From NCBI RefSeq assembly GCF_003987185.1, contig NZ_PIPS01000001.1, positions 682,001 through 746,000 of the forward strand: DNA of 64,000 bases, in the 5' to 3' direction. Source of the DNA: Idiomarina aquatica (lineage in GTDB: Bacteria > Pseudomonadota > Gammaproteobacteria > Enterobacterales > Alteromonadaceae). The position numbers and the translations under genes are program-made. The notes under the pieces were generated by a model. It was not told the origin of the DNA, made no database searches, and saw only the letters and a program-made list of their open reading frames with translations. Shown in pieces: positions 1 through 64,000 of the stretch (its first letter is position 1; each line of letters opens with the position of its first letter).

Positions 1-1771
1 CGTTGCCGAAAAACAGCGCTTGGTTACCGGCCAGCCCCCACTCGGGTCTCAATTCCGCCCAGTGATTGGCCCGCGTAGCCCTGTTCGGTTGCTGTTGCTG
101 TAACTGTGCCGATGCGCTGGCAAAGGTTTGTTTGACCTGCGCCGGAACATCTTCGGACAACCAGACGATGTCGTCGGTGACGGTTTCGTGCAGCGCGGCG
201 TAAAATTGCGTCGCCTGCGGAATGGCGAAGCCATGCTCACTGAGGCGCTGGCGGATAGCCGACTGATTCAGTAAGTGGCACAACACCCGGGCACTCAGTG
301 CGCCGGTCTGGCCGCCGCAGGCACCGCAGTTCATTCCGGCCCGTTGCGCGTTGTTGCTGTGTTTAGCGCCGTGACCGACCAGCACTACGTGCTCGGCAAA
401 CTGCGTAAACTGCATGCCGGTCAGCGCCTGTGCGCATAGCTCGGCCAGTTGCTCGCAGGTAACGGCGCGGCCGTTGTGATAAATCTCCGCATCGGCATCA
501 AACTGAGCGGTATCGAGCGAGCCCTTAATGCCTTTTAACAGCTCGCCGAGTTTGGCCAGCCCCAGCGCCTCAACGCCGGTAAACATAGAAGCCGGACTGT
601 TAAACGAGCGCGACAGCAAATCTTTAAAGGATTTATCCGGGCTTTGCTGACGGACAAAAAAGCTTGGCTGTAACAACCCCGGTACGTGTGGTATTTGCTG
701 GTCGCCCTGTTCACGTCCCAACGGCACCCCGAAAAAGCCGGCAAAGCCTTTGCTGTTGACCGTCATTCCGTGCTCACGACCGGCCTGTGCCAATGCCCGG
801 CGATAACGATCCGAGCGCACATCGATACAGAACACAGCCTGCAACTGTGGCGAATCATTACGGTCGGCGTCTGCCGCCGGCTTAAATTTAAGCGCACTGA
901 GCTGTGATTGCTCATAGGCGCGTTGCCACTGCCACAGGCTTTGTTGCTGGGCAATGATGGCGGCAACGGCGTCATCACTGTCACGCAGTTGCTGTTCAAA
1001 GTCTTGTTTAATGGGTTCAAACACCGCCTGATTGGTGCGATCCGCCAGTTGCCACAGCAGATAATCCCAGGCCATGCGGATGGCCAGCAGTTCCAGTAGC
1101 CACTGGCTGCCGTGCTGACGATCCTGATAACTGAGTGCCGAAGCCCAGCCCAGCACGTCAATGATCAACGCCTGGCAATAGTGTTCAGCGGCAGCGCTCG
1201 GTGCGCTACCAAACCAGAGCTGCTCACAGGCTTCAAATAAGGCGTCGGGACTGTCCGGTAGCTCGGCAAACAATTCGTTCAGGTCTGCTTCGTCCATCAG
1301 GGTTTCAATACCGCGGTCAGCACGTGAAATGGTCAACCAATGCTGGTACAGCGAACTGTCCTTACCCTGCCCCTGAAAGCGCCGGGGAAACTGCATAAAC
1401 AGCCCGCAACTTTGGCTGATCTGAAACACCACTTCATCGTGCCAGAGCATTTTGCGACGGCGCTGCTGATAACGATCCACCAAATGGCTGATGTTCTGCC
1501 AGCGCGGCGTGTCAGACAACTGAGTTAGCTGACGACGCATGTCATCCGTCACCAGCGCCGGTTCGATAGCACCCTGCTCATAGTGTTGCTGGTAGAACTC
1601 CGGTGACATGGTCAGCGCGACGTTGCCGCAGTAGCGCCACTGCGCAGCAACTTCCGTTAATGGCTGCTGACGGTATTCCCACAGCGGATTAACCGCCACC
1701 CATTGTGGCAACGGCCACTGCGGTGCCACGCGGGCGACCGCCAACTGGGCCTGGTTAGCGAGTTTGCTCAT
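1..1771 (-). CDS. dabA: DabA, inorganic carbon transporter subunit (DUF2309), partial
   Basis: About 590 codons of the N-terminal part are present; the C-terminus lies beyond the left edge. DabA is the cytoplasmic, carbonic-anhydrase-like subunit of the DAB dissolved-inorganic-carbon accumulation complex, working with membrane partner DabB. Translating the minus strand shows the expected zinc/active-site layout: CID near residues 315-317, then GHG near 467 and NCGACGG near 482, the His and Cys 15 residues apart as in characterised DabA. The start ATG (1769-1771) overlaps the end of dabB by 17 bases, indicating translational coupling. Confident on family; the missing C-terminus cannot be judged. 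Confidence 0.9.
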   Translation of the reverse strand, partial: MSKLANQAQLAVARVAPQWPLPQWVAVNPLWEYRQQPLTEVAAQWRYCGNVALTMSPEFYQQHYEQGAIEPALVTDDMRRQLTQLSDTPRWQNISHLVDRYQQRRRKMLWHDEVVFQISQSCGLFMQFPRRFQGQGKDSSLYQHWLTISRADRGIETLMDEADLNELFAELPDSPDALFEACEQLWFGSAPSAAAEHYCQALIIDVLGWASALSYQDRQHGSQWLLELLAIRMAWDYLLWQLADRTNQAVFEPIKQDFEQQLRDSDDAVAAIIAQQQSLWQWQRAYEQSQLSALKFKPAADADRNDSPQLQAVFCIDVRSDRYRRALAQAGREHGMTVNSKGFAGFFGVPLGREQGDQQIPHVPGLLQPSFFVRQQSPDKSFKDLLSRSFNSPASMFTGVEALGLAKLGELLKGIKGSLDTAQFDADAEIYHNGRAVTCEQLAELCAQALTGMQFTQFAEHVVLVGHGAKHSNNAQRAGMNCGACGGQTGALSARVLCHLLNQSAIRQRLSEHGFAIPQATQFYAALHETVTDDIVWLSEDVPAQVKQTFASASAQLQQQQPNRATRANHWAELRPEWGLAGNQALFFGN

Positions 1772-3089
1772 ACAACTTTCCTTTTACCGCGACGTTATTG
1801 CGAGACTGGTAATAGTGGATCGGATGGCTTGGCCACAGCCACAGCACAAATCGGGTCAGCCACTCGTCCAGATACAAACCGGCGTTGAGGCTGATAAACC
1901 AACGTTGGCTGATGGCGTACTGCGGGGTGTGATGGATTAACCAGTAACTGATGGCAAACAGATTAACGATACCGGCAACGGCAAGCTCCAGAGCCAGGTC
2001 AATGCTGCGATTGTCCATCACATTACCGGCGGCCCAAACCAACAGCGCGTAGGCACTGAGCAGCGCCAGCGACAACAACAGACGCCATCCCCAGCGATTG
2101 AGGTTCATCCATATGGTTGCCAGCACCATCGCCAGCAGTGCCGACGGCAGCCACTTTGGCGAGCCGGTCAGCAACAGCGCGGCGCCGAGACACGCCAGTT
2201 GAAAGCCGAAAAATACCACCACCACCCGCGGCAGCGAGCGCGCTTCGGATTGTTTGACATAAGCGACTTCGCTGACTGACAGGAACGCATGGGCTTTGTA
2301 TACCGAGTGGGCAACCAGGTGCAGCAGCGCCAGGTCATAGTAGCCCAGGCCTATTTCCAGCAACATCAGACCCATCTGGGCGCTGGTCGACCAGGCCAGA
2401 CGTACTTTGATGCTGATGCGGGTGGCCATGATCAATGCCGCCAGACAGCACGACACCACCGCAACCAGACACAACAGCCAGATGGCCGGGGTGGAAACAC
2501 TCCAGACCGGGGTGGTGACCAACAGCAGCAGTCCACCCAAATTGATGATTCCGGCGTGCAGCAGTGCCGACACCGGCGTGGGGGCTTCCACCACCTGGAT
2601 CAGCCAGCCGTGCAACGGCAGTTGCGCGCACTTGATTAACGCCGCCATCACCAGTGCGATCGCCGCGGCATGCTGCAGCAGACCGACCGGCTGCTGCGAA
2701 ATGCTCGCCAGCGCGGCGTCGAGATAGCCGGTGCCGGTTTGCCAGTACACCAACACGAGAGCGATGCCTAAAAAGGTTTCTGAGCAACGCGCCAAAATGA
2801 ATTTCTTGTGCGCGGCCAGTACGGCACGATCGCGTTCCGGATAAAACATCAGCAATTGATGCAGCAGTAAGCTGATGGACACCCAGGCGGCAAAGAACAG
2901 CAACATGTGGTTGCTTAGGATCAATACCACCACCGCGGTCAGACACAAGGTCATATAACGCATAAACACACTGCGGCGTGGGTCGAGACGGAAGTTGCGC
3001 CACGAGTAACGCAGCACCACCATTGCCAGAACTCCCACCAGTATCAGCAACACGGGTCGTATGCCGGAGATTGTCAGCCAGTCGAACAT
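1755..3089 (-). CDS. dabB: DabB, proton-conducting membrane subunit (NuoL/MrpA-like)
   Basis: A 444-residue polytopic membrane protein of the NADH-quinone oxidoreductase subunit 5/MrpA fold, with about a dozen hydrophobic segments and the conserved stretch around PLHGWLIQVVEAPTPVSALLHAG (near residues 155-180) that carries Lys/His/Glu residues of the proton channel. In the DAB system this subunit is thought to couple ion flow to CO2 hydration by DabA. It is first in the operon, with ribosome site AGGAAG before ATG, and overlaps dabA. It is shorter than a true NuoL and has no other Nuo genes nearby, which argues against complex I. Confidence 0.9.
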   Translation of the reverse strand: MFDWLTISGIRPVLLILVGVLAMVVLRYSWRNFRLDPRRSVFMRYMTLCLTAVVVLILSNHMLLFFAAWVSISLLLHQLLMFYPERDRAVLAAHKKFILARCSETFLGIALVLVYWQTGTGYLDAALASISQQPVGLLQHAAAIALVMAALIKCAQLPLHGWLIQVVEAPTPVSALLHAGIINLGGLLLLVTTPVWSVSTPAIWLLCLVAVVSCCLAALIMATRISIKVRLAWSTSAQMGLMLLEIGLGYYDLALLHLVAHSVYKAHAFLSVSEVAYVKQSEARSLPRVVVVFFGFQLACLGAALLLTGSPKWLPSALLAMVLATIWMNLNRWGWRLLLSLALLSAYALLVWAAGNVMDNRSIDLALELAVAGIVNLFAISYWLIHHTPQYAISQRWFISLNAGLYLDEWLTRFVLWLWPSHPIHYYQSRNNVAVKGKLYEQTR

Positions 3090-3167
3090 AGTACTTCCTG
3101 TTGAATTGGATTGTGCTAAGTTTGGCGCTGGTGCTAAATTAAGTAAAATAGATATAAAATATCGTTT

Positions 3168-3186
3168 TGTTCTTTTTTATAGAACA
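3168..3186. promoter_or_regulatory. Inverted repeat TGTTCT-N7-AGAACA, possible LysR operator
   Basis: A perfect 6-bp inverted repeat with a 7-base AT-rich centre lies 15 bases before the LysR start codon, in the 111-base gap between divergent dabB and lysR. LysR-family proteins usually bind such sites in the shared promoter region. The site is seen directly; its use by this regulator is inferred. The same gap holds two direct GTGCTAA words around 3114 and 3131. Confidence 0.4.
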
Positions 3187-3200
3187 GTGAGTGAGCCCGG

Positions 3201-4070
3201 ATGAATTACAAACACCTTTATTACTTTTGGCACGTGGCCGCCAGCGGTCATCTGACCCAGACCGCACAAAAGCTGCACGTGTCGCAGTCGGCGTTATCGT
3301 CACAAATTAAACAACTGGAGGACTGGTTTGGCATGGCGTTGTTTGAACGCCGTGGCCGCCAGTTGGTGTTAACTCAGGCCGGCCATATTGCCAAGCAGCA
3401 CGCCGACCGGATCTTCGCCGAAGGCGAGAGCTTAGTGAAACAGCTCAAAGAAGGTGCCTCTGATCAGCCGGCGATCATCCGTATTGGCCATGCCTCGACC
3501 ATGTCGCGTAACTTTGTTGAAGCTTTTATTAATGATCTGGTTAGCCAAAAAGAAGTGCACTATCGGCTGCATTCGATGACCCCGGATCAGTTGTTTAATG
3601 AACTGGCCAATCACCAAATTGACATCGCGTTGGCCAACACCAATGTGCGAGGCAGTGACAAACAACTGTGGCAGAGTCGTTTGCTGGCACGTCAGCCGGT
3701 GTCGCTGATTGGGCCGCCGGGACGGGCAATAACCGAACTCAATTCACCGGCGCTGGTCAAGCAGCATTGGGTTTTACCGCCGGAAAACCTGTCGTTGCGA
3801 CTGGCCTTTGACATGCTCAGCGCGGAATACAATTGGCAGCCGATTGTGCTGGCCGAAGCCGACGATATGGCCATGTTGCGATTGCTGACCCGCGATACCG
3901 GCGCGCTGGCGGTGATTCCGGACGTGGTGGTAAGGGATGAGCTTAACAGTGGCCAGCTAAGTCGTTATCTGCAGTTGCCGAATGTCTACGAGCAATTCTA
4001 TGCCATCACCCTGAAACGGCCGTTTCAACACCCGATGGTGGTTCAATTGTTACAGCAGTTCAGCCTTTAA
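3201..4070 (+). CDS. LysR-family transcriptional regulator divergent from dabBA
   Basis: A 289-residue protein with an N-terminal winged helix-turn-helix (residues 1-60, including TQTAQKLHVSQSALSSQIKQ) and a C-terminal periplasmic-binding-protein-like effector domain. The length is normal for the family. It begins NYKHLYYFWHVA, the opening typical of the NhaR-like branch. Divergent orientation next to dabBA suggests it controls the carbon transporter, probably together with its own gene, through sites in the shared intergenic region. The effector cannot be read from the sequence. Confidence 0.85.
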   Translation: MNYKHLYYFWHVAASGHLTQTAQKLHVSQSALSSQIKQLEDWFGMALFERRGRQLVLTQAGHIAKQHADRIFAEGESLVKQLKEGASDQPAIIRIGHASTMSRNFVEAFINDLVSQKEVHYRLHSMTPDQLFNELANHQIDIALANTNVRGSDKQLWQSRLLARQPVSLIGPPGRAITELNSPALVKQHWVLPPENLSLRLAFDMLSAEYNWQPIVLAEADDMAMLRLLTRDTGALAVIPDVVVRDELNSGQLSRYLQLPNVYEQFYAITLKRPFQHPMVVQLLQQFSL

Positions 4071-4148
4071 AAGGTTAAAGATTTGCGCGCTGTGGCCGTT
4101 AAACAAAGTATCAAACGAGGTATCGGCATAATCCATTATGAGGTTGTC

Positions 4149-4625
4149 ATGAAACACTTAGCGGTCACCTTTGCACTTGCATCTGCTTTACTGCTGTCGG
4201 GCTGCAGCGCCTATTATAATCTGGCGTATGATCAGCAACACGTTGAGTGGGAAACCGAAACGCCGGATCAATTTCCGGTGTTAACGGCGGTTGGTTATGC
4301 GCCGATTGCCGAACAACCGGGGGATAGCCAGCAACATAAAGACTTGGCCGCGATGCGTGCGTCCAAACTGGCGGCTTATCGGGAACTGGCAGAACAGGTT
4401 TATGGGCAACGCATTGCCGGCGGCAGCTCGGTACAAAACTGGGCGCTGACCAACGACACGTTTCAGTCATCGGTTGATGGCGTGATTCGCGGTGCCGAAG
4501 TCGTTCGCACCTACACCGTGGGCGAATACTACGCCACCGAGCTGCGCTTAGATTTCGAAAAAGTCCATCGCATCTACCAAAGCACCAATCGCCAGCAGAA
4601 AATTAAGCGCGTTGTGTACTATTAA
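4149..4625 (+). CDS. flgP: FlgP-like flagellar outer-membrane lipoprotein (LPP20 family)
   Basis: A 158-residue lipoprotein: signal sequence MKHLAVTFALASALLLSGC with lipobox LSGC, then a domain resembling LPP20/FlgP with the typical AYRELAEQVYGQRIAG segment and a region involving VVRTYTVGEYYATELRLDF. FlgP forms an outer-membrane ring around the sheathed/polar flagellar motor in Vibrio relatives. The start at 4149 is chosen over an upstream in-frame start at 4083 because only this one begins with a signal peptide. flgT follows 73 bases downstream on the same strand, so the two probably form a unit. The usual partner flgO is not here but near 24 kb. Confidence 0.85.
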   Translation: MKHLAVTFALASALLLSGCSAYYNLAYDQQHVEWETETPDQFPVLTAVGYAPIAEQPGDSQQHKDLAAMRASKLAAYRELAEQVYGQRIAGGSSVQNWALTNDTFQSSVDGVIRGAEVVRTYTVGEYYATELRLDFEKVHRIYQSTNRQQKIKRVVYY

Positions 4626-4698
4626 CACAGTGTCATGAATCCGACTGGAATGGTACTTGCATAATCGCCTAAACACGTAAACGCCAAGCAGGTAATGC

Positions 4699-5862
4699 AT
4701 GAACTGGAAATTCATTCTTTTTTCACTGGTACTGTTGGTAGCCTTCAGCGCCGACGCCCGTGTGGTGGAAGCCCAGGGCAGCGCGCGCATTGTTAACGGT
4801 GACACCGATGCCGCCCGCGAACGCGCCATTGAAAACGCGCTGCAACAAGCGCTGTTGATAACCGGCAGTTCGATTTCCAGTGTCCAGTCCATTGTTGATG
4901 GCGTACTCAGTACCAATCAAACCCAGGTGTCCGCAACCGGTGACGTCGAAAACGTTAATATTCTTCGCGAAGAGGTTCGCAATGGTCGGGTCATTATTTT
5001 GTTACAAGCTGAAATTTGGAATCGCGAAAACACCTGTCGCGGCGATAAATATAAGATTGCTCTGACCGTAGTTCCGTTCGAACTCAGTAATCGTGAACAC
5101 GGTGCTTTTGGACAGATCTGGGAGTTGGGGAAAGTCAGCGCCGAGCGACTGACCCGGGAAATTTCCAGACGCAGCGATCGCATTTATGTCAGCCATACCT
5201 TGTCACGGAATACCGGCTTAACCAACGCTCTGCGCCAGCTTAACCTTGAGCATTTAGGCGCCATGGCACGCGAGGTTGGCAAGGCAAACGACAGTCAGTA
5301 TGTGGTGTTCGGACTGTTTGATGATTTATCCATGATTGAACAGCAGCGCGGCTGGGGTTTGTTTGACTCTGATTATCGCCGTAACTACGCACTGACCTTG
5401 TATTTGCTTAACGCCAGCAGCGGCGAACTGCTTACCCGCGCGCGGGTCAGTGACGTCGAAAGCTGGAATTATCAGCGTAATGAAACCGTTGATGTTGCCG
5501 CCAGCGAATTCTGGGATCGCCCGTTTGGCGCTGCGCTCATGACCGGCATCGAAGATCTCGCCGCTGGCGTTCGTGACCAGTTACGTTGCAAACCAACTCG
5601 TGGTCGGGTGGTATGGCAACAGGATAACCTGGTGCAATTTAACTTAGGCTCACACCACGGCGTTCGCGTCGGCGATCAGCTAAAAATTATTCACCCGTCT
5701 AACTTTGTCGACAATGAAGGGATTTATCGGCAGAAATGGCAGGTCAGTGAGTTTACCGTAGAAGTCACCCAGGTTCAGCACAACACCGCGGTGGCCGAGC
5801 TGTCCGGCCCGGGCATTCTTACCAATGTCCAGGTCAACGATTGGGTTATACCGGCGGAATAA
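4699..5862 (+). CDS. flgT: FlgT-like flagellar H-ring/assembly protein
   Basis: A 387-residue exported protein with an N-terminal signal peptide (about 20 residues, cleavage after FSADA). An N-terminal FlgT domain contains ARERAIENALQQALLITGSSISS and SATGDVENVNILREEVRNGRV. A middle domain follows, and a C-terminal SH3-like domain around residues 310-387 (LGSHHGVRVGDQLKIIH). In Vibrio, FlgT builds the H ring in the basal body and stabilises the motor. The length fits the family. It follows flgP and ends eight bases before tRNA-Arg on the opposite strand. Confidence 0.88.
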   Translation: MNWKFILFSLVLLVAFSADARVVEAQGSARIVNGDTDAARERAIENALQQALLITGSSISSVQSIVDGVLSTNQTQVSATGDVENVNILREEVRNGRVIILLQAEIWNRENTCRGDKYKIALTVVPFELSNREHGAFGQIWELGKVSAERLTREISRRSDRIYVSHTLSRNTGLTNALRQLNLEHLGAMAREVGKANDSQYVVFGLFDDLSMIEQQRGWGLFDSDYRRNYALTLYLLNASSGELLTRARVSDVESWNYQRNETVDVAASEFWDRPFGAALMTGIEDLAAGVRDQLRCKPTRGRVVWQQDNLVQFNLGSHHGVRVGDQLKIIHPSNFVDNEGIYRQKWQVSEFTVEVTQVQHNTAVAELSGPGILTNVQVNDWVIPAE

Positions 5863-5870
5863 CCGATAAC

Positions 5871-5947
5871 TGGCGTTCCCGGCAGGAGTCGAACCTGCGA
5901 CCTGCCGCTTAGGAGGCGGCTGCTCTATCCTACTGAGCTACGGGAAC
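5871..5947 (-). tRNA. tRNA-Arg (anticodon CCU)
   Basis: A 77-base tRNA on the minus strand with genome-encoded CCA. The acceptor arms GTTCCCG/CGGGAAC pair fully. The anticodon stem GCCGC/GCGGC encloses loop CTCCTAA, giving anticodon CCT, and the T-arm contains GGTTCGACTCC. It lies 59 bases after the stop of the GGDEF-EAL gene on the same strand. No integration scar or duplicated 3' end is visible beside it. Confidence 0.95.
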
Positions 5948-6006
5948 TTGCCGGCGCCGATTATGCCAAAAAGCCACGGTCTTGGGCAAGCTCGCGCCGC
6001 TCAATG

Positions 6007-8013
6007 TTATCCTTGCAACGCGGCTCTTACGGATTGGCGGATGGTTTCATCATCCCAGGGCTTGGTCAAAAAGCGAAATACCTCACCCTCGTTCAGCGCC
6101 CGCGCCAGTGCCTCTTCGTCCTGATAAGCGGTCAACACAATACGTTGTGTGTTTGGATACATGGAACGAACATGGGTCAAAAACTCGACACCCTGCATCT
6201 GCGGCATACGATGGTCGGAAATAACCACGTCCACGTTATGCTGGGCCAATAAATCAAACGCCTCATTGGCCGAGTTTGCGGTCAAGATATGGTAGCCATC
6301 TCGCATCAGTAAGCGCCGCAACGATTTATTCACGTTTTCCTCGTCGTCAACAATCATGACGGTCGCTTCTGAACTCGGCTCGTCGGTACTGATGGATGCC
6401 TGATACTGACTCAAAAACTTGTCCAGTTGCGGTTTAGGCATTGGCTTAGCCATCAAAAAGCCCTGCATGGCATCACAACCGCTGCGCCGCAAGTAATCCC
6501 GCTGGGCGGTGGTTTCCACACCTTCCGCCATCACTTCCAGTTGCAGGTGATGAGCCATTGAAATGATGCCTTCGGTAATGGCCGCGTCACGGCTGTCGTG
6601 AGTGAGTTCGGTGATAAAACTGCGATCGATCTTAACCCAGCTAACCGGCAGGTCTTTGAGGTAACTCAGGCTGGAGTATCCGGTACCAAAGTCGTCCAGC
6701 GCCAGTTTGACACCAAGCTGATTCAATTTCGCCAATTTCTCGCTGATCAGCTGTGGATATTCAACCAACACCGACTCCGTCATTTCGAGCACCAGGTGGC
6801 GCGCATCAAGGCCACTTTCACGCAATGCCTGCGCCACTTCGTCGACGAATTCATGGCGCAGTAGCTGGATTGCCGAGATATTAACCGATACCGTTGCCTT
6901 GTTTGGCATCTGTTGCTTCAATTGCACGAAATCCTTGCAGGCACGCCGCAAGATCCAGCGCCCCAGACGCACGATTTCACCGGTATTTTCGGCAATCTGG
7001 ATAAACTCGGCCGGCGAAATCATGCCCATGGTGGGATGATTCCAGCGCACCAGAGATTCGACCCCGACCACGTCGTTATTATGCAGATCGAACTGCGGCT
7101 GATAGTGCAGTTCAAACTGCTTTTGCTCAATGCCGGACTGCAGTGCATTACGAATTTTTAGCGATTTTACCGTGCGGGTATCCAGTGATTGGTCAAACCA
7201 TTGGTACTGATTACGACCCCGGCGCTTGGCCTCGAACATGGCCATATCGGCCTGGCGGATTAACTGCAGCGGATCTTCATCATAAAGCTCGGTGGTGGCG
7301 ATACCGGCACTGGCGCTGATGTGTAGCTCGTTGCTGTCGAGTTCGAATGGCTCCGCTACCGACTGCAACATGCGCTCAGTCACCGCCGCGGCGTCACCGA
7401 TATGCGACAGATCCGGCAATATCAATACAAACTCATCCCCGCCGAGACGGGCCAGCGTATCGCTCGGCCGAATGTAGGACCGCAGCCGTTCAACCACTTG
7501 CTTTAGCAGGCGATCGCCGAGTTCGTGGCCGAGCGTGTCGTTGATCGGTTTAAAGCCATCCAAATCAAAAAATACAACGGCCAATACCCCTTTATTACGT
7601 TGTCCGAACGAAAACGCCTGTTTCAGACGATCTTCCAGCAAACCGCGATTCGGCAGGCCGGTCAGACTGTCATAATTGACCAGATCCGACAGTTGCTGTT
7701 GTAGCCCCTGCACGGCAGAAACATCTTCTAAATGCACCATCCGTACGGTATTACCATGCCAGACGGTGGGAACGTTAAAATGTCGAACCGGCAATTGCTT
7801 GCCATTGGGTAATTCCAGCTGTCCGGTGTTACCCAGTAACGCGTCTTCAGTTAACTGCAGTGGCAGAATTTTGTCGCACAGTTCGCTGTCGGTTTGCTGC
7901 AGCAGTTTCTCAGCCGCCGGGTTCGCATACAGAATGCGTCGTTCCAGCGTCACCAGTAAGGCAGCTGTCGGCATATCTTCGAGTAACTGCAGTAGCAAGG
8001 TATCAGAAGTCAT
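6007..8013 (-). CDS. PAS-GGDEF-EAL-REC c-di-GMP enzyme
   Basis: A 668-residue cytoplasmic protein with four domains. A PAS-like domain spans residues 1-105. The GGDEF domain has intact GGDEF at 191-195 and an inhibitory RxxD site (R182, D185) five residues upstream. The EAL domain begins ESLVRW near 319 and includes DDFGTGYSSLSYL. A C-terminal receiver domain (about 545-668) has acidic residues VDDE and phospho-acceptor Asp in VISDHRMP. Both cyclase and phosphodiesterase signatures look intact. The receiver at the C-terminus is unusual and is the natural target of the two histidine kinases encoded just upstream. It overlaps the preceding kinase gene by 11 bases and is last in the rsbQ-like operon. 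Confidence 0.9.
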   Translation of the reverse strand: MTSDTLLLQLLEDMPTAALLVTLERRILYANPAAEKLLQQTDSELCDKILPLQLTEDALLGNTGQLELPNGKQLPVRHFNVPTVWHGNTVRMVHLEDVSAVQGLQQQLSDLVNYDSLTGLPNRGLLEDRLKQAFSFGQRNKGVLAVVFFDLDGFKPINDTLGHELGDRLLKQVVERLRSYIRPSDTLARLGGDEFVLILPDLSHIGDAAAVTERMLQSVAEPFELDSNELHISASAGIATTELYDEDPLQLIRQADMAMFEAKRRGRNQYQWFDQSLDTRTVKSLKIRNALQSGIEQKQFELHYQPQFDLHNNDVVGVESLVRWNHPTMGMISPAEFIQIAENTGEIVRLGRWILRRACKDFVQLKQQMPNKATVSVNISAIQLLRHEFVDEVAQALRESGLDARHLVLEMTESVLVEYPQLISEKLAKLNQLGVKLALDDFGTGYSSLSYLKDLPVSWVKIDRSFITELTHDSRDAAITEGIISMAHHLQLEVMAEGVETTAQRDYLRRSGCDAMQGFLMAKPMPKPQLDKFLSQYQASISTDEPSSEATVMIVDDEENVNKSLRRLLMRDGYHILTANSANEAFDLLAQHNVDVVISDHRMPQMQGVEFLTHVRSMYPNTQRIVLTAYQDEEALARALNEGEVFRFLTKPWDDETIRQSVRAALQG

Positions 8014-9679
8014 TTTTTGTCCCGTCGTTGGCCTGCTGCAGCAGGACCTTTATCACACAGCCCTGTTCTGCAGCGGTCTCTATCATCAGTTTTCCGTGAT
8101 GTATGTCAACTATTTTTTCTGCCAGAGCCAGCCCCATGCCACTGCCTGGGATGCCCTCGGCATCGGCTTCATCACCGCGGTTAAAGGGTCTTAACATCCT
8201 TTTTAATTGCTGGTTTTTCATGCCCCTGCCGTTATCGGCAAAGCACCAGGCAACTTTACCGTTGCCGACAGACTGGGTGTAGACAGTGATTTTTAGTCGC
8301 CGCGTCGGCGATCTAAATTTGATCGCGTTACTGATGAGTTGTTTGGCCAGCTCATACAACAACCCGGCATCTCCCGTCGCGCTCTCGGCAACCTGTATGT
8401 CCAGATTTGCCCGCAAATGCTGCAGCCGCTCATGGTATTCCAGCGCCACCTGATGCGTGATTTCATTTAAGTCACAGCGTCTTTGTTGCGGTTGGTGATT
8501 GTCTAACAACGCATAAGCCTGGGTTTCCTGCAGCAAGCGCTGCCAGTGGCGAATACTGCTTTGCGTTTGTTGCAGTAGAGTGGTCGTCTGCGGATCCAGC
8601 TCGACATTGCTGTCGAATTGTTGCAGTTGTGTCAGCACCACCTGAACCGGTTCCTGTAAATGCTGATCAATAATGTATGCGAGACTGTCGCGGGACCTTA
8701 ATGCACGGTCACGTTCCGCTTCGATCTGTGCATACTCTGTACGATCGTTCACGATCATTAACCAATGACCGTTGTAGCGTTTGATCAACAGCTCTACCGG
8801 TAATTTCACGCCGTCGCTTAACCAACTGCCGTGCCAGCGCATCGGCTTACGATCGGAGGGTTGTTGCTGCACTAGTTGCTGGCGTAAGACGTCCCAGTCG
8901 GCATCACTCAACCAGCAGTCGATACTGCGGCCGGGCAGACGACTATTCTGCGCCGCAATCCAGCGCTCCGCCAGCGCATTGCTGTTAACGATTTTTCCAT
9001 CGCTCTGCACCACCAACGCCGCCAATGGCAAACTCATTAGACGATCATTCATCGCCACATCAGTGGCCCGACGCGAGTGCAGCAGCGTGACATAAGCCAA
9101 CAACAGTTGTCGCATGATTTCAATCAGGCTAAGGCCGGCAAACGCCATCACCAGAAACAGTCCGGGCAACGAGTCGTATAAGCCGTCACTCCCCTGCAAC
9201 GGTTGGTTCACCACGTGTAGCCAGATAAACGCCAGTAATAACGCCAGCGTCAGGTAAGCCCATAACCAGATGTTATCCTGCTGATCCCTGTAGCCGCTGT
9301 TCAGGTAAGGCAGCAACCAAAACCCCAGTGCCAGTTGTAGCGCAATAACGGCGCGGTAAATCAGCAAATCTGAGCTTAATCCCTGGTACAAAAACGCAGC
9401 GCATGCAACCGCACTGATTAGCGCCAGACCGCGCCAGTACCAGCGTCGCATCGCCGTTAATCGTATCCGCAACCGCGAACTGAGCAGCAGCGCCCATCCC
9501 AATACCGCCAGCAGCAACGTTAGCAAACCGTCAGTCAGGGATAAGCGGCTGGATACACTGAACAAGTTCAGAGTCAGCCCAAAACTTAACAAGCCGCCCC
9601 AGATCGAGCAGAGACAGGTTAGTGCAAACCAGTAACCGCGTGCGACGATGTTTATGCCGTTATTCGAGTTGTTTGCCAT
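8003..9679 (-). CDS. Membrane-bound PAS sensor histidine kinase
   Basis: A 558-residue kinase. The N-terminal ~225 residues are hydrophobic with about six or seven membrane helices. Then come a PAS-like region (about 240-330), a divergent dimerisation/phosphoacceptor helix with HLQEP in place of HELRTP, and a C-terminal ATPase domain with FADNGRGM and GSGMGLALAEKIV boxes. The start at 9679 is preferred because CAGGAG lies just upstream; a longer in-frame start at 9739 would overlap the previous gene much further. As placed, it overlaps the upstream kinase gene by 20 bases. No receiver domain is attached; the following gene carries one. Confidence 0.85.
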   Translation of the reverse strand: MANNSNNGINIVARGYWFALTCLCSIWGGLLSFGLTLNLFSVSSRLSLTDGLLTLLLAVLGWALLLSSRLRIRLTAMRRWYWRGLALISAVACAAFLYQGLSSDLLIYRAVIALQLALGFWLLPYLNSGYRDQQDNIWLWAYLTLALLLAFIWLHVVNQPLQGSDGLYDSLPGLFLVMAFAGLSLIEIMRQLLLAYVTLLHSRRATDVAMNDRLMSLPLAALVVQSDGKIVNSNALAERWIAAQNSRLPGRSIDCWLSDADWDVLRQQLVQQQPSDRKPMRWHGSWLSDGVKLPVELLIKRYNGHWLMIVNDRTEYAQIEAERDRALRSRDSLAYIIDQHLQEPVQVVLTQLQQFDSNVELDPQTTTLLQQTQSSIRHWQRLLQETQAYALLDNHQPQQRRCDLNEITHQVALEYHERLQHLRANLDIQVAESATGDAGLLYELAKQLISNAIKFRSPTRRLKITVYTQSVGNGKVAWCFADNGRGMKNQQLKRMLRPFNRGDEADAEGIPGSGMGLALAEKIVDIHHGKLMIETAAEQGCVIKVLLQQANDGTKNDF

Positions 9680-10904
9680 GATTACACTCCTGTGCCAACG
9701 GGAACCACACGCCAATACATGTTCCCTTACCGACGTCACTGTCGATGGTTAATTTACCCAAGTGTCTGCGTACGATGTTATAAACCAGTGCCAGACCGAG
9801 ACCCGTGCCCTCGCCTTCGGGCTTGGTGGTATAAAATGGTTCCAGCGCGCGCTTGCGGGTTTCTTCACTCATGCCCTCGCCATTATCGGCTACTTCGATG
9901 TAAACAAATTGCTCGACGACACCGGTACGGATCGTGATCTGCCCAAATCGATTGATTGCTTGCAGCGCATTCACCAGCAGATTCATCATCACCTGATTAA
10001 ACTGAGCCGGATCGCAGGCAATATTGAGCGGACTGCCATTAAAGTCCCGTTGGATACGGGCTTTGTTTTTAATCTCATTATGCAGCACCCGCAAGGTGGT
10101 ATTGATCTGTTCGTGCACATTGCATTGCTCGACGTTACCGGGCGCCCGCGCGAACTGCGTCAGCGCTGAGGTGATTGAGGTGATGTGCGCGACGCCCTGT
10201 TGACTTTCCTGCAGCAAATCCAGTAAATCAGCCGCAATAAACTCGAAATTTTCCTGTTGCAGTCGTTGCTTTAACAGACCCTCAGCGTTATCCGTTAGTA
10301 CCTTGAGCAGTTTTTCCACATAATGACTGAGGCTGTTCAAGTTGGACTGTATGTAACCGACCGGGTTGTTGATTTCGTGGGCAATACCCGCTGACAGTTG
10401 CCCAAGCGCCGCCAGCTTCTCCGTTTGTAGCAGTTCATAATTGGTGTTTTCGAGCTTTTCCAGTAGCGCTTTTTGCTTGTTACGTTCATTCCGTAAGTGC
10501 TGCTCCCGCCGGCTCAGTTCCCGGTTCAGGCTTTCGGTGTATTTGCGTTCCTGGATCAATTGCTGTTGCAGCGCCAGATGTTGATCGGCCTGCATCAGTA
10601 TCAGTAATGCGGTGTCGTTATCCTGCGAGTGTGCTGACACAATAAACGGCCGACAGCCTTGAGCTGTGTTCAAATATAAGGTTTGTTGTTCGCAGTTCTG
10701 GCGCTGACGTAGCTTGATGTCGATGGCGGATAAGTAGTAAAGGCGCGAGGCCGCGGTTAGAACATTGTCCAGACTGGTATTGATGAGTTGCTCTGGTGTA
10801 CGTTTCAGCAACGCCGCAAACTCGGGACTCAGCTCATGCATGATGCGCCCGTCCAGCGCTATCCGCACGGCCAAACCAGGCCAGTCGGTCAAGTAATCGG
10901 TCAT
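9660..10904 (-). CDS. Soluble PAS histidine kinase, probable partner of the RsbQ-like hydrolase
   Basis: A 414-residue protein without membrane segments. It has an N-terminal PAS domain (1-105), a coiled coil (105-165), a HisKA box with GQLSAGIAHEINNP (His176) and an ATPase domain with ADNGEGM and GTGLGLALVYNIV. The PAS segment LDNVLTAASRLYYLSAI resembles the LLT-x-x-SR-x-FY pattern of the RsbP PAS domain that works with RsbQ in Bacillus subtilis. Its ATG overlaps the hydrolase stop by four bases (ATGA), so the two are coupled. The RsbP-type PAS assignment is recalled from family knowledge and needs a profile search. Confidence 0.85.
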   Translation of the reverse strand: MTDYLTDWPGLAVRIALDGRIMHELSPEFAALLKRTPEQLINTSLDNVLTAASRLYYLSAIDIKLRQRQNCEQQTLYLNTAQGCRPFIVSAHSQDNDTALLILMQADQHLALQQQLIQERKYTESLNRELSRREQHLRNERNKQKALLEKLENTNYELLQTEKLAALGQLSAGIAHEINNPVGYIQSNLNSLSHYVEKLLKVLTDNAEGLLKQRLQQENFEFIAADLLDLLQESQQGVAHITSITSALTQFARAPGNVEQCNVHEQINTTLRVLHNEIKNKARIQRDFNGSPLNIACDPAQFNQVMMNLLVNALQAINRFGQITIRTGVVEQFVYIEVADNGEGMSEETRKRALEPFYTTKPEGEGTGLGLALVYNIVRRHLGKLTIDSDVGKGTCIGVWFPLAQECNHGKQLE

Positions 10905-11722
10905 AAGGGCACCGTAGCCTGGTTGAGCACTCGTTCGATTTGCGCAATCACCTGGGCCGGTGCGCTGACATGCGGGTAATGTCCCCTGGCATCTATCACC
11001 GTCAGCTCGGCCTTAGGCAACTGAGCCACGGTGTACTCCGCCACCCGTTGCGGTACCACGATGTCTTTATTGGCCTGAACCACGGTTACCGGGCAATCAA
11101 CCTGCGCCAGTTCGGCGCGCACATCGGAATAAAAGGTCGCCCGCGCAAACGCTCGTACTATGCGCTGTTCACCGGCGCTAAACTGACGCGTCAGCTGTTC
11201 GGTCAGATCACGGCGTTCCGGGTTTTCCATCACTTGCGGTGCTAAACCCTGCGCCCAGGCAAAAAAGTTTTGTTCCATCATGACCATCAGTTGATCAACG
11301 TCTTCGCGGTCGAAGCCGCTTTGATAATGCGGTTTATCGTGAAGATAACGTGGTGACGGGTTAAGCATGACGATGTGCTTAAGCCGTTGCCGAATGGCCG
11401 GATAGGCAAGGGTTGCGATACTGCCGCTGACCGAGTGGGCAACCAGGATCAAGTGCTCGGACTCGAGACTGTTAACGACGTCGATTAAATCCTGCGCATA
11501 GCCGCTGAGCGACTGATAACGCTGTTCATCGTATTGGCTCAGGTCAGAATCACCGCTGCCGACGTAATCAAAGGTCACCACCGTAGCGCGGTCATGAAAT
11601 GCAGGCGCAACCTGATGCCAGATGCTCTGATCGCAGCCAAAGCCGTGCGCAAACAGCAGCGTCGGCGACCCGGTTCCGATGACTTTTACGTTATTCCTTA
11701 ACCGTACCGCTTTATCTTCCAT
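10901..11722 (-). CDS. RsbQ/KAI2-like alpha/beta hydrolase
   Basis: A 273-residue alpha/beta hydrolase closely resembling RsbQ of Bacillus and the plant KAI2/D14 receptors: NNVKVIGTGSPTLLFAHGF at the N-terminus, GCDQSIWHQVAPAF, FDYVGSGDSDLSQYD, nucleophile Ser97 in HSVSG, Asp220 in ANKDIVVP and His248 in ARGHYPHVS. RsbQ-type proteins act as signalling hydrolases that hand a small-molecule signal to a PAS domain. This gene is first in a four-gene operon and overlaps a PAS kinase by four bases, which supports a sensory rather than a metabolic role. The ligand is unknown. Confidence 0.9.
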   Translation of the reverse strand: MEDKAVRLRNNVKVIGTGSPTLLFAHGFGCDQSIWHQVAPAFHDRATVVTFDYVGSGDSDLSQYDEQRYQSLSGYAQDLIDVVNSLESEHLILVAHSVSGSIATLAYPAIRQRLKHIVMLNPSPRYLHDKPHYQSGFDREDVDQLMVMMEQNFFAWAQGLAPQVMENPERRDLTEQLTRQFSAGEQRIVRAFARATFYSDVRAELAQVDCPVTVVQANKDIVVPQRVAEYTVAQLPKAELTVIDARGHYPHVSAPAQVIAQIERVLNQATVPL

Positions 11723-11825
11723 GCTAAACGACTCATATTGTTAACATTTCGTTTACGAGTCTTACCATAAAGCATAAAAAATAGAAAGTCCGACCAGCCT
11801 ATTTATACGGGGTGCGGCAACGCCA

Positions 11826-12605
11826 TTATTTAAAAGGAATGCGTAAAAGCCCCCACAAACGCGTGGTCAAGTTACCGTCCCGATAGTGTTCGAGGCCGAT
11901 GTCGATGTGGTCAGAACCGGCGCTGGGCTGGTCGGTATAGCTGTTAAACAGGTGATCCCACCAGCTCACGCTAAAACCATAATTGGAGTTGGTTTCCTGC
12001 TTTACGCTGCTGTGGTGGATGCGATGCAATTCCTGCGTAATTAAGACTTTTCTTACCCGCGCTTCCCATTTCGGTGGCAACGCCACATTGCCGTGATTAA
12101 ACAGGGAACAGGCATTCAGCACCACTTCGAACACGATAATGGCCAATATCGGCGCGCCGAGGGCAACGGCAACCGCCGCTTTGATGCCGAGGCTGAGGAG
12201 GATCTCAAGCGGATGAAAACGCAGGCCGGTGGTGACGTCAAAGTCAGGATCGGCGTGATGCACCCGGTGCAAACGCCATAGAATGGGAATGCGGTGAAAA
12301 GCGCGGTGTTGCCAGTAAATGGCGATATCGAAAAGCAAGAAGCTGAGTACTACTTCCAGCCAGAGCGGCCAGCTAACGACGTTAAACAAGCCCACGCCCT
12401 GCTGTTGTGCCCATACCGCCGCGCCGACGACCCCTGCGGGTACCGCCAGACGCGCGATCAGTGTATCAATGGCAACAATACCGAGGTTCGCCGGCCAGCG
12501 CTGCCAACGGGTATAGCGCGACTGTCGTTTCGGCCGCCACAACTCCCAGCCGATCATCAACGCCAGCACCGTCACAAAAATCGTCAGTCGAACTATCGTT
12601 TCCAT
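11826..12605 (-). CDS. Sterol desaturase / fatty acid hydroxylase family protein
   Basis: A 259-residue membrane protein with several hydrophobic helices and the eight-histidine di-iron pattern of the family: HRAFH near residue 102, HRVHH near 115 and HRIHH near 200, plus HGN near 172. Such enzymes hydroxylate or desaturate lipids at the membrane; the substrate here cannot be told. It sits alone on the minus strand between the rsbQ-like operon and a repeat-filled gap. No neighbour suggests a pathway. Confidence 0.85.
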   Translation of the reverse strand: METIVRLTIFVTVLALMIGWELWRPKRQSRYTRWQRWPANLGIVAIDTLIARLAVPAGVVGAAVWAQQQGVGLFNVVSWPLWLEVVLSFLLFDIAIYWQHRAFHRIPILWRLHRVHHADPDFDVTTGLRFHPLEILLSLGIKAAVAVALGAPILAIIVFEVVLNACSLFNHGNVALPPKWEARVRKVLITQELHRIHHSSVKQETNSNYGFSVSWWDHLFNSYTDQPSAGSDHIDIGLEHYRDGNLTTRLWGLLRIPFK

Positions 12606-12606
12606 T

Positions 12607-12643
12607 AACCCCTTTTAACCCTTTAACCCTTTAACCCTTTAAC
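12607..12643. repeat. Tandem 8-bp repeat (AACCCTTT)n
   Basis: About four copies of AACCCTTT lie directly between the sterol-desaturase-family start codon and the 175-base repeat. A shorter version (AAACCTTT twice) precedes the other copy of that repeat at 56801-56818, so the tandem tract seems to belong to the same element. It occupies the upstream region where the promoter and leader of the minus-strand gene should lie. Confidence 0.8.
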
Positions 12644-12816
12644 CGCAGAGAGCACAGAGAGCGCGGAGGTTTTTTTATTGTAAAACCACCAGCCCCTCTC
12701 ATGATATCAACCGCGGTGGTGACAACAGGCACACAGCATCAACCCAACAAAAAAACCAACCCATTGGGTTTTCCATTAAAGGTCTTTTCTCTGCGGTTCT
12801 CCGCGCCCTCAGCGGT
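12642..12816. repeat. 175-bp intergenic repeat, copy 1 (CCGCAGAG...CTCTGCGG ends)
   Basis: Nearly identical to 56819-56990. Its ends are inverted: it opens ACCGCAGAGAGCACAGAG and closes with CTCTGCGGTTCTCCGCGCCCTCAGCGGT read on the plus strand. Shared inner landmarks include ACCACCAGCCCCTCTCATGATATCAA, GGTGGTGACAACAGGCACAC and CCCATTGGGTTTTCCATTAAA. It contains no open frame of note. It behaves like a non-autonomous palindromic repeat, MITE-like in form, though no target duplication is obvious. Confidence 0.8.
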
Positions 12817-12831
12817 GAAAACCTCTGCAGC

Positions 12832-13452
12832 TTAGTGTTTATCCGTCATTTTCAATGTTCGGTAGCCGCTCCACAAGCGTGTGATGGCGGTTATCCAGCA
12901 AGCCGCGGCGAACACGTAGGCAAGCGTTGCGAAGTGCTGCGGCCATACGCAAAAGGCGATGAAGGCGACGATGGTTTCGAAACCTTCGGTTAATCCGCCC
13001 ATATAATGCAGCGACTTGTTTGGGTAGCTGACATTATCAATGCCGCGCTTGGCAGCGACACCGGCAAACGCCAGAAAAGTCGAGCCGGTACCGGTAAAGG
13101 TTAGCATCAGCACCCCGGCAGCGATGGCATTTTGCGATACGTCCGCGATTAAAAAGCCCAGTACCACGGCGTTGTAAAACATAAAATCCAGCACGATGTC
13201 CAGATAGCCACCGGCATCGGTGAGTCTTGTCTGTCGTGCCACCGCACCGTCCAACCCATCGGCGAGCCGGTTCAGCAGAATGAACAACAGCGCCAGCGTG
13301 TAGTACTCCCAGGCCAGTGCCGGCAACGCCAGCAAACCGACAAAAAATCCGCCTAGGGTGACCTGATCAGCATTGATGTTACGGCGGATAAGCCAGCCGG
13401 CGGGCGCATGCAGCAACTGCCTCGTTACCGGTGTCAGCAGCGGATCAATCAT
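12832..13452 (-). CDS. ynjF: YnjF-like CDP-alcohol phosphatidyltransferase family protein
   Basis: A 206-residue membrane enzyme with the CDP-alcohol phosphatidyltransferase signature ADGLDGAVARQTRLTDAGG followed by YLDIVLD. The spacer between AR and the following G is seven residues, against the usual eight. E. coli has an equivalent gene, ynjF, at the end of the ynj transporter operon, and the order here is the same. The start at 13452 gives an eight-base overlap with ynjD (ATGATTGA); a GTG at 13485 would extend it. The phospholipid product is unknown, and the function of the Ynj system is not established even in E. coli. Confidence 0.82.
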   Translation of the reverse strand: MIDPLLTPVTRQLLHAPAGWLIRRNINADQVTLGGFFVGLLALPALAWEYYTLALLFILLNRLADGLDGAVARQTRLTDAGGYLDIVLDFMFYNAVVLGFLIADVSQNAIAAGVLMLTFTGTGSTFLAFAGVAAKRGIDNVSYPNKSLHYMGGLTEGFETIVAFIAFCVWPQHFATLAYVFAAACWITAITRLWSGYRTLKMTDKH

Positions 13453-14089
13453 TGTGTTTCCCCAGTTCAAGCAACGGGCCGTCACCGTGATCGGCCGGGT
13501 CGTGTGTGACTAATACCGCAGCGATATTACGGGCCTTTATTTGCGCAAAGGTCCAGTCACGAATTTGTTGACGCAGTTGGGTATCCAGCGCCGAAAAAGG
13601 TTCATCCAGCAAAATCGCACGCGGCTCGGCCAGTAACGAGCGCACCAGCGCGATGCGCGCTTGTTCTCCACCGCTGAGTTCGGCTGGCATCGCCTCAGCT
13701 TTGCTCTGCAGCCCGACCGCATCGAGCGCGTGTGCGGCGCGCTGCAGTTGCTCACTGCGGCTTGCGCGCGGGAGCGCAAACATCAGGTTTTGCAGCACGC
13801 TAAGGTGCGGAAATAAGTCGCCCTTTTGATACATGAGTCCGATACGTCGCCGCTCAATGGGATACTCATCAATACGTTGTTGGCCCAGCCAAAGTTCGCC
13901 GTTGGCGTCGAAATCGGTTAACGGTTCGCCCAATATCCAGCGCAACACGGTGCTTTTACCACTGCCGCTGGGGCCGATGAGCGTGGCGATTTCGCCGGGC
14001 TCAACGTCAAGCCGGTCAATGCTGACCAACGGTTGCTGGCGACGAGTAATCATCAGCGAACGTATTCGTAAGGCATCAGTAACTGACAT
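13445..14089 (-). CDS. ynjD: YnjD-like ABC transporter ATPase
   Basis: A 214-residue ATP-binding subunit with Walker A GPSGSGKST near residues 38-46, signature LSGGEQARIALVRSLL, Walker B AILLDEP and switch His in LVTHDPAD. Closest in kind to the thiamine/putrescine-type importers (ThiQ, YnjD). It overlaps the permease gene upstream by 14 bases and ynjF downstream by eight, so the transporter is translated as a coupled unit. Confidence 0.87.
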   Translation of the reverse strand: MSVTDALRIRSLMITRRQQPLVSIDRLDVEPGEIATLIGPSGSGKSTVLRWILGEPLTDFDANGELWLGQQRIDEYPIERRRIGLMYQKGDLFPHLSVLQNLMFALPRASRSEQLQRAAHALDAVGLQSKAEAMPAELSGGEQARIALVRSLLAEPRAILLDEPFSALDTQLRQQIRDWTFAQIKARNIAAVLVTHDPADHGDGPLLELGKHND

Positions 14090-15665
14090 CGGTACCTCGT
14101 TGTCGGGTTTGCATGAACATCACCAGCGATAACACCAGCAGCGGCAACAGCGCCTGCATCAGCGCGTACAACGAAGCCAGCCGCCAGTCGCCGCCGGACG
14201 CAATGCTGACCGCTTCGGTGGTTAAGGTTGGCACGGTGCCGCCGGCCAGCCACAGTGTCGGCAGGTATTGCGCAATACTCACCGAAAAGGCGATGGCAAA
14301 CGCGGTTAATAACGGTCCTCGCATCATCCCGGGCACCAGTGTAAACCAGGCTCGGCGGTAGCTGTAGCCTAAACTTTGTGCCTGATAAAGCCAGCGTTGA
14401 CTCAGATTGACCCAAGCGCCGTGCAGAACCAGATAGGCGTAAGGGAAGCCAAACGCGACATGCGCCCACAGCAACAGCGGACCCTCCGAGCCCTGCCCCA
14501 GCAGGTGTTGCCAGCCCAGCACCAGTACCAGTTGTGGTAACAGCAACAGCAGTAGCGGTACGACGTTGAGCTGCCGTTGTCCGCGTTGCCGCTGATGCTC
14601 AAGTACCGCAACCGCAGCGGCAACGGATAACAGTCCGGTCAGCAACGCCAGCCAGAATGTGTCCCACAGTAACGGCGCCAGATGGGGCCATTCTGTCAGC
14701 CAACGTTGCGGTTGCCATTGTTGTGGCAACAGCGCCGGATAGAACCAACTGCCGGCCAGGCTATGCAGCAACAGTGCCAGTACCACCAATAACGACACTA
14801 TCACCAGCGTCGGGGTGAGCAGGCGACCACCGCCGGCCAGTAGCCGGCGCCAGCGCGAAGCCGTGGTTTTCACCAGACCTTGCCGGGCGCGGTCCGCCAG
14901 TCGCTGATAGCCGTTTACCGTAACCGTCGCCGCCAGCAGCAACACCGCACCGGCCAGGATCAATAGCCATACGCCGATGGCCGCCGCTTCCGTATTCGCC
15001 CATTGGTAATGTTGTTCAAACGCAACCACCGCGAGTAAGCCCGGCGCGTTAGGCCCCAGCAACAAAGGGATATCAACCACCGAAACGGTATAAATAATGA
15101 TCGCCGCCAGCGGCAACTTCAGCCGTTGCAACAGCTCAGGAACAATCAGCCACCACCAGGCTCGGGTTGCCGACCAGCCCAGACTCTGAGCCTGCAGCAA
15201 CCAGCGTTGTAGCGGCAACTGTTTAAGCTGGGTGGCGATCATCAAGAGCAGAAAGGGCAGTTCTTTCAGCACCAGCACGACGGTTAGCGTGAGCAGTGAC
15301 TTTTCCGGCAAGGGCCAGCCGTTTGCCGGCACCGGTAGCCAACCACTCAGGGCATCAATAACACGCACCAGGTAGCCACTGGGACTGAACAAAAACATCA
15401 CACCAACCGCGAAAGCAACATGCGGAGTCGCCAGTAACACACTCAGTGCACTGAACCATCGGCTTGTTGCCAACGTCCGCGCCGCCGACAGGCTCAGCCA
15501 GGTCACCACCAAGGTACTCAGTAACGTCACCAACAACGTTTGCATCAGCGCGTTCAGCCACGGCGCCAGTGTCATCGCGGACGGCCACTGCAGTGCCGGC
15601 AACGCCGCCAGCAACGGTAACCCGACCAGCAGCAGTAGTACCGTTATTGAAAGCGCTCTGACCAC
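14076..15665 (-). CDS. ynjC: YnjC-like fused ABC permease
   Basis: A 529-residue permease of about twelve membrane segments made of two tandem binding-protein-dependent permease units, each with an EAA-type loop (first around LQAQSLGWSATRAWWWLIVPELL near 160-180, second around YQAQSLGYSYRRAWFTLVPGMM near 435-455). The two-in-one layout matches YnjC and ThiP. It overlaps the substrate-binding gene by 22 bases and the ATPase gene by 14. The transported substrate is unknown. Confidence 0.87.
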   Translation of the reverse strand: MVRALSITVLLLLVGLPLLAALPALQWPSAMTLAPWLNALMQTLLVTLLSTLVVTWLSLSAARTLATSRWFSALSVLLATPHVAFAVGVMFLFSPSGYLVRVIDALSGWLPVPANGWPLPEKSLLTLTVVLVLKELPFLLLMIATQLKQLPLQRWLLQAQSLGWSATRAWWWLIVPELLQRLKLPLAAIIIYTVSVVDIPLLLGPNAPGLLAVVAFEQHYQWANTEAAAIGVWLLILAGAVLLLAATVTVNGYQRLADRARQGLVKTTASRWRRLLAGGGRLLTPTLVIVSLLVVLALLLHSLAGSWFYPALLPQQWQPQRWLTEWPHLAPLLWDTFWLALLTGLLSVAAAVAVLEHQRQRGQRQLNVVPLLLLLLPQLVLVLGWQHLLGQGSEGPLLLWAHVAFGFPYAYLVLHGAWVNLSQRWLYQAQSLGYSYRRAWFTLVPGMMRGPLLTAFAIAFSVSIAQYLPTLWLAGGTVPTLTTEAVSIASGGDWRLASLYALMQALLPLLVLSLVMFMQTRQRGTDVSY

Positions 15666-16717
15666 GCCTGCTCCAGATACGCTTGCCAGCTGGCATGAAA
15701 ATCGGCCGCCACCGGTAACCGCTCGGTTTCGTCATCAGCGCTCAAACGGATTACCGCCGGATCGCCCCAGCCGTCGAGTTGCGCCTTACGACGCTGCGCT
15801 TTCTCGCTCAGCAGAAAATTAATGACTTGAGTTGCAGACGGTTTCGCTTTCGCCGTTGTCGGCACCGCCAGGTAATGATGGTTGGTTATGGCAGCCTCAC
15901 CCAGTATCACCCGCTGCGTTTGCGCCGGAATCCGGCCTTGATTCACCAGCGTCTGAACGTCGTTCGGGTTAAAGCTTACAGCAATATGTAAGACACCATT
16001 AGCAAACCAGTTTTGCATTTCAGCGGCCGAAGCAGGGAAGTTTTCACCCTGTTGCCATAACAAGGGGTGCAATCGCTCGAGATAATTCCAGAGCGGTCGG
16101 GTTAAAGCATCGGCATCGACCTCAGTCACCGGTTGCTGGAACGGCTCATGGTTTTCGCTCAGCGACAGCAATAACGCTTTTAGAAACGTGGTACCGTGAA
16201 ACTCTGGAGGCTTTGGATAACTGATGGTGCCGGGATGTTGCTCAGCGTACAGCAGCAATTGTTCGGCCGATACGGCATCGCCGATAAGGCACTCGTTGCA
16301 GCTCAACAGATAGAATTGCCCAAGTCCCCAGGGTACTTCCAAGCCGTCAACCGGCTCACCGAAGTCCGTGCGCCAATTCAGTTCATTGCTCACCTGACTT
16401 AGATTGCTGACCTTATCAGCGACTGGGTAAAGCTTCCCTGCGGCCTTTAAAGCGTGAAAATTTTCACCATTAATCCACAACAAATCGGCATTGCTACGAC
16501 CATCCGTCAGTTGTTTTACCACCTCGGCAATGTCAGCGACTTTGACATGACGCAGCTCGATATCCTGCCGACGCAACTCGGTTGCAGCCCAGCGCAAATA
16601 GTCATTGACCGCCGGGTTACCGCCCCAGGCGTAAAAATACACGGTTTGCGTCTGTGCCAGACTGACGGCGGGCAACAGGCTCGCAATAACGATCAAACAC
16701 AATAACCACCCTCTCAT
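15644..16717 (-). CDS. ynjB: YnjB-like periplasmic substrate-binding protein
   Basis: A 357-residue exported protein: signal peptide MRGWLLCLIVIASLLPAVSLA, then a type II solute-binding fold beginning QTVYFYAWGGNPAVNDYLRW. It resembles spermidine/putrescine- and thiamine-type binding proteins, but E. coli YnjB has no settled ligand. It begins directly after the stop of the upstream fusion gene (one-base gap), so the transporter sits in the same transcript as the TonB receptor and flavoprotein. Confidence 0.85.
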   Translation of the reverse strand: MRGWLLCLIVIASLLPAVSLAQTQTVYFYAWGGNPAVNDYLRWAATELRRQDIELRHVKVADIAEVVKQLTDGRSNADLLWINGENFHALKAAGKLYPVADKVSNLSQVSNELNWRTDFGEPVDGLEVPWGLGQFYLLSCNECLIGDAVSAEQLLLYAEQHPGTISYPKPPEFHGTTFLKALLLSLSENHEPFQQPVTEVDADALTRPLWNYLERLHPLLWQQGENFPASAAEMQNWFANGVLHIAVSFNPNDVQTLVNQGRIPAQTQRVILGEAAITNHHYLAVPTTAKAKPSATQVINFLLSEKAQRRKAQLDGWGDPAVIRLSADDETERLPVAADFHASWQAYLEQAWSERFQ

Positions 16718-16718
16718 G

Positions 16719-18860
16719 TTAGCTCCGGCGCCAGCGATGAAATTTTTCGACCCAGTTCAGCACCCGCTGCGGGGCATGCGCACGTTTCCACTCGCCGGCC
16801 ACGTATTTATTGGCTTCGGCCAGGGTTGGGTAACTGTGAATGGTACCCAAAATTTTGTTCAAACCAATGCCGTGTTTCATGGCCAGTACGTATTCTGCCA
16901 ACAACTCCCCGGCATAAGGTCCGACAATATTCACGCCCAAAATCTTATCCTTGCCCGGCACGGTCAACACCTTAACACGACCGTAGGCACTGTCATCGGC
17001 AATCGCCCGATCCAGCTCACCGAAGTCATAAGTCGTCACTTCATATTCTTTATTGTGTTGTTGCGCTTGCTGTTCGGTCAGCCCAACGTTCGCCACCTGC
17101 GGCGAGGTGTACGTTACCCAGGGAATGACCGAATAATCAACACGAAAGGTCTTAAACGGATCAAACAACGCATTTACCGCAGCATACCAGGCCTGATGTG
17201 ACGCCACATGGGTAAATTGATAGGGACCAACCACATCGCCACAGGCGTAAATGTTTGGGTAATTGGTTTGCAGCAACTCGTTGGTGTTAATGGTACGGTC
17301 GGTTTCAACGCCCAACGCTTCCAGGCCAAAACCGCTAACATTGGCCTGACGGCCCAGTGCTATCAACACCCGGTCGAACGGTATCCGCTGTTCTTTACCG
17401 TTGTATTCGGCCACCAATACATGTTCGCCGTCGTGCTGTTCAAAGCGCTTGCCTTTGTGACCGGTTTTTAAGTCAATACCATCCTTTTGTAGCTGCTGAG
17501 CTAACAATTCGGCCGAGTCCTGATCCTCTTGGCTTAAAATACGATCCGCCATCTCCACTAGGGTGACCTGTGAGCCGAGCCGCTGAAAGGCCTGCGACAG
17601 TTCGCAGCCAATCGGCCCACCACCCAGCACCAGCAATCGCTTAGGCAATTCCTGCAACGACCACACATTATCGGAAGTCAGGTAATCGACATTATCCAGT
17701 CCTTCAAATTGCGGGATTAACGGGCGCGCCCCGGTCGCAACCACGATAGCGCGGGTGGTTATGGTTTTCGTCTCGCCATTTTGGGTTATTTCGACTTCCC
17801 ATGGCGACACGATACGCGCATCGCCGAGCTCGACATTAACACCGAGTTTTTCGTAGCGCTCGACCGAATCATGGGGCTCGATTTTACCGATAACATCTCG
17901 TACCTGTTGCATCACTTGCTTAACGTCAACCTGCACATTATCAGCCTTGACCCCAAGATGTTCGCTGTTACGGGTTTGCTGGGCGACATTAGCGGCATGC
18001 AGCAGCGCTTTCGACGGCACGCAACCGGTATTCAGACAGTCGCCGCCCATTTTGTCGCGCTCGATCAGCGTGACTTTGGCTTTCACCGCCGCCGCTATGT
18101 AAGCACTGACTAACCCGGCAGACCCAGCACCAATAACGACCATATTGTTATCGAACGATTTCGGCTTGTGGTAGCCTTTAAATGCCTTCCGCCGCTTGAC
18201 GATGCTTAGAATAAACTTAGCGACAATTGGCATAATACCGAGCAATACAAAGGCACCGATAAGGTCCGCCGACACGACATCCCCCAGGCTATTGATCTGC
18301 GCCAACTGAGTGCCGGCATTAATGTAAACGGCCGCGCCCAGTAACATGCCCACCTGGCTCACCCAATAGTAGGTCCAGGCTTTAATCGGCGTGAGCCCCA
18401 TGACGAGGTTGATGACAAAAAACGGGAATAGGGGGACCAGCCGTAAACTCAACAGGTAAAACGCACCATCGCGCTCGATACCGCGATTGATCGCCTCCAG
18501 CCGCTCGCCAAATTTAGCCTGTACCCAATCACGCAAAATAAAACGCGCACTTAAAAACGATAAAAAGGCGCCAAAGGAGGCCGCAAAACTTGCCAACAGC
18601 AGACCCCAGCCAAACCCAAATATTGCGCCAGCACCTAATGTTAATACCGTCGCACCGGGCAGCGAAAGTGCCGTAGAAATAACGTAAATCGCAAAATAAA
18701 TCGCAAATGTTGCGAAAGGGTTCTGGGCAAACAACGAATTAAGCTGCTGTTGCTGCTCTTTCAATACGTCCAAAGACAAATACTGTGTCAGATCAAACAC
18801 AAATGCACTGATAAACAGCGCGACGATCAGCAGTAATAACAACAGCTTTTTAAATGACAT
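16719..18860 (-). CDS. TVP38/TMEM64 membrane domain fused to an FAD-dependent disulfide reductase
   Basis: A 713-residue two-part protein. Residues 1-230 form a VTT/TVP38-TMEM64 membrane domain with about six helices, including the LSLPGATVLTLGAGAIFGF and RLVPLFPFFVINLVMG motifs. Residues 238-713 form a complete pyridine-nucleotide disulfide oxidoreductase: FAD site VIGAGSAGL (242-250), redox pair Cys275/Cys280 in GGDCLNTGCVPSKA, NAD site LGGGPIGCE, second FAD site YACGDV and C-terminal active His/Glu in HSYPTLAE. It resembles dihydrolipoamide dehydrogenase or mercuric reductase but lacks an obvious N-terminal metal-binding HMA domain. It lies between a TonB receptor and ynjB with gaps of nine and one bases. 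Substrate unknown. Confidence 0.88.
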   Translation of the reverse strand: MSFKKLLLLLLIVALFISAFVFDLTQYLSLDVLKEQQQQLNSLFAQNPFATFAIYFAIYVISTALSLPGATVLTLGAGAIFGFGWGLLLASFAASFGAFLSFLSARFILRDWVQAKFGERLEAINRGIERDGAFYLLSLRLVPLFPFFVINLVMGLTPIKAWTYYWVSQVGMLLGAAVYINAGTQLAQINSLGDVVSADLIGAFVLLGIMPIVAKFILSIVKRRKAFKGYHKPKSFDNNMVVIGAGSAGLVSAYIAAAVKAKVTLIERDKMGGDCLNTGCVPSKALLHAANVAQQTRNSEHLGVKADNVQVDVKQVMQQVRDVIGKIEPHDSVERYEKLGVNVELGDARIVSPWEVEITQNGETKTITTRAIVVATGARPLIPQFEGLDNVDYLTSDNVWSLQELPKRLLVLGGGPIGCELSQAFQRLGSQVTLVEMADRILSQEDQDSAELLAQQLQKDGIDLKTGHKGKRFEQHDGEHVLVAEYNGKEQRIPFDRVLIALGRQANVSGFGLEALGVETDRTINTNELLQTNYPNIYACGDVVGPYQFTHVASHQAWYAAVNALFDPFKTFRVDYSVIPWVTYTSPQVANVGLTEQQAQQHNKEYEVTTYDFGELDRAIADDSAYGRVKVLTVPGKDKILGVNIVGPYAGELLAEYVLAMKHGIGLNKILGTIHSYPTLAEANKYVAGEWKRAHAPQRVLNWVEKFHRWRRS

Positions 18861-18869
18861 AAACTAACC

Positions 18870-21185
18870 TCAAAATGCGTAACGCACACTTAACTGAGCG
18901 TGCACGGGCTGCGATGGAAACGCCAGCGTGGCGCCAAAGTAGCCGCCCTCGAATACCGGTGACCAGTTATCCTGATCGGTGGCATTAAATACATCCAGCC
19001 GAGCGGTCAGTTGCGGCGTCACACGGTATTGTGTGTGCACATTGAGAGTATGCTGGTCGCGGATAAACACCGTTTGCAGAAAATCCAGCGGAAAGTGCTT
19101 GGTGTAGCTTAAATCACCGCCCACCGACCAATTTTCCGTGATCGACCAGCCCGCCACAAGTGACGCCTGTACCTCTGGAATGCCCTGCAATTGTTGAGTC
19201 GATGCCGGGAACAAGGTGAAATTTGGTGAGCCCACACCGGTGCCCTCGATAATATCCGGGCGTGAATCGTCAAAGGCATCAGCCACCTGTCGTGTCCCCT
19301 GTGACGACGCTGAATTATCCCAGTAGGCATCGATATAGCTTGCGGCCAATGTTACCCAATATGAGTCCGCGGCAAAATGCCATTGGCCTTCGATACCTTC
19401 GGTACGAATACCGCTATTGGAACCGTCACGATTACGCAGGCTGCGGCTTTGGTCAAACAGCGTTGCATCGGCATACCAGCGAGCACCGGATGGCGCGTAC
19501 TTCAAACCAATTTCGTACAATTCGTTTTCGGTGGCAAAGTTCTGTTCATCAATGACACCGGCTGCATTGAGCACGGTGCCGCCGGCCATAGAATTGGAAG
19601 TCGAATCACTTTTATAGGCGGTGGCATACAGGGTTAAATCCGGCGTCCAGTCATACTGTGTCGATAAACTTAATGCCGATAGCCAGTCACTATAACTGTC
19701 GCTTTTCGCCGCCACCCCGGCAGGCGCCAGCGGATCTTCAGCTTCCACGTCATAATAATCGGCGCGCACACCGGCAGTCACTCGCCAACGGTCGCTAAGG
19801 GCTTGCTCGTGCTGGGCAAACACGCCCCATTGATAGCTGGTCGAGTCGGTGGTATCCGACAGGTTAAAATCGCCGACACCGTCACCGTCTACATCATACT
19901 GCGCCCCCGGCGAGACAAACACTCCCGGCCGCAACTCGATTAAGCGTGCTTGCTGCGCGTCGGTCAGCGGAATACGGCGGTTGCTTAATGGCCCGGTCAA
20001 ATCGATCGGATTGTCGGCTTCGGTGGTGAATTGGCTGTAACCCAGCACATCGTTGACGCGTAAATTAGCGCCGACAACAGTGTTGTTATTAATGTGCAGT
20101 TCGGTGCGGTTTTCAAAGGTATGTGCCGCATCGATGATCTCGACAAAGCTGTTCTGATTAATGCCTTCGCGCGTTAAATATTGATAATAAGTGCGGTTTA
20201 CCAGCACCAGATCGTCGCTGAAATAATGTTGTAATTTTGCGTGCAACAAAGTGGTTTCAGCGGTATTGGTATCCAGTGGTTCGGTCAGTGTGTTGCTGCG
20301 ATCAATGCGTACTTCGCCAGTTGGAGTGATCACGGCTCCCGCTCCTGGCACGGTTGACCCGTTCGGTTGCACGCCCTGACCTGTAATGTATAGATTATTA
20401 TCGATTAACCCTTGGGTTGGCCGGTTAATACCCGCGTTGTCGGTCCAGGCAACATCATAGTATTCCAATGCCACATCTAACTGGGTGTCGTTATTAGGCT
20501 GCCACTGGTAAGCCACCAGCAAATCATCGCTGCGATGATGATGGTAATCATAAAAACTGTCTTCATCGATGTACTCGGCGCTTACCCGCAGAGCCTGCTC
20601 GTCGCTTTTTAACACCGCGTTGTGGTCGAGCTGTAAGCGGTACTGACTCCACTGACCCCACTCTCCGGCCAGTCGGCTGTGTTGACGGTTGACGTTAGCG
20701 GTTTTCGGCTGCAGATTAACAAAACCACCAACCCGCTGGGTGGTGCCGAGCATCACCGGCGGCGCGCCTTTTACCACAGCAATCCCTTCAATGGCATTAA
20801 ACGACATAGGAATGCCCAGGCCATTATTACCGGCCTGACGACGCATGCCGGCTTCAAACAGTTCACCCAACTGACCCCGTAATGTTGGCAGTGACGGGTT
20901 GCCAAAACCGGCGGCGGCGTAGCTGTTCGGCGCAAAGCGCGAGATATCGTGTAAATCGTCGATGGCCGCTTCCTGCATCAATGATGCATTGATGACGGTC
21001 GCAGCACGGGGAATGTCTTTCAGGCTCTCGGCCAGACCAAACAGCCCTTCAGTCTCGTCTTCTGAGGGTAACAACAACCGCTCGCTGTCACGCCCCATCA
21101 CTTCAATCACTTCCATCGGCTCTTGCGCCATAACCGGGGCTACCAGCGGGATGGTTGTTAAGGCAAAAATAATCGTTTTCTTCAC
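18870..21185 (-). CDS. TonB-dependent outer-membrane receptor, first gene of the ynj operon
   Basis: A 771-residue receptor with signal peptide MKKTIIFALTTIPLVAPVMA, a TonB-box-like MEVIEVMG, a plug domain (about 50-170, with IPRAATVINASLMQEA and GIAVVKGAPPVMLG) and a 22-strand-type barrel ending in aromatic AQLSVRYAF. The plug resembles siderophore-receptor plugs. It is the first gene of a string running through the flavoprotein fusion and ynjBCDF. That makes it a plausible outer-membrane entry point for the same substrate. No Fur box was recognised upstream, where the DNA is filled by a palindromic repeat. Confidence 0.88.
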   Translation of the reverse strand: MKKTIIFALTTIPLVAPVMAQEPMEVIEVMGRDSERLLLPSEDETEGLFGLAESLKDIPRAATVINASLMQEAAIDDLHDISRFAPNSYAAAGFGNPSLPTLRGQLGELFEAGMRRQAGNNGLGIPMSFNAIEGIAVVKGAPPVMLGTTQRVGGFVNLQPKTANVNRQHSRLAGEWGQWSQYRLQLDHNAVLKSDEQALRVSAEYIDEDSFYDYHHHRSDDLLVAYQWQPNNDTQLDVALEYYDVAWTDNAGINRPTQGLIDNNLYITGQGVQPNGSTVPGAGAVITPTGEVRIDRSNTLTEPLDTNTAETTLLHAKLQHYFSDDLVLVNRTYYQYLTREGINQNSFVEIIDAAHTFENRTELHINNNTVVGANLRVNDVLGYSQFTTEADNPIDLTGPLSNRRIPLTDAQQARLIELRPGVFVSPGAQYDVDGDGVGDFNLSDTTDSTSYQWGVFAQHEQALSDRWRVTAGVRADYYDVEAEDPLAPAGVAAKSDSYSDWLSALSLSTQYDWTPDLTLYATAYKSDSTSNSMAGGTVLNAAGVIDEQNFATENELYEIGLKYAPSGARWYADATLFDQSRSLRNRDGSNSGIRTEGIEGQWHFAADSYWVTLAASYIDAYWDNSASSQGTRQVADAFDDSRPDIIEGTGVGSPNFTLFPASTQQLQGIPEVQASLVAGWSITENWSVGGDLSYTKHFPLDFLQTVFIRDQHTLNVHTQYRVTPQLTARLDVFNATDQDNWSPVFEGGYFGATLAFPSQPVHAQLSVRYAF

Positions 21186-21497
21186 TTCACTATCCTATCG
21201 ATTGATCCTGGTTTGGGCGCTTCGCGCGGTGTAGGCTCGTGCTGCGCACTCGCGGTGTAGCTCGCCGCCTTCGGCGCGAGGGGATATAAGCTTCAAGCAT
21301 TAAACCGGCCGCAGGTCCTATACCCTCGCGCCGAAGGCAGCGAGCTACACCGCGCGAAGCGCCTATACCGCAAAGCCTACATCGCCATTGGTTTACGTAA
21401 CTCATTGGTATTTTGGATGTTGATTATCGTTCAAGAGAACAAAATTGTATGTCATTGCGTATGCTTTGAATACATACTCTATTTTACAGGAGGCTCC
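21186..21497. repeat. Palindromic REP-like cluster upstream of the TonB receptor
   Basis: This 312-base gap between divergent genes holds no gene. From 21217 to 21378 it is a large imperfect palindrome: GCGCTTCGCGCGGTGTAG on the left answers CTACACCGCGCGAAGCGC on the right, with inner arms CTCGCCGCCTTCGGCGCGAG and CTCGCGCCGAAGGC. The right half (21304-21378) recurs almost unchanged at 22107-22180, on the far side of the AhpD-like gene. The remaining 120 bases hold the AhpD-like promoter and an AGGAGG ribosome site. Confidence 0.8.
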
Positions 21498-22037
21498 ATG
21501 GCCGACTTTAAACTGCATGACCAAACATCAGCTCCCGAGGAGAGCAAACCACTGTTACAGGACTCTGAGAAATCTTTCGGCATGATCCCGAATCTGCATG
21601 CGGTGATGGCAGAAGCGCCAGGGCTATTAAAAGCCTATCAGACAACTCACGAACTGTTTGCTAACAGCAGCTTCGATGAAAACGAACTAACTGTGGTGTG
21701 GCAAACCATTAACGTTTACCACAGCTGCCATTATTGCGTACCGGCTCATACGGCCATTGCCAAGCAGATGGGTGCGGATGACTCGATTACGCGGCAGTTG
21801 AAAAATGGCGAAACGCTTGACGACTCAAAATTACAAGCACTGCGTATTTTTACCGAGGCGGTACTGGAAAAACGTGGTCAGGTGGAGGAAACCGACGTAC
21901 GCCCATTTTTTGATGCAGGCTACGGCAACCGCCACGTGTTGGAGGTTATTTTGGGGATTGCGCAAAAAACCATGAGCAACTACACCAATGCCATCGCGCA
22001 AACGCCAATTGATGAGCCGTTTCAGAAGTTCAAATAG
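21498..22037 (+). CDS. AhpD-like carboxymuconolactone decarboxylase family protein
   Basis: A 179-residue all-helical protein with the peroxidase-type active site CHYC (in YHSCHYCVPAHT near residue 80) and a following His, as in AhpD and related alkylhydroperoxidases. ACAGGAGGCTCC precedes ATG at 21498, which decides this start over a longer in-frame extension. Such proteins act as thiol-dependent antioxidant enzymes or decarboxylases. Direct repeats bracket the gene, and its TAG stop falls inside the downstream repeat (TAGGCTCG), suggesting the locus is bounded by REP-type elements. Confidence 0.85.
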   Translation: MADFKLHDQTSAPEESKPLLQDSEKSFGMIPNLHAVMAEAPGLLKAYQTTHELFANSSFDENELTVVWQTINVYHSCHYCVPAHTAIAKQMGADDSITRQLKNGETLDDSKLQALRIFTEAVLEKRGQVEETDVRPFFDAGYGNRHVLEVILGIAQKTMSNYTNAIAQTPIDEPFQKFK

Positions 22038-22180
22038 GCTCGCTACGCTCGCGGTATGGGCTCGTGCTTCGCACTCGCGGGTTTGGGGGGCATGCTGCAA
22101 AGCCACACCGGCCGCAGGCCCTATACCCTCGCGCCGAAGGCGGCGAGCTACACCGCGCGAAGTGCCTAAACCGCGAGGCT
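22036..22180. repeat. REP-like cluster, partner of the 21.3-kb copy
   Basis: Begins within the AhpD-like stop codon (TAGGCTCGCTACGCTCGCGG) and continues with GGCTCGTGCTTCGCACTCGCGG. From 22107 to 22180 it matches 21304-21378 with only scattered changes (ACCGGCCGCAGG ... CCCTCGCGCCGAAGGC ... GCGAGCTACACCGCGCGAAG). It fills the gap before the DUF547 gene. Confidence 0.8.
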
Positions 22181-22215
22181 GTACAGAACCATCCCGACCG
22201 GAGATGCTAATTTCT

Positions 22216-23028
22216 ATGCGCTACCTACTACTCATTCTTATTCTGGTGACGCCCAGTACAATAAGCCAAACCTTTGATCTCCAGCATCAGCGCTTTACTG
22301 AGGTGTTGCAGCAGCATGTGGTGGTTTATAATGAAGGCCTGAAGTCTGCGGTCGACTACGCCACTTTGGCATCAGCACCCGAACCATTAAACAGCTACCT
22401 GAGAATGCTGTCAGCAGTAACAGAGAAACAATATCAACAGTGGAGCGACAGCCATCAATTAGCCTTTTTAATCAACGCCTATAACGCCTTTACCCTACAG
22501 CTAATTATCGAAAACTTTCATACGTTTAAATCCGGCAATGCTGAATCCATCAGGGATTTAGGGGGCTTTTTTACCAGCCCCTGGGAACAGGAATTCTTCA
22601 CCTTATTGGGCGAGAAACGCACGCTGGACTGGCTAGAACACGAAAAGATACGTGTCGATTTTGATGAGCCGCGCATTCATGCGGCACTTGTTTGTGCCGC
22701 CGTCAGTTGTCCCAAACTGCGAGCAGAGGCGTTTGTTGGCGACAAACTTGAGCAGCAGCTCGACGACCAAATGGTGTCGTTTTTACGCGATCGCAACAAA
22801 AACGGCATCGACGACCGGGGTCTGTATTTATCGAAGATCTTTGACTGGTATGCTGAGGACTTTAAGCAAGTCAACGAGGCAAGCGTTCGTGAGTATATGC
22901 GCCAATATGCACAGGCTTTAGCGGATAACGAAGAGCAGCGTCAGCGCTTAACAGAAACCGATATTGCCATCCGCTACACCGACTACAACTGGAATTTAAA
23001 CAGTAGGTCGCGCTTACAGCGCGACTGA
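22216..23028 (+). CDS. DUF547 exported protein
   Basis: A 270-residue protein with signal peptide MRYLLLILILVTPSTISQ, then a DUF547 domain with LAFLINAYNAFTLQLIIENF, the insert around GFFTSPWEQEFFTLLGEKRTLDWLEHEKIR, and PRIHAALVCAAVSCPKLRAEAF, whose His and Cys residues are conserved in the family. The biochemical function is unknown, though the fold resembles papain-like peptidases. The start at 22216 places GGAG 12 bases upstream; 22204 is an alternative. The last eight residues (SRSRLQRD) are encoded by a REP-like hairpin, so the C-terminus seems altered by repeat insertion. Confidence 0.83.
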   Translation: MRYLLLILILVTPSTISQTFDLQHQRFTEVLQQHVVVYNEGLKSAVDYATLASAPEPLNSYLRMLSAVTEKQYQQWSDSHQLAFLINAYNAFTLQLIIENFHTFKSGNAESIRDLGGFFTSPWEQEFFTLLGEKRTLDWLEHEKIRVDFDEPRIHAALVCAAVSCPKLRAEAFVGDKLEQQLDDQMVSFLRDRNKNGIDDRGLYLSKIFDWYAEDFKQVNEASVREYMRQYAQALADNEEQRQRLTETDIAIRYTDYNWNLNSRSRLQRD

Positions 23029-23076
23029 GAAGTGATGCTCGTGCCAGAGGCACGAGCTACAGCGGGCACGAGCTAC
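23003..23076. repeat. Three REP-like units at the convergent ends of DUF547 and DUF1499
   Basis: 23003-23025 is GTAG plus hairpin GTCGCGC-TTACA-GCGCGAC and lies inside the DUF547 coding end. On the minus strand, GTAG plus CTCGTGCC-TCT-GGCACGAG occupies 23039-23060, preceded by a half copy GTAGCTCGTGCC whose TAG is the stop codon of the DUF1499 gene (23073-23075). A twin of the first unit lies at 53273-53295. Confidence 0.8.
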
Positions 23077-23780
23077 AATGCGGCTAAGAACTCACGGATG
23101 CGTTCGGCGTTTTTACCGACGTCGCTGCGACCGACGCGGGACTTACTGCGGATATCCAAATGGGTCTGGCCGTCTACCGACTCGATACGGATGACCACGT
23201 CGTCTTTAAAGCCAAACCAGGTGGTGGTGTCGGTTGCTTCAATACGGCCTTCGTTTTCGTCGGCTTCAACAATTTCCCAGCCCATGTCATTGGCCGCCTG
23301 CAGAGCTTTGGCAAACACCGCGTTAACGTCTTCGGCGGTGGTATAGGTCTGCAGATCCGGGTAGGCCTCACGTTGTTGCTTTGCGGTTTCCTCGCCGGCA
23401 TATTCCACCGGGTTTGGTGCATCCGCACGCAATGGCGCAATAGCCTCAAATTGCGGAGGGTTAACCAGGTCGGTCGAAATATCATGGATGGGCGGTACCG
23501 ATGTGGCCGTTTGGTATTGGCTGAACGGCAGGTAAAACGCAATCGCTGCGGCAATGATGGAAAGCACCGAGGCACCGGCTCGAGCACCGGCCGGGCGACG
23601 AAAAATAAAGAACAGAACATTAATGACGACGGTGGCGGCTGCCACGTAAGCCGCATACCGCAACAACAAGAAAGCGGTTCCTAAACTGATCAACTCAGAC
23701 TGATAAAGAGGCCCGGACACAGCCAGCACAATGACGGACAAAAAGCCCAGCAGGATAAACAAGTTTTGCAACGTTTTCAT
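23073..23780 (-). CDS. DUF1499 membrane protein
   Basis: A 235-residue protein with three hydrophobic segments in the first ~115 residues and a soluble DUF1499 domain in the C-terminal half. Family hallmarks are visible in NPVEYAGEETAKQQREAYPDL, ATDTTTWFGFKDDVVIRIE and DIRSKSRVGRSDVGKNAERIREFL. The function is unknown. It is monocistronic on the minus strand, converging on DUF547, and its stop codon lies inside a REP-like GTAG. Confidence 0.82.
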   Translation of the reverse strand: MKTLQNLFILLGFLSVIVLAVSGPLYQSELISLGTAFLLLRYAAYVAAATVVINVLFFIFRRPAGARAGASVLSIIAAAIAFYLPFSQYQTATSVPPIHDISTDLVNPPQFEAIAPLRADAPNPVEYAGEETAKQQREAYPDLQTYTTAEDVNAVFAKALQAANDMGWEIVEADENEGRIEATDTTTWFGFKDDVVIRIESVDGQTHLDIRSKSRVGRSDVGKNAERIREFLAAL

Positions 23781-23850
23781 AGCGTACCTATTGTTGTTGT
23801 AATGTGTTGTTATTCAACAGTATAGGTACGCTTAATTGATAAAGCGAGAT

Positions 23851-24432
23851 CTACGGTGCTTTACGAATAATGGCCTTTTCGCCCTGTTCACTCAATTGTC
23901 GCACCACCTGCTGCGGCACAAAGGTCTGTGCCACGCTCACCACGTCTTTGCTGCTAATATCCACCAGTCGCGCGGTAACCATCACACCGGCACGGTGTTG
24001 AGCCCAGGTACCGACCACCACATGGGTAACCGGTAAAATTTCATCAATTTCCAGGTAATCGCGGGTTAAGGCAAAGTCGCCATCGGCGGTTACCCGAATA
24101 AAGTCGGTGGTTTTAAAGTCCAGTAACGGCATTTCCTGACGATGCATTTCGGTCATCAACTGCTGAGCCAGGGTTTGCGCAAAGGGTGTTCCTTCGTTGT
24201 AATCAGACGTCACGTTACTGAAGGTGGTAACGCCAATGGTGGCCGCCGATAAATCTGCTTTAGCATGGTGCACAAGTTGCTGAGCGATATCACTGGCATA
24301 TTGCGAGCTGCCCGGTTGTTGATAGGGCTTATCGCAGCTGGACAAGCGCGCCTTGGCATCCGGCTTCGGCAGCACCGTACATCCGCCCAACACCAGCGCG
24401 CTGATCAAACCGATGCAGAGGTAGTGTTTCAT
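23851..24432 (-). CDS. flgO: FlgO-domain outer-membrane lipoprotein
   Basis: A 193-residue lipoprotein: MKHYLCIGLISALVLGGC with lipobox LGGC, then a FlgO domain with ASDIAQQLVHHAKADLSAATIGVTTF, GTPFAQTLAQQLMTEMHRQEMPLLDFKTTDFI, GDFALTRDYLEI and THVVVGTWAQHRAGVMVTARLVDI. FlgO is an outer-membrane component of the Vibrio-type flagellar basal body. The start at 24432 is chosen for the signal peptide. It follows a second FlgO-like gene by ten bases, and both lie about 18 kb from flgP-flgT. Confidence 0.82.
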   Translation of the reverse strand: MKHYLCIGLISALVLGGCTVLPKPDAKARLSSCDKPYQQPGSSQYASDIAQQLVHHAKADLSAATIGVTTFSNVTSDYNEGTPFAQTLAQQLMTEMHRQEMPLLDFKTTDFIRVTADGDFALTRDYLEIDEILPVTHVVVGTWAQHRAGVMVTARLVDISSKDVVSVAQTFVPQQVVRQLSEQGEKAIIRKAP

Positions 24433-24442
24433 CGCGGTCCCC

Positions 24443-25000
24443 TTAAAAATTACGTTGCAGTTTGCCGCCAACCATCTCGCTACGGCGGTTTTCGGCATAC
24501 AAGTGCTTAGGTACAAAGCGATTGGCTGAGGCCAGCACCTGCTGTGATGTGCGGTCGATAACCCGCAGGTTAACGATGACACCCCCCTGCTCCGGCGCCA
24601 TCGTACCCACCAGCACCCAGTCCAGTAACGGTTGCTGGTTGAGTCGTTGCGGATCACGGGTCAATAATGTGGCACCCTGCTTCGACAAACTCACATAGTC
24701 CTGAGCCCGATAGTCGATTAAGCGCACGTTACGTTCCTGCAGGTGAGTGTACAGGCTTTCACTCAGCTGATGGCTAAGGCCTGTGACTGAATCGTGCGGA
24801 TGCGGCAGCGCCAGCGAGTCCGCCATCACCCAGCGCGTCAATCCCAATTGTGAAAAGCCGTCATCGGCTCCCTGGCGCTTTAATTGCACCACCAGTTGCT
24901 CCGCTAAATCATCGGCCACGCCCTCGTAGGTGTTGGCTTTATGAGCCGCTACCAAAGGGCTCAACACCAATGTCAGCAGCAATAAACCCGCGCGTAACAT
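24443..25000 (-). CDS. Second FlgO-domain exported protein
   Basis: A 185-residue protein with a cleavable signal (MLRAGLLLLTLVLSPLVAAHA-like; no lipobox Cys) and a divergent FlgO domain. GVADDLAEQLVVQLKRQ, HQLSESLYTHLQERNVRLIDYRAQDYV, GATLLTRDPQRL, LDWVLVGTMAPEQGGVIVNLRVIDRTSQQVLA align by eye with the same segments of the neighbouring FlgO. The pair probably arose by tandem duplication, one copy anchored as a lipoprotein and one soluble in the periplasm. Which copy does the classical FlgO job cannot be told. Confidence 0.75.
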   Translation of the reverse strand: MLRAGLLLLTLVLSPLVAAHKANTYEGVADDLAEQLVVQLKRQGADDGFSQLGLTRWVMADSLALPHPHDSVTGLSHQLSESLYTHLQERNVRLIDYRAQDYVSLSKQGATLLTRDPQRLNQQPLLDWVLVGTMAPEQGGVIVNLRVIDRTSQQVLASANRFVPKHLYAENRRSEMVGGKLQRNF

Positions 25001-25071
25001 AAAACTTCTCCGCTAATGCCTTGTTACGCTGTTATCGGCCGTCGAGGTAAATAATTGAGGGGAATTTTTGT

Positions 25072-25090
25072 GTCGTGCCGAAGGCACGAC
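25072..25090. repeat. REP-like hairpin GTCGTGCC-GAA-GGCACGAC
   Basis: A perfect eight-base stem with a three-base loop just past the stop of the LytTR gene (minus strand). It has the same stem as the hairpin at 57005-57023 and belongs to the dispersed family with core GCC-NNN-GGC. No T-run follows, so it is not a standard terminator. Confidence 0.75.
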
Positions 25091-25100
25091 GTACTCGACA

Positions 25101-25559
25101 TCACAGGTTTAGGGCTGAGAAAAGCGTGTCGCGATAGCCGTTACCGATTTTTAATTCGGTACCGTCACGCAGAGTGACCAGCGAAAACCGCCCCAACTCA
25201 CTGCTGATTTCTTTAATATGATTCAGGTTTACGATCGCTGAACGATGAATGCGTAAAAAGATCGAAGGATCCAATTGTTGGGTCAGGTTATGCAAGGTTT
25301 CCCGGTGCATGTACTTGCCATTTTCTGCGTGAATCTCGACGTAGTTCGCGGCACCCTTGATCCAGCAAATTTCTTCCAGTGGTATAAGTTCTATCTTACC
25401 GACAGAGCGAACAGGAAACACACGTTTCATAGCTTTAAATGGTCCATCCCTTTCCATTAGCGTTTCTACAGGATGGTAGGGAAGGAAAACACGAAAAGCA
25501 GAATATGTGACAAGCGCGTCGAGTGAGTTTTTATAAAGCACGGATTTGGGGACTGTCAC
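25101..25559 (-). CDS. LytTR-type DNA-binding regulator without a receiver domain
   Basis: A 152-residue protein whose C-terminal ~100 residues form a LytTR domain: IELIPLEEICWIKGAANYVEIHAENGKYM, LHNLTQQLDPSIFLRIHRSAIVNLNHIKEI and LRDGTELKIGNGYRDTLFSAL. The first 45 residues are not recognised, and there is no receiver or membrane domain. It starts with GTG, supported by AGGAG six bases upstream. Neighbours do not reveal its targets; a FlgO-like pair follows on the same strand after a REP-like hairpin. Confidence 0.83.
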   Translation of the reverse strand: MTVPKSVLYKNSLDALVTYSAFRVFLPYHPVETLMERDGPFKAMKRVFPVRSVGKIELIPLEEICWIKGAANYVEIHAENGKYMHRETLHNLTQQLDPSIFLRIHRSAIVNLNHIKEISSELGRFSLVTLRDGTELKIGNGYRDTLFSALNL

Positions 25560-25607
25560 AGTAACTCCTGACCAATATAAAGCGTTAAAGTGTAGCGTGC
25601 AGGCAAT

Positions 25608-25635
25608 AAAAAACCCCCGCCGAAGCGAGGGTTTT
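25608..25635 (-). terminator. Rho-independent terminator of the S9 peptidase gene
   Basis: On the minus strand the stem CCCTCGC-TTCG-GCGGGGG is followed by TTTTTT, 17 bases after the peptidase stop codon. One G-T wobble. Confidence 0.85.
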
Positions 25636-25651
25636 GCTGTCTGACATCAGC

Positions 25652-27616
25652 TTATCCGTCGATGTGCTGGTCGAGGAACTGCAACATCCGCGTCCAGCGC
25701 TCGATGTTGTTTTCCGGCTTATAAAAACCGTGCCCTTCGTTTTCCTTGTACATCCACTCATAAGGATGGTCTTTCGCTTCCAGTGCATCGCGCAAGGCAT
25801 AGGCTTGTTCAGGCGGAACCCGAACGTCTTTGCCACCCTGAATGATGAACACCGGTACTTTTAGCTTATCAACCAAGTCCACCGGTGACTGTGCCGCACG
25901 TGCTTCTTCGGTATCCGGTAGCGCCATATCAAGGTAGTTCATGCCGGACAAGGTTTCCGGAATATCGCCCTCAACGCGCATCATGTTCAGATCATAAACA
26001 CCGACAAAGCCAATGGTGCAGTTATACAGATCCGGTTCGCGAATTACCGTCATTAGTGCCGCATAGCCACCATAAGAACCGCCATATACACACATTCTGT
26101 CTTTATTTGCGATACCTTCATCGATCAAATGCATAACGCCGTCGGTCATGTCGTTGATCATGGTGGTGCCCCAGTTTTTATAGCCGGATTGCAGGAACTC
26201 TTTGCCATAGCCACCGGAGCCACGGAAGTTTGGTTGCAATACCGCATAACCATGTTCCGCCAACACTTTCGCGTCACTGTCTAAACGCGTTAGGGTATCA
26301 CGAGGACCGTGCGGACCGCCGTGCGGCAGCAAAATCAACGGCAGATCTTTAGCTTCCTTGCCTTTCGGCAGGGTTAACAATGCTTTTATGGTTAAGCCGT
26401 CCCGTGCTTGGTAGGTGATAATTTCGGTCTTCGGGATCGTTTCTTTATCCAACCAGGGTTTTGCTTTAATGATCAGAGACAGAGCTCGGTTCTCGGCATC
26501 AAAAAGATAAAACTCGGTTGGGTAGTTAGCCGACGACACAGAAACAATCATTTTCGAATTATCGAGTGTTGCTGAGTTAATGCCAACGCTCTTGTTCGGA
26601 AACGCTTTGGTCAGGCTTTGGACCACACTGGAAAAATATTCATCGTCAACATCAGCGAAAAACACCGTGTCAATGCCATCGTACTCATAAGCGGCACCAA
26701 TCACTTCGTTCATGCGGCCATTACGAACACTGACAATCGGCATTAAGTCGGTTTCAGGGTGTTCGGCAATTACTTCAATTTCGCCGGTATCCAGGTTCAT
26801 TGTGGTTAATGCCAAGGCATCCGTGACCACGTCACTCAAGCCAATCACGGTTTTACCATCAGGTAAAATGTCGATCGGATTAAAGTTGCCCTCCTGCTGA
26901 CCATAACGCGCAACTTCTTTCCACTCTTCGTTTGCACCAGGACGCGTCATAATCACCTTCTCGTTGGTGTTATGAGGTTCTTCACCGGTTGCTAAACGCG
27001 TTACTCCTTCGTCATCGAGAAACACCTGCACACCAGTGCCTTCATAACGACGGACCGGAACTCGTCCAACCGGCATCGTGCGGCCACTATCGACTTTTAG
27101 GCGATAAATATCGACATAAGGTTCACTGGTGTTATTCGGGGTCGAATAAATCATCACCTGATCAGGTTCATCGGGCAACAAGTCGATGATGCGGGCGTAT
27201 TGTTTCAGTCCGTCAGAACGCCACCCGGTCAGGATCTTTTGGTTGCCGCCATCAGCATCCATGGCAAAGATTTCGCCGGTTGGAAACGGCGTTTCATAGG
27301 AACCGACCTCACGCGCCATTGTCATCACGATGCGTTCGTCGCTTACCCAGTTAAAGTCACTTACTGACTCGGTACCGCGGCCGCGGGTAACCGACAGTAC
27401 TTTTTGGTCATCAATATCTAACACCGTCAGAATAACGCCACCTTCCGGCGTACGGGAGGTAGCAGCTAGGTATTTGCCTTCGGGCGAGATCTTGATATTC
27501 ATAAATTGAGCGTGTTTGGCGTATTTCTCTAACACCGACTCATTGACAACATCTGCTGCCATAACCGACGTCGATAGTGCCAAGCCACTCAATATAGAGG
27601 CTATTAAGCGTTTCAT
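25652..27616 (-). CDS. S9-family prolyl oligopeptidase-type secreted peptidase
   Basis: A 654-residue exported serine peptidase: signal MKRLIASILSGLALSTSVMA, an N-terminal beta-propeller-like region (about 40-390) and a C-terminal alpha/beta hydrolase domain. The catalytic Ser is in YGGSYGGY (about 514), Asp in GGKDVRVP (about 597) and His in EGHGFY (about 629). The type resembles acylaminoacyl/dipeptidyl peptidases that release short peptides in the periplasm. It lies just downstream of a large TonB receptor on the same strand, but a terminator separates them, so linkage is functional rather than strictly operonic. Confidence 0.9.
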   Translation of the reverse strand: MKRLIASILSGLALSTSVMAADVVNESVLEKYAKHAQFMNIKISPEGKYLAATSRTPEGGVILTVLDIDDQKVLSVTRGRGTESVSDFNWVSDERIVMTMAREVGSYETPFPTGEIFAMDADGGNQKILTGWRSDGLKQYARIIDLLPDEPDQVMIYSTPNNTSEPYVDIYRLKVDSGRTMPVGRVPVRRYEGTGVQVFLDDEGVTRLATGEEPHNTNEKVIMTRPGANEEWKEVARYGQQEGNFNPIDILPDGKTVIGLSDVVTDALALTTMNLDTGEIEVIAEHPETDLMPIVSVRNGRMNEVIGAAYEYDGIDTVFFADVDDEYFSSVVQSLTKAFPNKSVGINSATLDNSKMIVSVSSANYPTEFYLFDAENRALSLIIKAKPWLDKETIPKTEIITYQARDGLTIKALLTLPKGKEAKDLPLILLPHGGPHGPRDTLTRLDSDAKVLAEHGYAVLQPNFRGSGGYGKEFLQSGYKNWGTTMINDMTDGVMHLIDEGIANKDRMCVYGGSYGGYAALMTVIREPDLYNCTIGFVGVYDLNMMRVEGDIPETLSGMNYLDMALPDTEEARAAQSPVDLVDKLKVPVFIIQGGKDVRVPPEQAYALRDALEAKDHPYEWMYKENEGHGFYKPENNIERWTRMLQFLDQHIDG

Positions 27617-27654
27617 AATGTACTCATTTAGTTATTAAACCAATGACTGCAAAT

Positions 27655-27684
27655 AAAAAAGCCCCCGCGAGCGAGGGCTTTGTT
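27655..27684 (-). terminator. Rho-independent terminator after the 27.7-kb TonB receptor
   Basis: Minus strand: AAAGCCCTCGC-TC-GCGGGGGCTTTTTT, 37 bases after the receptor stop and before the peptidase start. Confidence 0.87.
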
Positions 27685-27720
27685 TGGTGTTAAACACACA
27701 TATCGCTCTAAGTCATTAAC

Positions 27721-30700
27721 TTAGAAGTTGTAGGTAATGTTTGCAAACACACGACGACCTAGGTTGTCGTACTGTGAATACAAGGTCGCGTTACCTACTG
27801 AACGTACGTATGACGGAGAAACCAGTGGTGGTTCTTTGTCAAATACGTTTGCAACACCAACGGTTACGTCAAACGCATCAGCAAACGTCATGTTACCAGA
27901 CAGCGTGTGATAGAACGTAGTCGGCGTTTCTGCGACAAAGGTAATATCTTCGCCACGATACGTAGACTCGTTAGTATCGCTGTAGTACTCATAGTCGTTT
28001 GTCTTATCGACATAACGCATGGTCCAGGTAACGTTCCAGTCATCACGCGCGAAGGTTGTGGTTAACAGACCAACGTGCTTCGGATAACCGATTTCACCGA
28101 TCCACTGAGAAGGTTCGCTGTCAGCGAATAGCTGATAACGCTGCTCGATTTGGTTAGTGTGCTCTAGGTTCACACGAAGACGACCGAACTCAAACTCATC
28201 TTGATAAGTGAAGTTCATGTCGACACCACGAGTTCCCTGGCTAGCGATGTTAACGTAACCACCGTTTACCACGTCGATACCCCAGTCACCGTTCGTGCCG
28301 TCGTTACGAGTGAACAGGTCACACAATGGATCGTCCGGGAAGTTTTCTGATGTGTAACAACCGTTTACGATCTGCGAGCCACCCAGTGATGCGATCTGGC
28401 CGCTGATATCAACGTCGTAGTAGTCAATTGACGCTGCGAAGGTGTTTTCTGGGCTAGTCCAGACCAAGCCAACGCTTTCTGCCACAGAAGTTTCTGCTTC
28501 CAGGTTACCTGCACCACCAGAGGTGATCAGAGTCGCAGAGCTGGTACCTGCACCGTCGTAATCCAATGGAACACCATCAGCCTGACAGTTTTGGTAAACC
28601 TGCTCAGACACGTTACCTGCGTCATATTCCGCGCCGTAGTTGTAACATGGGTCAACAGCCATTTGGCCACCGAAACCGGTTTGACCTGCTAAGTACAGCT
28701 CAAACAATGCCGGTGAACGGAATGAAGTACCACGAGAGGCACGTACACGCCAGTCGTCGTTGATTTCCCAGTTCAGACCCAGTTTGAACGTGGTGTCGCT
28801 ACCGTAGGTAGACACGTCAGTCCAACGCGCAGAACCCGTAATGTCAACACGCTGTGCAAACGCGACGTCGGCAATAACCGGTACACGCACTTCACCGAAG
28901 ACCGCACGAGAATTCTGAGAACCTGCAGTACGGCTTGCACTGGTCAGACCCCAAGAGTTACCGTTGGCACTTTGAGCGCCTGGCTGGTCGTCGATTTCAT
29001 CACGCTGATAAGAAGCACCAAATGCTGCGCCTACTGGACCAGCAGGAAGCGTGAACAAGTCACCAGTGATGTAACCTTCTAAGGTTTGTTGCTTATAGAT
29101 GGTTTCACCCATCTCATAACCAAACAGGAAGTTACGTACTTCATCTGAAGGGTTGCCGTACATTAACTGAGGATCGCCCCATGGTACGTCAACACAGGTT
29201 TTGCCTGAGAATTCAGTAACTTCGCCGTCACACGTTGTGCCATTAACGGCATGGTTTTGCGCCATCAACATTGAGTCACGGAAGATAACTTTGTTACCGT
29301 ACTCACCGCTGTTATAACTGTTCTGGTAAGAAATATCCCAGTCCCAGAAGCCCAAGCTGCCTTCAAGACCAGCAACAAAGCGTGAGTAATCTACCGTTAC
29401 GTCAGAACCGTAGTGGTCAGTCAAGTGGACAGGCATCGCGTAAGCATTACCTTCCCAGTTGCCCGCCAATGCTTGTACTGGAATGTAACCAACATCACCA
29501 GTCCAGAACTGACGATAGCCCTGAGTTTCGGTATCACGCGAGCTATGTAACAACTCACCATATAGGGTAGTGGTGTCAGTCAGGCTGTAGTCACCCTGCA
29601 AGAACACTGACGCAGTTACCGTTTCCGGAACCATTGTTTCATTATCAGTGAACGGATGCTGTTTGCCCCACAGACCATCAGATTCTTTATCGTAACCTAC
29701 GAAATAGAAACCGTCTGGACCACGTAAGTCGCCTGGAGCGGCATAAGTATCGTTGATGCTGTCGTAGCCGTTTGAGCCCAGGAAGCCGTCGTAGTCATAA
29801 TAACCGTAGGTGCCTGTTGGCGTACGCGGAATGTTACCGGTACCCAGGTCATACAACCATAAGCCGTAGCCGGTATCGTTACAGTGAGGCTGGCCAGTGC
29901 GAGGATCGATTGGATCGGCACGGTCACCTTCTGGTGTGAAGTAATAGCGCTCAGTACAGCGATAGAAATCACGGTCGCCACGCTTCAATTCACGTTGTGC
30001 GTTGTAGTCAAGAACTAAACGGTAAGAACCTTTGTCAAACGCTTCACCAATTGATGCATTGATACGCTGACGCTCACCGCCTGAATCCATAGGCTGACTT
30101 AAGTCAACTGAGAAAGATTTTGAGTCGCCTTTTTTGGTGATGATGTTGATAACACCAGCAACCGCATCAGAACCATAAAGTGATGACGCACCGTCTTTCA
30201 GTACTTCAACACGCTCGATGGCTGAAATTGGTAAGGCGTTCATGTCGAATGCAGAAACCTGTCCACGAGTACCAGCTGGTCCCGCACGACGGCCATTCAA
30301 CAATACCAGGGTACGGTTTGCACCTAAACCACGCATAGAGATGGTTTCAGTACCAGCACCACCTGATGTAACGTAACCAACAGTCAGTGCTGACGTGATC
30401 TGGCTCGAGCCGGCAGCAACAGTACTGGTACGTAGTAAGTCACCCAAAGTCGCCAGACCTTGCTCGGTGGCTTCTTCAGCTGAGATGATATCGATTGGTG
30501 TTTCGTTAGCAAAAGCATCCGTGCGGATACGAGAGCCCGTTACCTGGATACGTTCCGGTTGTTCTTCTGCTGAGCTTTCTTGCTCTTCAGTTGTTTGCAC
30601 ACCTTGAACGTCTACATCTTGTGCGTCCTGTGCAAATGCCGGAGCACCTGCTAAAAACGCTGAACCTACACCGGCCATCAAGATTGACTTGATAGAGCGG

Positions 30701-30723
30701 GCTAGTAATGACTGTTCGGTCAT
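27721..30723 (-). CDS. Large TonB-dependent receptor (peptide/nutrient type)
   Basis: A 1000-residue receptor with signal-like N-terminus ending GAPAFAQD, an acidic Gln/Glu-rich linker, the motif ERIQVTGSRIRTDAF, a plug with SMRGLGANRTLVLLNGRRAGPAG and ERVEVLKDGASSLYGSDAVAGVINIITKK, and a long barrel ending FANITYNF. Receptors with this N-terminal motif are typical of peptide- or oligosaccharide-scavenging marine bacteria; the substrate is unknown. Cys pairs in barrel loops (for example CTERYYF ... HCNDTGY) suggest extracellular disulfides. It is followed by its own terminator and then an S9 peptidase. Confidence 0.9.
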   Translation of the reverse strand: MTEQSLLARSIKSILMAGVGSAFLAGAPAFAQDAQDVDVQGVQTTEEQESSAEEQPERIQVTGSRIRTDAFANETPIDIISAEEATEQGLATLGDLLRTSTVAAGSSQITSALTVGYVTSGGAGTETISMRGLGANRTLVLLNGRRAGPAGTRGQVSAFDMNALPISAIERVEVLKDGASSLYGSDAVAGVINIITKKGDSKSFSVDLSQPMDSGGERQRINASIGEAFDKGSYRLVLDYNAQRELKRGDRDFYRCTERYYFTPEGDRADPIDPRTGQPHCNDTGYGLWLYDLGTGNIPRTPTGTYGYYDYDGFLGSNGYDSINDTYAAPGDLRGPDGFYFVGYDKESDGLWGKQHPFTDNETMVPETVTASVFLQGDYSLTDTTTLYGELLHSSRDTETQGYRQFWTGDVGYIPVQALAGNWEGNAYAMPVHLTDHYGSDVTVDYSRFVAGLEGSLGFWDWDISYQNSYNSGEYGNKVIFRDSMLMAQNHAVNGTTCDGEVTEFSGKTCVDVPWGDPQLMYGNPSDEVRNFLFGYEMGETIYKQQTLEGYITGDLFTLPAGPVGAAFGASYQRDEIDDQPGAQSANGNSWGLTSASRTAGSQNSRAVFGEVRVPVIADVAFAQRVDITGSARWTDVSTYGSDTTFKLGLNWEINDDWRVRASRGTSFRSPALFELYLAGQTGFGGQMAVDPCYNYGAEYDAGNVSEQVYQNCQADGVPLDYDGAGTSSATLITSGGAGNLEAETSVAESVGLVWTSPENTFAASIDYYDVDISGQIASLGGSQIVNGCYTSENFPDDPLCDLFTRNDGTNGDWGIDVVNGGYVNIASQGTRGVDMNFTYQDEFEFGRLRVNLEHTNQIEQRYQLFADSEPSQWIGEIGYPKHVGLLTTTFARDDWNVTWTMRYVDKTNDYEYYSDTNESTYRGEDITFVAETPTTFYHTLSGNMTFADAFDVTVGVANVFDKEPPLVSPSYVRSVGNATLYSQYDNLGRRVFANITYNF

Positions 30724-30889
30724 GTTCAGTCTCCCTGAATATTTTATTTTTTATTCTACAGTTGTCTAATTATTACTCTTGTAATAACAACCCTAGTTTT
30801 CAGAAGCGACCCGACTACAGGCCGCTCTGAGAAGGAAGAAGAACATATTTTCAAACAATTTACAACACTTTTATAACAGTTTGTTACGC

Positions 30890-31804
30890 TTACTTCTTAG
30901 CTTGTACACACTGTCCAACGATACCTGTTTCAGGAAACTGAACTTGCTCCACTTGAACCTCTTTAAAGCCGGCTGCCTCGAACTGTTGTTTTAGCTGTTC
31001 GCCGCTCCCTGCCTGCTCTACCGCCTTAACCATGGTCGTCAAGCGTGCCTTATGATCGTTCAAATTGTTGAGGTATTCACTAAAAACACGCTGCGCTTCA
31101 GCTGCCTTACCCTGCCCTGCAGCCTGTAAAATATGGCGTACAGCCGGGACGAAGTTGGTGCGATGAAAGGCCGCATCGTTGCGATGTTTTGCGGCAAGCT
31201 GATTAAGCTTTTGCTGGGCAATTTGTGCATTTTTTGGCAACGGCTTACCGGCTGCTTTTAAAATCGCCGTATACAAAGGCTCGACCGACTTTTTCAGGTG
31301 TTTTATCAGCGTCGGTAACAGCTCATAAACCTTCCGACTGGTTTGCACAATAACCGAGTCTTCCGAGTGCACCAGGGCGATAACCATGCCACCACGCTTA
31401 AGGTTTTTATGCAGGTGCGGTAAGCCTTTTGCCATATCGCCGTATTCCAGCCCATAGTGGGACACGATGGTGCCGAACTTCTTATTCGACGGCAGGGTAA
31501 AGCGCTCGTAAGGTGTTTCGCCGTGCAGCTTGAGCTTGTCGTTAGCCGGTTTGATCACGGCCGAATCGACCCCAATCAGATCAAATTTCTTACCTTTCTT
31601 GTCAGCGAATTCACTAAGCCACTGCGGCACGATACCGTTACCCGTGGCTACATCCAGAATCGGTTGCTTCGGCTCTGTTTCTTCCATCCGCTCAAACCAA
31701 AACTTACGCATTTGATAATTTTGCAGCGTCGATTTTTCGTCCAGAAATGCTGCAAATGCGCCCTTTTGCCAGAACACGGACCATGGATTTTGTTTATTTG
31801 ACAT
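30890..31804 (-). CDS. Class I SAM-dependent methyltransferase
   Basis: A 304-residue soluble protein with Rossmann motif I ILDVATGNGIVPQWL (near residue 50), an acidic second motif FDLIGVDSA (near 75), and motif IV-like FGTIVSHYGLEY followed by LKRGGMVIALVHSE. The C-terminal half is helical and lysine/glutamine rich and is not recognised. No partner gene indicates the substrate. It sits between two TonB receptor genes but has its own leader, with no shared reading-frame overlap. Confidence 0.8.
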   Translation of the reverse strand: MSNKQNPWSVFWQKGAFAAFLDEKSTLQNYQMRKFWFERMEETEPKQPILDVATGNGIVPQWLSEFADKKGKKFDLIGVDSAVIKPANDKLKLHGETPYERFTLPSNKKFGTIVSHYGLEYGDMAKGLPHLHKNLKRGGMVIALVHSEDSVIVQTSRKVYELLPTLIKHLKKSVEPLYTAILKAAGKPLPKNAQIAQQKLNQLAAKHRNDAAFHRTNFVPAVRHILQAAGQGKAAEAQRVFSEYLNNLNDHKARLTTMVKAVEQAGSGEQLKQQFEAAGFKEVQVEQVQFPETGIVGQCVQAKK

Positions 31805-31852
31805 AATACGACTTCCTTACGCCAGTTTATTATTATTTAGCTATCTGTTAGA

Positions 31853-31882
31853 CAAAAAAAACCCGGCCGGAGCCGGGTTTTT
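31853..31882 (-). terminator. Rho-independent terminator after the 31.9-kb TonB receptor
   Basis: Minus strand: stem AACCCGGC-TCC-GGCCGGGTT followed by a run of T, 20 bases after the stop codon. Confidence 0.87.
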
Positions 31883-31901
31883 CATCGTTAATCGCTATCG
31901 A

Positions 31902-34643
31902 TTAAAACTTAACTCCAACACGAGCATACCAGTATTGGCCTGCTGTGTCATAAGAAGAGTTCAAGGTATTCATATCGTTATTGTTAGTAACGTATGGAGG
32001 CTGCTTATCAAACAAGTTACGCGCACCTAACGTGAAGGTGGTTGTGTTGCTGAAGAAGTAGCTCATTTGAACGTCGTGATAAACGTAGCTGCCAACTTCT
32101 GAAGACAGATCGTCTTCTGCGTAGTTGATGTCGGTTACGCCGTCCTGGAAGCGCGTGATCCAGCTCAAGTCGTAGTCACCGATTTTGTAACCCATGGTCA
32201 AGTTGGTACGCAGTTCTGGGAACGCCGCTACACGACCACCGAAGTTGGTGTCAGCGCCGAATTTACCTGCCAGTTCAAGCGTTTGTGCACCTTCTTGTGC
32301 CAGGTACTTGTACTCATCCAGGATGGTACCGTCAACACGCAGGTTGAACATACCGTCGCCCAGCTCAGATGCCCAGTTGATGTCGAAATCAAGGCCTGAA
32401 GTGGTGAAGGTAGAGATGTTCGCTGTACCCGCTAAGATACCCGCCATGTAACCTTGTGAGTCACGGAAATCAGAACCTGAGTAACCCGGACGACCTACGG
32501 CTTCTGGGCCTAAGATCAGGTCACACGATGCAGCACTGAAGTTCGCGCTGTTGTAACACTCAGAGATGATGGCAGAAGTACTTGGCGCACCTAAACCGTC
32601 TTCGATTTCGATGTCGTAGTAATCAACGGCAACGCTGAAGTTCTCGATGAACTCAGGCTGATAAACGATACCCATGGTGAAACTTTCAGAAGTTTCTGGT
32701 TTCAGATCCGGGTTACCGCCAACCAAGGTTGAAGACTGGTTGTTATCCAGGTTGAAGTCACCTGGCAGGCCTTCTGCGGCACAGTTCGCTTTTACGGTTT
32801 CGCTCGCGTTGCTGTTCGCGTAGTCGATACACGGATCGGTGTAGCTGATGTTTGACTCAACCTGTGGCGAGTACAAATCACCGATACCTGGTGCACGGAA
32901 ACCTTCCGCGAACGTTGCACGAACCAACATACCGTCAGTCGGTACGTACTCTAAACCAAACTTGGTTGTGGTTTGAGCGTCAAGGAAGTCGTAGTCTGAA
33001 CGACGAACGGCTGCTGACAGGTCAAGACGATCAACGCCTGGCAAGCCAACCAACAACGGTGCGTTGATTTCAACGTACGCTTCCTGAACGTCATAAGAAC
33101 CTTCAGTTGGTTCAGCTGCAACGCTGTAGATTTGACCTAAGATTGCGCCGCCGTCAGGCTGGTTCTGGTACTCTTCCCAACGCTTCTCAACACCAAATGC
33201 CCATGCAACTGGACCCGCAGGCAGGCTTAATGAACCAGTATCACCGGTTAAGTTAGCCATCAACTGCTTAGTCGTCGCACGGTCAACTGGCGAGTTTGGA
33301 ATGGTTGCGTAGTCTTGGAATTCTTGTGTGAAAGTACCTTCCTGGAACGGGTTCCATACACCAGGGCACTCTTCGTCTGCCGCACACAGTGTTGGATCCA
33401 ACAAGGTGCCGATACGCTCTGGGTTTGAACGACCGTATTCTACACGGCTGTCAACATAACGTGAGTAGTTGTAAGAAACGTCCCACGCCCAACCGTTGTC
33501 CAGGTAACCTTCAAGGCCGAATACCATACGGTAATCAGAGAAGTCCTGAGTGAATGAACGGCCACCGGTTTCTGCCAGACGACGGTAGATAACCAGCTCT
33601 TCACCGATAGGGTTGTTTGGGTGATCAGCCGCAACGGTTGGTCCCCAGAACGTACCTTCTGCAGCCATCAACTGGTCTGATTGGCGGTTAGTGAAACCAC
33701 CTTCCATGAATGCGGTCAGATCACGAGTTAGCTCGTAGTTAGCTGAGGCATTGATAGAGAACAGATCCTGAGGCGTTACCATGTAACTTGCAGGGGCGAA
33801 GTTGTACGCGTCTTGCTGACCGTTGTATGGACGAACTTCGCCAGTGACCGGATCAACAACAAAGCTGGTGCCTGCGTTACCTGAGTTGTACTGTGAATCT
33901 GGGTCTAGTGCAGACCAGTTACCGTAAGGGATAGTTGAAGAACCACCGGGTACTAGCTCACCGCCAGACTCGCTGTAAGGAACTTTCGAGAAGTCACGAT
34001 CGCCCTGCCAGATTGGGTTACGGTTTTGGTATTCAAGCGCTAAGGTTACGTTACCTTTGTCGCTGGTTGCGCCAATAACACCCGATACTTTGGTGGTTTC
34101 GCCGTCACCTTCACCAGTCAGGTCGTACTGAGCTGAGAACTCAGCGCCTTCGAAATCGTCTTTGGTGATGAAGTTGATAACGCCGGCAATCGCGTCAGAA
34201 CCATAAATGGTTGAGGCGCCGTCACGCAATACTTCAACACGCTGAATGTATGCCATTGGGATAGAGTTCAAATCGCCTGAAGCGTAACGACGACCGTTGA
34301 TCAGGATCAGGGTACGTGCTGAACCCAGACCACGTAAGTTAGCTGAAGCGTAACCTACAGAGCCGTTGTTAGTGTTTGAACCGTTGTAACCACCGTTCAT
34401 CGAAGGAATGTTATGGATGAACTTTTCCATGGTGGTGAAGCCAGAGTTTTCGATCGCTTCTGCGTCAAAAACGGTGATAGGGCTTGCTGTTTCTGTGTCC
34501 GTACGTTTGATCCGAGAACCCGTTACCTGAATGCGTTCTACGTCGTCTGCGCCACTGTCCTGTGCAGCTACCAATGCTGGGAAGCCTAAAGTCGTCGCGA
34601 TCGCCGCCGCGGTCAGGCTTTTTTTAAAGGTACTACGTTTCAT
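31902..34643 (-). CDS. Large TonB-dependent receptor
   Basis: A 913-residue receptor: signal MKRSTFKKSLTAAAIATTLG with cleavage near LVAAQD, motif VERIQVTGSRIKRTDTET, plug containing ANLRGLGSARTLILINGRRYASG and QRVEVLRDGASTIYGSDAIAGVINFITKD, barrel ending WYARVGVKF. It shares its architecture with the receptors at 27.7 and 34.9 kb, most likely paralogues. Loop cysteines pair in CIDYANSNASETVKANC and CYNSANFSAASC. Transcribed alone, with its own terminator. Substrate unknown. Confidence 0.9.
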   Translation of the reverse strand: MKRSTFKKSLTAAAIATTLGFPALVAAQDSGADDVERIQVTGSRIKRTDTETASPITVFDAEAIENSGFTTMEKFIHNIPSMNGGYNGSNTNNGSVGYASANLRGLGSARTLILINGRRYASGDLNSIPMAYIQRVEVLRDGASTIYGSDAIAGVINFITKDDFEGAEFSAQYDLTGEGDGETTKVSGVIGATSDKGNVTLALEYQNRNPIWQGDRDFSKVPYSESGGELVPGGSSTIPYGNWSALDPDSQYNSGNAGTSFVVDPVTGEVRPYNGQQDAYNFAPASYMVTPQDLFSINASANYELTRDLTAFMEGGFTNRQSDQLMAAEGTFWGPTVAADHPNNPIGEELVIYRRLAETGGRSFTQDFSDYRMVFGLEGYLDNGWAWDVSYNYSRYVDSRVEYGRSNPERIGTLLDPTLCAADEECPGVWNPFQEGTFTQEFQDYATIPNSPVDRATTKQLMANLTGDTGSLSLPAGPVAWAFGVEKRWEEYQNQPDGGAILGQIYSVAAEPTEGSYDVQEAYVEINAPLLVGLPGVDRLDLSAAVRRSDYDFLDAQTTTKFGLEYVPTDGMLVRATFAEGFRAPGIGDLYSPQVESNISYTDPCIDYANSNASETVKANCAAEGLPGDFNLDNNQSSTLVGGNPDLKPETSESFTMGIVYQPEFIENFSVAVDYYDIEIEDGLGAPSTSAIISECYNSANFSAASCDLILGPEAVGRPGYSGSDFRDSQGYMAGILAGTANISTFTTSGLDFDINWASELGDGMFNLRVDGTILDEYKYLAQEGAQTLELAGKFGADTNFGGRVAAFPELRTNLTMGYKIGDYDLSWITRFQDGVTDINYAEDDLSSEVGSYVYHDVQMSYFFSNTTTFTLGARNLFDKQPPYVTNNNDMNTLNSSYDTAGQYWYARVGVKF

Positions 34644-34829
34644 GAGAAAACTCCCTGGTACGTCTTTTTGTTAGTTTTGCTTAAAACAAGCGCAACCGTT
34701 TTACTCGGTGCAGATACCGAATTCAACTGATCGGGGAGTATTTTTGAGTTGTTTGCCTAATTTTTAGTCTTAATGCGCACTTATTGGTCGAATGTTTTAT
34801 TTTTTATTAACAGATGTTGTTTTTTTATT

Positions 34830-34864
34830 AAAAAAATCCCCCGTCTTAACGACGAGGGATTTTA
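34830..34864 (-). terminator. Rho-independent terminator after the 34.9-kb TonB receptor
   Basis: Minus strand: AAAATCCCTCGTCGTTAAGACGGGGGATTTTTTT-like stem-loop with T-run, about 40 bases after the stop codon. Confidence 0.85.
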
Positions 34865-34905
34865 TGCTTATAAATGATACGGAAACAATCCGTTATTATG
34901 CGTGA

Positions 34906-37800
34906 TTAGAATGTGTAAGAAACACTCGCAAACACATAACGACCCAATGCATCGAAGTGACCTGGGTAAGTGTTACCATTGCTACCTGGAGCACCAGTCA
35001 GATATGGAGGATCATTTTCCAGCAGGTTATTTACACCAACGCTGAAAGTCATGTGATCGCCATATTTGTAACGGCCAGTCAAATCAAGGTAGCTTTCTGA
35101 ACCGATCTCTTGAGGACCATCATCAAGCTGATCGACCGCGCCAAGGTAACGCCAGTTGGCAGAAATCGCTAAACCGTCGCCATTTTCCCAAGTAGCACGT
35201 AAGTTATGCTGCCAGTCAGGATTTGGCGAACCACACACGCTTCCCCAGTATCCGGCACACTCATATGTACGAAGACCGACAACAGGCTGTGTATCAAATT
35301 TAGTGAAGTAAGTACCAACCAGGTTCAAACGGATTGAACCTTGGTCCAGGCGGTAAGTGTACGTTGAGTTAACGTCAATACCACTACGTTGCTCAAAACC
35401 AATGTTAACGTTGGTCGCGACAATGTTATCAGTGCCTAACCATAATGAGCCGGTATCCGGACCACGGTTAATAAGGTCACAGAACTGGGCATCACCTGTG
35501 TCTAAACACAGATCCAACGTTGTTTCAGCGGCAACGATACCAATGGCATCTTCAACTTTGATGTCGAAATAGTCCAATGAAATATCGAAGTCCCCGTCGC
35601 TGGTGCGGTAAACAAAACCAGCAGAGTAAGTATCTGATACTTCTGGATCTAGATCTGGGTTACCACCAAAAATCGCATTGTACTGGTTAGCAGGGCTTTG
35701 GGGGATGTTACCGTATTGATCCGGAGTAACACCTGTTAACTGACAAGCTTCCAGTGAAGCTTCAGGGTTTGCACCGGCACACGGATCGGAATCCATGTCA
35801 TACAGACCCAACGACTGCGCACTGAAAAGTTCACGGATGTTCGCATGACGAGAAGCGCGTTGGAAACTACCACGAACTTTCCACTCTTGAGTAATATCCC
35901 AACCCATTGCGATCTTGTAAGTATCGGTTTCTTTTGCCGTTGAGTATTCAGAATAACGATAACCTAAATCTAGGCTCAACGTATCGGCCCAGTCAGCGCC
36001 TTCAACTAAGTAAATCTTAGCTTCTGAGAAAACTTCATCAGCGCTCAGGGTACCCTCAACACCAATTGTTGGACCACCTTGGCCAGCACCGTCACCAGAA
36101 GTGAAGCCACTGTCAGGTTGGAATACCAGTTTTTCACTGCGGCTGGTAGCACCAATCAACAGCTCAACGCCGGTATAAGCCCAAGGCGATTTCACACCGT
36201 ACTCACCCAGGTTACCAACGGCATAAGCGGTGTATTCACGAAGGTTTGTCTCACCTTTTGCATACAGCGGTAGCGTCAGGTAATCAAGCGCTTCTTGACT
36301 GATATCCGGGCCGAAAATATTCCATGGCACACAGTTAGGATCAACACCACTCAGTGCCGCACGACATACCGCTTCACCGGTTTCAGGATCTGTCGTTACG
36401 TCCAATGCACGACCAATGTTAGTGATACTGAAATCATTCAGATAAACTGAACTCAGTGTCACGTTACCGTAGTTTGCTGATACATCGTAGCTCCAAGCAT
36501 CATTAATGAAGCCACGCATACCGAATACACCACGATAAGATAGGTGCTCGATATCATTCTGACGTGGACCGCCTTCTACGTTACGCTTACCAACGTAAAC
36601 ATTTTCCCATACGTTTGGATCGCCAGACGCCGTTGCCGGACCATTCGGTCCACACATCACACTGCGTTGTTGCTCAGACAGGAATGGATTATCACAGCTC
36701 AGATCGACTTGCGGGAAGAACGCACCAGATTCTGCGATCTGAGATACGCTACGGTCTTTTACGAAGCCAACTTCGGCGAAAAACTCGTGATCGCGGCTGA
36801 CTTCATAACGACCAAAGGCACCTAAAGTCACACGCTCGTCAGGACGTTGGAAGTAGTTAACGGGTCCGTAGTTGTATAGGCGACCATCGTATTCCTGGAA
36901 TGTACCATTTTCAATGAAGTAGTCATCCCCGGTAAAATTGGTCACACGACCGTCAGGAATAGTACCAGAACCACCACAGGAGTAGTCACCCGGTGAACCA
37001 GCTAACGCACAGATACTGTAATCACGGTTGTCCTGCGTTACCGCTTTGATGTTACGGAAAGTAGCGTAACCAGTGATATTGCCGCGACCATCGTCTGAGT
37101 TCACACCAAAGATAGCGGAGAAGTCGTTCATGTGACCGTCACGACCGGAACCTGGTGCCAACTCAAAGCCGGCTTCACGAGATGCTTGTGCAACCGCATT
37201 CTCGTTCGCGTTATTGTACTGGTAGAAGCTGTGTTGATAGTCTAACTTCACGCCTTCGAAGTCATCTTTCATGATAAAGTTGACAACACCGGCTACCGCA
37301 TCAGAACCATAGGTTGCTGACGCACCACCAGTTAACAACTCAACGTTTTCTACCAATGCACTTGGGATTTGGTTCAAGTCAGCTGCGATACCGCCAGCCA
37401 GTGGAGAACCCATTACCAGACGCCGTCCGTTCATCAGTACCAACGTACGGAAAGAGCCCAAGCCACGCAGTGAGATGGTTGCAGTACCTGTCGCACCATT
37501 TGAATCAGTCGACGACTGCCCAGCAAATACTTGTGGCAAGTCATTGACTAAGTCTTCGGCACGGACGTTACAAGAAAACTCAAACTCCTCTGAAGTTACC
37601 TGAGAAATCGGGCTTGAACTTACTACGTTCGCTGACTGAGGAATGCGAGAACCCGTAACCTGGATTCGCTCCTCAACTTCTTCAGCTTGCTCTTCATTAT
37701 TGCTTTGCTGGTTATCTTGCGCTAACGCAACTGCTGGGAAGCTGATAGCCCCCGCGATAGTTGCCGCAAGCAAACTTTTGCGAAATGTCGTGTTATTCAT
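34906..37800 (-). CDS. Large TonB-dependent receptor
   Basis: A 964-residue receptor: signal ending FPAVALAQD, Gln/Glu-rich linker, motif VEERIQVTGSRIPQSANVVSS, plug with ISLRGLGSFRTLVLMNGRRLVMGSP and ENVELLTGGASATYGSDAVAGVVNFIMKD, barrel ending FASVSYTF. The unusual LTGGASATYGSDA plug variant and disulfide-rich loops (CDNPFLSEQQRSVMC, CALAGSPGDYSC) set it slightly apart from its two paralogues. Monocistronic, between terminators. Substrate unknown. Confidence 0.9.
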   Translation of the reverse strand: MNNTTFRKSLLAATIAGAISFPAVALAQDNQQSNNEEQAEEVEERIQVTGSRIPQSANVVSSSPISQVTSEEFEFSCNVRAEDLVNDLPQVFAGQSSTDSNGATGTATISLRGLGSFRTLVLMNGRRLVMGSPLAGGIAADLNQIPSALVENVELLTGGASATYGSDAVAGVVNFIMKDDFEGVKLDYQHSFYQYNNANENAVAQASREAGFELAPGSGRDGHMNDFSAIFGVNSDDGRGNITGYATFRNIKAVTQDNRDYSICALAGSPGDYSCGGSGTIPDGRVTNFTGDDYFIENGTFQEYDGRLYNYGPVNYFQRPDERVTLGAFGRYEVSRDHEFFAEVGFVKDRSVSQIAESGAFFPQVDLSCDNPFLSEQQRSVMCGPNGPATASGDPNVWENVYVGKRNVEGGPRQNDIEHLSYRGVFGMRGFINDAWSYDVSANYGNVTLSSVYLNDFSITNIGRALDVTTDPETGEAVCRAALSGVDPNCVPWNIFGPDISQEALDYLTLPLYAKGETNLREYTAYAVGNLGEYGVKSPWAYTGVELLIGATSRSEKLVFQPDSGFTSGDGAGQGGPTIGVEGTLSADEVFSEAKIYLVEGADWADTLSLDLGYRYSEYSTAKETDTYKIAMGWDITQEWKVRGSFQRASRHANIRELFSAQSLGLYDMDSDPCAGANPEASLEACQLTGVTPDQYGNIPQSPANQYNAIFGGNPDLDPEVSDTYSAGFVYRTSDGDFDISLDYFDIKVEDAIGIVAAETTLDLCLDTGDAQFCDLINRGPDTGSLWLGTDNIVATNVNIGFEQRSGIDVNSTYTYRLDQGSIRLNLVGTYFTKFDTQPVVGLRTYECAGYWGSVCGSPNPDWQHNLRATWENGDGLAISANWRYLGAVDQLDDGPQEIGSESYLDLTGRYKYGDHMTFSVGVNNLLENDPPYLTGAPGSNGNTYPGHFDALGRYVFASVSYTF

Positions 37801-37982
37801 GAGTTAAAACTCCCCGGAACATTTATTGTTATCACCCACAATAACTGTGGATGATTAAAAGTTAGCAAGAAGTTATTTTAATGTAAACACTTTGTAACGC
37901 TCATGTGGTTGTTTTGTTGGTTTTTTGTGAACTTAAGTCAACATCAATTGTCGGGCATTTTTTTCTTATTGCAGTTGCGGGT

Positions 37983-38018
37983 AAAAAAAAGCCTGACTTG
38001 TATAGCAAGCCAGGCTTT
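37983..38018 (-). terminator. Rho-independent terminator after the Oar-like receptor
   Basis: Minus strand: stem AGCCTGG-CTTG-CTATA-CAAG-TCAGGCT, with one bulged base in the arms, followed by TTTTTTTT, 25 bases after the stop codon. Confidence 0.82.
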
Positions 38019-38043
38019 CGTGCTTTTTTCTGTTATGTACTCT

Positions 38044-41031
38044 TTAGAAGCGCGCTTCGAAACCTAAGCGAACATAACGTGGTGTCTGCCATGAGTAGGC
38101 CGCACCGTACCATTGGTTGCGGTTACCTTCAGTGACTTCATAGTGCTCGTTTGTCGACGTGGCTTCCTGATTGTTAAGCACGTTGAAAATATCCAACGAT
38201 GCTTTCATATCAACATCGGCAACGGTGAAGTTGTATGCAATCGATGCATCGACATTAAAGGTCCATGGTGTGCGACCTACCGTTCCGCGCGGAACTCGGT
38301 CATAGGTACAGTCGCCGGCATCGTTACAGTCGGCAATATAGAATGTATCACCGTAGCTACCATAAATGTTTGGATCATTGCTTGGATAACCACGGCCAAA
38401 GGCTGACAGCGGACGACCACTGGATAAGGTGCTGTTTAAGCCGACGGTCCAGTTATCGTCGATGTCGTAGCTACCAAACAGTTTAAACACATGGCGGCGA
38501 TCGTTTGCCTGATAACCTTGCGCACCATCCATCAACGCCGGGAAGTCAAAGTCCTGAGTAATACCGGCATCCGCTTGATCGATATCTGACTTAACCGCAC
38601 CCTCAAAGTTACCGGTGCTACGTGACCAAGTGTAGATAAAGTTCATTCGCAAGTTATCAGTGCGATACTTCAACTCTGACTGCCATGCTACGTACTCGTT
38701 ATTAGCTTCTGGCATTTGAATTGTGGTGTCGTTCGGGTGCGTTGTTAACGAGCCCTCGTCCGGCTGACCATCAAACAAAGCTAACTTGTCTTCGTCCAGT
38801 TGCGTGCCATCCCAATAGTAGCCATCTTTATACCAGCTGGAATCTTCGCCTGGGTTGATCAGTACGCAGTAAGGGTAAGCATAGATACCACAGTAGTCAT
38901 CCAGCGCACTGGTTACATCACGGTAGGTACCACGTAACGAGAAGGCCAGGTCGTCATTGATCGACTGCTCAAAACCGATAATCAGCTCCTGACGCGCAAA
39001 CGGATCCGCTTCCTGAGACTGAAAGACCGGTTTGGTTGGTACGATAGAAACCGAACTGGTGGTTTGGCTATTCGACTCACTGCCATTTACCGGGCTGATA
39101 CCCTGCGGTACGCCAGTAGCTCCATCAATGCCGTCGAAATAATAATAGGTAGTGGTGTCACTGACACCGGACGCGGCACGATAAATGGTGTTGTTAGCAA
39201 CCGGCAGGTAGTATTTACCCCAAGTCGCGTATACTTTCGTTTCACCTCTACCCATTACGTCCCAACTAACGCCCAAGCGCGGTGCCCAGTCGGTATTAAA
39301 GGAGTAGAGTATTTCGTCGGTGGTGCCACTGCCTTCAAACTTGTCCTTGCGCAAACCAAGGTTAACAATGACATCGTCGGTTACACGCCACTCGTCTTCG
39401 ATGTAGTATGCTGACAATTCAGAACCAAATTGACCACCACCCTCAAAGATACGATCCGAAACATAGTCAATAGGCGCGCCGGTGTCGTTCGAGAATAACT
39501 CACCGGTATCGCCCTGCACCGAACCACCCGGTTGTAGGGTCGCGTAGGTCCAGCTATGGCCACCGATGGGACGTGTTACGTTAGTCGATTCGCGTTCCTG
39601 ATAGTCATAACCGGCGCGAATGGTGTGATCACCAAAATAATATTCAAGATCGAGCCGATACTGCGTATTGGTATCGAAGTTTTCACCGATGGAGCCACCG
39701 GGGCCACAGGATGCTGCCGGATCATCGACCTCACGGGTATCAACGACGGTGGAGCATTCGGTGTTCGAAGGCTCGGAACCGTACTGAGTTTCGATTTCAC
39801 CGGCCATACCGGTAACGGTTAAATTGTCGGTCCAATAACCCGTGTAACTGATACTGTGTGCCGTACCACCGCGTTCAAAAATGGTGGTGCCGATTTCATC
39901 ACCGATAACCTGAGTGTTCGGATTATATTGGAAGGTCTCCCGTTCGGTAGTGCGCTCATCCGAGTAACCAAAGTAGCTGAGACGGTGATTGGCATTAATA
40001 TCCCAATCAATTTTTGCGCCCCAGAATAGATTATCACTGCCGGACGAGTCTTCGTAGTTGATGCGGGTATCTGGGGCAAATTGCCCACCCGTTGCCGCCG
40101 CAGCCGTCGACTCTGTGCCGCGTGGGTTCACCAATGCGTAGATAAATAAGGTATCTTCAATGATTGGCCCTGACGCACTTAAGCTAACGCTGTATTCATC
40201 GTTCTCGCTAACACGTTCATCGCGGAAGACATTACCGACGCCGCCGGAGCCGCGTGAGAAGGATCCTTCTTCCTGTAAGCCGGAAGGTTCAAAATGGGTA
40301 ACGGCCGCGAATTCCCACATATTGGTACCGCTTTTTGTTACCGCATTGATAACACCGCCCGTAGAACGCCCATATTTAGGCGACATACCGCCGGTCTTAA
40401 CCTGAAACTCTTTATAAAACTCGAAAGGAACCGAACCACAACCGAGCCCCTGACGTGTGTCAGTCACTTCTAAACCGTTGATGTAACATGAGTTTTCGGC
40501 AACTGACGCACCACCAAACGAGGCCGTGTTACCAAATCCGGTGTCACCTTTTACTGTACCCGGCGCCAATAGCGCAACGGAGGTCAGGTTACGTGCAACC
40601 GGCAGTTTGTCGAAATCAACTTCGCCAACCACCAAACCTGAGTTTGTTGTTGTTACATCAACGTTCGAGATGCGACTACCCATCACCTGAATGGTTTCAA
40701 CGTCATCACCGACTTCGATTACCGGCGTAGCGTTGGTACCGAGTGACACCCGAACCGTACGCGTTGCAACGATTTCATCGCCGCGTCTTACTTGTAGCTG
40801 ATATGAACCTGACGCCATCGCCGGAAAGCGAAACTGACCATCAACCACTTCCACTTGTCGCGAATAACCCGTTTCCGGATTGGTTGCGGTTACCGTCAGA
40901 CCCTGGATATTTTGTGCTTCGATTTCGCCCAAAATGCTGGATTGCTGTTGTGCGGTAGCGGGCAATGCCGCCGTTAATGACGCCGCAACCGCCGCCGCGG
41001 TTAGCGTGCGCTTAAAGAATTGTGCCTTCAT
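38044..41031 (-). CDS. Oar-like TonB-dependent receptor with N-terminal carboxypeptidase-regulatory-like domain
   Basis: A 995-residue outer-membrane protein: signal MKAQFFKRTLTAAAVAASL to ALPATAQQ, an N-terminal Ig-like CarboxypepD_reg domain (LTVTATNPETGYSRQVEVVDGQFRFPAMASGSYQLQVRRGDE, about 35-95), the motif ETIQVMGSRISNVDV, a plug in which the usual RGLG is replaced by SFGGASVAENSCYINGLEVTDTR and by KYGRSTGGVINAVTKSG, and a barrel ending YVRLGFEARF. This is the Oar/TonB receptor type seen beside secreted peptidases. The start at 41031 is set by AGGGGG upstream and the signal peptide; an in-frame start at 41076 exists. Confidence 0.88.
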   Translation of the reverse strand: MKAQFFKRTLTAAAVAASLTAALPATAQQQSSILGEIEAQNIQGLTVTATNPETGYSRQVEVVDGQFRFPAMASGSYQLQVRRGDEIVATRTVRVSLGTNATPVIEVGDDVETIQVMGSRISNVDVTTTNSGLVVGEVDFDKLPVARNLTSVALLAPGTVKGDTGFGNTASFGGASVAENSCYINGLEVTDTRQGLGCGSVPFEFYKEFQVKTGGMSPKYGRSTGGVINAVTKSGTNMWEFAAVTHFEPSGLQEEGSFSRGSGGVGNVFRDERVSENDEYSVSLSASGPIIEDTLFIYALVNPRGTESTAAAATGGQFAPDTRINYEDSSGSDNLFWGAKIDWDINANHRLSYFGYSDERTTERETFQYNPNTQVIGDEIGTTIFERGGTAHSISYTGYWTDNLTVTGMAGEIETQYGSEPSNTECSTVVDTREVDDPAASCGPGGSIGENFDTNTQYRLDLEYYFGDHTIRAGYDYQERESTNVTRPIGGHSWTYATLQPGGSVQGDTGELFSNDTGAPIDYVSDRIFEGGGQFGSELSAYYIEDEWRVTDDVIVNLGLRKDKFEGSGTTDEILYSFNTDWAPRLGVSWDVMGRGETKVYATWGKYYLPVANNTIYRAASGVSDTTTYYYFDGIDGATGVPQGISPVNGSESNSQTTSSVSIVPTKPVFQSQEADPFARQELIIGFEQSINDDLAFSLRGTYRDVTSALDDYCGIYAYPYCVLINPGEDSSWYKDGYYWDGTQLDEDKLALFDGQPDEGSLTTHPNDTTIQMPEANNEYVAWQSELKYRTDNLRMNFIYTWSRSTGNFEGAVKSDIDQADAGITQDFDFPALMDGAQGYQANDRRHVFKLFGSYDIDDNWTVGLNSTLSSGRPLSAFGRGYPSNDPNIYGSYGDTFYIADCNDAGDCTYDRVPRGTVGRTPWTFNVDASIAYNFTVADVDMKASLDIFNVLNNQEATSTNEHYEVTEGNRNQWYGAAYSWQTPRYVRLGFEARF

Positions 41032-41157
41032 GGTTGTTAATACCCCCTGGAGTATTGTTTTTATTGCGCCCAACACCGAAAAGCCGGAATTGTGACGTCA
41101 GTTGACGTTAACAACCAGGGGTTGGCATGTAAACATTTTGTTTCAAAAAGGTTGCTT

Positions 41158-41814
41158 TTATATTAAATTTTTACACTTTCTTAGCAGTTCTAATGTTTTC
41201 ATCTCAGGCTCTGCATTTTTAAAGGCTTGCGCCAAAAACAGTTCAGCACATGCAAGGGTGTCGGTAAACGCGTGGTGAGATGTATAGGTGGGAAGGCCAT
41301 GTCTAGAGCGACAAGCGCTCAAGGTTAACTGCCCTTTTTTGGGAGGATGATCCGGATCTTTGAAAAAACTGTTTTTTTCGAAGGCTAGCGTGTCAAAAAT
41401 TCCCAAAGGCTGAAAATTGATAAGAAATTGTTTTTCAATATGTTTTAAAAAACGCCAGTCCATGCCTTTGTGGTGACAAACCAGTACCGCACCGGATAAC
41501 GCCCGGCTTAACATGGCGTAGGTTTGTCGCGGCTCCGAGCTGTGCAGAAAATCCTGTCGGGTTAAACCATGAATGGTTGGGCTTTGGCCTAACTCAAGCT
41601 CCTGCCCATGCGAAAACACATGATACTGGGCGCTGCCGGTGTGCATCACCGGCGGCTCTATCGACATCCAGGCGATGGCAAGCACCTGATGCTTCTTCGG
41701 ATCAAGACCGGTGGTTTCAATATCGAGCGCGACATAACGCTGCTGTGTCCAGGGCTTTTGCAGTTGTTGCCGGCGTTGATACCAATCGGCTAAGGCACCA
41801 AGAAGTTTACCCAT
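41158..41814 (-). CDS. DnaQ-like 3'-5' exonuclease
   Basis: A 218-residue DEDD-type exonuclease: ExoI motif ALDIETTGLDPKKHQ (near residue 30), ExoII-like VLVCHHKGMDWRFL and ExoIII HHAFTDTLACAELF. It is related to the epsilon subunit of DNA polymerase III but is stand-alone. It starts two bases after the stop of the DUF294 gene, so the two are cotranscribed. The same pair commonly accompanies acetate-symporter genes in other gammaproteobacteria. Confidence 0.87.
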   Translation of the reverse strand: MGKLLGALADWYQRRQQLQKPWTQQRYVALDIETTGLDPKKHQVLAIAWMSIEPPVMHTGSAQYHVFSHGQELELGQSPTIHGLTRQDFLHSSEPRQTYAMLSRALSGAVLVCHHKGMDWRFLKHIEKQFLINFQPLGIFDTLAFEKNSFFKDPDHPPKKGQLTLSACRSRHGLPTYTSHHAFTDTLACAELFLAQAFKNAEPEMKTLELLRKCKNLI

Positions 41815-41816
41815 GA

Positions 41817-43652
41817 CTAATAACCCTGACGACTGAATTTAAGACCGACACCCTGCTGGGCTTCTTTAATGATCTTAAACGCCGACTTTAACTGGCGTCG
41901 TGATAGCGTGCTGAGCTCATCGGGATCCAGTGCGTTCTTCGGTTTGTCCGTATCCCACACCGCCAACTGATGATTTAACCTGAGCTGAGTCAGGAACTGC
42001 CACGCCTCAAGCAACGACTGGTTGTCGCGCCGGTTCAGCAGCTTACTGCTTTCCAGTGCTTTCAGCCGCGCCGGCGTACTCGGCATCGTAAAGCCCGCTT
42101 GCAACGCGTAAATGCGCGCGATGTCATTAATCAGGGCAATGCCATAGCGCTTGATGTCAATGGTATCGCCCTCGTCGGTATCCTCGGTTCGAAACCGGTT
42201 GAACAGCCCTAAGGGCACCGAAATACGATTGACCAAAATCGCCAGATTGCCGAGAAACATCTCATTTTGCGCCAGTTTTGCGACCTGCTCACGGTAGTTT
42301 TGATAAAAACGGTTGTTACCGACCACGGCACGACTGTCAAAAAATATCTGGCAATACATCAGTGCCTTCGGCGTCGGACTCTGGGTCCAATTACGAAATC
42401 TCGCCAGCCACTCGTCGGTGGTTCCCCGACAATCCGGATTGGACGCCATGATATTGCCCGGACACAACGGAATGCCGCATTCATGCAGACCTTCGCAAAC
42501 GTATTCGCCGAGCCCCTTAAACCAGTCTTTTTGTTTATCACTGAGGCCATTAGCCAGCAGTAACCCATTATCCTGATCGGAGCTTAGGGTCTGATCTTCG
42601 CGCCCCTGCGAGCCAAACGCCAACCAACTGTATTGAGCCGGTGCTACGCCGTAATCTTTTTCATACAGTTGGATTAACTGACGGGTCATACCATCGGTCA
42701 GCGAGGCCATTAACTGGCCGACCACCGTGGTGCGCTTCACGCGGTTGGCGAAGGTTTTTAAATACTCGGGTACTTTCTGTGCTTCCTGAATCAATTGCTC
42801 ACGACTTTCGGCTTTACGAATGGCGCTGATCAGGTAGACCGGCTCACTGCGTTGCTGGCGGATAAGGTCGGTCGCCGTCACCATACCCACCGGCTCATTG
42901 TTACTGTTTACCACCGGCAAGTGGTGAACATTATTGGCCGTCATCGTGGTTAGCGCGTCCAACAACGAGCGGCTCTCTTCGACCGACTCCGGCAATTGCG
43001 TCATCACCGCGGCCACGGTCACCTCATAAGACAACCCTTGAGCAATCACCCGGTTGCGCAAATCGCGGTCGGTTAAAATCCCCACCAGTTGCCCGTCATC
43101 CACCACCAGTACCGAGCTGATGCCGTGTTCGGACATGACTTTTGCGGCGTCCTGTATCGAGGTATCACTGCTCAGGCTGACCGGCGCCATGGTCACCACC
43201 GACCCGACGGTCTGCTCGGTCCAGTCATCACTGCTACCGTCATTACTGCCGCCCTTTTCGGTCAGCAACCGCTCGCCATGGGCTCGAATAAAATACTGTT
43301 CAAATTGTTTGGAGGCATTACGCAGACGATCAAACGCATGCTGAGGCAGCACATAGACAATGCCATCTTCAATCGCCGTCAAGCGATTGACAATCTCGCG
43401 GCCGGTCAACAGTGATGGAAAGCCGAACAAGTCGCCGCTTTCAAGCCGTTCAATTAAACGCCCGTCGCTGCCGCGTAAATCGTAAACTCCGGAGCGGACA
43501 ATGAACAACGCGGGACGCATCTGTCGCAGGATATCGTTACAATTGTCTTCATTCATATAGACCGACTGCAATTGCGATACTGCCCACTGCCGCTGCTCGG
43601 CCTCCAGCCCGTCAAAGGGCGGGCAGTCGGTCAAAAATTTATCCGGCTCCAT
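41817..43652 (-). CDS. cNMP-binding / twin CBS / DUF294 nucleotidyltransferase-like protein
   Basis: A 611-residue cytoplasmic protein. A cyclic-nucleotide-binding-like domain (about 10-125) comes first. Next is a CBS pair (about 150-270; TSIQDAAKVMSEHGISSVLVVD and NVHHLPVVNSNNEPVGMVTATDL). A DUF294 nucleotidyltransferase domain follows with LAFGSQGREDQTLSSDQDNG (GS-x-GR and D-x-D pattern), and a DUF294_C helical domain ends the protein. It resembles the GlnD nucleotidyltransferase and probably modifies a protein partner in response to adenine nucleotides or cyclic nucleotides. The target is not known. Upstream lies a perfect 33-base palindrome. Confidence 0.88.
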   Translation of the reverse strand: MEPDKFLTDCPPFDGLEAEQRQWAVSQLQSVYMNEDNCNDILRQMRPALFIVRSGVYDLRGSDGRLIERLESGDLFGFPSLLTGREIVNRLTAIEDGIVYVLPQHAFDRLRNASKQFEQYFIRAHGERLLTEKGGSNDGSSDDWTEQTVGSVVTMAPVSLSSDTSIQDAAKVMSEHGISSVLVVDDGQLVGILTDRDLRNRVIAQGLSYEVTVAAVMTQLPESVEESRSLLDALTTMTANNVHHLPVVNSNNEPVGMVTATDLIRQQRSEPVYLISAIRKAESREQLIQEAQKVPEYLKTFANRVKRTTVVGQLMASLTDGMTRQLIQLYEKDYGVAPAQYSWLAFGSQGREDQTLSSDQDNGLLLANGLSDKQKDWFKGLGEYVCEGLHECGIPLCPGNIMASNPDCRGTTDEWLARFRNWTQSPTPKALMYCQIFFDSRAVVGNNRFYQNYREQVAKLAQNEMFLGNLAILVNRISVPLGLFNRFRTEDTDEGDTIDIKRYGIALINDIARIYALQAGFTMPSTPARLKALESSKLLNRRDNQSLLEAWQFLTQLRLNHQLAVWDTDKPKNALDPDELSTLSRRQLKSAFKIIKEAQQGVGLKFSRQGY

Positions 43653-43667
43653 GGCTTGCTCCCTAAC

Positions 43668-43700
43668 ACTGTGATTTAAACCTGAGGTTTAAATCACAGT
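43668..43700. promoter_or_regulatory. Perfect 33-bp palindrome between divergent DUF294 and nfrB genes
   Basis: ACTGTGATTTAAACCT, a single G, then AGGTTTAAATCACAGT: 16 bases mirrored without mismatch. It is 15 bases upstream of the DUF294 start and 111 bases before nfrB. It could be an operator read by a dimeric regulator, or a cruciform. The outer TGTGA/TCACA are 19 bases apart, too far for one CRP site. Confidence 0.7.
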
Positions 43701-43811
43701 TTCACATAAAACAATATAAAAAATATTAAAAAAAACATTGCCGATACATGGACGTTTTCAGAATCATGACATAACTTTATTTACGGTTCTATTTTGCAGT
43801 GTGAGTTGATC

Positions 43812-45941
43812 ATGCTCGACCTATTCATTGACTATCTTTACGTGCTGAAATTTATCAGCATTTTTCTACTCATTGTGTTGTTTTTATTTGGTCTGGACGA
43901 TCTGTTTATCGATGCCTATTACTGGCTACGAAAACTGCGCCGTAACCGCACCATATATACCCAATTTAAACATGCTGATCCCAGCGATCTGTTTGTGCCC
44001 AAACAAAAACCAATAGCGATCTTAGTGCCTGCATGGCAAGAAGTTGGCGTTGTCGGGCCAATGGCCGATGCTGCCGTTAAAGCCCTGGATTATGAAAACT
44101 ATCAAATCTTTGTCGGCACTTACCCCAACGATCCAGCCACCCAAGCGGATATTGATGAAGTCTGTCGTAATTACGACAACGTGCACAAAGTTATTTGTGC
44201 GTTGCCGGGGCCAACGTCAAAAGCAGACTGCCTTAATAACATTATTGCAGCCATCATGGAATTTGAGCAGATCAACAAGTTTGAATTTAAAGGGTTCGTG
44301 TTGCACGACGCCGAGGATATGATCTCGCCACTTGAGTTACGATTATTTAATTATTTACTCAACAAAAACAAAGACCTGATTCAGATCCCGGTTTATCCAT
44401 ACACCAAGCACTGGTATCAATTTACCGCGGCGCATTACATTGATGAGTTTGCCGAATTGCATGGCAAGGACGTCGTGGTCCGCGAGTCAATTGCCGGACA
44501 AGTTCCGTCGGCAGGAGTCGGCACCTGTTTTAGCCGCCAAGCGATCATGAAGCTTTTACTCGAAGGTGACGGCGTTGCGTTTGATACCCGTTCTTTGACT
44601 GAAGACTACGATATCGGCTTCCGGCTTAAAAAATGGGGCATGAAGGAAATTTTTGTTCGGTTTTCTGCCGAAGCCGAAGATGCTTCATTAAGAGAAAAAC
44701 ACCACTTTGTGCACGACCGCGAGCATCGGGTAATTTGTGTGAGAGAATATTTCCCCAGTCGCTTTACACATGCCGTGCGGCAAAAGTCACGCTGGATTGT
44801 CGGCATCGTCTTTCAAGGCTTCAGAACGCATCGCTGGAGCAAAGACTTTCACATTAACTATTTTCTTTGGCGCGACCGCCGCGGAGTTATTGCCAATATC
44901 GTCAGCTTTCTAGCCATGTTGGTGTTCTTTCAGTTGGTGATCATATACGCCTATCAAGCCTGGGTTCCTGACGCCTATCGTTTTCTCTCGATCTTCAGCG
45001 ACGATATGATCGTGATAGTGTTATTAAGCGCCAACTTATTGATGTTTTTTAACCGTCTTATTCAGCGCTTTATTTTTACCACACAGTTTTACGGTATGAC
45101 ACAGGGATTCCTCTCAATCCTGCGCATGGTGTGGGCTAATGTCATCAATTTCGTTGCCGTACTGCGTGCCATTAAACTGGTTATCCTGGCAAAAGGTTCA
45201 GCGGTAGCGTGGGATAAAACACAGCATGACTTCCCTCATGTCCTGGATGCCAAAAAACGTGTCATCGGTGAACTGCTGCTGCAGCATAACCTGCTCACCG
45301 AACAGCAACTAACCGATGCGTTAATCAGTAAACCCTTGGGAATGCGGCTCGGCGCGTACTTAATACAAGAACACATCCTTTCACCGCGACAGCTGGGTGA
45401 ACTGATTGCTCAGACCAGCGGCCTCTCGTTTCAGCGAGTCGACCCTTTTCAGCTCAGTAGCGACTTAATACAGAAAATTCCGGGTCGCAAAGCACTGATG
45501 TATCGGGTGCTGCCGGTCGCCTATGATGCGTCGAAAAACCTGCTGACTGTGGCATCGGAAAACGAACCGAGCAAAGTTGCGCTTGCGAGTTTGCGCCGAG
45601 CCACCAAAACATCAATCAACGTCGTGATATCACAGCCGGGGGCTGTCAGTGTTGGGCTGCGCTACTGGTATCTCAATGATGAGAGTGTCAAACAGCGCGC
45701 GCAACAGCAATCCGACCAGGACACCTATTTTGCCGTCAATGAATCATTAGGGCAGATTCTGGTTAATATGAATCTTATTGCGCCAGCAACCTTACGACAG
45801 GCGGAACTGGATTATTACGACAGCGAACCAACCACCCGGTTTGGTGATCTGTTAATTGCTCACGGCTGGCTCAAACAGGACCAACTCGATCTTGCATTGA
45901 ATGAGCAAGCCCGTCGACTCAACCTATTGGCGGGAGTATAA
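43812..45941 (+). CDS. nfrB: NfrB-like membrane glycosyltransferase with c-di-GMP-binding MshEN domains
   Basis: A 709-residue protein. One N-terminal membrane segment leads to a GT2 domain with AILVPAWQE, acidic motifs HDAEDM and TEDYDIGFRL, and processive-type QKSRW; then three or four membrane helices (about 365-450). The C-terminal part has MshEN modules: VIGELLLQHNLLTEQQL with MRLGAYLIQEHILSPRQLGELIAQTSGL near 480-530, and LGQILVNMNLIAPATL with RFGDLLIAHGWLKQDQLDLAL near 645-700. In E. coli, NfrB builds an N-acetylmannosamine polymer when its MshEN domain binds c-di-GMP, and phage N4 uses the product as receptor. The start at 43812 begins the membrane segment; an upstream TTG adds six residues. 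nfrA follows five bases later. Confidence 0.85.
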   Translation: MLDLFIDYLYVLKFISIFLLIVLFLFGLDDLFIDAYYWLRKLRRNRTIYTQFKHADPSDLFVPKQKPIAILVPAWQEVGVVGPMADAAVKALDYENYQIFVGTYPNDPATQADIDEVCRNYDNVHKVICALPGPTSKADCLNNIIAAIMEFEQINKFEFKGFVLHDAEDMISPLELRLFNYLLNKNKDLIQIPVYPYTKHWYQFTAAHYIDEFAELHGKDVVVRESIAGQVPSAGVGTCFSRQAIMKLLLEGDGVAFDTRSLTEDYDIGFRLKKWGMKEIFVRFSAEAEDASLREKHHFVHDREHRVICVREYFPSRFTHAVRQKSRWIVGIVFQGFRTHRWSKDFHINYFLWRDRRGVIANIVSFLAMLVFFQLVIIYAYQAWVPDAYRFLSIFSDDMIVIVLLSANLLMFFNRLIQRFIFTTQFYGMTQGFLSILRMVWANVINFVAVLRAIKLVILAKGSAVAWDKTQHDFPHVLDAKKRVIGELLLQHNLLTEQQLTDALISKPLGMRLGAYLIQEHILSPRQLGELIAQTSGLSFQRVDPFQLSSDLIQKIPGRKALMYRVLPVAYDASKNLLTVASENEPSKVALASLRRATKTSINVVISQPGAVSVGLRYWYLNDESVKQRAQQQSDQDTYFAVNESLGQILVNMNLIAPATLRQAELDYYDSEPTTRFGDLLIAHGWLKQDQLDLALNEQARRLNLLAGV

Positions 45942-45946
45942 CCGTT

Positions 45947-48832
45947 ATGAACGGCACCCTAGATCTGCCCGGTAGACGTTCTACTATGATCACCAAACGT
46001 CTTGTTTTGCCAGCACTTATTGCACTGTTATTGGCCCCGGTAAACGCAGCTCAAAATTCCACTGAGTTACTCAGCGGTCTTTCAGAATATCAGCGCTTTA
46101 AAGCCTATCCTCGGGTCGACATGGCTTATCGGCTGGTCGCCGAGGATCGTATCGCCGACGCTATTGTCGAAATTGAAAAAGCACGCGAAGCCATTCCACT
46201 CTACCGGCCGCTGGCACACTATCATGCCAACCTCCTGTTACTTGAACAGCGTTACCTTCGCGCGGCTGAGGTTGCCGCTCAATTTCCCGACGATGCCGAG
46301 TTAACCGACTTAGCGGCAGAAGCCTACAAGCAATATGCACTTAGAGCATCGACCGGCGCGGAAGATATGATCAAACTTGCCAGTCGATTACCTGTTGCTG
46401 AACGTGACGCGTTGATTCGCTTCTTTGTCTTCAACCACCAACAACTAACCAACCGCGAATTAAAAGCGCTTTATGAGTTGATCCCGGCAACGTTAGTCAC
46501 TAGCGATACAGCGATACTGTTTAACCAACGATTTATCCAACAAGGTGACCGCACCGCCGTGTCTCGCTACCAACAACGAATTTGTTCCGCACGAAGCTGT
46601 AACTATCCCGAATGGCGTGCACTGTTCATGGCTTACATCGAACAACAACAATTTGATCAAATTCAGCAGACCTTGAAGCGACTGCCTGAGCTCCGTCCCC
46701 GGCTTATCGACGACATTATCGAGCGAATGGTTGCACGCGGTCATTATCAGAGTTTGCTCACCGTATTGGCACCCTATATCGATAACAACTCGTTGACGCC
46801 TTCACAAGTCGCCAGGCTTTACACGGTCGCCCGTACGCTTGGCGATCAGGTCATCTCACAACAGTTGTTAGCGCAATCCGATCTGTCATGTGCCGAACGA
46901 GCGCAGCAGCAACACGAGCTTGGGCAAACCGCCGCGCTTCGAGAAACGCTCACCAACTGCCCGGTTACCGCTGAAAATGCTAAGCAGCAATTACTGCTGT
47001 TAACTGAAAACCGGATGTATGAAACGTTGGCGCACAAACGATTCGATGACGAGAAGCTGATAAAGACGCAACGTTCGGCCTTAGTAGATCACTATAACAG
47101 CAGCAAAGATTGGTCTCGGTTGGTCGCGTTGTTGTCACCTTTTCCGTTGGATCAACTGACCGCCAACGAGCGAAGGGTATTAGCAACAGCGCTAAAACAA
47201 CAGCAGCGTGTTGATGATGCCAGTGATGTCGTGGTGGCGAATTGGCAACTTTCAAACGTGCCCTCCGACCTTGAACTTGCCACCTACTATTTGACCGAAC
47301 AGGGGCAATACCAACGCGCACTGGCATTAATTTCCGCAGCGCTTAACGAACAGCCTGATTTATTCGACCGTTCAACGTCTCTGCGCGAGAGAGCGCAATT
47401 CATCATTGATACTCAGGTACTCTCACTGACTCCTGAACAGCGCTCACTTTTTGCATCCCTCGATCCGACCAGTGATATTTTGATTAATGCTTTGCTGAGA
47501 AATAACGCCTGCAGTGAGGCAATGAGTCTCTATGCAACCGTATCGGAAGCGTCGAAAGATGCGATCACCTTCAATTGTGAAGCGGCCATCGACAAACGAC
47601 TCGCGCGATTATTGCAGAACCTTGAAGAGCGGCCTGCCAGTCAGCAGGCAGAAGCCGCATTTCTGCTTATTGCACAGCAGGACTACGAACAAGCCGATGC
47701 CATTATCGTTGGTATCGAAGACTGGCAGGAACAGTGGCTATTGGTTGACGCACGTTTGTCGATAGCCGCACAACAAAACAATAAAGAGAAACAACGACAG
47801 CTGTTTGCCATCGCCGACCAATTTTACGACCGAGTCGCAGAAACCGCCATTCGTAAAGCTTATTTTTATTACAGCGAGGGAGACTTTGTCGCATCCGCTC
47901 GGCAATTTAACGTCGCCTTTAATAACGACAGCGGCACACAAACAACCGCCAACCTGGAGCAAGCTGCTTACGCTAACCTTTATATCGATAAAGATACGGA
48001 AGCAAAAAAACTGCTGACTAACAGCCTCGAACAACGCCTTAACCACGTTCAGACAACAGAACATGAAGACGTCGCTAAAGCACAACAACTCTACCAAGAA
48101 GTCGATTCTCCCTGGGGCGTAACACTAGCCGGCTGGGTTGGTGACAGTTCTGCGGTGTCAGTAGTCACGGCCAATGACTTTCAAGCGGACTATTTTTTGA
48201 ACGCCGAGGTCAGCTACAATCTTAACTACGACAACCGCGTTGGATCCGACATAAGTCTGGCTGTCGCAACGCTTTCCGGTGGCGAAAACACCTTTTTTGA
48301 CAATGAGGAGCTTGATTTTCACTTAGCCTGGCGCCCCTGGAGCGACCAACAAGCCGTTGCGCGGTTCGGTATCCGACACAACTTCGACAGTGACAATTCA
48401 CGTACCTACATCCGCGCTTCTTACGACCCGCTACAAAGCATGGCTAAGGCAAAATCGTGGTCACAAGACCATTTATGGCCCTCGCAAAGTCTGTTCTTAG
48501 ATGCCATATACTACATTGATAGTGGAACTTACGGTGGTTACGCCCGCTACAAACCGAGTTATGATTTTGCCGGTCGTCAGCGGTTGTTTTATCAGGGTAG
48601 TTTCTATCCGTTTGTGCAGTATCAGTTAACCAATGACACGTTAGCGAAATCGACACTGTCAGACACGCGTGCCGGTCTCGGTATCAGTAGCCGCTCCCGT
48701 TGGGGGAAAAATCGCTACCGAGGTTATAACGTATTTCTGGAGGCATCATTAGAATGGCAGTACGTTATCAACAGCGATATTTCAAAAGAAAACGACAATG
48801 CTTTGCTGCTGCGTTTTGCGCTCTATTACTAA
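45947..48832 (+). CDS. nfrA: NfrA-like outer-membrane polysaccharide exporter (TPR plus C-terminal barrel)
   Basis: A 961-residue exported protein. After an N-terminal signal (MITKRLVLPALIALLLAPVNA preceded by 13 residues if the first ATG is used), residues 40-700 form helical repeats of TPR type, many with Ala/Leu/Tyr periodicity. From about 715, short amphipathic strands (WGVTLAGWVGDSSAVSV to LLLRFALYY) look like an outer-membrane barrel with an aromatic C-terminus. This matches NfrA, the phage N4 receptor and polysaccharide exporter. GGGAG precedes the first ATG at 45947; 45986 is the alternative. It overlaps the DUF4434 gene by 79 bases. Confidence 0.8.
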   Translation: MNGTLDLPGRRSTMITKRLVLPALIALLLAPVNAAQNSTELLSGLSEYQRFKAYPRVDMAYRLVAEDRIADAIVEIEKAREAIPLYRPLAHYHANLLLLEQRYLRAAEVAAQFPDDAELTDLAAEAYKQYALRASTGAEDMIKLASRLPVAERDALIRFFVFNHQQLTNRELKALYELIPATLVTSDTAILFNQRFIQQGDRTAVSRYQQRICSARSCNYPEWRALFMAYIEQQQFDQIQQTLKRLPELRPRLIDDIIERMVARGHYQSLLTVLAPYIDNNSLTPSQVARLYTVARTLGDQVISQQLLAQSDLSCAERAQQQHELGQTAALRETLTNCPVTAENAKQQLLLLTENRMYETLAHKRFDDEKLIKTQRSALVDHYNSSKDWSRLVALLSPFPLDQLTANERRVLATALKQQQRVDDASDVVVANWQLSNVPSDLELATYYLTEQGQYQRALALISAALNEQPDLFDRSTSLRERAQFIIDTQVLSLTPEQRSLFASLDPTSDILINALLRNNACSEAMSLYATVSEASKDAITFNCEAAIDKRLARLLQNLEERPASQQAEAAFLLIAQQDYEQADAIIVGIEDWQEQWLLVDARLSIAAQQNNKEKQRQLFAIADQFYDRVAETAIRKAYFYYSEGDFVASARQFNVAFNNDSGTQTTANLEQAAYANLYIDKDTEAKKLLTNSLEQRLNHVQTTEHEDVAKAQQLYQEVDSPWGVTLAGWVGDSSAVSVVTANDFQADYFLNAEVSYNLNYDNRVGSDISLAVATLSGGENTFFDNEELDFHLAWRPWSDQQAVARFGIRHNFDSDNSRTYIRASYDPLQSMAKAKSWSQDHLWPSQSLFLDAIYYIDSGTYGGYARYKPSYDFAGRQRLFYQGSFYPFVQYQLTNDTLAKSTLSDTRAGLGISSRSRWGKNRYRGYNVFLEASLEWQYVINSDISKENDNALLLRFALYY

Positions 48833-49644
48833 ACGCCTGCGCCAGCAGTGTCGCCGATACCACCAACGGTTGGGAGAAAGGCATTTTCTTCCAACCGTTG
48901 CATCAAGATGCCTATCTCAGTGATGCCTACTGGTTCGATCTTACTGATTATTTAAAGCGCGTTGGCATCCGTCGCGTCTATGTGCAATGGACACGGCACG
49001 ATAATCATCGATTCCAATTCCCCGATAACTGGCTATTAAGACGGCTTAAATGGTTGGACAAGGACTTTGAACTGATTATCGGCTTAGATGCAGACAGTCA
49101 GTATTTTGAGTTCATTAATGAAAGCGCCGACAGTCGGTATTTTCAAGCTTATATTCAACAAAACAAAGACTGGCTGAATGAGCTGAGCAACCTAACTAAC
49201 GCATTGAATATCCATGTTGACGGATACTATTTTCCCGGCGAGTTTAATGATTCCGCCTTGTCTGACCAAAACTTCCTGAATCACGTTGCGCGCACCTTCT
49301 CACAATGGCAACAGACGCTCAGTACCCCCATCTACGTGAGCACCTTTTATAGCGGTAAAGTCAGTCCCGAGCACTATCGTAAACAGCTTTTACAACTGCA
49401 ACAATCAGGCATTCGTCTGCTGCATCAGGACGGTGTTGGCACTCAAGCCGTAGCGGCGACACTACGAGCTAGCGTGCTAAAAGCCATACCCACGCAAACG
49501 GCAGTGATCAGAGAGCTGTTTGAATACCAGTCAGGCACCTTTGCTCCTCGTTCTAATACTGACATAGAGGCAGCTATTGCTGCAGCAACAGATTCGGATG
49601 CATTTTTTTCGCTACGCTATCTGCCATTAACAAAAAGTGAATAA
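48754..49644 (+). CDS. DUF4434-like lipoprotein (possible YbcH counterpart, putative glycan hydrolase)
   Basis: A 296-residue exported protein with a basic N-terminus, hydrophobic segment and lipobox-like LLNACAS (Cys near residue 28). The mature part looks like a TIM-barrel of the DUF4434/glycoside-hydrolase-like kind: GIFFQPLHQDAYLSDAYWFDL, RRVYVQWTRHDN, VDGYYFPGEFNDS with paired acidic residues, and IYVSTFYSG. E. coli has a similar-sized gene, ybcH, next to nfrAB. An exported polymer-trimming enzyme is plausible by analogy with other exopolysaccharide loci but is not shown. GGAGG lies ten bases upstream of the ATG inside nfrA. Its 3' end overlaps convergent wecB by 71 bases. Confidence 0.7.
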   Translation: MAVRYQQRYFKRKRQCFAAAFCALLLNACASSVADTTNGWEKGIFFQPLHQDAYLSDAYWFDLTDYLKRVGIRRVYVQWTRHDNHRFQFPDNWLLRRLKWLDKDFELIIGLDADSQYFEFINESADSRYFQAYIQQNKDWLNELSNLTNALNIHVDGYYFPGEFNDSALSDQNFLNHVARTFSQWQQTLSTPIYVSTFYSGKVSPEHYRKQLLQLQQSGIRLLHQDGVGTQAVAATLRASVLKAIPTQTAVIRELFEYQSGTFAPRSNTDIEAAIAAATDSDAFFSLRYLPLTKSE

Positions 49645-50764
49645 TTCGCTGACAGGCGCGCCCGTCGCCGTAGGGGTTGTGCGCGCGTGACATATCGGCA
49701 TAACATTCGGGACTCGTCAGCAGCGTGCTAACGTGATCAATGATCGCTTTAGGATTTGTACCAACCAGCTTAACCGTCCCGGCCACAACAGCCTCAGGTC
49801 TCTCGGTGGTATCGCGCATCACCAGCACGGGTTTACCCAGCCCCGGAGCCTCTTCCTGGATGCCGCCACTGTCAGTCAACACTAAGTAGCAACGTGCCAT
49901 CAGATACACAAACGGCTCATAGCTCAACGGCTTGATTAAGTGAACATTAGAAATGTTACTCAGCATCGCTTGCACGGGCTTTTGCACGTTTGGGTTTAAA
50001 TGCACCGCGTAGATAAAGTCTACCTCTGGAAAGCGTTCAGAAAGTCGCTTAATGGCGGTACAAATATCATCGAAACCCTGACCAAAATTTTCCCGCCGGT
50101 GACCGGTGATCAACACAAACGGACGCTGGTGTGGATTAATCCGCAAACCGGCTTCCATTAATTGCTGTCGTATTTGTTGCTTTAATTGCGTTGAACCAGC
50201 AATTTTTGCTGTAACCCACTGCAACGCGTCAATCACCGTATTGCCGGTAACCACAATATTCGTCGCGGCAATTCCCTCACGCATTAAATCCTGCTTGTTT
50301 CGTTCGGTTGGCGCAAAATGGTAAGTCGCTAAACGTCCGGTCAACTGCCTATTCGCTTCTTCCGGCCAGGGCGACATGAGATTGTGTGTGCGCAGACCCG
50401 CTTCGACATGGCCCACAGGAATACGAGCATAAAATGCAGCCAACGTGGCGGCAAAGGTTGTTGCGGTATCACCGTGAACCAATACTAAATCCGGCTTCGC
50501 ATCGTTCAACACCTGTCGCATCCCCAGCAATACCGCTGCGGTGATATCAAAGAGGTCTTGGTTCGCGCGCATGATATCCAGGTCAAAGTCGGGCACGATA
50601 TCAAACAAGCTGAGCACCTGATCGAGCATTTGTCGGTGCTGCGCAGTAACGGCAACCAGCACATCATATTGTTCATCGGCTTTCAGCGCTTTCACCAACG
50701 GCGCCATTTTAATCGCTTCGGGCCGTGTACCAAACACCAAGAGAATCCGTCGTTTAACTACCAC
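49574..50764 (-). CDS. wecB: UDP-N-acetylglucosamine 2-epimerase (non-hydrolysing)
   Basis: A 396-residue cytoplasmic enzyme that interconverts UDP-GlcNAc and UDP-ManNAc. Family features include the N-terminal VFGTRPEAIKMAPLV, TAQHRQML, VLVHGDTATTFAATLAAFYARIPVGHVEAGLRT, VTGNTVIDAL, LITGHRRENFG and LTDSGGIQEEAPGLGKPVLVMRDTTERPEAV. UDP-ManNAc is the precursor of the NfrB-made polymer in E. coli, so its place facing the nfr genes supports a joint pathway. The gene is convergent with the DUF4434 gene and monocistronic, with two REP-like hairpins upstream. Confidence 0.93.
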   Translation of the reverse strand: MVVKRRILLVFGTRPEAIKMAPLVKALKADEQYDVLVAVTAQHRQMLDQVLSLFDIVPDFDLDIMRANQDLFDITAAVLLGMRQVLNDAKPDLVLVHGDTATTFAATLAAFYARIPVGHVEAGLRTHNLMSPWPEEANRQLTGRLATYHFAPTERNKQDLMREGIAATNIVVTGNTVIDALQWVTAKIAGSTQLKQQIRQQLMEAGLRINPHQRPFVLITGHRRENFGQGFDDICTAIKRLSERFPEVDFIYAVHLNPNVQKPVQAMLSNISNVHLIKPLSYEPFVYLMARCYLVLTDSGGIQEEAPGLGKPVLVMRDTTERPEAVVAGTVKLVGTNPKAIIDHVSTLLTSPECYADMSRAHNPYGDGRACQRIIHFLLMADSVAKKMHPNLLLQQ

Positions 50765-50865
50765 ACTGCACCCGCCATAGTCTGTTTTGTTGTTAATTAA
50801 ACAGTAGACCAGAAGCGGAAATATACAATACGGTTGAAATAAAATATCGGTGGGTAAAAACGCAG

Positions 50866-50928
50866 CGTGCGCCTGAGGCGCACGTTACGAATAATATGTG
50901 GGGAAGGTAAAGTGCGCCAAAGGCGCAC
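50866..50928. repeat. Two REP-like hairpins between wecB and the symporter gene
   Basis: CGTGCGCC-TGA-GGCGCACG at 50866-50884 and GTGCGCC-AAA-GGCGCAC at 50912-50928, both perfect stems with three-base loops. The minus-strand flanks read GTAACG and GTATCG respectively, matching the GTAN lead of the family. They follow the symporter stop codon and lack T-runs. Confidence 0.8.
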
Positions 50929-50935
50929 GATACGT

Positions 50936-52651
50936 TTAATGGTCAGTCGCTGCGCCAGCACCTTTCGGATAGCGAATTGACTCAACCAGCTCCTGAATGT
51001 CTTCAGGGGCATCACCGGTCATTTTGTGGACAATGGTAGCGACCACAAAGTTGATGATCATACCCAAGGTACCGATACCTTCCGGCGAAATACCAAAGAA
51101 CCAGTACTCCGGTGTGTTCAGTTCAGGCGAGATGAACTTGAAGAACACGATGTACGAGAAGGTAAACAGAATACCGACAACCATACCCGCTACTGCACCT
51201 TGACGGTTCATGCGTTTATGGAAGATACCCAGAATGATCGCAGGGAAGAAGCTTGCTGCGGCTAAGCCGAAGGCAAAGGCCACCACCTGCGCCACGAAGC
51301 CGGGCGGGTAGATACCAAAGTAGACCGAAATAAATATCGCGATGGCCGCCGCCAGTCGGGCGTAGAACAGCTCCTTCTTGTCGGTAATGTTCGGCATCAA
51401 GTTTCGTTTCAGCAAATCGTGCGAAACCGAGGTCGAGATAACCAACAACAGACCTGCGGAGGTTGACAGCGCGGCAGCAACACCACCGGCAGCAACCAAT
51501 GCCACCACCCAGGCCGGCAAGTCGCCGATTTCCGGGTTAGCCAGTACCATGATGTCACGGTCGATGGTCATTTCGTTGCGATCATCGCCCGAATAGAACA
51601 TCTTGCCGTCGCCGTTTTTGTCTTCCCAGGTGATCAGACCGGTTTTTTCCCAGTTCTTGATCCAGCTTGGTGCGTTTTCATATTCAACACCCTGTAAGTC
51701 AGGACCATTAATGGTGTTAAAGATGTTCACTTTGGCGAACGCAGCGATGGTTGGTGCAGTCAGGTAAACGACTGAGATGAAGGTCAGAGCCCAGAACGCT
51801 GAACGGCGTGCATCACGTACTTTCGGAACGGTGAAGAAGCGCACGATAACGTGTGGCAGACCAGCGGTACCAACCATCAGTGCAGCGGTAATAAAGAACA
51901 CATCCACTTTACTGCGCACACCTTCGGTGTATTCGGCAAAGCCGAGTTCAACCGACAAGCCATCCAGTCGTTCCAGCAGGAACTGTCCGGAGCCCGGCAC
52001 CCCATCGGCAATGGTACCGCCGAAACCAGTTTGCGGCAGCACGTGACCGGTGATCAAGAGTGACAGGAAAATCGCCGGAACGATGTAAGCAAACATCAGT
52101 ACAATGTATTGCGCTACCTGTGTATAGGTGATGCCTTTCATACCACCCAATACCGTGTAGAAGAATACGATCACGGCACCGATGATAACGCCGGTAGCAA
52201 TATCGACTTCCAGGAAGCGCGAGAACACCACCCCAACACCACGCATCTGGCCTGCAATGTAGGTAAAGCAGATCAGGATCGCGCAGAGTACCGCGATGGT
52301 ACGTGCTGTCTGTGAATAGTAGCGGTCACCGATAAAGTCCGGCACGGTGAACTTACCAAACTTACGCAGGTAAGGTGCAAGACACATCGCCAGCAGTACA
52401 TAACCACCGGTCCACCCCATCAGGTAAACCGAGCCGTCATAGCCTGCAAATGCGACGATACCCGCCATTGAGATGAAAGAAGCCGCCGACATCCAGTCCG
52501 CCGCGGTTGCCATACCATTGGCAATGGGGTTAACCCCGCCGCTGGCTACGTAAAAGTCGTTGGTTGATCCGGCACGAGACCAAATTGCGATACCGATATA
52601 TAACGCGAAGGTCAGGCCGACAATGATAAATGTGAGCGTTTGAATATCCAT
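50936..52651 (-). CDS. Sodium:solute symporter, acetate/monocarboxylate type (ActP-like)
   Basis: A 571-residue symporter of the SSS family with about 13 membrane segments, opening DIQTLTFIIVGLTFALYIGIAIWSRAGSTNDFYVASGGV and containing the sodium-site region ATAADWMSAASFISMAGIVAF and GLLLVISTSVSHDL. An insert around residues 325-370 holds DKNGDGKMFYSGDDRNE, which resembles a calcium-binding loop. It belongs to the branch that travels with DUF4212 subunits and acs. It starts six bases after the DUF4212 gene, so they are cotranscribed. Acetate is the likely substrate from context, not proven. Confidence 0.9.
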   Translation of the reverse strand: MDIQTLTFIIVGLTFALYIGIAIWSRAGSTNDFYVASGGVNPIANGMATAADWMSAASFISMAGIVAFAGYDGSVYLMGWTGGYVLLAMCLAPYLRKFGKFTVPDFIGDRYYSQTARTIAVLCAILICFTYIAGQMRGVGVVFSRFLEVDIATGVIIGAVIVFFYTVLGGMKGITYTQVAQYIVLMFAYIVPAIFLSLLITGHVLPQTGFGGTIADGVPGSGQFLLERLDGLSVELGFAEYTEGVRSKVDVFFITAALMVGTAGLPHVIVRFFTVPKVRDARRSAFWALTFISVVYLTAPTIAAFAKVNIFNTINGPDLQGVEYENAPSWIKNWEKTGLITWEDKNGDGKMFYSGDDRNEMTIDRDIMVLANPEIGDLPAWVVALVAAGGVAAALSTSAGLLLVISTSVSHDLLKRNLMPNITDKKELFYARLAAAIAIFISVYFGIYPPGFVAQVVAFAFGLAAASFFPAIILGIFHKRMNRQGAVAGMVVGILFTFSYIVFFKFISPELNTPEYWFFGISPEGIGTLGMIINFVVATIVHKMTGDAPEDIQELVESIRYPKGAGAATDH

Positions 52652-52657
52652 AGCGCA

Positions 52658-52924
52658 CTAGTCCTCGTGAACTTCGTATTTATTATCGAGTTTGGCCATG
52701 CTCCGTACATAAATGAATATGAGCACGATGAAGGTAATGATGGAGCCTTGTTGCGCGAACCAGAAACCCAGCTTAAAGCCGAAGAATGTGATTTCGTTCA
52801 ACACGTCCACGAGCAGTATTCCAAAGCCATAGGATACGATAAACCAGACAACCAGGAGCTTTAGCATTAAGCCCAGGTTCTCTTTCCAATACGCTTTGGC
52901 ATCACTTTCGTTTTTAAATGCCAT
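52658..52924 (-). CDS. DUF4212 small membrane subunit of the symporter
   Basis: An 88-residue protein with two membrane helices (LMLKLLVVWFIVSYGFGILL and ITFIVLIFIYVRSMAKL region) and the conserved AYWKENLGLM opening and FGFKLGFWFAQQGS loop of DUF4212. It always precedes this class of symporter and is thought to be an accessory subunit. The start at 52924 follows GAGGGG; a longer frame reaching 52984 lacks such a site. Confidence 0.88.
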   Translation of the reverse strand: MAFKNESDAKAYWKENLGLMLKLLVVWFIVSYGFGILLVDVLNEITFFGFKLGFWFAQQGSIITFIVLIFIYVRSMAKLDNKYEVHED

Positions 52925-53010
52925 AAACGTCCCCTCTTGTTTGTTGATAGTTATTGTCGAACGTGATTTGTTGTTCGCTAACAAATGTAGATGGGGTTGT
53001 TAATAAAAAG

Positions 53011-53028
53011 AATTGGACTTTGGTCTAA
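53011..53028. promoter_or_regulatory. Candidate CrbR site upstream of DUF4212/symporter
   Basis: Minus-strand TTAGACCAAAGTCCAATT, 87 to 104 bases before the DUF4212 start. It matches TTAGACCATAGTCTAGATT upstream of acs in 13 of its first 15 bases. Imperfect dyad around the centre. Assignment to CrbR is inferred from which genes share it. Confidence 0.5.
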
Positions 53029-53038
53029 CAGCCGCTGT

Positions 53039-53295
53039 ATGTCGCTCCGCGACGGCTATTTGTTGCTGCGCAACGGCTGTTTGCGATGAGCCTTCGGCCA
53101 TCGCGGCTTTTTTGCATTCGCTTCGCGAATGCAGGAAAACCATGCTTGACCATTGTTTTCTTTCTCACCCCAACAGCCGCAACGAGCGAAGCGATGTTGC
53201 CAACAGCCGCACCGCAGGTGCAAACAGCCGTCGCGCAGCGACATACAGCCACACCATCGATGAGCACATTGAGTAGGTCGCGCATTCTGCGCGAC
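53039..53295. repeat. Nested hairpin cluster with CGGCTGTT spacers
   Basis: The 405-base gap 52925-53329 has no gene. It holds the symporter-operon promoter region and this cluster. Short hairpins (GTCGCTCCGCGAC, TTGCTGCGCAA, GCGATGAGCC-TTC-GGCCATCGC, GCATTCGCTTCGCGAATGC, CAACGAGCGAAGCGATGTTG, CACCGCAGGTG, TCGCGCAGCGA) are separated by CGGCTGTT-like spacers on the left and AACAGCCG on the right. The outermost arms pair across about 210 bases (ATGTCGCT...GCGACGGC with GCCGTCGC...AGCGACAT). It ends with GTAGGTCGCGC-ATTCT-GCGCGAC at 53273-53295. Confidence 0.8.
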
Positions 53296-53329
53296 GATAC
53301 AAGCAGCGAAAACGACTCCGCGCCTAGCG

Positions 53330-56300
53330 TTATCGCGATGAGATGTACTTTAACAAAGCCTTCAGCGATGCCGGTTTAACCGGTTTGGGCAGGAAGTGCA
53401 GTTTTGCCTGTCTGGCTGCTTTTTTCACATTATCATCACGCATTGCCGTGACCAGCGCTCCCGGTAGGTTGTCCGTTTGCCAGATATGCCGCAGCTCGTG
53501 CACCAACGCCAAACCATTGCCCTCACCCAACTGATAATCGAGCAGCAGGCCGTCCACTGCCGGTTGCGCTTGTGCATAAGAAACCGCCTCCGCATAACTG
53601 CGGCAGGTAACCGCACGACATGCCCATTTTTCCAGCAATGCGCTGACTGCGTTTAAATTTTCCTGATCATCATCCACCACCAGTAACGTCAGCTCGGTGG
53701 TCGGTGTTTCATCGGCTTTATACTGAGGCTTATGCACCACCTGTGCCGCGTTGCCCAGGGGTACCGTCACCGAGAAACACGAGCCCTTGCCTTCGACCGA
53801 GGCGATCTGCAGTTCACAGCCGAGTTGTTCGCTCATCCGTTGTGCCACACTCAGGCCGAGACCAACGCCCTCAACGTTCTGATTCTGGATCCGGTAAAAC
53901 GCGTCAAAAACTTTGTTCTGTTGCTGTGCCGCTATGCCCGGACCGGTATCCCACACCGCAATCTGCAGGTAGTCACCGCGTTTGCGCACGCCCAGCAAGA
54001 CCTTACCCTTAGGTGTGTATTTAATCGCATTGGATAAAAAGTTCTGCACAATACGCCGTAAATACGTCGGATCGGTGTACACCGGACGATCGTTAAAAAA
54101 CGCCTTGAATTGCAATTGCCGCTGCTCGGCCAACACCGTGTATTCCTCAACCAACGGCGCTAAAATCGAGCTGAGCTGGACATGACGAAACTGTGGCTGC
54201 AGTGCGCCCTGATCCATTTTTGCGATCGACAGCAACGTCGACAGTAAGTGCTCCGTCGAGCCCAGAGCGGTGTCTAACTTGCCAACCAGGCCAAGGTTGC
54301 GCTCGGATAATTCCTTCTCGTCAATGGCCGACAAATACAGCCGGGCTGCGTTTAGTGGCTGCAAAATATCGTGGCTGGCCAGTGCTAAGAAGCGTGTTTT
54401 CGAGGCGTTAGCGGCTTCCGCTTCCGCTTTGGCTTTTTTCAGTTGCTCTTCGACCTCTCGACGGCGATCAATCTCCGCCGTCAGTTCCTGATTGATCTCA
54501 CGGATCTCCTGGGTACGGGTATCCACCCGCTGCTCCAGATCAATATTGGCATCTTCCAGCGCCTGCTGCGTTTCGACGTGTTCGGTGATGTCGGTAAAAC
54601 TGGTCACAAAACCACCGCTGGGCAACGGATTGCCCACCATCTCGATCACCCGGCCATCGGCGCGGCGGCGGATAAAGCGGTGCGGTGAGCCCATCTGCAT
54701 GTAACGTAAGCGCTTACTGACCAATTCATCAATATCGCCGGGGCCACACTCACCACGTTCTGCGTTGTAGCGGATCAAAGTCGCAATCGGCTGACCCGGC
54801 TTGACCATGCCCTCGGGGTAATCAAACAAATCCAGATAGCGGGCATTCCAGGCCACCAACTTAAGATCGTTGTCGACCACACTGATGCCCTGTGCCAGAT
54901 TCTCCAGCGAGCTGAACAAAATCGACTGCTGGGTCTGCAACGCCTGAGTGGTGTCATCAAAAAAGTGCACCACTTCTTCCAGGTTCAGTTGCTTGTCTCG
55001 TAGCGCAGCCTGGATCAGCGAGCGCGCGGTAGCTGAGCCCAATACCCCGGCAATGGCGCGTTCAACGTACTGGATCAGCGCCCGGTCAGCCACCGCTTCG
55101 GCCCGCAACGACTGACTCTCGTCCGGCGCCTGATAATAAGACATCAGTTGTTGAGCCCGCTCGGCGCCGAGGAAGGTTTTCAGCAGCAACATCATATCGG
55201 CGTTGGTGGCGTGATGATTTTTGTGCAGGTTATTATCCGGCAGTTCAGCGCGCGGTTTCACAAAGGCCGTCGCCTGAATGCGGTCGACCAGCCGCGGCTG
55301 CGCCATCATTGAGAAGGCGATATACGCAATCAGATTCATACTGAGCGAAATCACCGTCCCGCGCGTTATGATTTCAACGTCCGTGGCCGTCGCGGTCGAG
55401 TACAACGGCACCAGTACCGCAACCACCCAGCCGATGGATCCGGCAGCCAACCCGGCATAAACACCGCGGGCATGACCTTTGCGCCAGTACAGAGCGCCGA
55501 GCAAACTTGGCAGCAACTGCAACACCAATGAAAACGCCAACAGACCGATACTGACCAAGTCGGTGCGGGAGGCCCAGAAGTAGTAACACAAAAACGACAA
55601 CGCCATGGTCACGGCGATCGCCCAGCGGCGGAATTTCAGCAAGGTTCGGTCATACTCGCGGCGGCGTTCTTTTAACGGTAGCCGGGATTCCCGTTGCAGC
55701 AGGATCGGCATAATGACGTCGTTGGTTACCATGGTACTTAAGGTAACCGACGCGATGATCACCATCGCCGTTGCCGCCGAAATACCGCCGATAAAGACCA
55801 CCAACGACAACCATAACTGGTCCTGCAGCAAGGGTAACTGCAGCGAAAAGGTCGAGCCATCAGAGCCCGCCGGTAGAAAGTAAGTACCCGCTACCGCAAT
55901 CGGAACGATAGCAGCCGCGGTGACCGCCAGATACAGGGGAAAGCCCCAACGTGCCGTTTTTAAATGTTTAACATTAACGTTATCCACCACCGCAACATGA
56001 AACTGACGTGGCAGACAGAGAATGGCACCGGCGGCCATAAAGGTTTGTACGATAAACTCAAACTCGCCAAAGGCAGCCAGGCTCCATTGCGGCTTTTCCG
56101 GCGAACCGAAGGTCTGCACCATTTGGTACTGCGTGTCGGTGCTGATCAATTCCCAGGCGAAAATACCGGCAGCCACCAGCGCTGCGAGTTTTATCATTGA
56201 CTCCACCGCGATCGCCAGAATCATGCCGCTGCGGTATTCGGTCACCTCGACATGCCGGGTACCGAACAACATGGCAAACAGCGCCATCAGCGCCGCCGCA

Positions 56301-56779
56301 CCGAGCTCCTTCAGTGAAAACTCACTGACCACCGAATCGTTTTCGGTCAGCACCGAAAAGCTTAACCCTACGGCTTTCAATTGCAGCGCAATGTAGGGCA
56401 CGATGGCCAGCGCAGCGATGGTCGTAACGACAACCGCAAGCCGGCGTTTTTTGCCATAACGGGAAGAGATAAAGTCCGCAATCGAGGTGATGTTCTGCTG
56501 TTTACTGACCGACACCAGTTTTTCCAGTACCTTGATGCCGAATAAAAACAACAGAATGGGGCCAAGCAGGATCGGAAAAAACGCCCAGCCCTCATTGGCG
56601 GCGTTACCGACCGCGCCGTAATAGGTCCAGGAGGTGCAGTAGATGGCCAGTGACATGGCGTACACAAATGGCCGATGGCTGAGCCGATTGGCCCAGGAAT
56701 CTTTCTGGTCGCCCCAACTGGCAATGGTGAACAAAAACACCACATACAACAGCGAAGCCAGCACCAAAATCCATGTCAT
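53330..56779 (-). CDS. crbS: CrbS-like hybrid sensor kinase with N-terminal SSS transporter domain
   Basis: A 1149-residue protein: an N-terminal sodium:solute-symporter domain of about 13 helices (1-500), a linker, a PAS domain (about 610-720), coiled coil, HisKA with ALASHDILQPLNAARLYL (His about 803), an ATPase domain with WDTGPGIA and GVGLGLSVAQRM (about 910-1005) and a C-terminal receiver (about 1030-1149) with phospho-acceptor in DGLLLDYQLGEG. This is the layout of Vibrio CrbS and Pseudomonas MxtR, which with CrbR/ErdR turn on acs during acetate use. The N-terminal transporter fold may sense or carry the ligand. crbR lies upstream on the same strand across a 244-base repeat-filled gap. 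Confidence 0.88.
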   Translation of the reverse strand: MTWILVLASLLYVVFLFTIASWGDQKDSWANRLSHRPFVYAMSLAIYCTSWTYYGAVGNAANEGWAFFPILLGPILLFLFGIKVLEKLVSVSKQQNITSIADFISSRYGKKRRLAVVVTTIAALAIVPYIALQLKAVGLSFSVLTENDSVVSEFSLKELGAAALMALFAMLFGTRHVEVTEYRSGMILAIAVESMIKLAALVAAGIFAWELISTDTQYQMVQTFGSPEKPQWSLAAFGEFEFIVQTFMAAGAILCLPRQFHVAVVDNVNVKHLKTARWGFPLYLAVTAAAIVPIAVAGTYFLPAGSDGSTFSLQLPLLQDQLWLSLVVFIGGISAATAMVIIASVTLSTMVTNDVIMPILLQRESRLPLKERRREYDRTLLKFRRWAIAVTMALSFLCYYFWASRTDLVSIGLLAFSLVLQLLPSLLGALYWRKGHARGVYAGLAAGSIGWVVAVLVPLYSTATATDVEIITRGTVISLSMNLIAYIAFSMMAQPRLVDRIQATAFVKPRAELPDNNLHKNHHATNADMMLLLKTFLGAERAQQLMSYYQAPDESQSLRAEAVADRALIQYVERAIAGVLGSATARSLIQAALRDKQLNLEEVVHFFDDTTQALQTQQSILFSSLENLAQGISVVDNDLKLVAWNARYLDLFDYPEGMVKPGQPIATLIRYNAERGECGPGDIDELVSKRLRYMQMGSPHRFIRRRADGRVIEMVGNPLPSGGFVTSFTDITEHVETQQALEDANIDLEQRVDTRTQEIREINQELTAEIDRRREVEEQLKKAKAEAEAANASKTRFLALASHDILQPLNAARLYLSAIDEKELSERNLGLVGKLDTALGSTEHLLSTLLSIAKMDQGALQPQFRHVQLSSILAPLVEEYTVLAEQRQLQFKAFFNDRPVYTDPTYLRRIVQNFLSNAIKYTPKGKVLLGVRKRGDYLQIAVWDTGPGIAAQQQNKVFDAFYRIQNQNVEGVGLGLSVAQRMSEQLGCELQIASVEGKGSCFSVTVPLGNAAQVVHKPQYKADETPTTELTLLVVDDDQENLNAVSALLEKWACRAVTCRSYAEAVSYAQAQPAVDGLLLDYQLGEGNGLALVHELRHIWQTDNLPGALVTAMRDDNVKKAARQAKLHFLPKPVKPASLKALLKYISSR

Positions 56780-56800
56780 TGTTTACATTCTCTGTTGGTT

Positions 56801-56990
56801 GAAACCTTTAAACCTTTCACCGCAGAGGGCACAGAGCGCGCGGAGGTTTTTATTGTAAAACCACCAGCCCCTCTCATGATATCAACAGCGGTGGTGACAA
56901 CAGGCACACTGCGCCAACTCAACAAAAAACCCACCCATTGGGTTTTCCATTAAAAATCTTTTCTCTGCGGTTCTCCGCGCCCTCTGCGGT
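56801..56990. repeat. 172-bp intergenic repeat, copy 2, with AAACCTTT lead
   Basis: 56819-56990 matches 12642-12816 over nearly its whole length, including the inverted CCGCAGAG/CTCTGCGG ends and the inner CCCATTGGGTTTTCCATTAAA. A two-copy AAACCTTT tract at 56801-56818 corresponds to the AACCCTTT array before copy 1. It separates crbR from crbS. Confidence 0.8.
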
Positions 56991-57004
56991 AAAAAAAGCT
57001 CCCC

Positions 57005-57027
57005 GTCGTGCCGAGGGCACGACTTAC
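57005..57027. repeat. REP-like hairpin overlapping the crbR stop codon
   Basis: On the minus strand, GTAA is followed by GTCGTGCC-CTC-GGCACGAC. The TAA of GTAA is the crbR stop (57024-57026). The stem is identical to the hairpin at 25072-25090. Confidence 0.8.
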
Positions 57028-57656
57028 AACTGCAGGCGTTCAGCGACGAGTACTGCCTGGGTACGGCTGTATACCCCGAGTTTACGGAAGATGGCGGTGA
57101 TGTGTGCTTTCACCGTGGCTTCGGTAATATTCAACTGGTAGGCAATTTGTTTGTTCAACAGCCCTTCGTGCAAGAAATGCAAAACCCGGTATTGCTGCGG
57201 CGTCAGTTCCGACACCTTACGCGCCAGTTCCTGATCCTCATCGGTAATGCCATCCAGACGACCACGGGTTTCTTCCGGCACCCAGGTATCGCCCTGTAAA
57301 ATGGTGTCGATCGCTTCGGCAATTTTTGCCGATGACAGCGATTTAGGGATAAATCCCAACGCCCCAAAGCCAATGCATTTGGCAACAATTGATGCGTCTT
57401 CCGAGCCCGAGATGATCGCCACCGGTAACAACGGAAAGTCTTCCCGTACCCGAATCAAACCGTACAGATCACCGCTGCCGGGCATATGCAGGTCCAGCAA
57501 CAACAAGTCGACATCGTCATCCTCGTTCAGCGCCGCCAGCGTCGAGTCCAAATCCTCAGCCTCGCGCAGCGTCAGTTCCTCAAAATGATTCCCCAGCGCT
57601 CCCTGCAGCGCTTCGCGAAACAACGGATGGTCATCCGCGATCAAAAATTTAGCCAT
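57024..57656 (-). CDS. crbR: CrbR-like LuxR-family response regulator
   Basis: A 210-residue regulator: receiver domain (1-120) with DDHPLFREAL at the acidic pocket and phospho-acceptor Asp in LLLLDLHMPGSGD (about 57), then a LuxR-type helix-turn-helix (about 145-210) with LTPQQYRVLHFLHEGLLNKQIAYQLNITEATVKAHITAIFRKL. It pairs with the CrbS hybrid kinase downstream on the same strand. By analogy with Vibrio and Pseudomonas it activates acs and the symporter genes; a shared candidate site is present before both. Confidence 0.88.
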   Translation of the reverse strand: MAKFLIADDHPLFREALQGALGNHFEELTLREAEDLDSTLAALNEDDDVDLLLLDLHMPGSGDLYGLIRVREDFPLLPVAIISGSEDASIVAKCIGFGALGFIPKSLSSAKIAEAIDTILQGDTWVPEETRGRLDGITDEDQELARKVSELTPQQYRVLHFLHEGLLNKQIAYQLNITEATVKAHITAIFRKLGVYSRTQAVLVAERLQL

Positions 57657-57746
57657 AATTATTCTTATACTCGGTTCGTTAGCTATAAGCTACCCAACTT
57701 AAGCCGCTCACGCAAGCCAACGACGGGGAGTCAGGCCGTAAAGTGA

Positions 57747-57801
57747 GTAGCTTGCGCCTTTGGCGCAAGTCACCGGCAACCGTGACAAGCCGGGGCTTGT
57801 T
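57747..57801. repeat. REP-like unit GTAG-CTTGCGCC-TTT-GGCGCAAG, left of hipBA
   Basis: GTAG at 57747-57750 and a perfect eight-base stem at 57751-57769, followed by CCGGCAACCGTGACAAGC and a second small hairpin GACAAGCCGGGGCTTGT. The same unit, in the same direction, lies at 59399-59450 beyond hipB. Confidence 0.82.
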
Positions 57802-57807
57802 AGAACA

Positions 57808-59010
57808 TCATGAATCCAGTGTAGGGATAACACCGTGCAGTCGCTCGATGTCGCCTTCGGTGACTCCGCAGTCCCGAAAATGTGTTTGCCATCCTTCGAC
57901 GAGGTCGCTGATGTCATGAATGATTGCCTGGGCTTTGCGCTGACTTAAGCCAAAACGTTTTGCCTGTGACAATAAATTGGAACGGTTTGCTAAACGCCCG
58001 TCATCACCTAGGCCTAAAGCGTGTAATTTGCTGTTATTAACCGGCAAGACGTCGTATGCCGGTGATAATTGCCAGCCTCGTTCTTTTAAGTTCCAAAGCA
58101 TGGCATGGTTTCGTCCATGATCATCGGTGTTGCCGACAAAGGCATTAAACACCATCCGTTTGAACAGTTCTTCGGCATCTTCGGCACGTACGCTATAACG
58201 ACGCAAATACTCGGCCAGAGCGCCGTAGGTGTACCATTGAGAAACGGCTGATTCACTCACGTGTCCCTGTAAAAGTAGTGAGTTAGCGCTAATAAGGTGA
58301 TGCGTCACCATACAGTCGTTACGATCGAACCGCTTTACCAACAATAAGTCTTCTGCTCCGCGGACCAATTCAGTATTAGCGACATTGACGCCATCGATTT
58401 TCGCCAACAAACGCATGGTTGCAAACTCCGCCCGACACACATTAAACAGATCGTCAGCGCGGTTAAATTTCACCAAATACATCTGATTATTATGCGTCAA
58501 CACGGTTTTCGGACGCGCGCCACCCATTGAATCGCCGTACTGGAACGCCTTTTTTACTTCAACCGAAACCGACTCAGACGCAAGGATTTTATTTTTTCCA
58601 TCAATCAACAAATCCAGATCGTTAAGCGCGTTTCTATTGAGTGGCGTTTTGGTTTTGCTGCGCGATAGACTGAAGCTGATCGCGCCGACGCCCATAGACG
58701 CTCCCGCGATGAGAAACTCAAGTTCATTTTGCGGTTTTGTCTTGCGCAGCTGCAAAATAAGCTTACGTCCCCATGCATCAGCGCCTGCATCTTTCAATAC
58801 GCCAAATAGCCCTTTGTTTAATCGCGTTGAAAAGACATCCTCGGTCAAAGGTAAATGGATGGGATCCAGAGCAAAAGCGTCTTGTCTTGCCAGGTAAGAT
58901 TTACCGTATCTAAAACGTCCTAATTCATGTTTGGCATCGTAGCGTATCGCACCACAAATCACCGGTTCTGCTTCCAACCCTTCGATAAAGACATAAGCCT
59001 CAGAAATCAT
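57808..59010 (-). CDS. hipA: HipA-like serine/threonine kinase toxin
   Basis: A 400-residue HipA-family protein. The N-terminal part (1-110) differs from E. coli HipA. Kinase features follow: SMGGARPKTVL (about 162-172), YLVKF with the ATP-binding Lys, LLVKRFDRN, the catalytic loop NAFVGNTDDHGRNHAMLW (about 298) and metal-binding LSPAYDVLPV (about 323). HipA kinases phosphorylate tRNA synthetases or related targets and cause growth arrest. ATG at 59010 is chosen for AGGA upstream; an ATG at 59022 has no proper spacing. It overlaps the antitoxin gene by 11 bases. Confidence 0.88.
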   Translation of the reverse strand: MISEAYVFIEGLEAEPVICGAIRYDAKHELGRFRYGKSYLARQDAFALDPIHLPLTEDVFSTRLNKGLFGVLKDAGADAWGRKLILQLRKTKPQNELEFLIAGASMGVGAISFSLSRSKTKTPLNRNALNDLDLLIDGKNKILASESVSVEVKKAFQYGDSMGGARPKTVLTHNNQMYLVKFNRADDLFNVCRAEFATMRLLAKIDGVNVANTELVRGAEDLLLVKRFDRNDCMVTHHLISANSLLLQGHVSESAVSQWYTYGALAEYLRRYSVRAEDAEELFKRMVFNAFVGNTDDHGRNHAMLWNLKERGWQLSPAYDVLPVNNSKLHALGLGDDGRLANRSNLLSQAKRFGLSQRKAQAIIHDISDLVEGWQTHFRDCGVTEGDIERLHGVIPTLDS

Positions 59011-59287
59011 TAGAAAAATCATCCTCAGGTTTGCGTTTCTTACGAACCGGAGCCGTTGCTAAACGGGCGCTCTGTTCATCAGTTACCGCGATATAGTCAT
59101 CCAAAAGGCCCAGCAATTCCAATGCCGTGAACAGCGTTTCAGCGCTAACCGGTTGACCATTTTCAAGTCGCGATAACGTCGCCACGCCACAACCGACCCG
59201 CTGAGCAAAATCCGCTTGTGCCATCGATTTAGACCGCGTTCGTTTGATCACCCCACCCAATGACACCAAAAAATCATCGACCTTCAT
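59000..59287 (-). CDS. hipB: HipB-like antitoxin (Xre-type DNA-binding protein)
   Basis: A 95-residue protein with a lambda-repressor-like helix-turn-helix at about 20-65 (MAQADFAQRVGCGVATLSRLENGQPVSAETLFTALELL) and a charged, probably flexible C-terminal tail (RKKRKPEDDFSNDF). It is first in the operon and is expected to bind HipA and repress its own promoter, where a palindromic site is visible. Confidence 0.88.
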   Translation of the reverse strand: MKVDDFLVSLGGVIKRTRSKSMAQADFAQRVGCGVATLSRLENGQPVSAETLFTALELLGLLDDYIAVTDEQSARLATAPVRKKRKPEDDFSNDF

Positions 59288-59297
59288 AAATACTCAA

Positions 59298-59328
59298 ATT
59301 TGATTAATAAACGTATTACGTATCAAAT
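59298..59328. promoter_or_regulatory. Candidate HipB operator palindrome
   Basis: ATTTGAT and ATCAAAT arms enclose an inner dyad ACGTATTACGT at 59311-59321, 11 to 41 bases before the hipB start. The AT-rich surroundings would hold the promoter. Position and symmetry fit autoregulation; binding is inferred. Confidence 0.5.
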
Positions 59329-59379
59329 ATAGTAAGCTAATCCGATATTTCAAGTAAAAATCACCTTACAACCTTGGCC

Positions 59380-59455
59380 GTAGCTTGCGCCTTTGGTGGT
59401 AGCTTGCGCCTTTGGCGCAAGGGGGCGGCAGCCGTGACAAGCAGGCTTTACAGGC
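59380..59455. repeat. Two REP-like units right of hipBA
   Basis: A truncated unit GTAGCTTGCGCCTTTGG runs directly into a full one, GTAG plus CTTGCGCC-TTT-GGCGCAAG (59399-59421), then GGCAGCCGTGACAAGCAGGC, matching the tail of the 57.75-kb copy. Both are in the same direction as that copy. Confidence 0.82.
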
Positions 59456-59507
59456 TCTGTTGCACCCGCGGCAGGGGGACGCTACAAGCCCACACGGATG
59501 ATGAGAT

Positions 59508-59585
59508 GAACACCTCTTGTTGTTTTCGGCGTCAATGCGCCACTATTGGAGTTGATAAATCAATAGAGAAAAACAAGAGGTGTTC
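59508..59585 (+). promoter_or_regulatory. Leader hairpin sequestering the transposase ribosome site
   Basis: GAACACCTCTTGTTGTTTT (59508-59526) can pair with AAAAACAAGAGGTGTTC (59569-59585), which contains the AAGAGG ribosome site two to thirteen bases before the transposase ATG at 59588. Read-through RNA from outside would fold and hide the start. The left arm is also the left inverted repeat of the element. Confidence 0.65.
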
Positions 59586-59587
59586 AA

Positions 59588-60479
59588 ATGAACGTTACAT
59601 TAATTGGCATCGATTTGGCAAAGTCTATTTTTCAGGTGTGTGGGGTTAATCAGGCTGGCAAGCCCGTGTTTAACCGACAGGTACGCCGTAAAAGGTTACT
59701 TGAGCTGCTTATGCAATATCCCGATGCAACTATCGCTATGGAGGCGTGCAGCGGCTCTAACTTCTGGGGAAGAGAACTTAACAAGCTCGGTTTCACCGTG
59801 CGGCTTATTCCTCCTCAGCACGTTAAACCGTTCGTAAAGGGGAATAAAAACGATAGAAACGATGCTTTTGCGATAACTGAAGCGGCCTGCCGACCGAATA
59901 TGCGATTTGTGGCGCCAAGGACGCTTGAGCAGACAGATGTGCTGGTGCTGCATAAAGTGCTCGAACGCAAAATCCAATCCCGGACAGCCTTAATCAATCA
60001 GATACGAGGCTTACTGAATGAATACGGTATCGTGGTGGCCCCCGGGAAACAACGATTGTTGAGAGCGCTGCCAGAGCTACTCGAAGAGCCTGAAAACGGA
60101 CTTACTGTAGCTGTCAGAGAGTTATTAGCCACATTGCTGACAGAATGGCAGGCAGCTAACGAACAAATAAGCTCCTATGAAAAAGAAATAAACCGATTAG
60201 CTCACAAATCCGAGCCTGCCAGTCGGTTGATGGAGGTTAAAGGCGTGGCAGAGAAAATAGCAACGGCCACCGTTGGTTTCGCGGGTAACGGGCATGCATT
60301 TAAGAGTGGCCGTCATTTTGCTGCAAATCTGGGCTTAATTCCCAAAGAGCACTCAAGCGGCGGTAAGAAGCATTATAGAGCGCCGGGGAAAGCACAAAGC
60401 TGCCGTTGCCGTCGCCAATAAAATGGCTCGTATTCTATGGTCTATGCTCTACCACAAAACGCAATATCAAGCGGGTTAG
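59588..60479 (+). pseudogene. IS110-family DEDD transposase, internally deleted
   Basis: The frame from 59588 encodes the RuvC-like domain: Asp in GIDLAKSIFQV (about 9), Glu in AMEACSGSNFWG (about 56), and paired Asp in GNKNDRNDAFAI, all catalytic positions present. It also has the C-terminal helix-hairpin region MEVKGVAEKIATATVGF and the PKEHSSGGKKHY segment with the Ser expected in the second active site. After HYRAPGKAQ the frame ends at 60421, whereas KAAVAVANKMARILWSMLYH, the usual C-terminal stretch, continues in another frame to 60479. About 50-70 residues are missing between, so a deletion with frameshift has inactivated the gene. Confidence 0.8.
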
Positions 60480-60736
60480 TTCAATATAGATAAAGGCAAG
60501 TTCACTCCATATAAAAAGCGGTAAGTAATGAGTTAACAGGTTAAACCGGCCCTTGTGAATGCTGGCGAGCACACGGAATATTCATTCCGAACGGACGATA
60601 AGCAACAAGGGCGCGGTTCTCATTAGGGCCAGAGCAACTAATTATGCTCAACAACAAAGGCCGGATATACGTACGCAGTTTTTCCTGATTAACTTTTATA
60701 CTTCACCGGCACAACTGGACTTGCACAACAAGAGGT
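60480..60736 (+). ncRNA. Candidate bridge/seek RNA region of the IS1111-like element
   Basis: Non-coding DNA between the transposase and the right inverted repeat, where IS1111-group elements encode their target-guiding RNA. A long stem GCCCTTGT (60549-60556) with ACAAGGGC (60605-60612) encloses an inner hairpin CGGAAT-ATTC-ATTCCG (60574-60589). Structure is by eye; no promoter was identified. The larger gap 60480-60882 otherwise holds only REP-like units near its right end. Confidence 0.35.
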
Positions 60737-60806
60737 CTACATATATGTGCTCGTGGCGGTTCCTGGTCAACCCCCCTCGAGCTCTGACAGAAGCAGGCTT
60801 GCTTTG

Positions 60807-60886
60807 CGGCTCCCTTGCGCCAAAGCCGCAAGCTACGGCCAAGGCGCAAGCGGCAGCGCACGAGGCGTGCCGGAGGCACGCGCTAC
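60807..60886. repeat. REP-like units downstream of acs, one supplying its stop codon
   Basis: On the minus strand GTAG plus CGCGTGCC-TCC-GGCACGC starts in the acs stop (TAG at 60883-60885), followed by GCTTGCGCCTTGGCC and GTAG plus CTTGCGGC-TTT-GGCGCAAG, then GAGCCGCAAAGCAAGC. The second unit resembles those around hipBA but points the other way. Confidence 0.8.
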
Positions 60887-62823
60887 TTGTTTTTGCGGTT
60901 TTCGATGAGGTCGTCGACGACGGATGGATCGGCGAGGGTTGAGGTGTCACCCAGGCTGTCAAACTCGTTGGCGGCGATCTTACGCAGAATGCGGCGCATG
61001 ATCTTGCCGGAACGGGTTTTTGGCATGCCGCTGGTCCAGTGGATCAGATCCGGCGTGGCGATTGGGCTGAGCTCCGAGCGTACCCAGTTGCGTACTTCCT
61101 TGGTCAACTCATCGGTCACTTCCACACCCTCAACCGGCGTCACGTAAACATAGATACCCTGCCCTTTCAGGTCATGCGGATAACCGACGACAGCGGCTTC
61201 GGCAATTGCCTTGTGAGCAACCAGTGCGCTTTCAATTTCAGCAGTACCGAGGCGATGCCCGGAAACGTTCAGGACATCGTCCACACGACCGGTGATCCAG
61301 TAATAGCCATCGCTGTCACGACGCGCGCCGTCACCGGTAAAGTACACGTTTTTGTAGGTCGAGAAGTACGTTTGCTCAAAGCGTTCGTGGTCTCCCCACA
61401 ACGTACGCATCTGACCCGGCCACGAGTCTTCAATGATTAACCCACCTTCGGCTTCCCCTTCCAGCTTATTGCCTTCGTTATCCACCAACGCCGGTTTCAC
61501 CCCGAAGAACGGACGTGTTGCCGAGCCCGGCTTCAGATCCGTCGCACCCGGCAGTGGCGTGATCATGATGCCACCGGTTTCGGTCTGCCACCACGTATCC
61601 ATGATTGGGCACTTACCGTTACCAATGCTCTGGTGATACCATTCCCAGGCTTCCGGGTTGATCGGCTCACCCACACTGCCCATGATGCGCAAGCTGTCAC
61701 GGCTCGAGGTTTTCGCCGCTTCATCGCCTTTTGCCATCAGCGCACGAATCGCCGTTGGTGCGGTGTATAAAATGGTGACTTTGTGCTTATCAACGATTTC
61801 GCCGATACGGCCAACGCCCGGATAAGTCGGTACCCCTTCAAACATCACCGTAGTTGCACCGTTTGCAAACGGGCCATAAACGATATACGAGTGACCGGTA
61901 ATCCAGCCGACGTCTGCGGCACACCAGTAAATATCGTCGTCGTGGCAGTCAAACACGTACTCGTGTGTCATCGATGCATACACCATATAGCCACCGGTGG
62001 TGTGCACCACGCCTTTCGGCTTGCCGGTTGAACCCGAGGTATACAGAATAAACAGCGGATCTTCGGCATCCATGACTTCGGCCTGACATTCGCTGCTGAC
62101 GTCAGCAACCAGTTCGTGCCACCAGACATCGCGACCTTCGGTCCAGTTCACCTGACCTTCGGTCACTTGTGCCACAATGACGTGCTCTAATGTCGGACAG
62201 GCGTCATCATCCAGCGCAGCATCGACGTTTTTCTTCAACCCAATGGTGTTGCCACCGCGGCGACCTTCGTCGGCGGTAATAATGGCTTTGGCACCGCAGT
62301 CATTGATGCGGTCAGCAATAGCGTTCGGCGAGAAGCCACCGAAGATCACCGAGTGCACAGCACCGATGCGCGCACAGGCAAGCATCGCATAGGCGGCTTC
62401 AGGCACCATCGGCATGTAAATTGCCACGCGATCACCTTTGCTAATACCTAATTTTTTCAGGCCATTAGCAAAACGGGATACCTCTTTATGTAACTCGCGA
62501 TACGTGATGTGTTTGTCTACACTCGGGTCGTCGCCTTCCCAGATAATTGCGGTTTTGTCCGCTTTATCCGCGAGGTGGCGGTCGACACAGTTGTAACAAG
62601 CGTTTAAGGTACCGTCCTCAAACCATTTGATATTGACGTTACCCGGTTCAAAGGTCGTGTTTTTGACCTTCGTATAAGGAGTGAACCAAGTGATGCGTTT
62701 ACCTTGTTCACGCCAAAACCCTTCCGGGTCGTCGACGGACTGTTGGTATAGTTCTAAGTACTTGTCGTTATCAAGTTTTGCAGTTTGCTTAATGTGATCC
62801 GGCACTTTATAGAGTTGCGACAT
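60883..62823 (-). CDS. acs: Acetyl-CoA synthetase
   Basis: A 646-residue AMP-forming enzyme making acetyl-CoA from acetate, ATP and CoA. Motifs include [19 protein letters not shown] (about 261), [41 protein letters not shown] and the acetylatable Lys in [11 protein letters not shown] (about 601). Length is standard. The start at 62823 follows AAGGAGGAAG; an upstream extension to 62919 has none. A candidate CrbR site lies about 62 bases upstream. A dcaP-like porin is divergent. Its TAG stop lies within a REP-like GTAG. Confidence 0.95.
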
Positions 62824-62884
62824 TACCACTTCCTCCTTATTCGCATGATGCATCTTTTGTACGTAATACCTGGGCTGAACACTA

Positions 62885-62903
62885 TTAGACCATAGTCTAG
62901 ATT
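62885..62903. promoter_or_regulatory. Candidate CrbR site upstream of acs
   Basis: TTAGACCATAGTCTAGATT contains the perfect dyad TAGAC-CATA-GTCTA. The same element, one orientation, precedes the DUF4212/symporter operon at 53011-53028. It lies in the 169-base gap between divergent acs and the porin gene and could serve both. Confidence 0.5.
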
Positions 62904-62992
62904 GCGAAAATTTGAACAATTAACGAGAATTAATGGCGTTTATAAAGCTTATCTTAAGCACTAAAAACTTGGCTGACACGGGAGAACACACG

Positions 62993-64000
62993 ATGGCTTC
63001 AAGTTCGAACAAGAACAAATTCTTACTGACGGCTGCGGCAGCAGCAGTGATGGGCGTCACCAGCTTCGGCGCTCAGGCGCAGGACTCAGAGTTCACGTTT
63101 GGTGGTTTCGTTAAACTGGATATGATGGTATCGGATTATGCCGACGGTGCGGCACCGGAAAGTGGTAGCATTGCTCGCCAACAGTACATTCCCAGCCTGA
63201 CGCCGGTCGGTGGCGACGGTGATGACATGGCAACTGATTTTCACGCCCGTCAGTCACGCTTCTTCATTACCAACAAAACCGAACTGGATAACGGTGAAAC
63301 CCTGACCGGCCATATCGAAATGGACTTTATGCTGACGCCGGACGGCGACCAGCGTATTTCTAACTCCTACAACCCGCGTTTGCGTCATGCGTTCATCAAA
63401 TACGGTAACTGGACCTTTGGTCAAACCTGGTCAAACTTCCAGGATTTGAACATTCTGGCAGAATCGGTCGACTTTATCGGTATCACGGACGGTATCGTGT
63501 TTAACCGTCAAGCGCAGATCCGTTATACCTCCGGTGGCTTTAGTGCGTCTCTTGAAAACCCGGAAACCACAGTAACCAGTCAAACCGGCAGTCGTATTGT
63601 ATCAAGTGATGGTCTGATGCCAGACGTCACCTTTAAATACACCGGTAAAGCAGACAACCTGGTATGGCAAGCATCCGCGTTATTGCGCCAGTTGACCTAT
63701 GATGTGGCACAAAGCGGCGACGATGAAACGGCTTTTGGTTACGGTGTTAGTTTAGGCGCGAAATACAGTTTTGGTATGGACGACATCCGTGCGTCAATCA
63801 CCACCGGCTCTGGCCTTGGCCGCTATCTGGGGCTGAACACCTGGAACGGCGCTTACATTGACGCTGACGGTGGTCTGGAAACCATCGATTCTACCGGTAT
63901 CTCGTTTGCTTACCGCCATTTCTGGACCGAGAAACTGCGTTCAAACGTGGTCTACTCACGCGGCTGGGCCGATAACGACGACGCACTGTTGGGTATGGCT
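62993..64000 (+). CDS. DcaP-like outer-membrane porin, partial
   Basis: The first 336 codons of an outer-membrane porin; the rest lies past the right edge. Signal peptide with cleavage near GAQAQD, then FTFGGFVKLDMMVSDYADG, SRFFITNKTELDNGETLTGHIEMDFM, RHAFIKYGNWTFGQTWSNFQD and repeated beta strands, the pattern of the DcaP family of trimeric porins for di- and tricarboxylates. GGGAG stands before the ATG. Divergent placement beside acs and the shared candidate CrbR site suggest a part in uptake of carboxylic acids. Confidence 0.85.
   Translation, partial: MASSSNKNKFLLTAAAAAVMGVTSFGAQAQDSEFTFGGFVKLDMMVSDYADGAAPESGSIARQQYIPSLTPVGGDGDDMATDFHARQSRFFITNKTELDNGETLTGHIEMDFMLTPDGDQRISNSYNPRLRHAFIKYGNWTFGQTWSNFQDLNILAESVDFIGITDGIVFNRQAQIRYTSGGFSASLENPETTVTSQTGSRIVSSDGLMPDVTFKYTGKADNLVWQASALLRQLTYDVAQSGDDETAFGYGVSLGAKYSFGMDDIRASITTGSGLGRYLGLNTWNGAYIDADGGLETIDSTGISFAYRHFWTEKLRSNVVYSRGWADNDDALLGMA

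Follow-up and report, generated by a model that had tools for sequence, protein, structure and literature searches.

A divergent RsbQ-type hydrolase and PAS kinase encoded with a receiver-bearing GGDEF-EAL enzyme in Idiomarina aquatica: a candidate pathway to c-di-GMP turnover

In a 64,000-nucleotide stretch of the Idiomarina aquatica genome (contig NZ_PIPS01000001.1, positions 682,001 to 746,000; hereafter the window), the gene for an RsbQ-type hydrolase lies beside genes for a histidine kinase (kinase 1), a second kinase-like protein (gene 3) and a GGDEF-EAL enzyme with a receiver. Could such a hydrolase act on c-di-GMP through phosphotransfer, and would it do so through one kinase or two?

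Results

Gene layout

We confirmed on the ORF map of the window that the four genes are coupled, as described in the first-pass annotation: four ORFs, all on the minus strand, succeed each other with overlaps of 4, 20 and 11 bases. The start of gene 3 is ambiguous (ATG 9679 or the upstream GTG 9739), and its overlap with kinase 1 is 80 bases if the GTG is used. Scans of promoters (4, against a shuffle mean of 4.8) and of terminators (7, against 7.1 in shuffles) stayed at the shuffled level. The features of the site are the following.

4699..5862, plus strand: flgT (flagellar assembly protein T), site flank, convergent with the operon
5871..5947, minus strand: tRNA-Arg(CCT), site flank
6007..8013, minus strand: PAS-GGDEF-EAL-REC enzyme, 668 aa (domain and motif matches)
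6028..6360, minus strand: C-terminal receiver of the enzyme, phospho-acceptor Asp in VVISDHRMP
6442..7152, minus strand: EAL (phosphodiesterase) domain, catalytic motifs present
7207..7677, minus strand: GGDEF domain, motif RLGGDEF (SGDEF or DGDEF in several relatives)
8003..9679, minus strand: gene 3, 558 aa (ATG 9679) or 578 aa (GTG 9739); six hydrophobic segments, weak PAS-like stretch, HATPase
9660..10904, minus strand: kinase 1, 414 aa; RsbP-type PAS, helical linker, HisKA-type H-box (H176, HEINNP), HATPase
10551..10904, minus strand: RsbP-type PAS segment of kinase 1, about residues 1-118 (hhalign and profile search)
10901..11722, minus strand: RsbQ-type alpha/beta hydrolase, 273 aa, triad S97/D220/H248
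11826..12605, minus strand: FA_hydroxylase-family protein gene, opposite flank of the site

Below, the cassette denotes a divergent hydrolase-PAS pair together with a kinase and with a GGDEF-EAL enzyme whose C-terminal domain is a receiver. The flgT and FA_hydroxylase genes border the site in all 5 genomes that have the cassette, and they also frame 7 clean empty sites; tRNA-Arg(CCT) was found in 15/15 scanned sources, whether or not the cassette is present (L095, L097, L100 and L104 were left out). A recent mobile insertion beside the tRNA was considered and rejected, since the tRNA and the flanks are independent of cassette presence.

The hydrolase is RsbQ-like and keeps its triad

The hydrolase proved to be RsbQ-like with an intact Ser-Asp-His triad (S97/D220/H248), as first proposed, and the same triad is present in 58/58 RsbQ-type loci. 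Among the best 60 of 140 PDB matches, RsbQ (1wom) comes first with E 1.1e-70, followed by Olei00960 (4.8e-60), the KAI2/D14-type entries (1.5e-48 to 6.7e-38, with KAI2 at best 1.5e-48 and D14 at best 5.7e-44) and then a match at 1.7e-12; on these matches the plant receptors are the nearest after the bacterial relatives. KAI2 and D14 act via F-box and repressor proteins, and the likeness of the hydrolase to them is one of sequence and does not imply butenolide or strigolactone binding. A hydrolase scan of the genome contigs returned 3 loci, only 1 of them close. In the hydrolase tree the cassette sequences group in a clade of their own (SH-aLRT 98), beside which stand the loci L040 (PAS-GGDEF) and L063 (PAS-kinase), both on long branches; the hydrolases of the other four cassette genomes are 55-69% identical to that of the window. 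Comparison with 51 other loci, RsbQ included, revealed changes common to the cassette hydrolases at or beside the active site, namely A95 in the nucleophile elbow and Y249, which adjoins the catalytic His. L062, L072 and L082, beside which no PAS gene was found, were not part of this comparison, and L035 alone was counted for the genome that L001 and L035 share.

The triad kept at all 58 loci and the A95 and Y249 changes would both suit model 1 of Nadezhdin et al. (2011, PMC3183031), in which the hydrolase is a metabolic enzyme that hands its product to the PAS domain and the PAS is what truly senses; the same pathway would then have another front end. We give this reading less than even odds: the RsbP PAS had no known ligand in 2011 according to that source, and sequence alone does not separate model 1 from sensing by hydrolase occupancy (model 2 of the same source).

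Kinase 1 carries a divergent RsbP-type PAS domain

The boxes of kinase 1 read HEINNP at 176, NLLVNA at 308, DNGEG at 340 and GEGTGL at 364; in Pfam it matches HATPase_c (4.8e-23) and HisKA with 19.6 bits, below the curated cut-off of 26.9. Its core matches many NCBIfam kinase models (T2SS_HK, AtoS and EspC first), none over cut-off among the matches listed, so that no partner is indicated by family. A structure model (mean pLDDT 52, below 50 over residues 1-109, from a 2-sequence alignment) was too poor for use.

The kinase had been credited with an RsbP-type PAS segment, which indeed carries an RsbP-like LLT/SRLYY stretch, and a clustering test set beforehand grouped it with hydrolase-adjacent PAS domains. 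Firstly, hhalign aligned it with a profile of 21 such domains at prob 98.4 over 115 columns; the enzyme's own PAS, taken as a control, reached prob 94.5 over 69 columns with a gap over the F-helix stretch. Secondly, it was the best match when its own genome was searched with the 21-domain profile (E 6.8e-6), the second and third (E 0.005 and 0.009) being two other PAS-like stretches of the same operon. Thirdly, a profile of the kinase-1 PAS gave 35 matches at E ≤ 1e-5 in 395 genomes of the family, 5 from cassettes and 30 others, and a hydrolase lies directly upstream of the PAS in 30/30 of these others (7 by coordinates, 23/23 by further check). The domain is the most N-terminal of kinase 1 and is encoded directly downstream of the RsbQ homologue; its C-terminal end, LILMQADQH, is without a DIT motif by eye.

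At the positions that define the RsbP class (RsbP C10, L13, L48, Q53 or basic, F55, C56, Y59, E72 and P86), the kinase-1 PAS reads G10, V13, L48, R53, Y55, Y56, A59, Q72 and P86; L48, the basic residue at 53, the aromatic residue at 55 and P86 are kept, and C10, Y/H59 and E72 are missing. Ala at 59 and Gln at 72 (RsbP numbering) occur in 5/5 cassette PAS domains, and 22/22 other hydrolase-adjacent PAS domains have Tyr, His or Phe at 59 and Glu at 72. In RsbP either substitution, Y59A or E72A, gives a null phenotype; Y59A also lowers binding to RsbQ, although the Y59A protein itself reached a level of only 50-60% (PMC3183031). Given A59 and Q72, the contact between hydrolase and PAS may have altered or been lost in the cassette.

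The receiver accompanies the hydrolase and kinase 1

The 58 hydrolase loci surveyed include 26 PAS-GGDEF, 3 PAS-GGDEF-EAL and 1 hydrolase-PAS-GGDEF fusion (L063, whose PAS-kinase ORF overlaps the hydrolase beyond the script cut-off, was assigned to PAS-kinase by hand). Among these loci the cassette was seen only in the window's genus, in 5 of its 19 genomes. The four-gene order initially suggested is conserved in part: hydrolase, kinase 1 and enzyme stand in this order in 5 genomes, but gene 3 is missing from the I. seosinensis cassette. Wherever the site holds hydrolase and kinase 1, the enzyme bears a C-terminal receiver (5/5 genomes); where it holds neither, the enzyme ends after EAL (4/4 related genomes), and searches of these four genomes found neither a hydrolase (E ≤ 1e-40) nor a PAS of the kinase-1 type (E ≤ 1e-5). 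This joint presence and absence at one site supports signalling from hydrolase to kinase 1 to receiver, and with it the link first drawn between the sensor pair and a receiver-bearing c-di-GMP enzyme; the correlation may stem from a single evolutionary event. I. seosinensis also has a second, ordinary Q-PAS-GGDEF pair of hydrolase and PAS-GGDEF protein (L038, motif GGEEF).

The enzyme keeps its EAL motifs

The enzyme of the window has the domains PAS-GGDEF-EAL-REC with RLGGDEF, EAL, DDFGTG and receiver-Asp motifs, in agreement with its initial description as a c-di-GMP enzyme with a C-terminal receiver. The final motif scan used looser patterns, admitting LEMTET for LExTES in I. seosinensis and, in G098 and G104, MDGDEF for GGDEF and SDQRMR for the receiver. 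The seven EAL catalytic motifs are present in 9/9 enzymes at the site, and the GGDEF motif is RLGGDEF in the window and G028 and SGDEF or DGDEF in the other seven. With EAL intact in all nine and GGDEF drifting, net c-di-GMP breakdown is the likelier output; synthesis could still occur, since the GGDEF motif of the window is intact.

Gene 3 lacks the usual acceptor histidine

Gene 3 had been read as a membrane PAS kinase. A simple hydropathy scan gives it six hydrophobic segments, and it has an HATPase domain and a stretch weakly resembling PAS (E 0.005; no Pfam PAS family above cut-off). Its reading as a working histidine kinase was not confirmed: HisKA gives no match at E ≤ 1, and Gln occupies the phospho-acceptor position (Q359, numbered from the GTG; codon CAG, 8663-8665), where all three other cassette genomes having gene 3 encode His. 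Because of this Gln and the absence of the gene from I. seosinensis, the earlier idea of two kinases integrating two signals is doubtful, and we did not keep a pair of functional kinases as our default interpretation.

Two inputs might nevertheless be integrated if both sensor proteins signalled to the enzyme, gene 3 acting as a pseudokinase, using the neighbouring H360 or through cross-phosphorylation of kinase 1. The reading frame of gene 3 is open, its ATPase domain can still be recognised and the gene occurs in 4/19 genomes of the genus at E ≤ 1e-30, and G098 and G104 pair a gene 3 with a normal H-box (HDLQEPL; HisKA match E 7.8e-14 and 1e-12) with a second, N-terminal receiver on the enzyme, which looks like a two-kinase, two-receiver form. 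We nevertheless judge this integration unlikely here, as the N-terminal receiver is missing from the enzymes of the window, G028 and I. seosinensis, and neither gene 3 of G028 nor the gene-3-like protein of G107 has a HisKA match at E ≤ 0.01.

Discussion

The order of the genes, the identity of their domains, the class of the PAS, the catalytic motifs and the finding that hydrolase, kinase 1 and receiver are present or absent together are read directly from the sequence. They point to a pathway that we consider reasonably probable, running from a sensor made of hydrolase and kinase-1 PAS through kinase 1 to the C-terminal receiver and so to c-di-GMP turnover; its physical contact, phosphotransfer, output sign and ligand are what we infer. 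The cytoplasmic hydrolase and the N-terminal PAS would form a bipartite sensor (a Q-PAS module). A small molecule bound or turned over by the hydrolase would alter its contact with the PAS dimer, and the helical linker would relay the change to the kinase 1 core. Kinase 1 would then phosphorylate the C-terminal receiver of the PAS-GGDEF-EAL protein, or dephosphorylate it via HExxN, a motif with a role in dephosphorylation, and the state of the receiver would set the turnover of c-di-GMP, with net breakdown through EAL as the most likely result. Gene 3 would be a side input decaying in this lineage, probably without autophosphorylation at the usual residue. With 48 receiver matches in the genome and no partner indicated by family among the NCBIfam matches listed, kinase 1 could serve another response regulator, the enzyme being a mere neighbour, but the overlapping genes, the order conserved in 5 genomes and the lack of a receiver on site enzymes without hydrolase and kinase 1 make this improbable.

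The sensor pair is of a known kind. Nadezhdin et al. (2011, PMC3183031) described RsbQ-PAS modules in fusion with histidine kinases and with diguanylate cyclases, some including EAL, so the earlier opinion of RsbQ-type control of c-di-GMP as little described does not hold in general, and we rejected the view that it is undescribed. By the same source, B. subtilis genetics required the RsbQ triad and the RsbQ-PAS contact for signalling, and the only module target known in 2011 was that of B. subtilis. The nearest relatives are the Q-PAS modules whose output is a kinase (Nadezhdin, Brody and Price 2011, PMC3183031), known from Gram-negatives, as here, and likewise placing an RsbQ homologue directly upstream of an N-terminal RsbP-type PAS and kinase; the cassette differs in having a receiver-tagged GGDEF-EAL enzyme, the likely target, in the same operon, a separate hydrolase clade and a PAS without Y59 and E72. 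With RsbQ-RsbP of B. subtilis it has in common the hydrolase family, the triad and the PAS partner, whereas the output there is a PPM phosphatase activating sigma B and here a predicted phosphotransfer. Direct Q-PAS-GGDEF(-EAL) proteins have the same sensor type and a c-di-GMP output, but their PAS is fused to the cyclase, while in the cassette a kinase and a receiver stand between sensor and enzyme. A literature search for the GGDEF-EAL-REC wording and variants gave no match, which does not by itself show absence from print. Among the 58 loci surveyed, the wiring of the cassette looks like a new, narrowly distributed variant.

More speculatively, and at long odds in our estimate, the cassette could be a re-specialised Q-PAS lineage, in which active-site and contact positions of hydrolase (A95, S135, G184, Y249) and PAS (A59, Q72) changed in concert; the pair would respond to another small molecule and bring about c-di-GMP breakdown through phosphotransfer, with the L038 pair of I. 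seosinensis driving synthesis. If true, one receptor family would push c-di-GMP in opposite ways within one I. seosinensis cell. The cassette brings a kinase-type module and its likely receiver-bearing target together in one overlapping gene set, so that input, phosphotransfer and c-di-GMP output are testable with three purified proteins, and it could aid ligand discovery for the bacterial relatives of the plant KAI2/D14 receptors.

Organization of the operon and its hydrolase

Open reading frame calling in the window placed four genes on the minus strand that overlap one another by 4, 20 (or 80) and 11 bases, confirming the coupling proposed in the first-pass annotation:

11722-10901, minus strand, alpha/beta hydrolase, 273 aa
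10904-9660, minus strand, kinase 1, 414 aa
9679 or 9739 to 8003, minus strand, gene 3
8013-6007, minus strand, PAS-GGDEF-EAL-REC protein, 668 aa

The gene flgT and an adjoining LPP20-type lipoprotein gene (4083-5862) are convergent with this operon. Among the best 60 of its 140 PDB matches, the hydrolase ranks B. subtilis RsbQ first (E 1.1e-70), the bacterial Olei00960 second (4.8e-60) and KAI2- and D14-type entries third (1.5e-48 to 6.7e-38), the following match reaching only 1.7e-12. The triad S97/D220/H248 is present, and identical in 58/58 RsbQ-type loci; the proposal of an RsbQ-like hydrolase with an intact triad therefore holds. We found RsbQ-type hydrolases in 6/19 genomes of the genus, 19/98 of the family, 13/295 of the order, 3/369 of the class and 20/398 of the phylum, frequencies obtained with differing cut-offs and overlapping genome samples.

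A cassette of hydrolase, kinase 1 and receiver-bearing enzyme occurs in five genomes of the genus: that of the window, G028, G098, G104 and I. seosinensis (G106). Ten positions set the five cassette hydrolases apart: none of the five has the residue that at least 75% of 51 others share there. Among these ten are A95, in the nucleophile elbow, Y249, next to the catalytic His, and S135, where 51/51 others have Gly; at two (150 and 190) RsbQ itself sides with the cassette. In a quick, midpoint-rooted tree the five form one clade (SH-aLRT 98), separate from the main kinase-linked and main GGDEF-linked sets, and nearest to it lie the long branches of two surveyed loci, L040 and L063.

The PAS domain of kinase 1

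An RsbP-type PAS had been proposed for kinase 1, and the profile check bears this out. The Pfam match is weak (PAS_9, E 0.015), but the domain aligns over 115 columns, with probability 98.4, to a profile built from 21 PAS domains encoded next to hydrolases at other loci. As a control, the PAS of the c-di-GMP enzyme scored 94.5 on this profile, so that general PAS kinship contributes too, although its alignment spans 69 columns and is gapped across the F-helix stretch; the two PAS domains have no mutual match (probability 0.5). A search of the genome itself with the 21-domain profile placed kinase 1 at the top (E 6.8e-6); gene 3 came second at 0.005 and the enzyme third at 0.009. The strongest test is the reverse search, in which a profile of the kinase-1 PAS (5 rows) gave 35 matches in 395 family genomes at E<=1e-5, five of them the cassettes. 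Seven of the other 30 lie directly behind hydrolases found earlier, and the remaining 23 all have a hydrolase directly upstream (23/23). Since the non-cassette matches all sit behind hydrolases (30/30), we assign the kinase-1 PAS to the RsbP-type class.

Within this class the domain is, as judged from its residues, divergent. At RsbP position 59, Ala is found in 5/5 cassette PAS domains versus Tyr, His or Phe in 22/22 others, and at position 72, Gln in 5/5 versus Glu in 22/22. Ala at either position of RsbP is a null mutation; Y59A reduces RsbQ binding, yet its protein level is 50-60% (PMC3183031).

Wiring of RsbQ-type loci

We surveyed 58 loci, comprising the window and hydrolase search matches (E<=1e-40 or 1e-45) with flanks of limited length. 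The hydrolase neighbours a PAS-GGDEF gene in 26, a PAS-kinase in 15 (five being the cassettes, and L063 being placed by hand), a PAS-hybrid kinase in 8, a PAS-GGDEF-EAL gene in 3 and a PAS gene with unclear output in 2; one locus is a fusion, and in 3/58 no PAS neighbour was found. No adjoining PAS partner was detected for the RsbQ-type hydrolases at L072:1879-2847 and L082:8049-8909. Across the 58 loci, a receiver-bearing GGDEF-EAL gene stands in line behind hydrolase and PAS-kinase in the five cassettes only.

The fusion (L060:7178-8926, genome G002) is a single 582-aa open frame combining an RsbQ-type hydrolase, an RsbP-type PAS and a GGDEF domain, a natural tie of hydrolase and cyclase in one protein. 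Lone receiver genes lie behind the kinase of a hydrolase and PAS-kinase pair at L063 (6531-6959) and L070, and these may be additional targets of such sensors. I. seosinensis holds a second, ordinary hydrolase and PAS-GGDEF pair (motif GGEEF; L038:4218-8472), followed by a REC-REC-GGDEF-EAL gene.

The flgT site in the genus

All 19 genomes of the genus have flgT. The cassette adjoins it in five, a receiver-less PAS-GGDEF-EAL protein of 535-537 aa in four (G072, G100, G107 and G108), and in seven flgT directly neighbours the FA_hydroxylase gene, leaving the site empty; of the rest, one has partly lost the flank (G113) and two hold other genes. In the four receiver-less genomes neither a hydrolase (E<=1e-40) nor a kinase-1-type PAS (E<=1e-5) was found, and the site enzyme is the sole match to that of the window at E<=1e-100 (40-41% identity). 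The receiver thus co-occurs with hydrolase and kinase 1 (a receiver in 5/5 site enzymes accompanied by these two genes, and in 0/4 of those lacking them). In a FastTree marker tree the receiver-less genomes are one clade, sister to the window genome, G028 and G106, and G098 and G104 fall among empty-site genomes; given this placement, the pattern may reflect one event, either gain or loss.

Two receiver-less genomes carry beside the enzyme a 334-aa relative of gene 3 with a HATPase domain (L094:6556-7560 and L095:5940-6944); no HisKA match was found in the L094 protein at E<=0.01. Gene 3 itself has a normal H-box, SHDLQEPL, in G098 and G104 (HisKA matches 7.8e-14 and 1e-12), which alone have an extra N-terminal receiver on the enzyme. 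The box reads DHHLQPP in G028 and DQHLQEP in the window, with Gln (CAG) at the acceptor position, and no gene 3 match was found in G106. The simplest reading of these few cases suggests that gene 3 formerly fed the N-terminal receiver and decays where that receiver is lost. Because its ATPase domain is still recognised, gene 3 may act as a pseudokinase.

Discussion

The RsbQ-PAS module was defined by Nadezhdin et al. in 2011 from 45 examples, its target being known, as then stated, in B. subtilis only (PMC3183031). The first-pass annotation held RsbQ-type control of c-di-GMP to be little described; this does not stand, as the outputs in that paper include diguanylate cyclases, some with EAL, besides PPM and histidine kinases. 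Its main text does not mention Idiomarina, and we found no description of this operon in the titles and abstract openings of the RsbQ papers retrieved on c-di-GMP, histidine kinases, diguanylate cyclases or Idiomarina; a 2025 eLife paper citing Nadezhdin et al. gives a predicted RsbP-RsbQ complex (PMC12143880). By predicted class the operon is thus an RsbQ-PAS sensor, a type already known; what is new is a divergent hydrolase-PAS pair, and a wiring found at none of the other surveyed loci.

As for the output, the seven EAL motifs are present in 9/9 enzymes at the site, while the cyclase motif varies: the window and G028 have GGDEF, G098 and G104 have DGDEF, and I. seosinensis shares SGDEF with the four receiver-less enzymes. 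In I. seosinensis the enzyme gene is split (L001:10102-12101), with the PAS in a short frame ending in a stop and GGDEF-EAL-REC in a frame overlapping it. Conservation of EAL while GGDEF drifts points to net c-di-GMP breakdown as the predicted output; as its GGDEF motif is intact, the window enzyme may also synthesise c-di-GMP.
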